Shown one piece after another: positions 1 through 36,366 of a stretch of 36,366 nucleotides of DNA. Position 1 is the first letter of the stretch; the number at the start of each line of letters is the position of its first letter. The notes under the pieces were generated by a model. It saw only the letters and a program-made list of their open reading frames with translations. It was not told where the DNA came from and did no database searches. Origin of the DNA: Gemmatimonadota bacterium (GTDB taxonomy: Bacteria > Gemmatimonadota > Gemmatimonadetes > Gemmatimonadales > GWC2-71-9); the NCBI GenBank assembly GCA_011390645.1, contig JAABRY010000021.1, positions 1 through 36,366 of the forward strand, given 5' to 3'. The position numbers and the translations under genes are program-made.

Positions 1-205
1 CAAGTTCCCCGGCGGCCGCACCCCCCATCCCGTCTGCGACGAGGTAGAGCGCGCCGCGCGAGCCGACCTCGATCTCGACGAGGTTCGCCCCCCGCACCAC
101 CTGATCAGTGGTGAGGTCCGCCACGAGGAACGTGTCCTCGTTGTGCTCACGCGACTGTCCGCGGTCGGTGAGGGCGTAGCCGGAGGCGCGTGTGGAAGAC
201 GTGAT
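1..205 (-). CDS. PP2C-family serine/threonine protein phosphatase, N-terminal fragment
   Basis: Minus-strand reading frame that continues beyond the left edge. It shows the two N-terminal PP2C signatures: TDRGQSREHNED (motif 1, whose Asp and Glu bind metal) and LYLVADGMGGAAAGE (motif 2, DGMGG). These enzymes are soluble Mn/Mg-dependent phosphatases that usually reverse Hanks-type Ser/Thr kinases (PrpC/Stp family). Only about 68 residues are visible. The start is unresolved. An in-frame stop lies at 277-275, and between it and the conserved Gly-Tyr there is no ATG, GTG or TTG, so the coordinate given is an in-frame ATC (205-203). Either a rare start codon or a base error near the start is possible. 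A good promoter lies just upstream on the same strand, and the gene diverges from the GWxTD operon. Confidence 0.8.
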   Translation of the reverse strand, partial: MTSSTRASGYALTDRGQSREHNEDTFLVADLTTDQVVRGANLVEIEVGSRGALYLVADGMGGAAAGEL

Positions 206-249
206 CGGGATCCGGAGAGAGGGGAGAAGGGGTGCAGGAAGAGTGCGGG

Positions 250-278
250 AAGATAGGAAGCCCCTCCGGGGGCGTCAA
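250..278 (-). promoter_or_regulatory. Sigma-70-type promoter for the PP2C gene
   Basis: On the minus strand TTGACG (278-273) is followed by exactly 17 bp and TATCTT (255-250), so the predicted transcript starts near 243. It reads toward the phosphatase. No Shine-Dalgarno sequence is visible between this start and the coding region. Confidence 0.65.
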
Positions 279-377
279 CGCATCGCTGTGCATTGGTCGG
301 CGCACCATGGCGTCCCCTTCCAGATACGTTTCGGGCACTGTCGCCCCTGTGACACTCCGTCGCGGCGGGCGTGGCCG

Positions 378-383
378 TAGATT
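378..383 (+). promoter_or_regulatory. -10 element of a probable leaderless promoter for the GWxTD operon
   Basis: TAGATT lies 6 nt before the GTG at 390 (followed directly by ATG at 393). That places the expected transcription start on or next to the start codon. No convincing -35 is seen at 17 bp. The same TAnATT plus 6-7 nt plus GTG arrangement recurs at 11702 (MATE) and at 29916-29911 (amidohydrolase). Confidence 0.5.
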
Positions 384-389
384 TGTGAG

Positions 390-2630
390 GTGATGCCCAT
401 CCATCCCCATCGTCGCGCCTTCCAGTGGTCCTTTCTCCTTGTGGTGTGCGCCGCTGCCCCCCTCGCGGGCCAGTCGTCGGCGGACCGGCGACTGCTGACC
501 GAGGTACGGGATTCCCTGGCAGGATTGACCGACAGCTACGTGTTGCGCGAGGGCGAGGCGGCGCTGATTGCGCGGGCGCGGCAGACCCCGGACGACGCCA
601 TGCTGCACCTGCGGCTGGGGCTCGTTTCGCTGCGGCTCGGCGAACTTGGCGCGCGCAAGGCCTATGATGACGCCGCCTCCGAGTTCCAGTGGGCCACGGA
701 ATTGCAGCCGCGCTGGCCATGGGGATGGTACGGGCTCGGCCTGGCGGAACTCGGCGTGGGCGATTCTGAAGTTGTCCTCATTTCAGGGCTGCAGACGATG
801 CTCGGTCGCGACGCCTTGACGAGATCCGCCAATGCGTTCGCCAAGAGCGCCGAGGTCGACCCGACGTTCGTGGTGGGAGTCGTGGAGTTGGCCAATACCG
901 CCTTGCGCCAGCGCACCAATGTGCGGACCGAGGTCGCGCTGGCCGCGCTGCGTCGCACGGCCCGCACGCCCGCAGGACAGCATCCTGACGTTCTGCTCGC
1001 ACGTGGCCGAATCGAACGCGCGGTGGGATCGCCCGACTCGTCCGCAGCGGCCTTCCGACTGCTGCTGGCCCGTGACACCTCCGATGCCGTGGTCCGGCTC
1101 GAAATGGCGCGCACGGCCTTCCTGACGGATGATCCCGCCGCCGATGATCTCTGGTTCGGGGGGTTGCGACACGCGGACAGCACCGCGCTCGCCCGCTACC
1201 GGGATGACCTCGCCTATGTGATGCCGGATTCGCTGCTCGCGGCCTTCGACCTGGCCGATCCTGCGTCGCGGGAGGCGCTGGTGCGCGAGTTCTGGGCGGT
1301 CCGTGATCGGGCGCAGCTTCGCGGCGATGGCGAGCGGCTGGCCGAGCATTATCGCCGCCTGGATTTTGCCATGCGGAACTACCGCCTCACCTCCACGCGC
1401 CGGCAATATGATATCGTGGAACGGTACCGCTCGGACCAGGATCAGCTCGACGACAGGGGGATCATCCACGTGCGCCACGGCCCGCCCGACGATCGCGTGA
1501 GTTACACTGCCGCAGGCGTCGAGGCGAACGAGAGCTGGCGGTACCGCCGCGACGGCGATGATCTGGTGCTTCACTTCGTGGCGCGGGAGGATGTGCAGGA
1601 TTTCCGTCTGGTCGAAAGCGCGTTTGATGTGCTCGGGTTTGCGACGACGATCGCGATGCGCAGCACCGATGAGATGCTGAGCGAGTACGAGCACCTCGAA
1701 GGGGTCATGCGCTCCCGGGAGCAACTCGATCCAAGCTATCGACGCCTCCTCGGCGCCGGGCGCGGCAGCGCCGCCGGCCTCCTCACCGAAGAGCGCTCCA
1801 TCGGCCGGCGCGGGATGCGCCTCGGCACGACGACCGACAGCTGGCCGTTGCGCTTCAGCGCGGTGGTGCCCGGGACCGTCGACGCGATCGCGGTGGGCAC
1901 CGAGAACGGTGGCCCGCTCGTGCACCTGGTCTTCGCCGTACCGACGACCGGGCTCGTCGCGGAGCCGGACGGGAACGGGGTGACGTACGAGGTGCGCCTG
2001 CGCGCCGGCGCCCTGTCACTCGACGCGGTGCCCGTCGCGACACTCGACACCACCGTGCGGGTCCAGCGCTCGACGGCGCTCCCGGACGGTGAGTACCTGT
2101 ATGGTCGCATCCCATTGCGAGTGCCGGCAGGACCACTCGTGATGCGCGCGGCGTTGGAAACGGGACGAGGCGGGTTCGTGACGGCGGCTGATACGGTCCG
2201 CGTCATGGATCCGGGGCTTCCGCGTCCCACCCTCTCCGACCTCGCACTTGGCACCCGGCGCATTCCGCTCGCGTGGGCGCCATCGGCGGAGCCGGACTCC
2301 GCCTGGTTCAACCCGCGGGCAGCCTTTCGCGCCGATGACCTGATGGAGTTGCTCGTGGAGGTCGCGGGCGTGGCACCGCTCGCCCCCTACCGCCTCGAGA
2401 TCGCCGTGCGTCGCCCCGGGGGGGGGATCTTCCGCCGGATCTTCGGTGGGGGGGGGACAGCCGTGCGGGTCACCTTCGCCGCCGAACACCCCGGCGGGGT
2501 GGCCCGTGTCAGCCGGGTGCTGGCACTCGACCGCCTCACGCCGGGCGTCTACGAAGTCGAGGTCGTACTGCGGGTCGAGGGGGTCTCCGGTGAGGTGCGT
2601 CGAACCCGGCCGTTCACGGTGATCCCATGA
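390..2630 (+). CDS. Exported GWxTD-domain protein, paralogue 1
   Basis: 746 residues. An N-terminal signal peptide (WSFLLVVCAAAPLAGQ) indicates export. Residues about 60-260 look like TPR-type helical repeats (repeated LRLGL, WPWGWYGLGLAELG and RGRIERA segments). Residues about 295-415 carry the GWxTD-type domain (REFWAVRD, then LDDRGIIHVRHGPP, then NESWRYRRDGDDLVLHF), and the C-terminal half is predicted beta-rich. The domain is known from Bacteroidota, Acidobacteriota and Gemmatimonadota, and its biochemical role is not established. It is first of three tandem paralogues and its last 4 bases (ATGA) overlap the next start. Start is GTG 390 or the adjacent ATG 393. Two 9-base G runs (2418-2426 and 2448-2456) encode glycine stretches and are possible slippage sites. 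Confidence 0.85.
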   Translation: MMPIHPHRRAFQWSFLLVVCAAAPLAGQSSADRRLLTEVRDSLAGLTDSYVLREGEAALIARARQTPDDAMLHLRLGLVSLRLGELGARKAYDDAASEFQWATELQPRWPWGWYGLGLAELGVGDSEVVLISGLQTMLGRDALTRSANAFAKSAEVDPTFVVGVVELANTALRQRTNVRTEVALAALRRTARTPAGQHPDVLLARGRIERAVGSPDSSAAAFRLLLARDTSDAVVRLEMARTAFLTDDPAADDLWFGGLRHADSTALARYRDDLAYVMPDSLLAAFDLADPASREALVREFWAVRDRAQLRGDGERLAEHYRRLDFAMRNYRLTSTRRQYDIVERYRSDQDQLDDRGIIHVRHGPPDDRVSYTAAGVEANESWRYRRDGDDLVLHFVAREDVQDFRLVESAFDVLGFATTIAMRSTDEMLSEYEHLEGVMRSREQLDPSYRRLLGAGRGSAAGLLTEERSIGRRGMRLGTTTDSWPLRFSAVVPGTVDAIAVGTENGGPLVHLVFAVPTTGLVAEPDGNGVTYEVRLRAGALSLDAVPVATLDTTVRVQRSTALPDGEYLYGRIPLRVPAGPLVMRAALETGRGGFVTAADTVRVMDPGLPRPTLSDLALGTRRIPLAWAPSAEPDSAWFNPRAAFRADDLMELLVEVAGVAPLAPYRLEIAVRRPGGGIFRRIFGGGGTAVRVTFAAEHPGGVARVSRVLALDRLTPGVYEVEVVLRVEGVSGEVRRTRPFTVIP

Positions 2631-4933
2631 AATGGCGTGCGCGTCTCCTCGCCGGGTTGTGCTGTCTGGCGGTCGCCCCGCTTGCCGCGCAGGCCCCCGA
2701 TGCGCGGAGGGCCTTTGCGGCCTTCCGCGATACGCTCGCGACCATCACGGATGCGGGCGAGCTGGTCGAGCGTCGTCAGGCGTTGCGGGCCGCCGTGCGC
2801 GCGGAAATGGACGACGTCACCCTCATGCGCCTCGGCGCCGTCTGGCATCGCCTCGCGCAGGTGAATGGCAACGCGGCGGCCTTCAGCGCGGCGCGCTCGG
2901 CCTACGAGGAAGTGAGCGAGCGGCGCCCGGACTGGCCCCTGGCCTGGGATGGCATCGCCGCGGCGGTCCTCGGCGAGCATCAGTCGGCGTCGGGGCTGGT
3001 CACCGGGCTCGCCGATGTCTTCGGCGGCCAGCCCAACCGGCGCGTCGCGCAACACTTCCTCCGAGGCGCGCAAGCGGACACGCTGTGGCACCATGGGCTC
3101 TCCGAGCTCCTGGGCGCCGCGGTGCGCAGCAGTGACGAAACGCTTCGCGACGTGGCGCTCGAAGCCGCTCGGCTGGCCGCACCGCTGCCCGCGAGTCGTC
3201 ATCACGCCATCCGCCTCGACCGCGCACGCCTGGAGCGCGACGAAGGCATCCTCGATAGTGCCCTCGTGCAGCTCGAGGCCCTGGTCGACGCCGAGCCTGC
3301 GTCGGCCGAAGCCCACCTCGAGCTCGCGCGGGTCCGCTTCATGTTGGGCCGTGGCGACGGACTGCGCTCGTGGTACCGCGGCCTCGGTCTCGCGGACAGT
3401 ACCGTGTTCGCGGCCTACCGTCGCGACCTGATGCTGGTCTTCGCCGACTCGATGCTGGAACAACTCGATGCCGCCGCACCACAGGAACGACCAGAGATTG
3501 CGCGTCGCGAGTGGCAGCGGCAGGACCCGGATGGGCTCCCGGTCATCGCTGACCGACTGCGGGATCACTATCGTCGCTTCGAGTTCGCCCGTCGCCACTA
3601 TCGACTGCGGCGTGATCCGCCTCCGGCCGACCCACTCGACTGGGCCGGGACGTTCGATGCCCGAGGGCGCGTGTACGTGCGTCATGGCCGCCCGGCCATC
3701 CGCACGTCCCTGGGTCGACATGGCGGCCCGGACGTCGAGGCCACCCTCCGCATCGTCGGTGCACCGCCCAACGAGACGTGGCGCTACGGTCCGCCGAACG
3801 ACCAGGCCTTGTTGTATCACTTCGTCGTGCGCGAGCGCGGCGGGGACTTCACGCTCGCCGAGAGTGCCCTGGACATTCTCGGGCTCACGGCGCAGTACCG
3901 GATGTTTCGCACCGAGGACGTGCCAGAGGGGGTGTCGCTGGATTCGCTCCCCCCCCCAATTCAGACCTACGGGGCAGAACTCGTCTCGATGATTGCGCAG
4001 GAGCTGCTCCTCTCGCGGGCGCCGGCGCACCCGGTCTATGCCGAGATGGTTCGACAGGGCAAGGGTGGTGCGGAAGCACTGCAGCTCGCCGAGCGCACGA
4101 TCGGTCGCAACAGCAACGAGTTGCCGCCGCAGTGGGCGTTGCAGTACGAACTGCCGCTCGACGCGGACGTGGCCGTGCTGGCGATCGGGCAGGATGGTCC
4201 CCAATCGGTCCTCCAGGTCGGCTTCAGCATCGCCGGGAGCGCGCTGCTGCCGATCCGCACGCCCCGTGGCGTGGGGTATCAGGTGCGCATGCGCGCGGCG
4301 GTCACGAACGCCGCGGGCGACGTGGTGGCATCAGTGGATACGACGCGTGGCTTCCTCACCGGCACGGCACTGCGCCCGCAGGATCGCCTGCTGGGGCGCT
4401 TGCCCATCCCCGTGCCGCCGGGAACCCATCGCGTCCGCGTGGCGCTCGAAGCCGATGGGCTGGGCATCATTTCTCCTCGCATGCGGGTGAACGTGCCGGC
4501 GCCCACGGGTACCACGTTGGCGCTGTCGGATCTCGCCCTGGGGACGCGGGAGGTACGCCTGCCATGGCGGACGGCGACCGGTGATACCGCCTGGATCCAT
4601 CCCGGTCGGACCTTCACGCCGCGTGAGCCCCTCGAGCTCTATTTCGAAGTCCTCGGCTTGTCCACCGGCACGGACTACCGGGTGGACATCGCCGTGATCC
4701 GGGTTTCCGGACGCGACGCGATCTCCGACGCGGCGGAACGGGTGCTTGCCGAGGGTGGGTCCCCCGACCTCACGCTGGGCTTCGACCAGCGACATCCCGG
4801 CGGGATCGCGGGGATCTCTCGCGAGGTGTCGCTCTCCCGGTTGCGTCCGGGGGAGTACGTGCTCGAGGTCACGGTGCATACGACTGACGGGGCGCGAGCG
4901 GTGCGCCGCCAGCCGTTCGTGATCGGACGGTGA
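2627..4933 (+). CDS. Exported GWxTD-domain protein, paralogue 2
   Basis: 768 residues. The signal peptide is RLLAGLCCLAVAPLAAQAP. TPR-like helical region at about 40-280, GWxTD-type domain at about 290-420 (ARREWQRQ, FDARGRVYVRHGRP, NETWRYGPPNDQALLYHF), then a beta-rich C-terminal half that resembles paralogue 1 (ALSDLALGTREVRLPW matches LSDLALGTRRIPLAW). The ATG overlaps the stop of the upstream gene and the final TGA overlaps the GTG of the next gene, so the three are probably translationally coupled. A 9-base C run lies at 3949-3957. Its DDRG counterpart reads DARG, so the canonical GWxTD residues are further eroded here. Function is unknown; an envelope role is inferred from export only. 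Confidence 0.85.
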   Translation: MKWRARLLAGLCCLAVAPLAAQAPDARRAFAAFRDTLATITDAGELVERRQALRAAVRAEMDDVTLMRLGAVWHRLAQVNGNAAAFSAARSAYEEVSERRPDWPLAWDGIAAAVLGEHQSASGLVTGLADVFGGQPNRRVAQHFLRGAQADTLWHHGLSELLGAAVRSSDETLRDVALEAARLAAPLPASRHHAIRLDRARLERDEGILDSALVQLEALVDAEPASAEAHLELARVRFMLGRGDGLRSWYRGLGLADSTVFAAYRRDLMLVFADSMLEQLDAAAPQERPEIARREWQRQDPDGLPVIADRLRDHYRRFEFARRHYRLRRDPPPADPLDWAGTFDARGRVYVRHGRPAIRTSLGRHGGPDVEATLRIVGAPPNETWRYGPPNDQALLYHFVVRERGGDFTLAESALDILGLTAQYRMFRTEDVPEGVSLDSLPPPIQTYGAELVSMIAQELLLSRAPAHPVYAEMVRQGKGGAEALQLAERTIGRNSNELPPQWALQYELPLDADVAVLAIGQDGPQSVLQVGFSIAGSALLPIRTPRGVGYQVRMRAAVTNAAGDVVASVDTTRGFLTGTALRPQDRLLGRLPIPVPPGTHRVRVALEADGLGIISPRMRVNVPAPTGTTLALSDLALGTREVRLPWRTATGDTAWIHPGRTFTPREPLELYFEVLGLSTGTDYRVDIAVIRVSGRDAISDAAERVLAEGGSPDLTLGFDQRHPGGIAGISREVSLSRLRPGEYVLEVTVHTTDGARAVRRQPFVIGR

Positions 4934-7125
4934 GGACCGGCACGCTCCGGCGCGGGACGTTCCTCCTGTTCCTGTTGTGGGGGGGGGAGGTTGCGGCGCA
5001 AGCTCCGAGCGAGCGGCGCGCGCTGGAGCGGTTGCGCGATTCGATCGCCGTGTCGGTCGATACGGCCGGATTGCTGGCGCTCGAGACCCAGGGGATCGCG
5101 CTGGCCCGGGCGGAACGCGACAACCCGATGCATCACTTGCGGCTCGGATTGCTCGCGCTCCGGCTCGCAGAGCTTCGGCCGGGCGCCCACCTCGATGACG
5201 CGATCGGCGAGTTCGAGTGGGCGGTCGAATTGCGTCCCGAGTGGCCCTGGCCATGGTACGGCCTGGGAATGGCAGAATCTCGCGCGCGCAATCGCGCGGC
5301 CGACTTCGCCGGCGGGCTCTGGACGATGCTCGGTCTCGATCGAGACCGCCGGGCCGGTCGGGCGTTCGCACGTGCCGTCGCGGCGGATCCGACCTTTGTG
5401 TCGGGGCTGGTGGAGTTCGCGCGGGTCGCACTCGAACAGCGACTCGACGCGCCGATCCAGCCCGCGCTCGAGGCGCTTCGGGAGGCGACCGCCTCGCCGA
5501 TCGGATGGCATCCCGAACTCCTCCTCATCCGCGGTCGCCTGGAGCGCCTCGTCGGTGAGGCGGACTCCGCCCGTCGCGCCTTCCAGCGCTCCCTCCTGCT
5601 CGGCACGCGCAGCGACCTCATTCAGCTCGAACTGGCGCGCACGCTCGCGCTCCTCCCTGCCGTCGCACCCGAGGCGGTGGCACGCGCCTATTTCGCCGGC
5701 GCCGCGACGCGTGACCGGGAGGTCGTGGCGATGTACCGGCGCGACCTCGAACCCATCGCGCGCGACGTGGACTTGCAGGCATTCGACGCGCGTGAGGGGG
5801 TGGCGCGGGCGGAGTGGTTGCAGCGCTACTGGGCGCAGCTCGGGGCGCGCGACCTGCGCGACCCGGATGACCGTCTGGCCGAACACTTCCGCCGCTGGGA
5901 TGTGGCGCGCCGCGATTTCCGGCTGCCGCCCTTCCGGCGCCGCTACCGCTGGGGACTCGAGATCTACCAAAGTGGCGACAGCGAGCTCGACGATCGCGGC
6001 GTGATCTGGTTGCGTCATGGACCACCCGCGCTGCGCATCGAGTGGCCGCGAGTCGAATACCTGCGACGTCCGGAGAAGCGCAACTTCGGCAACGAGTCGT
6101 GGCGATATGATCGTCCCGAGGGTCCGATGGTGCTCCATTTTGTGGCGCACGACGACCCGCAGGATTTTCGTGCCGTGGATACCCCGATCCAACTCGATGT
6201 GCCGCTCTGGCAGCTCGAGGCGCGCGCCCATGAATTGCCCGGAGTCCAGCGCATGGTGCGGGCCGGGCCCGCCACCGCGGACTGGGTGACCGAGGAAGTC
6301 CGGCTCCAGGGCCGCGCGTCGATCACCATCGCGACAGAGACGACGGCCTGGGAGCGCAGCTATGCGGGGGTCCTCACCGGGCGCGCCCAATGGCTTGCCG
6401 CCGGCGAACGTGATGGGCAGCCGCTCGCCCACCTCGTCTACGCGGTAGACGCCGACTCCCTTCGCCAGATCGGGGCACGCCGCGGCGAGCATTCGGTGCC
6501 AGTGCGTGTACGGGCCTCCTTTCTCGCCCGGGATGGCAACGTCGTCGCGACACTCGACACGGTGCAGCACCTGCCGATGCCCGGTGAGGGCGTCCGCCTG
6601 GTGGCCGCGCGGGTTGAAGTGCCGGTGCGACCTGGCCCCCTCAAGGTGCGCTACGGGGTGGACGCCGGCCCCGAACTCGGGGCGGTCTATCCAGTGGACT
6701 CGATCGTGGCCCCGAGGATCGGCGGCCGGCGCCTGGAGGCGTCCGCCCTGCTGATGGGACGTGAGCGCGTGTCGCTCCCCTGGGAGGCGACCCCGACTGA
6801 TACGGCGTGGCTCGATGCGGGTGGGATCTACCCCGTGGGTGACACCCTCACGGTCTACGCAGAGGCCTACGGCCTGCAGGCAGGGGTGCGGGCCGAGGTG
6901 TCCTTGAGCCTGACCAAGGAACGAACCGGTCTCAGCCGACTCCTCGGTGGACGGACGCAGGTGATCGCCCTGAGTGAGCGGGTCACCACTCCTGGTGGTC
7001 CCCTGCGGATTCGGCGACAACTTGGTCTGGGCGAGCTGGAACCCGGTCAGTACGCGCTGGAACTGGTGATCAATGCCAACGGACAGCGTGTGGTTCGGCG
7101 CCGAGGCCTGACCGTGGTCCCATGA
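4930..7125 (+). CDS. Exported GWxTD-domain protein, paralogue 3
   Basis: 731 residues starting at GTG 4930, which overlaps the previous stop as GTGA. The signal peptide is FLLFLLWGGEVAAQ. The helical TPR-like region at about 50-280 is closely similar to paralogue 1 (MHHLRLGLLALRLAEL, FEWAVELRPEWPWPWYGLGMAES). The GWxTD-type domain is at about 290-420 (WLQRYWAQL, ELDDRGVIWLRHGPP, NESWRYDRPEGPMVLHF), followed by a beta-rich C-terminus. It is last gene of the operon, with nrdJ control sequences beginning right after its stop. A 9-base G run (4979-4987) lies inside the signal-peptide codons, where a slip would abolish the protein. The three genes look like a local triplication that has diverged. 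Confidence 0.85.
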   Translation: MRTGTLRRGTFLLFLLWGGEVAAQAPSERRALERLRDSIAVSVDTAGLLALETQGIALARAERDNPMHHLRLGLLALRLAELRPGAHLDDAIGEFEWAVELRPEWPWPWYGLGMAESRARNRAADFAGGLWTMLGLDRDRRAGRAFARAVAADPTFVSGLVEFARVALEQRLDAPIQPALEALREATASPIGWHPELLLIRGRLERLVGEADSARRAFQRSLLLGTRSDLIQLELARTLALLPAVAPEAVARAYFAGAATRDREVVAMYRRDLEPIARDVDLQAFDAREGVARAEWLQRYWAQLGARDLRDPDDRLAEHFRRWDVARRDFRLPPFRRRYRWGLEIYQSGDSELDDRGVIWLRHGPPALRIEWPRVEYLRRPEKRNFGNESWRYDRPEGPMVLHFVAHDDPQDFRAVDTPIQLDVPLWQLEARAHELPGVQRMVRAGPATADWVTEEVRLQGRASITIATETTAWERSYAGVLTGRAQWLAAGERDGQPLAHLVYAVDADSLRQIGARRGEHSVPVRVRASFLARDGNVVATLDTVQHLPMPGEGVRLVAARVEVPVRPGPLKVRYGVDAGPELGAVYPVDSIVAPRIGGRRLEASALLMGRERVSLPWEATPTDTAWLDAGGIYPVGDTLTVYAEAYGLQAGVRAEVSLSLTKERTGLSRLLGGRTQVIALSERVTTPGGPLRIRRQLGLGELEPGQYALELVINANGQRVVRRRGLTVVP

Positions 7126-7126
7126 A

Positions 7127-7168
7127 TGTGGAAAAAGTGTCTATGTGGCTGATTTGTGCTGTGGATTC
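7127..7168 (+). promoter_or_regulatory. DnaA-box-like sites upstream of nrdJ
   Basis: TGTGGAAAA at 7127-7135 is the reverse complement of TTTTCCACA, one base from the consensus DnaA box TTATCCACA. TGTGGATTC at 7160-7168 is a second, weaker match. They lie 40-80 bp upstream of the nrdJ -35 element. The first is identical to the 9-mers clustered at 29982-30328. DnaA control of nrd genes is known in Escherichia coli; its application here is inference. Confidence 0.4.
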
Positions 7169-7203
7169 TTCATCGGTGCGCCCCATCTGACATTTTTCCC
7201 CTG

Positions 7204-7232
7204 TTGCTCCCTCCCGCTGCTGGCCGTAGCTT
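7204..7232 (+). promoter_or_regulatory. Sigma-70-type promoter of nrdJ
   Basis: TTGCTC (7204-7209), 17-bp spacer, TAGCTT (7227-7232). Predicted start is near 7239, leaving a leader of about 97 nt before the ATG at 7336. I see no cobalamin riboswitch signature and no NrdR-box pair in this leader. Confidence 0.6.
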
Positions 7233-7335
7233 GCTCTCCCTTGGTTACGCCCCCGTCGCTCCTTTGGTGCGGACCGACCCGGGGCTCCACTGCAGCAGAC
7301 GTTGCTCACACTTTCGAGACCATTCGCGAGGTTTC

Positions 7336-9864
7336 ATGGATTCGTCCCCGACGCGGGGCGCAGTTGATCTGTCGCCCAACGCCAAGACCGTGCTCGAAAA
7401 GCGCTACCTCCTCAAGGACGATACCGGCCAGCCCGCCGAGTACGCGGAGGATCTTTTCTGGCGAGTTGCCACCACCATCGCCGCCCCCGATGCGAGCTAT
7501 GGGGCCTCCCCGGGCGCGGTCGGGGCGCTCGCCGAGGCGTTCTACGACGTCATGGCGAAGCGGCTGTTCATGCCGAACTCGCCCACGCTGATGAACGCCG
7601 GCCGCCCGCTGGGGCAGCTGTCGGCGTGCTTCGTGCTCCCGGTGGATGACACCCTCTCCAACGGGCAGTCGGGGATCTACGACACCCTGCGGGCGATGGC
7701 GCTCGTCCATCAATCAGGGGGGGGCACCGGCTTCTCCTTCTCGCGCTTGCGGTCGAAGAACGACATCGTCCGCTCCACCATGGGCGTGGCCAGCGGCCCG
7801 ATCTCGTTCATGTCGCTGTACGACGCCTCGACGGACGTCGTCAAGCAGGGCGGTACGCGCCGCGGCGCGAACATGGGGATCCTCCGGGTGGACCATCCGG
7901 ACATCCTCGACTTCATCGCCTGCAAGGACGACACGACCAAGATCACGAACTTCAACATCTCGGTCGGCGTCACCGACGCCTTCATGGCATCGCTCGCGGC
8001 GGGGGAGTCGTACGATCTGATCGACCCGCGCAACCATCGTGTGGTCGGGCAGCTCGACGCCCGCGAGGTCTGGCAGAAGATCATCCATGGCGCCTGGAAG
8101 ACCGGCGAACCAGGCATCTTCTTCATCGATCGCGCCAACCATTTCAATCCGGTACCGCACCTGGGCGCGTACGAGGCGACCAATCCCTGCGGCGAGCAGC
8201 CGTTGCTTGCCTACGACGTCTGCAACCTCGGCTCGATCAACCTCGGGCTGTTCGTCAAGGACGGGCAGATCGATTGGGATCATCTCCGGCAGGTGGTGCA
8301 CCTCACCACGCACTTCCTCGAGAACGTGATCGACGCGAACCACTATCCGCTCAAGGACATCACCGACCTCGCGCAGCGGATCCGCCGCATCGGGCTCGGG
8401 GTGATGGGGCTGGCGGATCTGCTCATCAAGCTTGGCATCCCCTACGATTCCGACGAAGCCGTCAATCTCGGTCGCGAACTCCAGAAGTTCGTCGACGAGG
8501 AGGCCAAGATCGAGTCGGAACGCCTGGCCACGATCCGTGGCGTCTTCCCTGAGTGGGAGCGCAGCATCTGGGGGCCGGATGCGACCTGTGCCCGCGATGC
8601 CAACGGCGAGCGCATTCGTCCGATGCGCAAGCTGCGCAATTGCAACGTCACCACCGTGGCGCCGACCGGCACGATCTCGATCATTGCCAGCTGCTCCTCG
8701 GGCATCGAGCCGCTCTTCGCCGTGGCCTTCATGCGCAACCAGGCCGGCGTGCTGATGCCCGACGTGAACGACGAGTTCGTCGCGATCGCCAAGCGCGAGG
8801 GGTGGTACAGCGAAGAGCTGATGCGCACCATCGCCGAGCAGGGCCACATCAACCTCGAGGGCGTGCCGGCGAAGTGGCAGCGGGTCTTCGTGACCGCAAA
8901 TCATATCGCGCCGGAATACCACATCCGGATGCAGGCCGCTTTCCAGGAGTACAACGACTCCGCGATCAGCAAGACCTGCAACTTCGCCAATGATGCCACC
9001 GAGGCGTACGTCGAGCAGATCTACATGATGGCCTACGAGCTCGGCTGCAAGGGTGTCACGGTGTATCGTGACGGCTCGCGCGACTTCCAGGTGCTCTCGA
9101 CCGGCTCCACCGCCAAGAAGGTGGCGGAAGACGCCACGAAGTCCGGGCGGTCCGAGGCACGCGCCGACCTCAACTTTTCGCAGGCGGCCGAGTCGGCCGA
9201 GACGCTCGAGGATGCGCGGATGATCGCGGCCGACGCCGCCGGCGAGCTCGCCGAGGCACAGGCCGAAATCGCCCGGTTGCGGCAGGTCGTCCACGAGCTC
9301 GAGAGCGAGAACCTGCAGCGGCGCCAGAAGCGTTCGCGTCCGGAACTGCTGCGCGGCGCGACTCGGCGCCTGCAGACCCCGCTGGGGGATCTGTACGTCA
9401 CGATCACCGAGGACGAGAAGGGCCAGCCGTTCGAGGTCTTCATGTCCCTCGGCAAGGCCGGCGGAGCGCTCATGGCCGATGTCGAGGCGATCGGCCGCCT
9501 CGTCTCGCTCGCGCTGCGCTCCGGGATTCCGATGAAGGAGGTCTACCGCCAGTTGCGCGGGATTTCCTCCGATCGTGCCATCGGTCTGGGGGCCAACAAG
9601 GTGCTTTCCGTCCCGGATGCGGTCGGCATTGCCCTCGAGCGCTACATGGCGGATCGCCAGGGGATCCAGCAGGACCTGCTCACGACCACGGCCGAACAGC
9701 CCGTGCCGACCATGCCGGTCCCGGTGACGCAGCAGGACCAGCAGATGATGATGGGGGGCATGCATGAGACCCTCACCGGCGCCTGCCCGGACTGCGGCTC
9801 GCAGCTCGAATACGCCGAGGGATGCATGAAGTGTCATGTCTGCGGCTTCAGCGAGTGCGGCTGA
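7336..9864 (+). CDS. nrdJ: Adenosylcobalamin-dependent (class II) ribonucleoside-diphosphate reductase
   Basis: 842 residues. It reduces ribonucleotides to deoxyribonucleotides using a B12-generated thiyl radical, independent of oxygen. The active-site loop NPCGEQPLL gives Asn283, the expected thiyl Cys285 and Glu287. Cys98 and Cys296 match the redox pair, with the family spacing of 11 residues between the two downstream cysteines. The phosphate loop PTGTISIIASCSSGIEP is intact. The C-terminal part has a short coiled coil (about 620-665), a TSCPD-like domain (LQTPLGDLYVTITED onward) and a terminal cysteine-rich ribbon (CPDCGS, CMKCHVCGFSECG) expected to shuttle electrons. Start ATG 7336 follows GAGG. 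An open frame continues upstream but lacks similarity. A G8 run is at 7717-7724. Transcribed from its own promoter. Confidence 0.95.
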   Translation: MDSSPTRGAVDLSPNAKTVLEKRYLLKDDTGQPAEYAEDLFWRVATTIAAPDASYGASPGAVGALAEAFYDVMAKRLFMPNSPTLMNAGRPLGQLSACFVLPVDDTLSNGQSGIYDTLRAMALVHQSGGGTGFSFSRLRSKNDIVRSTMGVASGPISFMSLYDASTDVVKQGGTRRGANMGILRVDHPDILDFIACKDDTTKITNFNISVGVTDAFMASLAAGESYDLIDPRNHRVVGQLDAREVWQKIIHGAWKTGEPGIFFIDRANHFNPVPHLGAYEATNPCGEQPLLAYDVCNLGSINLGLFVKDGQIDWDHLRQVVHLTTHFLENVIDANHYPLKDITDLAQRIRRIGLGVMGLADLLIKLGIPYDSDEAVNLGRELQKFVDEEAKIESERLATIRGVFPEWERSIWGPDATCARDANGERIRPMRKLRNCNVTTVAPTGTISIIASCSSGIEPLFAVAFMRNQAGVLMPDVNDEFVAIAKREGWYSEELMRTIAEQGHINLEGVPAKWQRVFVTANHIAPEYHIRMQAAFQEYNDSAISKTCNFANDATEAYVEQIYMMAYELGCKGVTVYRDGSRDFQVLSTGSTAKKVAEDATKSGRSEARADLNFSQAAESAETLEDARMIAADAAGELAEAQAEIARLRQVVHELESENLQRRQKRSRPELLRGATRRLQTPLGDLYVTITEDEKGQPFEVFMSLGKAGGALMADVEAIGRLVSLALRSGIPMKEVYRQLRGISSDRAIGLGANKVLSVPDAVGIALERYMADRQGIQQDLLTTTAEQPVPTMPVPVTQQDQQMMMGGMHETLTGACPDCGSQLEYAEGCMKCHVCGFSECG

Positions 9865-9865
9865 C

Positions 9866-9988
9866 CGCGAGCCGCGAACGGCGAACAGCGAACGGCGGTC
9901 GGGAGCTTTCTCCCGGTCGCCGTTGCGCTATCGGGGGTGTCTCCCACTGCGCCGCGCGCGGTTCGCCGTTCGCCGCTCGCCGTTCGCG
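9866..9988. repeat. Inverted heptamer array (NGCGAAC family)
   Basis: Starts 2 bp after the nrdJ stop. Four tandem 7-mers (CGCGAGC, CGCGAAC, GGCGAAC, AGCGAAC; 9866-9893) are followed by a spacer of about 67 bp and four inverted 7-mers (GTTCGCC, GTTCGCC, GCTCGCC, GTTCGCG; 9961-9988). The arms could pair as an imperfect 28-bp stem. The spacer contains a small hairpin, GGGAG-CTTT-CTCCC (9901-9914). Same design as the elements at 13101 and 33230 but a different 7-mer; one array of this family also lies inside the pgi gene. Confidence 0.75.
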
Positions 9989-10025
9989 GCGCGAATCCCC
10001 GCTGCCCCCACCCCGGAGGTGTGCC

Positions 10026-11651
10026 GTGCTGTATCCCCTCATGCTGGCGCTCGTGATCTTCGCCGGGACGGCCAGCGCCCAGCGCCCCGATCCGCGCATC
10101 GACATCGAGCACTACCGCTTCGAGCTCCTGATGAGCGATCAGGACGACACGCTGCGCGCGGAGGCAACCATTTCCGCCCGTTACTTGGTGGGAGGCGATT
10201 CGACCCTCCGCCTCGACCTCGTGAACGCCTCGGCCCAGCGAGAAGGGCGGGGCATGGTGGTCACGGACGTCCGGACTGGCGATCGGTCGGTTGCCTATCA
10301 TCATGCAGACGATGCGCTGCGCGTTGAACTCGGCCGCCCGACCCGGCCCGGCGAACTGGTCCACGTGCAGGTGGCCTATCGAGGCGTCCCGGCTGCGGCG
10401 CTCCGCTTCGGCCCCAACAAGTACGGCGATCGCACCATCTTCAGCGACAACTGGCCAAACCTCGTGCGCCACTGGCTACCGACCGTGGATCATCCCGGCG
10501 ACAAGGCCACCAGCGAGATGCTGATCACCGCGCCGTCACGGTATCAGGTCGTCTCCAACGGCCTGCGCATCGAGGAGACCGACCTCGGGGGGGGGATGCG
10601 CCGCACGCACTGGCGGCAGTCGGTGCCGATCGCGCCGTGGTTGTTCGTGGTGGGCGTTGCCGAGTTTGCGGTGCAGCACGTCGGCACGTGTCAGGGCGTG
10701 GCGGTCGAGACCTGGGTCTATCGTCAGGACCGCGACGCGGGCTTCCACGACTTCGCGGAACCAACCTGTGACGCCATGGATTTTTTCGCCCGACGCGTGG
10801 GCCCGTATGCGTACGAGAAGCTGGCCAACATCGTCGCCCCCACGGTAGGCGGCGGGATGGAGGCTGCCACGGCCATCCTGTACGGCGAGCGGTCGGTGAG
10901 CGGCACCCGGGCGACCAACTGGCAGAATGTGATCATCCATGAGGTGGCCCACCAGTGGTTCGGAAACGCGGTGACCGAGCGCGACTGGGAGGACGTCTGG
11001 CTGAGCGAGGGCTTCGCGACCTACTTCACCCTCCTCTACCGCGAACATGCGCGGGGACGTGACGACTTCGTGGTCGGGCTCGCGCAGAGCAGGGAGACGA
11101 TCCGGAAGTTCTATCTCGAGCGTCCCGACTACCGGGTGGTGCACGACCCGATGCCGCCGATGTCCGAGGTGACCACGGGCATGACCTACCAGAAGGGGGC
11201 TTGGGTCCTGCACATGCTGCGCGTCACCGTGGGGGATGACGCCTTCTGGCGGGGCATCCGGGCGTACTACGCGGCACACATGAACGCCCATGCCACCACT
11301 GCCGACTTCCAGCGGGCGATGGAGGAGGCCTCCGGTCAGTCGCTCGGCCCCTTCTTCGATCAGTGGTTGCGGCAAGGCGGCATGCCCGCGTTCCGCGCGG
11401 TGGTTGGCCCCGGCGCGCGTGAAGGGGTCGCCACGCTGTCATTGATTCCCGACTCGTCGACGCACCGCTTCACGATCCCGGTCGAGTATGCGCTCGAGCT
11501 GGCCGACGGCAGTCGACACCTCGGCCGAACGATGCTCACGACCGGCGAGACGACGACGCTGTCGATTCCGGTCGCCGCGCGCCCGCGCGCGCTGCGAATC
11601 GATCCGGAGACCCGTTTGTTGGCGCGGTGGACGACCGAGGTCACGCCCTGA
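10026..11651 (+). CDS. Exported M1-family zinc aminopeptidase
   Basis: 541 residues starting at GTG 10026, placed 6 nt after GGAGG. The frame is open further upstream but only through the heptamer repeat. Signal peptide LYPLMLALVIFAGTASAQ implies periplasmic or secreted action. The zinc site HEVAH (His305, Glu306, His309) is followed 18 residues later by Glu328 in WLSEGFATYF, the classic HExxH-18-E arrangement. GGGMEAA replaces the exopeptidase GAMEN motif, as seen in divergent M1 members. The C-terminal part includes a beta region (SLIPDSSTHRFTIPVEYAL). At 541 residues it is shorter than full-length aminopeptidase N, consistent with loss of the C-terminal helical domain. Likely trims N-terminal residues of peptides. 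A G9 run lies at 10587-10595. Confidence 0.92.
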   Translation: MLYPLMLALVIFAGTASAQRPDPRIDIEHYRFELLMSDQDDTLRAEATISARYLVGGDSTLRLDLVNASAQREGRGMVVTDVRTGDRSVAYHHADDALRVELGRPTRPGELVHVQVAYRGVPAAALRFGPNKYGDRTIFSDNWPNLVRHWLPTVDHPGDKATSEMLITAPSRYQVVSNGLRIEETDLGGGMRRTHWRQSVPIAPWLFVVGVAEFAVQHVGTCQGVAVETWVYRQDRDAGFHDFAEPTCDAMDFFARRVGPYAYEKLANIVAPTVGGGMEAATAILYGERSVSGTRATNWQNVIIHEVAHQWFGNAVTERDWEDVWLSEGFATYFTLLYREHARGRDDFVVGLAQSRETIRKFYLERPDYRVVHDPMPPMSEVTTGMTYQKGAWVLHMLRVTVGDDAFWRGIRAYYAAHMNAHATTADFQRAMEEASGQSLGPFFDQWLRQGGMPAFRAVVGPGAREGVATLSLIPDSSTHRFTIPVEYALELADGSRHLGRTMLTTGETTTLSIPVAARPRALRIDPETRLLARWTTEVTP

Positions 11652-11674
11652 CCTCGGTGCGGTATCCACGGCTG

Positions 11675-11707
11675 CCGGCGGGGGCACGCCGGGGATCCGG
11701 CTAGATT
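11675..11707 (+). promoter_or_regulatory. GC hairpin and leaderless -10 element before the MATE gene
   Basis: CCGGCG (11675-11680), six-base loop, CGCCGG (11687-11692) forms a small hairpin after the aminopeptidase stop with no T tract. TAGATT (11702-11707) then precedes the GTG start by 7 nt, and no Shine-Dalgarno sequence is present. This fits transcription beginning at or next to the start codon. Confidence 0.45.
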
Positions 11708-11714
11708 CCCCGCC

Positions 11715-13121
11715 GTGACCACCCCAGCCGCCGCCCGAAAGTACGATCGTTCGATCGTTGAAGGACCTCTCTCTGCCGCCGTCTGGAAGCTCGCGTGGCC
11801 GACGATGCTCACCAACGTGTTTGGTGGGATCCAGGGGATGGTCGATCACGTCATGGTCGGCAATTATGTCGGCTTCACGGGCAACGCCGCGATCGGGGTG
11901 GCGACCCAGCTGTTGATCATGGTGATCGCCTTCATCATGTCGGTGTTCACCGGGATGAGCGTGCTGGTCGCACGGTTCGTCGGTGCGAATGATTCCCTCA
12001 ACGCTGACCGCGCCGTCTATCAGGCGTTTCTCGTCGCACTGGCACTGTCGCTGGGCGTGATGGCGCCGCTGGGCTATGTCCTCTCTCCCGTGATGCTGGA
12101 GTTCGTCAACGCCGCGCCTGCGGTGCAAGCCGAGGCGCTGCCATACCTGCGGATCTCGTTTGTCTTCAGCACCGGCATGTTGCTCTTCTACATGCTGGGG
12201 GGGGCACTCCGGTCTGCCGGCGACGCGCGCACCCCGATGACCCTCGGCATCGTGATGACGGTCCTCAATGTCGGGCTCAACGTCGTGCTCATCCGCGGCC
12301 TCGGGCCGATCCCGGCGTTCGGCACGGCAGGGGCGGCGATGGGGACGGTCGCGGCCTCCATGCTGGTCGGCGGCTACGGCCTGTGGCGCCTGTGGCACGG
12401 CGGCTGGGTGGTCGCCTTCCCGAAGGGGATGGGCTATCGCCCGGATTGGGACTTGATTCGCTCGCTCTTCCGCTTCGGCTTGCCGGCCGGCATCCAGGGT
12501 GTCGCGATGAACGTGGGCGGCGTGCTGCTGCTGGCCTTCATCGGCTCACTCGCTGCGAGCGCGGCAGCGCAGGCGGCCTATGCCGTGTCGTACACGCAGC
12601 TCTTTGCGTTCATCACCTGGACGGCGGTCGGGCTCATGGGTGCCGCCGCCGTGGTGGCCGGCCAGAACCTCGGGGCAGGGCAGCCGGAGCGCACGCGTGA
12701 GGGCGTGGCCGTCGCGGCGCGCTTCGCGGGGGGAGGAGCGGCAGCGATCGGCCTCGTCTTCCTGCTGCTGCCACGCCAGCTCCTCGCGATCTTCGGCATG
12801 GACGACGCCGTGGCCGTCGAGCTCGGCGTGCAGTTGCTGCGCATCCTGAGTGTCTCAGGAATCTTCATCGCCGTGGCCCTCGCCTACACCGGTGGCCTGC
12901 AAGGGACGGGCGACACCAAGAGCCCGCTGTACATCTCGATCGTTTCACAGATCGTGATACCGCTGGGGATCTGCTTCACGGTGCAGCAACTTGCCACGCT
13001 CGAACCGATTCACGTCTGGGTGGCGATTCTGATTGGCCACCTGGCGCGAGCGACGTTGTCGACGTGGCGGTTTCATCAGGGGAAGTGGACGGACATTCAG
13101 GTCGTAGGTCGTAGGTCGTAG
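11715..13121 (+). CDS. MATE-family multidrug/sodium antiporter
   Basis: 468 residues. An integral membrane protein with about twelve hydrophobic segments arranged as two similar halves (LAWPTMLTNVFGGIQGMVDHVMVGNYVG in the first, FRFGLPAGIQGVAMNVGGVLLLAFIG in the second), the family pattern. Typical MATE features include GAALRSAGDARTP-like and GGLQGTGDTKSP motifs that mark repeated loops. Such proteins export cationic drugs or metabolites with Na+ or H+ counterflow; the substrate cannot be told. Start is GTG 11715 without a Shine-Dalgarno sequence, consistent with a leaderless message. The last codons (VVGRRS, stop TAG) are encoded by the tandem GTCGTAG heptamers of the adjacent repeat, so the repeat forms the protein's C-terminus. 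Confidence 0.92.
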   Translation: MTTPAAARKYDRSIVEGPLSAAVWKLAWPTMLTNVFGGIQGMVDHVMVGNYVGFTGNAAIGVATQLLIMVIAFIMSVFTGMSVLVARFVGANDSLNADRAVYQAFLVALALSLGVMAPLGYVLSPVMLEFVNAAPAVQAEALPYLRISFVFSTGMLLFYMLGGALRSAGDARTPMTLGIVMTVLNVGLNVVLIRGLGPIPAFGTAGAAMGTVAASMLVGGYGLWRLWHGGWVVAFPKGMGYRPDWDLIRSLFRFGLPAGIQGVAMNVGGVLLLAFIGSLAASAAAQAAYAVSYTQLFAFITWTAVGLMGAAAVVAGQNLGAGQPERTREGVAVAARFAGGGAAAIGLVFLLLPRQLLAIFGMDDAVAVELGVQLLRILSVSGIFIAVALAYTGGLQGTGDTKSPLYISIVSQIVIPLGICFTVQQLATLEPIHVWVAILIGHLARATLSTWRFHQGKWTDIQVVGRRS

Positions 13122-13227
13122 GTCTTAGGACACAATAAAGGTGAAACATTGAGAGGGGACGTCGCCCTCTCTCCGTTTCACCTTTCACGTTTCACCTTCT
13201 TACGACTTGCGACCTACGACCTATGAC
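13101..13227. repeat. Nested inverted heptamer arrays between convergent genes
   Basis: Outer family: GTCGTAG x3 and GTCTTAG (13101-13128) facing TTACGAC, TTGCGAC, CTACGAC, CTATGAC (13200-13227). Inner family: GTGAAAC (13141-13147, preceded by AATAAAG) facing GTTTCAC, CTTTCAC, GTTTCAC (13175-13195). At the centre GAGAGGG (13151-13157) pairs with CCCTCTC (13165-13171). All units are in a 7-bp register. The outer left array contains the MATE stop codon and the outer right array contains the SDR stop codon. It could fold as a long composite hairpin on either strand and act as a bidirectional terminator, but there is no long T tract. Confidence 0.8.
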
Positions 13228-13940
13228 TTCCGTACCACCGCCGGCCGCATCTCCATCCGGCTCACCAACGCCCCATCCGGATAACTCAACAACTGCATCA
13301 CCGCCTGCGCGCAGTCTTCCGGCTCAAGCTTCCAGCCACGCGTGCTCTCGGGCGAACCGCTGAAATGGGTATTGACCGATCCCGGCATGATCAGCGAGAC
13401 CCGAATGCCATGGTCGCGCAGGTCGAGCATCATCGCTTCCGACATGCCGACCAGGGCGAACTTGCTCGCATTGTAGCCGGTGCCGTTGGCGAAGGTGTTG
13501 CGCCCGGCGAGTGAACCGATGTTGATCACCCACCCGGTCCCGGCGTGCTTGAGGTGGGGGATCGCCGCCTTGGTACAGGCCCAGACGCCGCCGACATTCA
13601 CGTCCATTTGCAGCCGCCACTCATCCCATGTCATCGTCTCGATCGACTTGAAGATGCCGAGCCCTGCGTTGTTGACGAGGATGTCGAGCCGACCGAGTTC
13701 CGCGACCGCGGTGGCGATCAGCCGTTCGCAGTCCATGTACGCGCCGACATCAGCGGCGATGCCGACGACGCGCCCCTTCGCGGTGGCGTCGAGACGGGCA
13801 GCGACCGCCTCGACGTCACTCGGGGTGCGGGAACTCACCACAACGGACGCACCGGCCGCCACCAGCGCCTCGGCGGTCGCGAGTCCGATACCCTTGGTGC
13901 TGCCGGTGACCAGGGCCACCTTGCCGGTCAGGTCCATCAT
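13221..13940 (-). CDS. Short-chain dehydrogenase/reductase (SDR)
   Basis: 239 residues of a classical SDR. The NAD(P)-binding motif TGSTKGIG is at residues 12-19, NNAG (LVNNAGLG) near 90, and the catalytic triad is a Ser near 143 (INIGSLAG), Tyr156 and Lys160 (YNASK). Soluble oxidoreductase acting on an unidentified alcohol, ketone or acyl substrate. The basic SRTPSD after beta-2 suggests NADP preference (inference). Start ATG 13940 has AAGGAG 8 nt upstream. The gene is convergent with MATE, and its stop codon lies within the terminal CTATGAC heptamer of the repeat. It is divergent from the NTF2-like gene with only 61 bp between. Confidence 0.9.
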   Translation of the reverse strand: MMDLTGKVALVTGSTKGIGLATAEALVAAGASVVVSSRTPSDVEAVAARLDATAKGRVVGIAADVGAYMDCERLIATAVAELGRLDILVNNAGLGIFKSIETMTWDEWRLQMDVNVGGVWACTKAAIPHLKHAGTGWVINIGSLAGRNTFANGTGYNASKFALVGMSEAMMLDLRDHGIRVSLIMPGSVNTHFSGSPESTRGWKLEPEDCAQAVMQLLSYPDGALVSRMEMRPAVVRKS

Positions 13941-14001
13941 GTGCGATTCTCCTTGCAGTGTGCCGATACTGACAACTTCTCCATGCCTCGGAGTCTAACC
14001 C

Positions 14002-14496
14002 ATGCGCGCCGCCCTTCTCGTGTTCTTCTTCGCCGCCGCGCCGCTGGGTGCCCAGGATCATGGCGCCCACGCCGCCCATCATCCGGCCCAGGCCCTGCAC
14101 GATTCGATCATGGCGCCCATCAAGGCGATGTTCGACGGGATGCGTGCCCACGACTCTGCCATGGTCCGCTCGGCCTTCGTTCCGGGGGCGCAGTTCTCCC
14201 GCCCGCCGGCACCCGGGCGGGCGCATGGGTATACCACCCTGGATCAGTTCGTCGGGGCGGTTGGCCGCCCGGGGGCGCCCTGGGACGAGCAGATCTACGA
14301 CGTCGAGATTCGGGAAGATGCGGGGATGGCCTCGGTCTGGACCTTCTTCACCTTCCATCTGGGGGAGCGCTTCTCCCACTGTGGCGTCAACGCCTTCCTG
14401 GTGGTCCGGACCGGGGAAGGGTGGAGGATCAGCGGGTTGGCCGACTCGAACCGGCAGACCGGCTGCGAGGTCGAGGGGCGGAAGCGGGTGGAGTAG
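14002..14496 (+). CDS. Exported SnoaL/NTF2-like (DUF4440-type) protein
   Basis: 164 residues. Signal peptide RAALLVFFFAAAPLGAQ, then a His-rich stretch (DHGAHAAHHPAQ), then a cone-shaped NTF2-like fold pattern: an N-terminal helix (IKAMFDGMRAHDSAMVRSAF), a strand region with FSRP, a middle helix (TTLDQFVGAVG) and strands ending in FLVVRTGEGWRISGLADSNR. These domains bind small ligands or act as isomerase-like enzymes; here none can be assigned. ATG 14002 is preceded by GGAG at 8 nt. It is probably transcribed alone: the next gene is separated by a 133-bp region with its own leader. Confidence 0.7.
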   Translation: MRAALLVFFFAAAPLGAQDHGAHAAHHPAQALHDSIMAPIKAMFDGMRAHDSAMVRSAFVPGAQFSRPPAPGRAHGYTTLDQFVGAVGRPGAPWDEQIYDVEIREDAGMASVWTFFTFHLGERFSHCGVNAFLVVRTGEGWRISGLADSNRQTGCEVEGRKRVE

Positions 14497-14536
14497 GCGG
14501 TGGAGAGGCCCGCATCTTGCCTAAGTGAGGCATATG

Positions 14537-14609
14537 TATGATCTTGTACGGAATCCCGAAGGACTTTGATCTCGTAAATTGCGACATGGGGCGATCTCTG
14601 CCGCCCCAT
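14537..14609 (+). promoter_or_regulatory. Leader of the lipoprotein gene with an 8-bp hairpin
   Basis: Possible -10 elements are TATGAT (14537-14542) and TAAATT (14575-14580); neither has a good -35. ATGGGGCG (14586-14593) pairs perfectly with CGCCCCAT (14602-14609) across an 8-nt loop. The hairpin ends 10 nt before the GGAGG that serves the GTG at 14630, so it could affect translation or message stability. Confidence 0.4.
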
Positions 14610-14629
14610 CCCCTTGCTGGAGGGTACCC

Positions 14630-15805
14630 GTGGATCTGACCCGTTCGTTCTCGCGCCGTCTGTGGTCGGCGTTCGCCGCCGCCCTTGTTGTCGGGGCGTG
14701 TGCCTCCGAAACCGAGCAGCCTTCGGTTACCGCGCCCAGCCAGGAAAATTCGAGTGATGTCCTCGAACTGAAGCTGACGCCTGGCTCGATGACGTTCGTT
14801 CAGGCCCAGAGTGCCGGGCCGTTGCCGGCGCCGCGCCGCATCATCGCCTTCAACCAGGCCGCCCTCATTCCGTACACCGGCATTCAGCTCTCGCCGGTCA
14901 TGCACGAGGGTGGTGTCGTCGGTTGGTTCGACGTCTCTTTCCGCATCACCGGGCTGAGCGCGAACATCGACGGTCGGATCCTGCCGAACAACCTGCCTGA
15001 CGGTGTCTACCGCGCGAGCTACACGGTGCGCGTTCCCGGCACTCGGAACTCCCCGGTCAAGGTCAACGTGACCTACATCAAGGGGATCTACTTCGCTGAC
15101 GATGCCGAGGACCCGACCGGCTGGAGCGCGGACGGCCTCTGGAACAACAGCACCCTCGTCGGCATCTGCAATCAACTCGGCGATCCCGAGCGCGACTATG
15201 CTGATCCGCTCGCTGCGGGCGACTATGACACCGAGTGCCTCCCCGCGCCCGATCAGGGTAGCCGGGCTTGGTGGTACGGCTCACCGATTCATGGCGACTT
15301 CGATTTCGACGACAACGAGGGCGATCTGGTCTCGCCCGAATTCATGATCCCGGTTGGTGCTGACAGTCCGCTGCTTGGCTTCCGTACCACGTGGGAGACT
15401 GAATGCGGGTGCACGAGCTACGACCGGATGGAAGTCCTCTTCCGCGAGTCGGGCACGAATGATGAGACGTTCCTCGGGATTCTGACTGGCGATGATGACC
15501 AGATCGACAACGATCCGGCCTATCTCAGCGCATTCCTCTCGATGAATGCGGTCAAGGGGCAGACTGGGCGCCTGGTCTTCCGTTTCCGCACCACCGATGG
15601 CGTCGACAACGACCACCGCGGCTGGATTGTCGATCGGATCGTCGTGGCGGAAGAGGCGGCATTCGCCGGGCTCGGCTTCCCCGACTCTCCGAACCCGGGC
15701 GACTACGACTACGACTACATCCTGAACACGGTGAAGGCTGAGCCGAATCAGGTCAAGGTGATCACCGAGTATCCGGCTCCGGGCACGCCCCGCACGCCGC
15801 GCTGA
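14630..15805 (+). CDS. Secreted lipoprotein with a jelly-roll-like domain
   Basis: 391 residues starting at GTG 14630 behind GGAGG. The lipoprotein signal peptide is LWSAFAAALVVGACAS, with the acylated Cys in the lipobox VGAC. Residues about 145-330 (ADDAEDPTGWSADGLWN, then AWWYGSP, LVSPEFMIPV, LGFRTTWETECGCTSYDRMEVLFRE, IVDRIVV) follow the pattern of MAM or immune-inhibitor-A-type jelly-roll domains, which bind ligands or accompany proteases. The acidic DDDQIDNDP segment could bind calcium. No catalytic motif is seen. The tail (YDYDYILNTVKAEPN) is unassigned. A structured leader precedes it and a 15-bp perfect hairpin follows. Confidence 0.7.
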   Translation: MDLTRSFSRRLWSAFAAALVVGACASETEQPSVTAPSQENSSDVLELKLTPGSMTFVQAQSAGPLPAPRRIIAFNQAALIPYTGIQLSPVMHEGGVVGWFDVSFRITGLSANIDGRILPNNLPDGVYRASYTVRVPGTRNSPVKVNVTYIKGIYFADDAEDPTGWSADGLWNNSTLVGICNQLGDPERDYADPLAAGDYDTECLPAPDQGSRAWWYGSPIHGDFDFDDNEGDLVSPEFMIPVGADSPLLGFRTTWETECGCTSYDRMEVLFRESGTNDETFLGILTGDDDQIDNDPAYLSAFLSMNAVKGQTGRLVFRFRTTDGVDNDHRGWIVDRIVVAEEAAFAGLGFPDSPNPGDYDYDYILNTVKAEPNQVKVITEYPAPGTPRTPR

Positions 15806-15827
15806 TCACGCTACCAATGCACGGCAC

Positions 15828-15862
15828 CCCGCCCGCCGAGGGAACATCCCTCGGCGGGCGGG
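15828..15862. terminator. 15-bp perfect hairpin between two lipoprotein genes
   Basis: CCCGCCCGCCGAGGG (15828-15842) pairs perfectly with its inverse (15848-15862) across the loop AACAT. There is no T tract after it on either strand, and the ribosome binding site of the next gene begins only 6 nt later. It may be a processing or attenuation hairpin, or a terminator of the non-U-tract kind. Confidence 0.55.
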
Positions 15863-15880
15863 TCGCGTAAGGACATCGTG

Positions 15881-17050
15881 ATGAAGCGCTTATTCGTGGC
15901 GGCGGCCGGCGCGCTCGTGCTGGGTGCCTGTGGTGATGGCTCCGGGACCAATCCAACCCCACCTCCACCGCCCCCGCCTCCTCCACCGGCCACGGTGGAC
16001 CGAGTAGTGGTCACCCCAGCGACCGTGAGCATCGAGCGCGGTGGGCAAGGTGCACTCATCGCCGTGGTGATTGGCGTGCAGGGTGACACACTCACGACGC
16101 CTGTGTCTTGGGAGTCTGCCAACAACGCTGTGGTGACCGTGTCGCAAACTGGCAACATCGTGGCGGTGGCGGCTGGTGGTCCGGTCGCGGTGACTGCAAC
16201 GGTCGAGGGAAAGGTGGGGACCGCCCAGGTCACCGTCACTCCGCCGACCGTGGCTCGGGTCGTCGTCACCCCGGACAGCCTGGCGATGCAGGAGGACTCC
16301 ACCCGAATCGTCACGGCCCGAGTCGAGGACGGCAGCGGTGGTGTCCTGACCGACCGCTTGGTCGAGTGGCGCTCGGTCAACCCGATCGTGGCACAAGTGT
16401 CACCAACCGGCTCCGTCTTCGGCTTGAACATTGGCATCACGGCGGTCATCGCGACCTCCGAAGGGCGGAGCGACACTGCGAAGGTTGTGGTCCTGCCGCC
16501 CCCGGACAAGACCGCCGTCGTGCTGGTGCGGAGTCGCCTGGCGTATTCCGTCGAAATACTGCTGGACGGAAACAGCCGGGCCCAACTCCCAGCAGGGGGG
16601 GTGCTCGAGCTGTCGGTGCCAAACGATCGTCCGGTCCAGATTGGTTGGGCCCTGATTCCACCGACCGACGCCGGCGTCACGTTGGGGGAGTTGGTCAGTG
16701 ACACCTTCCCGACGCTGCAAGCACCGAAGGGCGGGGAGGAATTCGTGGTCCGGGCAACACTGTCTGATGGGCGACGCTACTTCGACCCCGTCCTGCGCAA
16801 CGTGAGCATTTCGGCAGTCATGGACTTCCCGATTCGGCAGACCGCGGTCGCCTGCCCCTGTATCGCGCCGGGGACCGGACAACAGGTTCGCGGGTATGGC
16901 CTCTGGCTGCTGACACCGTCCTCGACGTTGGTGCTGTACGGCCGGACCGACTTCACGAAGGTCGGACCAAGCCTCTCCATACCGGTGTCGTCACTCGATG
17001 CAGATGCCGACAGTGGCGAGTGGCTGTACACCATCACGCAGACACCATAG
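15881..17050 (+). CDS. Lipoprotein with proline linker and Big2-like domains
   Basis: 389 residues, ATG 15881 with AAGGA 7 nt upstream. Signal peptide and lipobox (VLGAC) are followed by a Pro-rich run at about 26-36. A Big2-like domain (VVVTPATVSIERGGQGALIAVV through VAVTATVEGKVGTAQVTV) and a second, similar one (VVVTPDSLAMQEDSTRIVTAR through ITAVIATSEGRSDTAKVVV) follow. The C-terminal 190 residues have no recognised family but contain a Cys pair (VACPCIAPG). Big2 domains are immunoglobulin-like folds of surface adhesins. The protein is probably displayed on the outer membrane as a binding or structural protein; the ligand is unknown. Confidence 0.75.
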   Translation: MKRLFVAAAGALVLGACGDGSGTNPTPPPPPPPPPPATVDRVVVTPATVSIERGGQGALIAVVIGVQGDTLTTPVSWESANNAVVTVSQTGNIVAVAAGGPVAVTATVEGKVGTAQVTVTPPTVARVVVTPDSLAMQEDSTRIVTARVEDGSGGVLTDRLVEWRSVNPIVAQVSPTGSVFGLNIGITAVIATSEGRSDTAKVVVLPPPDKTAVVLVRSRLAYSVEILLDGNSRAQLPAGGVLELSVPNDRPVQIGWALIPPTDAGVTLGELVSDTFPTLQAPKGGEEFVVRATLSDGRRYFDPVLRNVSISAVMDFPIRQTAVACPCIAPGTGQQVRGYGLWLLTPSSTLVLYGRTDFTKVGPSLSIPVSSLDADADSGEWLYTITQTP

Positions 17051-17055
17051 TCGTG

Positions 17056-17061
17056 TATCTT
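17056..17061 (+). promoter_or_regulatory. Possible -10 element for the ispG operon
   Basis: TATCTT 30 nt before the ATG at 17091. No -35 at a suitable distance. It is the only promoter-like hexamer in the 40-bp gap before the operon, so the operon may instead be read through from upstream. Confidence 0.3.
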
Positions 17062-17090
17062 TGTCGCCAACCCCTCCACCCGGAGCCCCG

Positions 17091-17351
17091 ATGTCCGACA
17101 ACAAGCTGACCCCGATCCCCCCCGCCCGCGCTGCAGCGGAGTTGCTCAAGGTCTCGTCGATGCGCAAGAGCGGTGAGCTCGCGGCCGATGAATACGAGCA
17201 CAAGTTCTCGCGGATGATTCAGGAACTGCGCGATCGCCAGATCGGCGGGACGCGGGCTGAAATCATGGCGGCGTTGGAACCGCTGCGGTTGGACGGTTCG
17301 GTCACGCCGACCGAGTGGGACCGTTTTACCTCCCAACTCGGCCTCGCCTGA
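17091..17351 (+). CDS. Small conserved-looking soluble protein of unknown function
   Basis: 86 residues from ATG 17091 (GGAG 5 nt upstream). No signal peptide, mostly helical and highly charged ([40 protein letters not shown]). The two-part pattern of helix, charged turn and helix ([13 protein letters not shown] at the end) resembles short SHOCT-like or regulatory helical proteins, but I cannot assign a family. It ends 10 nt before the ispG start and so is the first gene of the coupled operon to 21169. The open frame extends about 30 codons upstream, but the Shine-Dalgarno sequence supports this start. Confidence 0.65.
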
Positions 17352-17361
17352 GGCACATCGC

Positions 17362-18585
17362 GTGGCATTGATTACCCGGCGGCAGACGCCGACCGTGCTG
17401 GTGGGCGGCGTGGCCGTCGGGTCGTCCCACCCGGTGGTGGTGCAGTCCATGACCAACACCGACACCGCGAACATACCGGCGACGATCCATCAGGTCGCCG
17501 AGCTCGCGCGCGCGGGCAGTGAGATCGTTCGCGTCACCGTCAACAACGACGATGCGGCGGCGGCCGTTCCCGCGATCGTTGCTGGGCTCGCCAAGGTCGG
17601 AGTCAGTGTCCCGATCGTCGGCGATTTCCATTACAACGGGCACCTCCTCCTCACCCGGCATCCCGAGTGCGCGCGCGCCCTTGCCAAGTACCGGATCAAC
17701 CCGGGCAACGTCGGTGGCAAGCGGCATGACGAGCACTTCCGCGCGATTGTCGAGGTGGCAATCGCCAACGACAAGCCGGTGCGGATCGGGGTGAATTGGG
17801 GCTCACTCGATCAGGCCCTGCTCACCTCGATGATGGACGAGAACGCCGCGTCGGCGACGCCACGCGAGGCGCGCGATGTGATGCTGTCCGCGATGGTGGA
17901 ATCGGCAGTACGCTCTGCCGCACAGGCCGAGGCGATTGGCCTCCCGCATGACCGCATCGTGCTTTCCGCCAAGGTCAGCAATGTGCAGGATCTGGTCGAC
18001 GTCTACCGGCTCCTTGCCGCGCGGACCGATCTTCCGCTGCATCTCGGGTTGACGGAGGCCGGACTCGGGATGAAGGGGATCGTGGCCAGCGCGCTCGGAC
18101 TCGGCATCCTGCTGCAGGACGGGATCGGCGACACGATCCGGGTCTCGCTCACGCCGCAGCCTGGGGGTGATCGCGCCGAGGAAGTTCGTGTCGCGCAGCA
18201 GGTGCTGCAATCACTGGGGCTGCGGGCCTTCACGCCGCAGGTCACCTCGTGTCCCGGGTGTGGCCGCACGACGAGCACCTTCTTCCAGTCGATGGCCGAG
18301 GAAATCCAGGATTACCTACGCGAGCGCATGATCGGGTGGCGGGAGACGCACGCCGGCGTGGAAGAGCTCAAGGTGGCGGTCATGGGGTGTGTCGTGAACG
18401 GTCCTGGTGAATCGAAGCATGCCGACCTCGGCATCTCGTTGCCGGGCACGTTCGAGGAGCCCGTCGCCCCGGTGTTCGTGGATGGCAAGTTGCACACGAC
18501 GTTGCGCGGCGACGCGATCGTCGAGGAGTTTCTGGTGATCCTCGATGACTATGTCGCGCGGCGGTACGGCGTGCATGTGGGCTGA
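17362..18585 (+). CDS. ispG: 4-hydroxy-3-methylbut-2-en-1-yl diphosphate synthase
   Basis: 407 residues from GTG 17362. This cytoplasmic 4Fe-4S enzyme converts ME-cPP to HMBPP in the MEP isoprenoid pathway. N-terminal TIM-barrel hallmarks are QSMTNTDT and [12 protein letters not shown] with RINPGN. The iron-sulfur ligands are Cys297 and Cys300 (SCPGCGRTT), Cys343 and Glu350 (GCVVNGPGE). The Cys343-to-Glu350 spacing matches E. coli GcpE, and the length is that of the two-domain form without the plant-type insertion. It shares 11 nt with the following DsbD-like gene, which implies co-translation with a set of thiol-redox proteins. Confidence 0.95.
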
Positions 18586-19279
18586 CCCGCTCGCCGGGTC
18601 CCTCGTCGAGCAGCCCGTGCGCTCGCTCGCACTGCTCTTCGCCGCCGGTGTTGCCACCTCACTCACGCCCTGCGTCTACCCGATGATTCCCATCACGGCA
18701 GGAATTCTCGGCGGCACCGCGGCGCGTGGCCGATCCCGCGGTCGCACGGCGTTGCTGACCGCGTGCTATGTCGTCGGGTTGGCCACGGTCTACGCGACGC
18801 TCGGACTCATCGCCGGACTGACTGGCACGCTCTTCGGCACCATCTCCGCCAACCCGTGGGCCTTCTTCACCTTCGGTGTGTTGCTGCAGGTGGCCGGTCT
18901 CGCGATGCTCGACGTGATTCCCGTGAACGCCCCGGCCCGGTTGCTCTCGTGGGCAGGGCAACTCGGGGGTGACCGCCCGGGCACGGTGTTCCTGCTCGGT
19001 GCCACGTCCGGCCTCGTCGCCGCACCCTGTGGGGCCCCGGCGTTCGCCGCGGTGCTGACGTTCGTCGCGGGGACGCAGAGCGCGGTGTGGGGTTTCGCCT
19101 ACTTGTTCGTCTTCTCGCTGGGGATGACCGCGCTCCTCGTCGCCGTTGGTCTCTCGGCCGGCACGGTGGCCGCGATGCCGCGGGCGGGGCAGTGGACCCT
19201 GATCGTCAAACGCCTCGGCGGCGCATTGATCCTTGCGATGTCGGCGTACTACTTCTTCAAGATGGGACAGGTGTGGTGA
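18575..19279 (+). CDS. DsbD/CcdA-type thiol-disulfide membrane transporter
   Basis: 234 residues from ATG 18575, inside the end of ispG. About six membrane segments. The conserved cysteines of the DsbD transmembrane domain are Cys33 in TPCVYP and Cys152 in APCGAP, one in each half. Such proteins move reducing equivalents from cytoplasmic thioredoxin across the membrane to extracytoplasmic thiol proteins. The soluble alpha and gamma domains of full-length DsbD are absent, and the downstream TlpA-like gene may supply the gamma-like partner. The stop TGA overlaps the next GTG. Confidence 0.9.
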
Positions 19280-19767
19280 ACGCACGCATGATCTTCCTGG
19301 GGGGGGCACTGGTGCTGGGCAGCATGCCACTCCCGGCACAGGCCCCCACCCCAGGCATGAAGGCACCACCCATCACGGTGGCGGCGCTTGAGGGCGGTGA
19401 CGTCACCATCGACGCCGCTGCGACCGGGCGGCCGGCGGTGATCGAGTTCTGGGCCACCTGGTGCTCGGTGTGTGACGAGTTGCTGCCGCGGATGCGCACG
19501 GCGCATGCCCGGTTCAAGGAACAAGTGGACTTCTATGGCGTGAACGTGACGGTCAACGAGTCGCGCACGCGAGTCGAGCGGTGGGTGGCGCGCGAGCAGC
19601 CGCCCTATCGCACCCTCTATGACGAGCGCGGCATCGCGGTGCGCGCGTTCGGTGCCCCGACCACCTCGTACGTCGTGATCATCGATGCCACGGGAACGGT
19701 GCGCTACACCGGTTCGGGGGGGGCACAAGCAATTGCAGCCGAATTGGCGAAGGTGGTGACCCGATGA
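19276..19767 (+). CDS. Exported TlpA-like thioredoxin
   Basis: 163 residues from GTG 19276 (ATG 19288 is an alternative). Signal peptide MIFLGGALVLGSMPLPAQA. Thioredoxin fold with active site WCSVC (Cys63, Cys66) in FWATWCSVCDELLPRM, and a cis-Pro in APTTSYVVIIDATG. It should act outside the cytoplasm as a reductant for cytochrome c biogenesis or oxidised proteins, recharged by the DsbD-like neighbour. Two G8 runs (19299-19306 in the signal peptide and 19716-19723) could slip. Its stop overlaps the next ATG (ATGA). Confidence 0.9.
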   Translation: MNARMIFLGGALVLGSMPLPAQAPTPGMKAPPITVAALEGGDVTIDAAATGRPAVIEFWATWCSVCDELLPRMRTAHARFKEQVDFYGVNVTVNESRTRVERWVAREQPPYRTLYDERGIAVRAFGAPTTSYVVIIDATGTVRYTGSGGAQAIAAELAKVVTR

Positions 19768-20339
19768 GAATGATGCAGATGGTGACCGCACTGCTGGTCG
19801 TCGCGGCCCCGCTGGCCGCGCAGGATCGCCCGGTCTCGGTCCGGTTGCGCCTCGCCGATGAGGCGCGGGTCGGTCGGCCCGCGCCGGCGGTGGTGCTCCC
19901 CTATGCCACCCGCGACGGCATCGGACCCGCGGACCAGCCCTTCACCCTCGCCAAGGAACTTGGGCGCGTGGTGGTCCTGGCGTTCTATCCTGGTGACTTC
20001 ACCCCTGGATGCACCGCGGAGTGGCGTGCCTTCGCGGAACGGGCGGGCACGATGTTCGGTGATGGGGTGGTGCTGGCGGGAATCTCGAGCGACTCGCTGA
20101 CGACCCATGTCCGTTTTGCCCGGGAACTCGACCTGCCCTTCAAACTGCTCAGCGACCCGGACATGCGTGTGGCGCGGGCCTACGGTGCCGCCAACGGCAC
20201 GCGGGCGCGTCGCGTAGTGGTGGTGATCGGACGCGATGGGCAGGTGCGCCATGTGGACCCCGCCTTCGCGGCGCTCGACCCCCAGAGTTACGTTCAGCTT
20301 GGTGCCGCCATCGAGGCGGCCCGCAAGGAGAGACCGTGA
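19764..20339 (+). CDS. Exported peroxiredoxin (AhpC/TSA, BCP-like)
   Basis: 191 residues from ATG 19764. Signal peptide MVTALLVVAAPLAAQ. Peroxidatic Cys83 lies in DFTPGCTAEW (family PxxxTxxC), followed by ISSDSLTTHVRFARELDLPFKLLSD, typical of bacterioferritin-comigratory proteins. The resolving Cys five residues later found in many BCPs is missing (GCTAEWRAF), so it is either a 1-Cys type or is reduced directly by the upstream TlpA-like protein. Reduces hydroperoxides in the envelope. The GTGA overlap couples it to the next gene. Confidence 0.9.
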   Translation: MRMMQMVTALLVVAAPLAAQDRPVSVRLRLADEARVGRPAPAVVLPYATRDGIGPADQPFTLAKELGRVVVLAFYPGDFTPGCTAEWRAFAERAGTMFGDGVVLAGISSDSLTTHVRFARELDLPFKLLSDPDMRVARAYGAANGTRARRVVVVIGRDGQVRHVDPAFAALDPQSYVQLGAAIEAARKERP

Positions 20340-21169
20340 TCACGTTCCGGCGCGCGCTCGTCCCCCTCACGCTCCTCGCCGTGCCCCTCCTTCCGCTTCG
20401 CGCTCAGGACGGCGGGAGTGTCTGGGTGCTCGATGAGGCCCGCGGTGGCTTCTGTGTCTGGTACCTCACCGATCCCGAGCTGGCGCCGAAGTTCCTCCCC
20501 AAGGGGGGCGTGGCCCGGACCGCCGCGCAGGTCGAAGGCCTCCCCCCGATGCTTCAGCGGGTCGTGCAGGATGAGCCCCGCTTCCAGGCATGGGTCCCTG
20601 CCGTGCTGTGCATCGGTCGGTACGCGTCGGTGCAGGTGGACGGGCGGCAGATGGACCGGGCCAAGGATGCCGACCGGCCGGTACTGGTCACCTGGCAGGC
20701 GATCGCAGCGGAATCCCCGCTGGGTGTCAACGGTGCCGGCTGGTTGCTGACCCACCTCGGGGGCGACGCGCCTATGCTTGAACGGGCGGCGGGGAACTCC
20801 ACGGTGGCCTTCCGTGGTCGCGAGCTCCGCAACAACCGGGTCCAGGACGGTGAGGCGGAGGGCGAGCCGGCTGACGCCTGGGAGTTCAGGGTGGACGGGG
20901 TCAAGCTCTTCTGGAACGGCCGACAGATCGGGGACATGCGTGTCGGAGAGACACGGATGATGTCATTCGGATACGCCGGAGCTCGGACCACACTCTGGGG
21001 GGTCGAGATCGACATGGCGCCCGGCCACGAGCGGACCGCGATCGGATCGCTGCGTGTGGAGGGCAAGAATGACTTGGCAAATGCGCTCAAAGGCTCGCCA
21101 GTACGGGCTATTGGGCCGGCGCAGCTGGGTGGGCGTACCACGGTGACCTTCCGCCGGCCGGGTCAGTAG
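20336..21169 (+). CDS. Exported protein of unknown function
   Basis: 277 residues from GTG 20336, last gene of the ispG operon. Signal peptide FRRALVPLTLLAVPLLPLRAQ. Two Cys (GGFCVWY and AVLCIGRY) might form a disulfide, which would suit the redox neighbours. The rest is predicted beta-rich, with RVDGVKLFWNGRQIGDMRVGETRMMSF and a weakly similar ATTLWGVEIDM part. No family recognised. The position suggests a substrate or accessory of the DsbD/TlpA/peroxiredoxin set (inference). Confidence 0.7.
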   Translation: MITFRRALVPLTLLAVPLLPLRAQDGGSVWVLDEARGGFCVWYLTDPELAPKFLPKGGVARTAAQVEGLPPMLQRVVQDEPRFQAWVPAVLCIGRYASVQVDGRQMDRAKDADRPVLVTWQAIAAESPLGVNGAGWLLTHLGGDAPMLERAAGNSTVAFRGRELRNNRVQDGEAEGEPADAWEFRVDGVKLFWNGRQIGDMRVGETRMMSFGYAGARTTLWGVEIDMAPGHERTAIGSLRVEGKNDLANALKGSPVRAIGPAQLGGRTTVTFRRPGQ

Positions 21170-21312
21170 CTCCCTGATCCTGCGCCGTTCGGTTTGAGCA
21201 CGGGACTTGCTACTTCACCGCTCTGGCTCCGTCTGCCTTGTCGCGTGGTCTCATGAACGCGGCTGGGTCGAGGGGGTGAGCGGGAGGAGGCAAGTCCCTG
21301 TTTCATATGGAG
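21170..21312. other. Intergenic stretch with a spaced 9-bp inverted repeat
   Basis: GGGACTTGC (21202-21210) and GCAAGTCCC (21290-21298) are perfect inverse copies 79 bp apart. They could close a long stem at the end of the ispG operon transcript or frame a small RNA. No T tract and no reading frame of note. Confidence 0.3.
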
Positions 21313-21341
21313 TTGACTGGTCTCCTGCTTGTCGGTAAGAT
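21313..21341 (+). promoter_or_regulatory. Sigma-70-type promoter of the large Big2 lipoprotein
   Basis: TTGACT (21313-21318), 17-bp spacer, TAAGAT (21336-21341). It has one of the best -35 elements in the window. Predicted start near 21348. Confidence 0.7.
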
Positions 21342-21347
21342 TGGGTG

Positions 21348-21581
21348 CTGGCCCCGAATCCGATTCGGTCGCGCATGGCGTGCCGGCGGATCAGCGGGTG
21401 TCGGAAAGACGCGGGACTCGGGGTGCGCGTCGCGAGCGGTGCTCGCAAACCCGGCCTCGCCCGTGCGACTGGACTCACGGGCCACGCAGTACGGCAGGAA
21501 CGCAGGATGGTTGGACGGTTGGATCGTAGGACTTCTCGTGTCGGACGTGCTGCCACGAGACAAATCACTTCAGGGGGTTTC
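21348..21581 (+). other. Long structured 5' leader of the large lipoprotein gene
   Basis: About 235 nt between the promoter and ATG 21582 without a convincing reading frame. It contains CCGAAT-CCG-ATTCGG near 21354-21368, GCGAGC-GGT-GCTCGC (21432-21446) and TCTCGTG (21534-21540) pairing with CACGAGA (21554-21560), then AGGGGG 4 nt before the start. No known riboswitch class recognised. It may control stability or translation of an abundant surface protein. Confidence 0.45.
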
Positions 21582-24359
21582 ATGCTGAAGAATTACCGTA
21601 AGTTCCTCACGGCTGGCGTCCTCGCCTTTGGCCTCGCGGCCTGTGGCGATGATGTCACCATCACCGAGCCGGCGCCGCCGCCGCCGCCGCCCGAGACGCC
21701 GAACATCGTCTCGTTCTCGGTTGCGCCGACGAATGCCACGATCGCCGTCGGGCAGACCGTCCAGGCGTCGTACAACCTGCAGACGAAGGCTGGCGTTGCC
21801 GGCACCGTCGCATTCGCGACCGCCAACGGCGCCGTCGCGTCGGTTGATCCGGCCACGGGCCTGATCACGGCCGTCTCGAACGGCACCGCCCTGATCACGG
21901 CGACCGCCACTGCCGGTGGCCAGACCGCCACGGCGCAGATCGGCATCACCGTGCGTCAGCTGCAGCCGGCGCAGATCTCGATCCAGTCCGTGACGCAGTT
22001 CGCGAACACCGTCCCGGTGCCGCTGAACAACGTCCAGGGCCAGATCGAAATCAACATGAACTTCGATCCGGGCGAGCAGACGGTTGACTCCGTGAACGTC
22101 TTCATCGGCGCCAAGCGTGCCGCGAAGCAGTCGTTCGCGACCAACCCGGCTGCCGGCATCATCTCGCTCTCGGTCAACACCGCCAACTTCGTGAAGAACA
22201 GCACCACGGGTGTCGCGACTGTTGACTACCAGAACGGCGCCAGCACGATCTCGGCCGCTGTCTACCCGCGCGGTGGCGCGGCGACGGCGACGAACACGAT
22301 CGCTGTTGTGCTGAACAACATGGACGGTTGGGCGGCTGACATGTCCGCTCCGTCTGCCTTCGCCAACAATGGCGGCGGCCTGACCTACTGGGGCGGCCCG
22401 ACGGCTGGTGGCCTGACCACCGCCACGGTCTACCCGGTCATCTACACCCCGGGTCGGTCGATCCAGACCGTCACGTTCAACGTCGGCGGCTGCACGAACT
22501 TCGTTGACACCTCGCTCCCGTTCCGTGCCTCGTTCGGCTACACCGCGGCGGGTGCCACGGCTGCCAACTGCGGCGGCGCGGGTGGCTACGAGTACACCGG
22601 TGGCCAGCGCGACAACGTCTCGGTGAACAGCGCGATCGACAACACGAACAACCCGTATCCGCTTACGCCGCTCATCGCGAACACGATCGTGCCGGGCTCG
22701 ACGCCGGACTCGCTCCGTTTCGATTGGCGTTCGCCGGTCGTCAGCACCCCGAGCATCACCCGTACGGCGCCGGCACTGACCGGCTGGGTGAACGCTTCGT
22801 TCAACTTCGTCAACTTCGCGTCCACGGATAACGGCGTCGGCATTCGCGCGACCCGTGACCGCGCGACGTTCTACAACGCCACGAACTGCGGTGGTGCAAC
22901 CGCCGTCGCGATGCCGAACGGCACCGGCGACGACATCCCGGAGTGCGGTTCCAACTTCATCGGTGGCACCGTGGGCCTCGGCTCGCCGGGCACCGCTCCG
23001 TACCGCGTCTATGGTACCGAGTCGGATCGCCTCGCCAACGTTGGCACCTCGGGTCAGACGCAGACGTTCGGCGTCGACAAGACCATGCCGCAGATCCGTT
23101 GGGGCCTGGAGCAGGTTGCCCCCGCGATCGTCGCGTCGCTGGGCGAGGACGAGGCTGATTCGCTCTTCAGCACGAAGCCGGTTCCGGCGACGGATGTCTG
23201 GCGTGCGGAGTACCTCGATGACCGCGCTGGCTTCCTGAACAACACCAGCGGGTCGGCGAGCGCCATCACGTCGCAGATCCACTCGCTGTCGACCGCTGGC
23301 CACGTCAATCCGACGGGCACCTGCCTGGTTGCCGTTTCTGGCGGCCCGGGCGCTGCGTTCGTGACGAGCCAGGCGTGCTCGATGCGCAACGTGTCGTCGA
23401 TCGGTGCGATCCGCATCGACGGTTGGCAGGCTGGTATGCAGGTGGATGTGCCGCAGCCTGAGGGCTACTACGGCTACCGGACCCAGGTCCGTGACGCCGC
23501 TGGTAACGCCTCTGCCACGATCGCGCTCAACGCGCTCGTGAACGCTCAGGTTCCGTTCGCCACTGGTCTGGGTCTCCCGGCCCTCCTGACCAACGCTGCC
23601 TTCCCGTTCAACGTGACGGCGGCTGACTCGGCCGAGGTTGTGAACATCTCCCTCGCGCTCGAGTACGCTGGTCTGCCGGCGACCGACTTCCTGCGCTACT
23701 CGCAGGCGGCCGTGGGTGTCGTGTTCGACGATGCCATCACCTCGCCGCTGAACCAGACGGTGTCGCCGACGTATGGCGCCCCGTTCGTCCGCCACCTCGA
23801 AGTCGTGAACGCCAACGTGTTCCCGGCTGCGAACATCAACGGTGCCGCGGTCATCAACAAGCCGGTCTCGGTGCAGGCCTTCTCGTTCAACCCGGCGAAC
23901 TACTCTGCCGGCTCGGCCATCATCGCCATCCCGGCGTTGAATGTCCAGAACGGGCAGACCATCACGGCCTTCAATGCGGCCAATCCGACCATTGCGGTCA
24001 ACCACTGGCGCATCATCCCGACCCTTGCGACGACGAACCAGTTCGGTTCGACCACGCCGCTCCGGGCTCAGGCTTCTGCGCCGACCAACTCGCCGAACCC
24101 TCCGTTCGTCCGGGTTGACTTCTACCGCCTCGACGCGGGTGGAACGTGGCACAACTACCTCGGCTCGATCGCTGGCACGTCTGCCATCGGCACCGACCAG
24201 GGTACGTACCGCTCGTGGGTGTACGCGCTTCCTGAGGCGTCGTTCGTGAGCGCGTGGGATGGTGCGGATCAGGCGGCCGTTGCGTCGACTGAGACCGTTG
24301 CCGCAGTTGGCGTCACCGCCAACGGCGATGCCGTCCTGACGTTCGTTACGATGCCGTAA
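21582..24359 (+). CDS. Large lipoprotein with proline linker and Big2-like domain
   Basis: 925 residues from ATG 21582 behind AGGGGG; an open frame continues upstream through the leader without similarity. Lipoprotein signal (RKFLTAGVLAFGLAACGDD), Pro run at about 32-38, then a Big2-like domain at about 45-130 (SFSVAPTNATIAVGQTVQASY through GTALITATATAGGQTATAQIGI). The remaining 800 residues are Ala/Asn/Thr-rich, beta-predicted and have scattered Cys pairs (GGCTNF, ANCGG, NCGGA, PECGSN, GTCLVA, QACSM). No enzyme motif. The strong promoter, strong ribosome site, clean terminator and an even, repetitive codon choice (GCC, AAC, GTC, CTC) suggest high expression. Probably a major outer-surface protein; the specific role is unknown. 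Confidence 0.75.
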   Translation: MLKNYRKFLTAGVLAFGLAACGDDVTITEPAPPPPPPETPNIVSFSVAPTNATIAVGQTVQASYNLQTKAGVAGTVAFATANGAVASVDPATGLITAVSNGTALITATATAGGQTATAQIGITVRQLQPAQISIQSVTQFANTVPVPLNNVQGQIEINMNFDPGEQTVDSVNVFIGAKRAAKQSFATNPAAGIISLSVNTANFVKNSTTGVATVDYQNGASTISAAVYPRGGAATATNTIAVVLNNMDGWAADMSAPSAFANNGGGLTYWGGPTAGGLTTATVYPVIYTPGRSIQTVTFNVGGCTNFVDTSLPFRASFGYTAAGATAANCGGAGGYEYTGGQRDNVSVNSAIDNTNNPYPLTPLIANTIVPGSTPDSLRFDWRSPVVSTPSITRTAPALTGWVNASFNFVNFASTDNGVGIRATRDRATFYNATNCGGATAVAMPNGTGDDIPECGSNFIGGTVGLGSPGTAPYRVYGTESDRLANVGTSGQTQTFGVDKTMPQIRWGLEQVAPAIVASLGEDEADSLFSTKPVPATDVWRAEYLDDRAGFLNNTSGSASAITSQIHSLSTAGHVNPTGTCLVAVSGGPGAAFVTSQACSMRNVSSIGAIRIDGWQAGMQVDVPQPEGYYGYRTQVRDAAGNASATIALNALVNAQVPFATGLGLPALLTNAAFPFNVTAADSAEVVNISLALEYAGLPATDFLRYSQAAVGVVFDDAITSPLNQTVSPTYGAPFVRHLEVVNANVFPAANINGAAVINKPVSVQAFSFNPANYSAGSAIIAIPALNVQNGQTITAFNAANPTIAVNHWRIIPTLATTNQFGSTTPLRAQASAPTNSPNPPFVRVDFYRLDAGGTWHNYLGSIAGTSAIGTDQGTYRSWVYALPEASFVSAWDGADQAAVASTETVAAVGVTANGDAVLTFVTMP

Positions 24360-24393
24360 TCAGCCTCGGCTGATTGCAGCACTGCTGGAAACC

Positions 24394-24426
24394 AACGGCC
24401 CCGCGCAAGCGGGGTCGTTTGGTTTT
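24394..24426 (+). terminator. Rho-independent terminator
   Basis: An 11-bp stem (24394-24404 with 24409-24419, one G-U pair) closed by the tetraloop GCAA and followed by TGGTTTT. A second small hairpin, AATCAGC-CTCG-GCTGATT, overlaps the stop codon just upstream. This is the only canonical terminator seen in the window. Confidence 0.85.
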
Positions 24427-24733
24427 GTAGCACTCGCGGCTCACGCCGCGGCTCGGCAGGTGTCGCTGAAGCGACCGGGGGGGGTGTCTCGGCTCTCTCG
24501 AGTGACGGTGCCTCACGTCTCGTGGAGAGAGCTCGCGGCTCAAGCCGCGGCTCGGCAGATGTCGCTAAAGCGACGGAGGGTTGCGCCTCGGGGGGAGAGC
24601 TCGCGGCTCACGGCACGGCTCGGCAGATGTCGCTTTAGGGACGCGCTCTCCCTGCAAGGTGAGGCTCCGTCGCTTTAGCGACATCTGCCGAGCCGTCGCT
24701 TTAGCGACGAGCTCGTTAGCGACGAGCTCCTAC
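24427..24733. repeat. BIME-like cluster of REP-type palindromic repeats
   Basis: Between the terminator and the pgi stop there are three direct copies (from 24427, 24531 and 24599) and an inverted part (24667-24733) of a unit of about 45 bp. Each unit has two short hairpins, GCGGCT-CA-AGCCGC and GTCGCT-AA-AGCGAC, joined by GGCTCGGCAGAT. The cluster begins with GTAG on the plus strand (24427-24430) and ends with GTAG on the minus strand (24733-24730), like paired REPs with head tetranucleotides facing inward. The minus-strand TAG is the pgi stop codon. No RAYT transposase lies in the window. No gene in this stretch. Confidence 0.75.
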
Positions 24734-26091
24734 GCGGCCCCCCCCCGCATCGCCGCCCTCGTCAGATCCTTCCCCAGCTCCACCCCCGGCTGGTCGAACG
24801 GATTGACGTCGTACCAGACGCCGGCATAGCCCGTGGCGAGCTGGAAGAACATCAGCAGGTGCCCGAGCTGCCGGGGCCCCACTGCATCGAGCGTCAGCGT
24901 CATGTTCATCCGACCCTTCTGACGCAGTGCCTCGCGCGTTGCCAGGAACTCGGCGTCCAACAACTGACCCAGTGTGTGCCCCGGCAAGTAGTGCAACGGG
25001 TCATCGCCGCTCGCGGCTCGCTGTTCGCCGTTAGCGGCGGGTATCGGCACCATCTGCATGGTGTCGGCCGTCCGGATGAACGTGATCGCCTTGTCGAACG
25101 GCCCCTCCATGAACAGCTGTACCTGCGAGTGCTGGTCCGTCGCGCCGATCGCAGCGAGCGGGGTGGGCCCACGGAAGACTTCCGCGCCACCGCGATCGTG
25201 TTGCTTGCCGAGCGACTCGGCCCAGAGCTGCCGGAACCACTCGGCGGTGTCGCGCAGACGGTCCGAGTAGGGCATCAGGACGTGAATGTTGGCGGCGCGG
25301 GAGAGCTGCGCCTGCCACTGGAGCCCGGCCCACCGTGCCGGGAGATTCTCCTCGAGGGAGTCGCTTTCGGCCATGCGAAGCGCATCGGCCGCACCTGCCA
25401 CGAGTTCGCGGATATCGAGTCCGACCAGCGCAGCGGGAAGCAGCCCGACGGCTGTGAGGACCGAGAAGCGCCCACCGACCGTCGGTGGCACCTCGAACGA
25501 CGTGAACCCCTCCTCACGCACCAGCGCCCGCAGGGCACCGCGTTCAGGATCGGTGGTGACCACCACATGATCCCGGAGCGCGGCAGAGCCGACAGCCTGC
25601 TCAAGCCAGGCGCGAACAATCAGGTACTGCGCCAACGTCTCCGCGGTGCCGCCTGACTTGCTGATCACGTTTACCAGCGTACGACGTGGATCGAGTCGGT
25701 CGAGCGTCGCGGCGACCGTCATCGGGTCAACATTCTCCAGAATCGTGACGGTCGGCCAGCCGTCGCGGCGGTCGGCAGGCCATTCGTTCCAGGCGGCCGG
25801 TCGCAGGGCCGTGAGCAACGCCCGCATCCCCAGCGCCGAGCCGCCGATGCCGAGGATCAACAGGTGGTCGAAGGTGCGATGGCGTGCGACCGCGAACGCC
25901 TCGAGTTCCGCCACCAGCGTGTCCTGGTCACCAAGCGCCATGAAGCCGTATTCACCGGCCGCATGGAATCCACGCACGGTCGCCTGCACGTCCGGGAAGC
26001 GCTCGGAGAGCATCGCGCGGACCGCTGGTGCGAGGCCGTGCACCTCGTCGAGGGCCGGGCGGAACATGTTGGTATCGTCGAGCGTCAGCAT
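24730..26091 (-). CDS. pgi: Glucose-6-phosphate isomerase
   Basis: 453 residues, about the size of the Bacillus-type enzyme. Interconverts glucose-6-phosphate and fructose-6-phosphate in the cytoplasm. The SIS fold is clear: LILGIGGSALG at about 80-90, ISKSGGTAET (phosphate loop) near 145, then VGGRFSVLTAVGLLPAAL, GATDQHSQVQLFMEG and the C-terminal NPFDQPGVELGK, which carries conserved catalytic positions. A 28-bp run of four heptamers (25009-25036) encodes AANGEQRAAS in a variable surface loop. It ends RAAMRGGAA with the stop TAG formed by the GTAG head of the neighbouring repeat. Last gene of the minus operon, 3 nt after the MBL-fold gene. Confidence 0.95.
   Translation of the reverse strand: MLTLDDTNMFRPALDEVHGLAPAVRAMLSERFPDVQATVRGFHAAGEYGFMALGDQDTLVAELEAFAVARHRTFDHLLILGIGGSALGMRALLTALRPAAWNEWPADRRDGWPTVTILENVDPMTVAATLDRLDPRRTLVNVISKSGGTAETLAQYLIVRAWLEQAVGSAALRDHVVVTTDPERGALRALVREEGFTSFEVPPTVGGRFSVLTAVGLLPAALVGLDIRELVAGAADALRMAESDSLEENLPARWAGLQWQAQLSRAANIHVLMPYSDRLRDTAEWFRQLWAESLGKQHDRGGAEVFRGPTPLAAIGATDQHSQVQLFMEGPFDKAITFIRTADTMQMVPIPAANGEQRAASGDDPLHYLPGHTLGQLLDAEFLATREALRQKGRMNMTLTLDAVGPRQLGHLLMFFQLATGYAGVWYDVNPFDQPGVELGKDLTRAAMRGGAA
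25009..25036. repeat. Heptamer array inside the pgi coding sequence
   Basis: GCTCGCG, GCTCGCT, GTTCGCC, GTTAGCG (25009-25036, plus strand) are four consecutive 7-mers of the family seen at 9866-9988. Only one orientation is present. The reading frame is intact. Confidence 0.6.
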
Positions 26092-26094
26092 CTG

Positions 26095-26880
26095 CTAGCT
26101 GCCTTCCTGGATCTCGATCGTGAGGCCATCGTAGCCCGGCTCGACGCCGGCAGGGAGCCGGGCCAGCAGGTCGCGATGGGCGGTCTCGTGCGTGAGGTGC
26201 GTGAGGAAGGTGCGTCGTGCGCCGATCGCCCGCGCGGTCTCGACCGCCTCGTCGATGCTGAGGTGTGTCGGATGCGAACGCCACCAGAGGGCATTCAGGA
26301 CGAGCACCTCGACGCCCTGGAGCAGCTCCCGCGCTGGGGGGGGGACGGCCTTGACGTCCGTGAGGTAGGCCACCGAGCCCACGCGATAGCCGAAGACGGT
26401 GGCATGCCCATGTTCGAACGCCAGCGGCAGCACCTCGAGACCGGCAATCTGGCGTGGCACCCCAGGGGTGAGCACTTCGGTCACCAGCTGCGGCTTGGAG
26501 GTCCCGGAGATCGGCACCACGCCGGCGTCGAAGATGTAGGCGAAGCGCTCGTGCAGGTGGCGGATCGTTTCAGCGGGGCCGTACAGCGGCAGCGGATCAT
26601 CACGGGTGAGGGAGAACGAGCGGAGGTCATCAATCCCGTGCACATGATCGGCATGGAGGTGGGTGTACAGCACCGCATCCACGCGGCCGATGTGGGCGGC
26701 GAGCAGTTGGAGGCGGAGTTCGGGGGGGGTGTCCACGAGCAGGCGGATGCCGTCATGTTCGATGAGCGCGGCGGTGCGGGTACGGCGATCCCGGGGATCT
26801 TCGGAGCGACAGGTGGTGCAGTCGCATCCGATCTGCGGGACCCCCATCGAGGTCCCCGTCCCGAGGAGAGTGAGGCGCAT
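26095..26880 (-). CDS. MBL-fold metallo-hydrolase (PhnP/cyclic phosphodiesterase-like)
   Basis: 261 residues from ATG 26880. The zinc motif HLHADH is His74, His76, Asp78, His79 in LYTHLHADHVHGIDDL, with further ligands in FEHGHA and HLTHETAH. The Cys cluster GCDCTTC (Cys19, Cys21, Cys24) typical of PhnP-like members probably holds a structural zinc. These enzymes hydrolyse cyclic phosphodiesters, but the substrate here is not known. Start is 4 nt after the pyk stop; AAGGG sits unusually close to the ATG. Longer in-frame starts upstream lie inside pyk and have no similarity. It contains G runs of 9 and 8 bases on the plus strand (26336-26344, 26722-26729). Confidence 0.85.
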   Translation of the reverse strand: MRLTLLGTGTSMGVPQIGCDCTTCRSEDPRDRRTRTAALIEHDGIRLLVDTPPELRLQLLAAHIGRVDAVLYTHLHADHVHGIDDLRSFSLTRDDPLPLYGPAETIRHLHERFAYIFDAGVVPISGTSKPQLVTEVLTPGVPRQIAGLEVLPLAFEHGHATVFGYRVGSVAYLTDVKAVPPPARELLQGVEVLVLNALWWRSHPTHLSIDEAVETARAIGARRTFLTHLTHETAHRDLLARLPAGVEPGYDGLTIEIQEGS

Positions 26881-26884
26881 TCCC

Positions 26885-28330
26885 TTAAAGTGTCTCGACC
26901 TTGAGCAGGTTGGTAGTCCCCGGCACATCGAACGGCGCCCCGGCAGTCACCACCACGCGGTCGCCGGGCACCCCGATGCCACGCGCGAGGAGTTCGGCGC
27001 GCGCCACCTCCATCATCGGGTCGTAGTTCTTGATGTGTGGAATCATCACCGGCACGACCCCCCAGGAGAGGGCCAGTTGCCGGAAGGTCTCCGGTTCCGG
27101 GGTGAAGGCGAAGATCGGCACCCGCGGCCGATAACTCGACACCGTGCGCGCCGTGAAGCCACTCGAGGTGAAGCAGATGATCGCGCGGGCAGCGAGCATG
27201 TCGGAGGCGGTGCTCACGGCCACCGCGATCGCCTCCTCGGTCGGGATGATGGTGTCGGCCGAGAGGTTCGCATGGGCGAGCGGGACCTGCCAGCGGCGGC
27301 GATCCTTGTCGACGCCGTGCAACCGCACCGACTCGACCTCACGAGCGATCCGATCCATCGCCATTACGGACTCCAGCGGATACTCACCGATCGCTGTCTC
27401 CCCGGAGAGCATCACCGCGTCAGTGCCATCCAGAATCGCATTGGCCACGTCCGATGCCTCCGCGCGCGTGGGCCGCGGATTGGTGATCATCGACTCGAGC
27501 ATCTGTGTCGCCGTGATCACCGGCTTGCCCCGACGATTGGCGGCCTGGATCAACCGCTTCTGCACCAGCGGCACCTGCTCGAACGGCAGCTCGACGCCGA
27601 GATCGCCACGCGCGACCATGACCGCGTCGGTCGCCTCGAGAATCTCGTCGAGGTTCTGCAGGGCGGTGTCCTTCTCGATCTTGGCGACGAGTCGCGTCGT
27701 CTTCGGGATGATGCGGCGCACGGCGTGCAGGTCCTCCGCGCGTCGCACGAACGAGACGCCGATATAGGCGACGCCGAGCGCCGTGGCGCGGAGTACTTCG
27801 TCACGGTCGTCGTCGGTCATGGCCGGGGCGCTCACATCGGCGCCGGGCAGGTTCATCCCCTTGTTCGGCTTGAGGAGACCGCCATAGCGGACGCGTCCTT
27901 CGACCCGATCACCCTGCACGGCCACTACCTCGACCGAGAGCAGACCATCATCGAGGAGGATGAACGATCCGACGGTCACGTCACGAGCGAGCTCCGGGTA
28001 CGTCGTGGGAATGTCGCCGTCCCGCTCCGTGCCTTCGGGGACGAAGGTGACCAACTCGCCGGGCGTGAGGGTGATGGCTTCGGGCAACTTGCCGACACGA
28101 ATGCGCGGACCATGCAGGTCCACCAGAATGCCGATCGCGTGACCGCGCTCACTGCGCACCTTCTGGATGCGGCGAATCCATTCGGTGCGGATCTCCGGTG
28201 TCCCATGCGACGCGTTGATGCGAACGATGTTCACGCCCCCGTCGAACATCGCATGCATCTGCGCTTCTGATTCCCATGCTGGGCCGAGCGTGGCGACAAC
28301 CTTGGTACGGCGGATCTGGTCTCCAGACAT
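26885..28330 (-). CDS. pyk: Pyruvate kinase
   Basis: 481 residues from ATG 28330 (GTG 28333 is directly before it). Transfers phosphate from phosphoenolpyruvate to ADP. N-terminal RTKVVATLGPA and VNIVRINASHG, the metal- and substrate-binding stretch MVARGDLGVELPFEQVPLVQK, and TATQMLESMITNPRPTRAEASDVANAILDGTDAVMLSGETAIGEYP are all classic. The C-terminal domain (RAIICFTSSGFTARTVSSYRPRVPIFAFTPE) is present; the length is that of the standard bacterial enzyme. The start overlaps the amidohydrolase stop as TGATG. It sits in an operon with pgi and opposite a class II aldolase. Confidence 0.95.
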   Translation of the reverse strand: MSGDQIRRTKVVATLGPAWESEAQMHAMFDGGVNIVRINASHGTPEIRTEWIRRIQKVRSERGHAIGILVDLHGPRIRVGKLPEAITLTPGELVTFVPEGTERDGDIPTTYPELARDVTVGSFILLDDGLLSVEVVAVQGDRVEGRVRYGGLLKPNKGMNLPGADVSAPAMTDDDRDEVLRATALGVAYIGVSFVRRAEDLHAVRRIIPKTTRLVAKIEKDTALQNLDEILEATDAVMVARGDLGVELPFEQVPLVQKRLIQAANRRGKPVITATQMLESMITNPRPTRAEASDVANAILDGTDAVMLSGETAIGEYPLESVMAMDRIAREVESVRLHGVDKDRRRWQVPLAHANLSADTIIPTEEAIAVAVSTASDMLAARAIICFTSSGFTARTVSSYRPRVPIFAFTPEPETFRQLALSWGVVPVMIPHIKNYDPMMEVARAELLARGIGVPGDRVVVTAGAPFDVPGTTNLLKVETL

Positions 28331-29904
28331 CACGACAAATCACTCCAGACGATGCGGCCACCCACCACGGTCAGGCGGGGTCGGGCGGCCAGGACGGCGT
28401 GGGCATCACCACGCTCTGCGAGCGGGTCGATCTCCCATGCCACGAAATCGGCGTCGAAACCGGGGGCCAGACGACCGCGATGTGCGGCCGTCCCCTCGGC
28501 GATTGCCGGGGCAATAGTATAGGCGCTGAGCGCTTCGTCAAATGTCAGGCTCTCACCACCATACCACCCACCAACCGGACGGCCATCGAGACCCGTCCGG
28601 GCCATCGCCGCGAACAACCCGTGGCGAGGGTCCGCGGCAGCCACCGGAACATCGCTCCCGAAGGCCACAACCGCGCCACGCGCCCGCAACGATCTGAAAG
28701 CATAGGCCCCGGCACTCCGCGCCCCCCAGTGCCGTTCCGCGAGGGGGATGTCGACCAACAGATGGGCCGGTTGCATCGAGGCGACGATCCCCGCACGGCC
28801 CGCCCGATCGAGGTCGTCGGGGTGCACGCACTGCAGGTGTTCGATCCGGTGCGGGATGGCGAGGCGGGGCAACGGCTCCATCAGGTCGAAGGCGCGCCGT
28901 ACGGCGGCGTCGCCAATGGCGTGCACGGTGAGGGCAATCCCAGCGTCTACCGCACGACGCATCACGACTGCTGTCTCCTCTGCGGTGGCCAACGGCATCC
29001 CACGGTCTCGACTGCCTGCGTACGGCTCGAGCATCCAGGCGGTGCGGGAGCCGAGCGAGCCGTCCAGGAAGAGCTTGACGCCACCGTGGCGGAGCAGGCC
29101 TGCCCCCGTCCCGGAGCGGACACCAGCGGCGATCAACTCAGGCAGCATGGCCACGGGAGGGTGGGCGAGGACCCGAATCGTGAGGCCTCCATCGGAATTC
29201 ATCGCCTCCAGAATCGCGCGAGAGTGGCGATCGCCCACGTCGTGTATACCTGTGAGCCCAAGGGCGTTGGCGCGGCGCTGGGCGGCTTCCAGGGCCGTCC
29301 TGAGCCGGTGGGGCTCCGGAACCGGCAACGAGGCGGCCGCCATCGCGACCGCGAATTCGAGCAGCACCCCGGTCGGCGCTCCGGAGGCGTCGCGCACGAT
29401 CCGGCCGCCCGGTGGGTCCGGGGTTGCTGCGGTGATCCCGCAGCGGTCAAGCGCTGCCGAATTGAGCCACGCGGCGTGGACGTCAAGGGAATCGAGCCAG
29501 ACGGGGATTGTCGGGTGGAGGTCGTCGAGCATCCGCCGATCAGGGGGAGCATCCCAGTCGTTGTCGTCCCACCCCTGACCCTGAATCCAGCCGTCGTCGA
29601 CCTCGCCGGTTGCGATCGCCGCGAGTGCCTCAGGGCGACTCAGGCCGGCCAGATGGACTCGCTGGGTACCCAAGGCCCACATCCCGAAGTGGGTGTGGGC
29701 ATCGACCAGCCCGGGGGTGACAAGGAGGTCGGGGAGGTCGAGGTGAGGGGCACCGGCGGGCAGTGGCCGGGACATCTCCGAAGGCGATCCGACGGCCACG
29801 ATTCGACCGTCTTCCCACCGGAGCGACGACCCCTCGCTCTGGTCGGACAGGGTCACGATGCGACGAGCGCGGAGCACTCCTGAGAGCGAGGCGAGGGGAG
29901 ACAC
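28330..29904 (-). CDS. Amidohydrolase family 3 protein (YtcJ-like)
   Basis: 524 residues from GTG 29904. The open frame runs about 170 codons further up into the intergenic region, but that part has no similarity. Metal-dependent TIM-barrel hydrolase: VDAHTHFG (two metal His), later HAIGDAAVRRAFD, HRIEHLQCVHPDD and the catalytic-type Asp in FGSDVPVAAADPRHG. YtcJ-like enzymes hydrolyse amide or related bonds of uncertain natural substrates. A putative -10 (TACATT, 29916-29911) is 6 nt before the start and there is no Shine-Dalgarno sequence, suggesting a leaderless message. First gene of the amidohydrolase, pyk, MBL, pgi operon. GTG 29880 is an alternative start. Confidence 0.85.
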   Translation of the reverse strand: MSPLASLSGVLRARRIVTLSDQSEGSSLRWEDGRIVAVGSPSEMSRPLPAGAPHLDLPDLLVTPGLVDAHTHFGMWALGTQRVHLAGLSRPEALAAIATGEVDDGWIQGQGWDDNDWDAPPDRRMLDDLHPTIPVWLDSLDVHAAWLNSAALDRCGITAATPDPPGGRIVRDASGAPTGVLLEFAVAMAAASLPVPEPHRLRTALEAAQRRANALGLTGIHDVGDRHSRAILEAMNSDGGLTIRVLAHPPVAMLPELIAAGVRSGTGAGLLRHGGVKLFLDGSLGSRTAWMLEPYAGSRDRGMPLATAEETAVVMRRAVDAGIALTVHAIGDAAVRRAFDLMEPLPRLAIPHRIEHLQCVHPDDLDRAGRAGIVASMQPAHLLVDIPLAERHWGARSAGAYAFRSLRARGAVVAFGSDVPVAAADPRHGLFAAMARTGLDGRPVGGWYGGESLTFDEALSAYTIAPAIAEGTAAHRGRLAPGFDADFVAWEIDPLAERGDAHAVLAARPRLTVVGGRIVWSDLS

Positions 29905-29910
29905 GCGCGA

Positions 29911-29916
29911 AATGTA
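29911..29916 (-). promoter_or_regulatory. -10 element of a probable leaderless promoter
   Basis: TACATT on the minus strand followed by TCGCGC and then the GTG at 29904. No -35 match at 17 bp. It would drive the glycolysis-linked minus operon. Confidence 0.4.
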
Positions 29917-29981
29917 GCAGGGCAGGGGAGTGGCCGGATTTGCTATGTCACGAACCTGAAGTCCTGCACATTTGTCGGTGA

Positions 29982-30328
29982 TGTGGGGAATTGCTTTTCC
30001 ACATCGGGACCTCGTTCCACGCCAATGGAAATGGGGGCAGGGAGGTGAGCAGGTACCCACCTGACGACATCTCTCCCACATCGGTTCTCGAGGCAGTGAT
30101 CGGCCGAAAAGGAGTTGGCAACAGATGTGGAAAGTGGAAGTTTCCCACACCGATTTCCGGGGATAATTCGTGGAATAGGGCCCCAACTCGTTGTACTGAT
30201 GGAGCTTCTGAATCCACCGAGTTGTCAACGTTATCACGTTTTGGTAACTCTTTCTTCCACAACGTCTTGGGGGGGGCAGTTCATGTGGAAAATCAACAAA
30301 GCGCCAGTGTCGCTGGGGCCGTGGAAAG
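29982..30328. other. Low-G+C intergenic region with a cluster of DnaA-box-like 9-mers
   Basis: Between the divergent operons. Matches to TTTTCCACA on both strands: TGTGGGGAA (29982), TTTTCCACA (29995), TCTCCCACA (30072), TGTGGAAAG (30126), TTTCCCACA (30141), CGTGGAATA (30169), TCTTCCACA (30253), TGTGGAAAA (30284), CGTGGAAAG (30320). Two are exact TTTTCCACA, one base from the consensus DnaA box. By hand count 29941-30300 is about 51% G+C, well below the flanking genes, with AT-rich patches at 30225-30260. It could be an origin, a DnaA-binding locus, or the operator array of a regulator of the glycolytic genes on both sides. No gene seen. Confidence 0.5.
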
Positions 30329-30368
30329 GTCGGATTGAGGGTCCCGGAAGCTCTTGTTCTGGCGGTAT

Positions 30369-30397
30369 TTGCCCCTACCGCAGCGGCTCGGTAGATT
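30369..30397 (+). promoter_or_regulatory. Sigma-70-type promoter of the aldolase operon
   Basis: TTGCCC (30369-30374), 17-bp spacer, TAGATT (30392-30397). Predicted start near 30404, giving a leader of about 30 nt with GGAG before the ATG pair. Confidence 0.65.
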
Positions 30398-30433
30398 GAG
30401 TAATTAGCACTCACCCTTTGGGTCTTTGGAGCG

Positions 30434-31852
30434 ATGATGAGCGAGGCGATGGCGCGGGCTGTAACGGGCTTCGGCGGGGCGATTTCGGTCCGTGACGGTC
30501 ATGTGGAAATCTCTGATTCGCGGGGCCTCGAGTCGGCCGCCATGGACGGACTGGTCTGGTCGGCGGTCTTCGGAAATGACGACGAACGTGACGCTGCTCG
30601 CGCAGTGCTCTGGGAGCTGGGTCAGGCGGTCGGCGTGCGTCCGGCGTCGATCCATGACCTCTACCTCGCGCGTGGCCGGGGGGAGTGTGGTGGCTTCACG
30701 GTCCCGGCGATCAACATCCGGATGATGGCCTATGACACCGCCCGGGCAGTCTTCCGCGCGGCCAAGGCAATCGACGCTGGGGCGATCATCATCGAGATCG
30801 CCCGATCCGAGATTGCCTACACCGACCAGCGTCCGGCGGAGTATGTCGCGGTCATGATCGGGGCGGCCCTTCGCGAGGGGTACCGGCAGCCCCTCTTCAT
30901 CCAGGGTGACCACTGCCAGGTGAACCCCAAGAAGTACGCTGCCGATGCGGAGGCCGAGGTCGGTGAGGTCAAGAAGCTGATCGCCGAGGAGGTCGCGGCG
31001 GGCTTCTACAACATCGACGTGGACACCTCGACGTTGGTCGACCTCTCCTTCCCGACCCTCGATGAACAGCAGCGGACCAACTACGAGCGGGCCGCCGAAA
31101 TCACCCGGTTCATCCGCGGCAAGGAGCCCAAGGGCGTGACGGTCTCGGTGGGTGGTGAGATCGGGGAGGTTGGCCACAAGAACAGCACCGTCGAGGAACT
31201 CCACGCCTTCATGCAGGGGTACAACCGGACCTTGGCGGCGAGCGGCGGTGGGGCAGGGCTGAGCAAGATCTCGGTCCAGACCGGGACCTCGCATGGCGGG
31301 GTTGTCCTGCCGGACGGTTCGATCGCCGAGGTAAATCTCGACCTTGAGGCCCTCGAGGCGCTCTCGACCAGCGCCCGCAACGACTACGGGATGGGTGGAG
31401 CGGTCCAGCATGGCGCCTCGACCCTACCGGCCGACGCCTTCGGCAACTTCCCCCGCATCGAGACGGCCGAAATCCACTTGGCGACTAACTTCCAGAATAT
31501 CGTCTGGGATCACCCGAAGCTGCCGGCCGAGCTCAAGGCGCGGGCCTACGAATGGCTAACCACCAATGCGGCCGGTGAGCGCGGGGCCAACGACTCCGAC
31601 GAGCAGTTCATCTACAAGACCCGCAAGAAGGCGATCGGCCCGTTCAAGCGCGAGATGTGGTCGTTGGCGCCTGAGATTCGTCAGGAGATCGGACAGTCGC
31701 TCGAATCGACCTTCGCGTTCCTGTTCGCGCAATTGCAGGTTGGCGGGACGGCCGCGCTGGTCGCCAAGCACATTACTGCCCCGGCCATTCGGTATGGGGC
31801 GCTGGCCACGGTCGGGGTCCTCGCTGAGGACGATCCCGACGCTGGTGAGTAA
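30434..31852 (+). CDS. Class II (zinc) fructose-bisphosphate aldolase family protein
   Basis: 472 residues. ATG 30434 or 30437; GGAG spacing favours the second. Zinc TIM-barrel aldolase signatures: GGFTVPAINIR, QGDHCQVNPKKY (catalytic Asp and zinc His), VDVDTST-like FYNIDVDTSTL, GGEIGEVGHKNS, and the phosphate/zinc loop VQTGTSHGG. Cleaves fructose-1,6-bisphosphate, or tagatose-bisphosphate in related enzymes. It is longer than the usual 300-360 residues because of an N-terminal helical part and a C-terminal extension (FKREMWSLAPEIRQEIGQS onward). Next to pyk and pgi across the divergent region, which supports a glycolytic role. First gene of an operon with YtxH and YihY proteins. Confidence 0.88.
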   Translation: MMSEAMARAVTGFGGAISVRDGHVEISDSRGLESAAMDGLVWSAVFGNDDERDAARAVLWELGQAVGVRPASIHDLYLARGRGECGGFTVPAINIRMMAYDTARAVFRAAKAIDAGAIIIEIARSEIAYTDQRPAEYVAVMIGAALREGYRQPLFIQGDHCQVNPKKYAADAEAEVGEVKKLIAEEVAAGFYNIDVDTSTLVDLSFPTLDEQQRTNYERAAEITRFIRGKEPKGVTVSVGGEIGEVGHKNSTVEELHAFMQGYNRTLAASGGGAGLSKISVQTGTSHGGVVLPDGSIAEVNLDLEALEALSTSARNDYGMGGAVQHGASTLPADAFGNFPRIETAEIHLATNFQNIVWDHPKLPAELKARAYEWLTTNAAGERGANDSDEQFIYKTRKKAIGPFKREMWSLAPEIRQEIGQSLESTFAFLFAQLQVGGTAALVAKHITAPAIRYGALATVGVLAEDDPDAGE

Positions 31853-31866
31853 CCTGAGGGAGACGC

Positions 31867-32322
31867 ATGATGGCACCCCGAAATGACATGCCCGATGTGA
31901 CCGTGATCGAGACCGATTCCGGCGCGACCGTGAAGTGGTTTCTGCTCGGTGCGCTCCTTGGCGCTGGCGCCGGTATCCTCCTCGCCCCGCAATCGGGCGA
32001 GCGGACTCGCCGCGACCTGAGCCGTCGGGCCAAGCGGTTGCGTGACGATGCCGAAGAGCGGCTTGAGGAGTTCGGTGACGAGATCCAGAGCCGGGGGCGC
32101 AAGATCAAGGGCGCCGTCGAGGACTGGGCCGATGACGTGAAGGAGGAGGTGCGTGATGGGAAGCGCGCCATCGTCCGCACCGCCGACAACGCACGCGACG
32201 AGCTGGAGCGCCGCCTCGCCGACGCACGGGCCCGCCGCCGGGCAACGGTCGCTGAGGGGGTAGCCGACGACGATGACGAGGATGATTTCGACGACGATGA
32301 TGACGAAGAGGCGACGGCCTGA
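31867..32322 (+). CDS. YtxH-like membrane-anchored protein with acidic tail
   Basis: 151 residues. One membrane segment near residues 22-40 (VKWFLLGALLGAGAGILLAPQSGERTR is the YtxH hallmark), then a long charged amphipathic helix (RAKRLRDDAEERLEEFGDEI and on) and a C-terminal run of Asp/Glu (DDDEDDFDDDDDEEA). YtxH proteins are envelope-associated and often stress-linked; the molecular role is unclear. ATG 31867 follows GGGAG, 15 nt after the aldolase stop. The stop codon abuts the probable true start of the YihY gene. Confidence 0.85.
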   Translation: MMAPRNDMPDVTVIETDSGATVKWFLLGALLGAGAGILLAPQSGERTRRDLSRRAKRLRDDAEERLEEFGDEIQSRGRKIKGAVEDWADDVKEEVRDGKRAIVRTADNARDELERRLADARARRRATVAEGVADDDDEDDFDDDDDEEATA

Positions 32323-32381
32323 TTGAGCCCCCGCGGCTACTGACCCGGATCCTCGGAACGCTGGACCGGGTCAATCTGCCG

Positions 32382-33236
32382 ATGCTCGCCTCGGCGCTCA
32401 CCTTTGACGCCCTCCTGGCGATGATCCCCTTCGGGATCCTCGTTATTGGAGGGCTCGGGTTTGTCCTCGATCAGGTCACCTACCCCGGCGCCACCCGCCC
32501 AGGTGAACTGATTGGCGCCTTCCTGCCTGTCCAGGTCGCAGGGAATGGTGGTCCCGATCCGCTGCGCTTCGCGGAGGGGATCTTCGAGAAGATTCGCGGT
32601 TTTCGCTCGAGCCTGACCGTGGTGGCCATCCCCGTCTTCCTCTGGTTCGCCTCGCGCGTCTTCGGGAGCATGCGGGTCGCCCTCACCGAAATCTTTCAGG
32701 CGAGGCCTCCCTCGCGGCATGCCCAGCCCGTGCTGGATTACCTGATCTCCTACGGCTTCGCGAAGCTGCGGGACCTGCGAATGCTCGGGGTGGTGCTCTT
32801 TCTTGCGGCCGTCAACGCGGTCCTGTCAGCCTCGGTCGCGATCTTCAACGCAGAGGGTGTGTTCACCGACGGCCCCTGGGAGTTCTTCACCACAGGATTC
32901 GGTCGGCTCCTCTCCGAGGGTGTCGCCATCGGGTCGGCGTTGATGCTCTTCACCCTGATCTACCGCTACGCGTCACCCAAACGGTTGCATTGGAGCGGTG
33001 CGTTCCTGGCGGGTGGGGTGGCCACGGTCGGGTTCGAACTCGCCAAGCGGCTCTTCGGCTGGTACCTCAGCTACGTCGGCAGCCGCGGCGTCTACTCGAT
33101 CGATGCCAACATCGGTGCGGCCCTCCTGTTCATCCTGTGGATCTGGTACACGGCGCTGGTCTTCCTCATCGGGGCTGCAGCGGCGAAGGTGTGGGAAGAG
33201 GGGAAGCCGAAGCTCCCGGAGCCGGTGGGGTCGTAG
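32382..33236 (+). CDS. YihY/BrkB-family inner-membrane protein
   Basis: 284 residues from the first standard start, ATG 32382, with about six membrane segments (ALLAMIPFGILVIGGLGFVL, LGVVLFLAAVNAVLSASVAIF, LFILWIWYTALVFLIGAAAAKVW and others). YihY/BrkB is a conserved membrane family of uncertain function. The same frame continues upstream for 20 sensible codons (RLLTRILGTLDRVNLP) as far as an ATT at 32322 that abuts the YtxH stop. Family members usually have that N-terminal helix, so translation may start there on a rare codon. The last codons (VGS, stop TAG) lie in a GTCGTAG heptamer of the adjacent repeat. Convergent with the beta-lactamase fusion gene. Confidence 0.85.
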   Translation: MLASALTFDALLAMIPFGILVIGGLGFVLDQVTYPGATRPGELIGAFLPVQVAGNGGPDPLRFAEGIFEKIRGFRSSLTVVAIPVFLWFASRVFGSMRVALTEIFQARPPSRHAQPVLDYLISYGFAKLRDLRMLGVVLFLAAVNAVLSASVAIFNAEGVFTDGPWEFFTTGFGRLLSEGVAIGSALMLFTLIYRYASPKRLHWSGAFLAGGVATVGFELAKRLFGWYLSYVGSRGVYSIDANIGAALLFILWIWYTALVFLIGAAAAKVWEEGKPKLPEPVGS

Positions 33237-33370
33237 GGCGGAGGGTGCGACTGGTGAAACGTGAAAGGTGAAACGTGAGACGGGCGCTTGACCAGCACTC
33301 CGTTTCACCTTTCACCTTTTACCTTTCACCTTTCATGACCTACGACCTACGACTTCACACCTACGCCCTA
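33230..33370. repeat. Nested inverted heptamer arrays (GTGAAAC and GTCGTAG families)
   Basis: GTCGTAG (33230-33236) contains the YihY stop. GTGAAAC, GTGAAAG, GTGAAAC, GTGAGAC (33254-33281), a 20-nt spacer, then GTTTCAC, CTTTCAC, CTTTTAC, CTTTCAC, CTTTCAT (33302-33336) form the inner pair. CTACGAC x2 (33340-33353) and CTACGCC (33361-33367) are the outer right units, and the next bases CTA (33368-33370) are the stop of the convergent gene. Same families and same nesting order as 13101-13227. Confidence 0.8.
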
Positions 33371-35131
33371 CTGCTCAAACAGATCAAATGTCGGCCAATT
33401 CGTGATCGTCCCGAAGACGGTGCGGATTGCATTCTCTGCCGTTCCCCCACCGTTCCCCTGGCCACGCGTCAGATTGAATTGGACCGCGATCCCGGCACCG
33501 TTCGGGAAGAGCGACACCCACGCGTCACCACCGTCCTGACCGCCGACGTGCTCGCGTGCGAACCCACCGGGAACCGCGTGGTTCTCCCAACCGAGCGAGT
33601 AGTAATAGCCTGACCCTGGGAAGAGCACGCTGGGGCGAGTCCACATCGTTGTGAGTGTTCCGCTCGAGAGCAGGTCAGGGCGCGTTGGGTTGCCGTCGAG
33701 CGCCGCAAGCACCCGCGCCAGATCCCTGGACGAGCCGATGTACTGCCCTGATGCCTCGGCGTATTCCTGGGCCGCGCCGACGTTGGGCCAGATCCCGAAG
33801 CCGTAGTAGGCGTTGAGCGGGGCGCGACGGTCATAGGGCACCACCTCCAGCGGATCGCGCTGGGCGATCGGGGTTCTGCCCAGCCCCATCGCAGTGGCGC
33901 CGACCGGCGCGAGGATGTTGTTCTGCATCCACGTGGCGTAGTCCTGCCCCGTCACACTCTCGATGATGCGACCAAGTAGCTGGTATACGTAGTTGGTGTA
34001 GCCGTATGTGGTACCCGGGTCGTTGAGGAGCGGGACGCCGCGCCCGACCCGTGACAGTTGAAGGGGGTCGACCGTGACGGCCGAGTACATGTAGGCGAAC
34101 ACCGAGTCGTCCACGGCGCGATTGGGATTCCACCCGGCAGAGTGGTTGAGGAGCTGTCGAATCGTGATGCTGCCAAACCGGGCATCTTGCGTCTTCCCCG
34201 GAAGGACTGGCACAGCCGTCAGGTATGGCGCTGCGGGTTCATCGAGCGTGAGCTGGCCGCCTTCCACCAGCTTCATGATGCCCAGGGCAGTCAATGGCTT
34301 GGTCACCGAACCGATCCGCCACTTGTCGAACTGCGTCGGGATGCGCTTCGCCGCGCTATCGGCATAGCCGTAGGTTCGGGAGAGGACCAACCGACCATCC
34401 TTGACGACAGCCACTGCGGCGCCTGGTTGCCCGAGCCGGATCATCTCCGCAATGACCACGCTGTCGAGGCGGGACAGCATTGGCACACGGAGCCCAGCTC
34501 CCGGGAACACCGTGATCGTGGCAGTGGCAGACAGGGCTCCTGCGGTGCCGCGCACCGTGGCCTGACCGGGGGTCAGCCCGGTCAGGGTCGTGCCGACCAG
34601 GCCAGCGATGGCTGGCTGTTCGACCGTGAAGGTGACAGTGCTGCCGGGGACCTCCTGGCCACTGGCGGTCAGCACCCGGCCGGTCAGATGCAGGGTATCA
34701 CCGGTGAGGATGAACGATGAGCTGCGAGTGATCTGCACCGACGCCGGGACGAGGGCCACGACGAGCGATGTTGTGGCACTTTTCCCTTCGCTCGTGGCGC
34801 TGATCGTGGTTGTGCCCGCGCCAACTGCGGTGACCGTACCACCGCTGACCGTCGCAACCGTCGGTACGGTGGAACTCCAGACCACGGTCCGACCCGTCAG
34901 CGTGTTGTTCTGCGCATCTCGGAGCACGGCGGTCAGCGTGACGGTGGCTCCCGGGCCGATGGGGCCGGACGGCGCCCCGGAGAGCGTGACAGAAGCCACG
35001 GCCGCCGGAGGCGGCGGCGGGGGCGGGGGCGGTGGTGGGGGTGGGGGCGTGGGGGTCGAAGGACTGCTGCCGCCGCATCCCCCAAGGAGGATTGCTGCGC
35101 AAATCATCGAACGGAGCATGGTCGGTTGCAT
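33368..35131 (-). CDS. Lipoprotein: Big2-like domains fused to a serine beta-lactamase-type domain
   Basis: 587 residues. ATG 35131 has GAGG 6 nt upstream. Lipoprotein signal ending in LLGGCGG, then a run of about 14 Pro (residues 28-44), a Big2-like domain (VASVTLSGAPSGPIGPGATV through GTTTISATSEGKSATTSLVV) and a second Ig-like one (VQITRSSSFILTGDTLHLTGR through TVRGTAGALSATATITV). The beta-lactamase/esterase/PBP domain spans about 215-580 with SVTK (Ser275, Lys278), Tyr378-Thr-Asn (GYTNYVYQ) and HVG (His528 to Gly530). It is thus a catalytically complete class C or DD-peptidase-like serine hydrolase, probably on the cell surface. Substrate not known: peptidase, esterase or beta-lactamase. 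Its stop abuts the heptamer repeat. Confidence 0.88.
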   Translation of the reverse strand: MQPTMLRSMICAAILLGGCGGSSPSTPTPPPPPPPPPPPPPPAAVASVTLSGAPSGPIGPGATVTLTAVLRDAQNNTLTGRTVVWSSTVPTVATVSGGTVTAVGAGTTTISATSEGKSATTSLVVALVPASVQITRSSSFILTGDTLHLTGRVLTASGQEVPGSTVTFTVEQPAIAGLVGTTLTGLTPGQATVRGTAGALSATATITVFPGAGLRVPMLSRLDSVVIAEMIRLGQPGAAVAVVKDGRLVLSRTYGYADSAAKRIPTQFDKWRIGSVTKPLTALGIMKLVEGGQLTLDEPAAPYLTAVPVLPGKTQDARFGSITIRQLLNHSAGWNPNRAVDDSVFAYMYSAVTVDPLQLSRVGRGVPLLNDPGTTYGYTNYVYQLLGRIIESVTGQDYATWMQNNILAPVGATAMGLGRTPIAQRDPLEVVPYDRRAPLNAYYGFGIWPNVGAAQEYAEASGQYIGSSRDLARVLAALDGNPTRPDLLSSGTLTTMWTRPSVLFPGSGYYYSLGWENHAVPGGFAREHVGGQDGGDAWVSLFPNGAGIAVQFNLTRGQGNGGGTAENAIRTVFGTITNWPTFDLFEQ

Positions 35132-35259
35132 GGGGCGCCTCGAGGTTGGTGATCCTTCTGAGAACGCGCAGCTCGTGGCCAGAACAGATCATTGCCCCAC
35201 TAGTGGAGAACCCACTGCCATCTATATTCCGCGATTCCAATACAACCCGGGCCCCATAC

Positions 35260-36366
35260 ATGCGCTTCTCGCTTCCTGCTGCACTTCTCCTGGTGACTGC
35301 CCCGATCAGCGCCCAGCTCCCGCTCACCGTCAAGGTCGGTGCCGGCTCCCCGGTGTACGATTTCTACGGGCACGCCCCGTACAACGCGGCGGTGCCGCGG
35401 CCGGACTCGCTGCTGGGGCATGCCATCGGACATCGTCACACGATGTATCACCAGCAGCAGGCGGTCTTCGACGCGATGATCGCGGCGGCACCGGATCGGG
35501 TGATCACCGAGGTGACCGGGCGATCGGGAGAGGGGAAAGCGCTGCGGTTGCTGATCATTTCGAGCCCGGCGAACATCGCGCGCATCGACGCGATCCGCGC
35601 CGATCTGCAGCGGCTCGCCGATCCGCGTGCCACCACCGCCGCCGCCGCCCGCGAGATCGCGGCGCGCACACCGGCCGTGGCGTTCCTCTCGCACTCGATC
35701 CACGGCAACGAGCCGGCCGGGTTCGAAGCGTCGATGATGACTGCCTACACCCTCCTCGCCAGCAACTCCCCCGCGGTGCGGATGATCCTCGACAGCACGA
35801 TCGTGATCATCAATCCGACCCAGAACCCCGACGGCCACGAGCGCTTCGCTGGGTGGAACAACTCGATTGCGCTCGGCACGGATGAGCCGGCAGCGCTTGA
35901 GCAGACGGAGCCGTGGACGATCCAGGGCCGCTTCAACCGCTATCGCTTCGACATGAATCGTGATGTGCTCGCGTTCTCGCAGGCAGAGACGCGCGCGACC
36001 GCGGCCGCCGTGCTCAAGTGGCGGCCGCAGGTCTTCGTGGACCTGCACAGCACCACGCCGCAGTACTTCTTCCCACCGGCCGCGCAGCCGATCAACGGCA
36101 ACCTGCCGTCGAGTTCCGTGGACTGGCTCGAGCGCTTCGGACGCGGCAATGCCGCAGCATTTGACGGCTACGGCTGGCAGTACTACGTGCGCGACGTGTT
36201 CGACCTCTACTACCCGGGCTACTGGGATTCGTGGCCGTCGCTGGTTGGCGCGACGGGGATGACCTTCGAGAGCGACGGCGGCCCAGAGCTCGCGATCCGC
36301 AAGAGCGACGGCAGTGTCACCACGTTCCGCGAGGGGATCGCGCACCATGTGGTCGCGTCGTTCGCC
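35260..36366 (+). CDS. Exported M14-family zinc carboxypeptidase, 5' part
   Basis: 369 codons visible; the gene continues past the right edge. Signal peptide RFSLPAALLLVTAPISAQ. M14 zinc site: His148 and Glu151 in HSIHGNEPAG, and His263 in VDLHSTT. INPTQNPDGHERF and RFDMNRD are typical substrate-binding parts. The catalytic Glu region expected near the domain end may be MTFESDGG (about residue 335). Secreted peptidase removing C-terminal residues or cleaving cell-wall or peptide substrates; exact specificity unknown. The start has no Shine-Dalgarno sequence; TATATT (35223-35228) is a possible -10. Divergent from the beta-lactamase fusion gene across 128 bp. Confidence 0.9.
   Translation, partial: MRFSLPAALLLVTAPISAQLPLTVKVGAGSPVYDFYGHAPYNAAVPRPDSLLGHAIGHRHTMYHQQQAVFDAMIAAAPDRVITEVTGRSGEGKALRLLIISSPANIARIDAIRADLQRLADPRATTAAAAREIAARTPAVAFLSHSIHGNEPAGFEASMMTAYTLLASNSPAVRMILDSTIVIINPTQNPDGHERFAGWNNSIALGTDEPAALEQTEPWTIQGRFNRYRFDMNRDVLAFSQAETRATAAAVLKWRPQVFVDLHSTTPQYFFPPAAQPINGNLPSSSVDWLERFGRGNAAAFDGYGWQYYVRDVFDLYYPGYWDSWPSLVGATGMTFESDGGPELAIRKSDGSVTTFREGIAHHVVASFA

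What the first reader, a model, noticed from the sequence alone, without database searches (positions are those of the whole stretch)
29982..30328. Cluster of DnaA-box-like 9-mers in a low-G+C divergent region: candidate origin or glycolytic operator array
About nine matches to TTTTCCACA on both strands within 350 bp, two exact, in a region of about 51% G+C with AT-rich patches. Genes point away on both sides locally. The same divergent region separates pyk/pgi from a class II aldolase, so a regulator of central metabolism is an alternative.
Basis: partly seen in the sequence, partly recalled or inferred. Interest (0 to 1): 0.75.

Follow-up and report, generated by a model that had tools for sequence, protein, structure and literature searches.

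The report
DnaA-box array at pyruvate-kinase promoter
A single-copy, precisely spaced array of probable binding sites for the replication initiator DnaA sits in front of the pyruvate-kinase gene in a family of Gemmatimonadota bacteria; it is not the replication origin, and it may tie sugar metabolism to chromosome replication.

Summary
In detail: nine matches to TTTTCCACA with at most 2 mismatches lie in 29982-30328, and none of 2000 shuffles reached that count. The origin reading is wrong. oriC in this organism is the dnaA-dnaN spacer on another contig: there, 18 relatives carry a DnaA box followed by five DnaA-trios, and two relatives have the GC-skew minimum beside dnaA. Around the array in one of those relatives the skew does not switch.

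The array is still under strong constraint. A 181-bp sequence model finds exactly one copy in each of 25 of 102 family genomes. Box order and spacing are fixed (two boxes 143 bp apart in most), the spacers diverge, and there is no RNA covariation. The site is upstream of pyk, or of an amidohydrolase-pyk unit, wherever a neighbour can be read; the aldolase on the other side is often absent. Several relatives without the array keep one to three boxes at the same promoter.

The same 9-mer lies in the dnaA promoter of nearly every relative and, in the genus, upstream of ribonucleotide reductase, so DnaA is the likely binder. Best reading: a non-origin DnaA-binding array controlling pyk, possibly also titrating DnaA. 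A datA/DARS-type role remains open. DnaA binding was not tested.

The parts
29982..29990 (-). box TTCCCCACA, left member of the head-to-head pair on the pyk side
   Evidence: TGTnG conserved in all 13 aligned loci
29995..30003 (+). exact box TTTTCCACA, right member of the pyk-side pair
30072..30080 (+). weak box TCTCCCACA between pair and core
30119..30299 (+). 181-bp core of the array (model R1), one copy per genome
30126..30134 (-). core box CTTTCCACA (model columns 8-16)
30141..30149 (+). core box TTTCCCACA (model columns 23-31)
30169..30177 (-). weak box TATTCCACG, not conserved in relatives
30222..30230 (+). core box TTGTCAACG (model columns 104-112; relatives mostly TTnTCCACA-like)
30253..30261 (+). 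core box TCTTCCACA (model columns 135-143)
30284..30292 (-). exact core box TTTTCCACA (model columns 166-174), 143 bp from the box at 30141
30369..30397 (+). candidate aldolase promoter TTGCCC-N17-TAGATT, recurrent at about the same place in most array-bearing relatives
   Evidence: consensus match only
30434..31852 (+). class II ketose-bisphosphate aldolase-like gene
   Evidence: below the curated cut-off
28330..29907 (-). amidohydrolase, first gene of a probable amidohydrolase-pyk unit
26885..28333 (-). pyruvate kinase (pyk), the gene constantly downstream of the array
7127..7135 (-). exact TTTTCCACA upstream of nrdJ (supporting site for DnaA as the binder)

Best explanation
This is a non-origin, single-copy array of DnaA boxes in the regulatory region of the pyruvate-kinase (amidohydrolase-pyk) transcription unit. 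DnaA is inferred to bind the pair next to the pyk side and the fixed core of five boxes, assembling a defined nucleoprotein complex that modulates pyk transcription and, where the aldolase lies opposite, possibly that gene too. With 6-9 boxes it would also hold DnaA away from oriC. Shown here: the sites, their fixed spacing, one copy per genome, the constant link to pyk, boxes at the pyk promoter in several relatives without the array, the same 9-mer at dnaA and nrdJ, and an oriC elsewhere. Inferred: DnaA binding, the direction of regulation, and any effect on replication timing.
For: Cluster far above chance. Fixed core with divergent spacers: 143 bp between the + and - boxes in most loci. 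One copy per genome in 25 of 102 family genomes. No base-pair covariation and no Rfam match. pyk or amidohydrolase is the near neighbour in 23 of 25 loci, while the aldolase is replaced by other genes in several genomes. Array-less relatives: TTNTCCACA within 200 bp upstream of pyk at 2500 per Mb against a background of 9.5 per Mb, and a three-box cluster upstream of the amidohydrolase-pyk unit in G050. The aldolase upstream region without the array is nearly empty of boxes. TTTTCCACA lies in the dnaA promoter of 18 of 19 relatives and of the own genome, and TTNTCCACA upstream of nrdJ in most of the genus; dnaA and ribonucleotide reductase are classical DnaA-regulated genes (PMC8203912).
Against: No binding or expression data exist. 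No pyk promoter of sigma-70 type was found by consensus. Many array-less relatives show no box directly upstream of pyk; some have another gene in between. Another regulator reading the same 9-mer at dnaA, nrdJ and pyk is not excluded. A strict 181-bp architecture is more than ordinary promoter control needs, which fits a DnaA-control locus as well.
Confidence: 0.55

Rival explanations
1. A datA- or DARS-type DnaA control locus: the array changes the nucleotide state or free amount of DnaA, and pyk is only the place where it happens to sit.
For: Strict box order and spacing with divergent spacers, one copy per genome, as described for datA and DARS in E. coli (PMC4585315). Far from oriC: in G076 the array is on another contig and dnaA lies 671 kb from the nearest end of its own contig.
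Against: The pyk promoter keeps one to three boxes in several relatives that lack the array, so the link to pyk looks older than the array. Box number and layout of the E. coli elements were not matched; IHF or Fis sites were not tested.
Confidence: 0.27
2. Operator array of a different regulator of central metabolism that happens to read TTTTCCACA.
For: Location between pyk and aldolase in most loci.
Against: The same 9-mer is in the dnaA promoter of 18 of 19 relatives at a similar place and upstream of nrdJ in the genus; exact sites are very rare genome-wide (3 in G076). Array boxes vary within TTNTCCACA as DnaA boxes do.
Confidence: 0.13
3. The replication origin, a second origin, or a displaced old origin.
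For: Many DnaA boxes in a low-G+C divergent intergenic region.
Against: oriC-type unwinding sequence (box, GC-rich spacer, five trios) and skew minimum at dnaA-dnaN. Skew uniform for about 95 kb on both sides of the array in G091 and only a weak local dip in G084. Model R1 does not match the five oriC spacers searched.
Confidence: 0.03

Closest known systems
DnaA-regulated promoters (dnaA, nrdAB of E. coli; reviewed in PMC8203912)
   Same: DnaA boxes upstream of a transcription unit; the same lineage has the box at dnaA and at a ribonucleotide reductase gene
   Different: Target is pyruvate kinase, not named in that review; 6-9 boxes with fixed spacing over about 300 bp
datA and DARS1/DARS2 of E. 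coli (PMC4585315)
   Same: Non-origin, single-copy DnaA-box clusters with conserved boxes and spacing
   Different: Other phylum, fixed to the pyk unit, more boxes than the three-box DARS core; nucleotide-exchange or hydrolysis activity unknown
DnaA-box clusters of Bacillus subtilis outside oriC (PMC5295017)
   Same: Box clusters away from oriC that can hold DnaA
   Different: One cluster per genome here instead of six, with a fixed internal layout
PykA-replication link of B. subtilis (PMC9009071)
   Same: Pyruvate kinase and replication are connected
   Different: There a protein-level link to helicase and polymerase; here a DNA-level link through DnaA boxes at the pyk promoter

Membership tests
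Chromosomal replication origin (oriC) | cluster of DnaA boxes | tested here: met
Chromosomal replication origin (oriC) | DnaA-trio unwinding element beside a box | tested here: not met
   five trios in 18 of 20 dnaA-dnaN spacers; no run of four or more around the arrays except one unexamined run near the G056 array
Chromosomal replication origin (oriC) | GC-skew minimum at the site | tested here: not met
   no switch at the array in G091; minimum near dnaA in G091 and G090
datA / DARS | non-origin single-copy box cluster with conserved spacing | tested here: met
datA / DARS | box layout of the E. coli elements and IHF/Fis sites | not tested
   sequences of the E. coli elements were not compared
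datA / DARS | promotes ATP hydrolysis on DnaA or ADP release from DnaA | not testable with these tools
   biochemical assay needed
datA / DARS | conserved distance from oriC | tested here: inconclusive
   array and dnaA on different contigs in the near-complete genomes
DnaA-regulated promoter | DnaA boxes upstream of the same gene across relatives | tested here: met
DnaA-regulated promoter | DnaA binds and changes transcription | not testable with these tools
   no binding or expression data

The most novel reading that the evidence does not exclude
In this lineage the replication initiator DnaA directly controls pyruvate kinase through a dedicated nucleoprotein array, so that glycolytic flux and replication initiation are coupled at the DNA level, the array acting both as a promoter switch and as a DnaA reservoir.
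Probability: 0.35. Interest if true: 0.8.

Novelty: new variant of a known kind. Interest (0 to 1): 0.6.

Why it matters
How bacteria match replication initiation to nutrient supply is an open question, and pyruvate kinase has been implicated in B. subtilis at the protein level (PMC9009071). A conserved DnaA array at the pyk promoter would give a direct, testable DNA-level connection in a little-studied phylum, and would extend non-origin DnaA control loci beyond the few model species. In the papers searched, no DnaA-box array at a pyruvate-kinase promoter was found; the held library is not complete.

Tried and rejected
Structured RNA: no Rfam match, five predicted pairs and none compensatory. 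Origin: rejected by skew and by the dnaA-dnaN spacer. Relation of the array to the oriC spacer: model R1 gave no match in the spacers searched. Aldolase as the regulated gene: its upstream region in array-less loci has almost no boxes. Skew in G076 and G084 was weak and uneven, so it counts for little. The R1 hit in G019 (L090) covers only part of the model and is treated as doubtful. Two papers on B. subtilis DnaA sites (PMC3245932, PMC2533591) and one on its DnaA regulon (PMC5607098) were not held.

Full report
The window is contig C79 of a draft genome of 2.93 Mb in 295 contigs. Relatives found by the aldolase are labelled Gemmatimonadetes or Gemmatimonadales. The finding lies in an intergenic region between an amidohydrolase (28330-29907, -) and a class II aldolase-like gene (30434-31852, +); pyk follows the amidohydrolase (26885-28333, -), the two genes overlapping by a few bases.

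Observation. Two exact, five with at most 1 mismatch and nine with at most 2 mismatches to TTTTCCACA lie in 29982-30328; 0 of 2000 dinucleotide shuffles reached these counts. G+C is 53% against 67% for the window.

Conservation. The same arrangement stands upstream of the aldolase in about a dozen relatives, with a + box and a - box 143 bp apart. The alignment is nearly free of gaps over about 180 bp, and the invariant columns fall almost all in box positions. The core holds boxes at model columns 8-16 (-), 23-31 (+), 104-112 (+), 135-143 (+) and 166-174 (-). A second head-to-head pair (29982/29995) lies on the pyk side at a variable distance. RNAalifold finds five pairs and no compensatory change, and Rfam finds nothing, so the elements read as DNA sites. 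A sequence model of the core finds exactly one match in each of 25 of 102 family genomes, and the same 25 among 288 of the order. One of the 25 (G019) is weak and partial. Three genomes of array-bearing genera without a match (G081, G092, G096) show no pyk or only a piece of it, so the region is probably missing from their assemblies.

Not the origin. dnaA and dnaN lie together on C197. Their spacer holds GGTCCACATTTCCCAACCCTCTACTACTACGACGATATTC, the layout of the basal unwinding system: DnaA box, spacer, DnaA-trios (PMC8287927). Eighteen relatives, all in array-bearing genera, have exactly five trios there; two more distant ones did not score under the same pattern although a related stretch is visible. 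Within the stretches read, cumulative skew has its minimum at 36.8 kb with dnaA at 45.5 kb in G091, and at 490 kb with dnaA at 476 kb in G090. In the same G091, skew is negative throughout 110-304 kb with the array at 209.5 kb. G084 shows only a weak local dip at the array, and G076 is flat.

Which gene. Of the 25 model loci, pyk or the amidohydrolase is the near neighbour in 23; the other two are the contig-edge locus of G056 and the doubtful G019. The orientation of the array towards pyk is constant where both are read. In G095, G094, G063 and G056 the gene on the other side is not the aldolase but a gene running towards the array. In 24 family genomes without the array, TTNTCCACA occurs 12 times in 4800 bp upstream of pyk, 2500 per Mb against 9.5 per Mb in 1.16 Mb of the relatives' DNA. 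Eight of these genomes have an exact TTTTCCACA there; three of them, in one genus, share TTTTCCACA-N20-TGTGGATAA. In G050, where the amidohydrolase precedes pyk, a small cluster of boxes lies upstream of that gene. These genomes are related, so the counts are not independent events.

Which protein. An exact TTTTCCACA lies upstream of dnaA in 18 of 19 relatives and in the own genome; in the exception, G052, the script misplaced the gene start, so it is uninformative. The frame at 7156-9864 of the window is a vitamin B12-dependent ribonucleotide reductase. The box upstream of it at 7127 recurs as TTNTCCACA, in the same orientation, in six further genomes of the genus. dnaA and ribonucleotide reductase genes are established DnaA targets in E. 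coli (PMC8203912). Exact sites are rare: 10 in the own genome and 3 in G076. The own DnaA carries the DHST motif typical of the box-binding domain (recognition role from general knowledge). Together this makes DnaA the likely binder; it was not shown.

Mechanism. The last core box lies about 77 bp upstream of a candidate aldolase promoter (TTGCCC-N17-TAGATT, 30369-30397) that recurs in most array-bearing relatives; no pyk-side promoter was recognised. I take DnaA to assemble on the array and modulate the pyk unit. Whether it activates or represses, and whether the array also feeds back on DnaA, is open. A locus of the datA/DARS kind, which in E. coli also shows conserved boxes and spacing (PMC4585315), is the main rival.

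Literature. Searches for DnaA with pyruvate kinase, or for DnaA regulation of pyk, returned work on the PykA-replication link in B. subtilis and reviews, not an array of this kind. Three B. subtilis papers that bear on this were not held.

Noticed in passing
window 7127-7135 and 7156-9864: Exact DnaA-box 9-mer upstream of a vitamin B12-dependent ribonucleotide reductase gene, conserved in place and orientation in much of the genus.
   Followed up: yes
L060 6736-6760 (G000 C128); L245 (G084 C4): Two tandem boxes 16 bp apart next to tRNA-Met and tRNA-Val genes, in the own genome and in G084; a possible second small DnaA site.
   Followed up: partly
L058 8919-9150 (G000 C197) and dnaA-dnaN spacers of relatives: A very regular unwinding element, five DnaA-trios after a box and a GC-rich spacer, giving a clear oriC prediction for this family.
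   Followed up: yes
window 7127-30300 and the corresponding contigs of G076, G083, G084, G088, G091: nrdJ and the pyk array lie on the same contig within about 15-55 kb of each other in several genomes.
   Followed up: no
L084, L085, L086, L087: In genomes where the aldolase is absent, a family of about 280-residue predicted secreted proteins lies on that side of the array.
   Followed up: no
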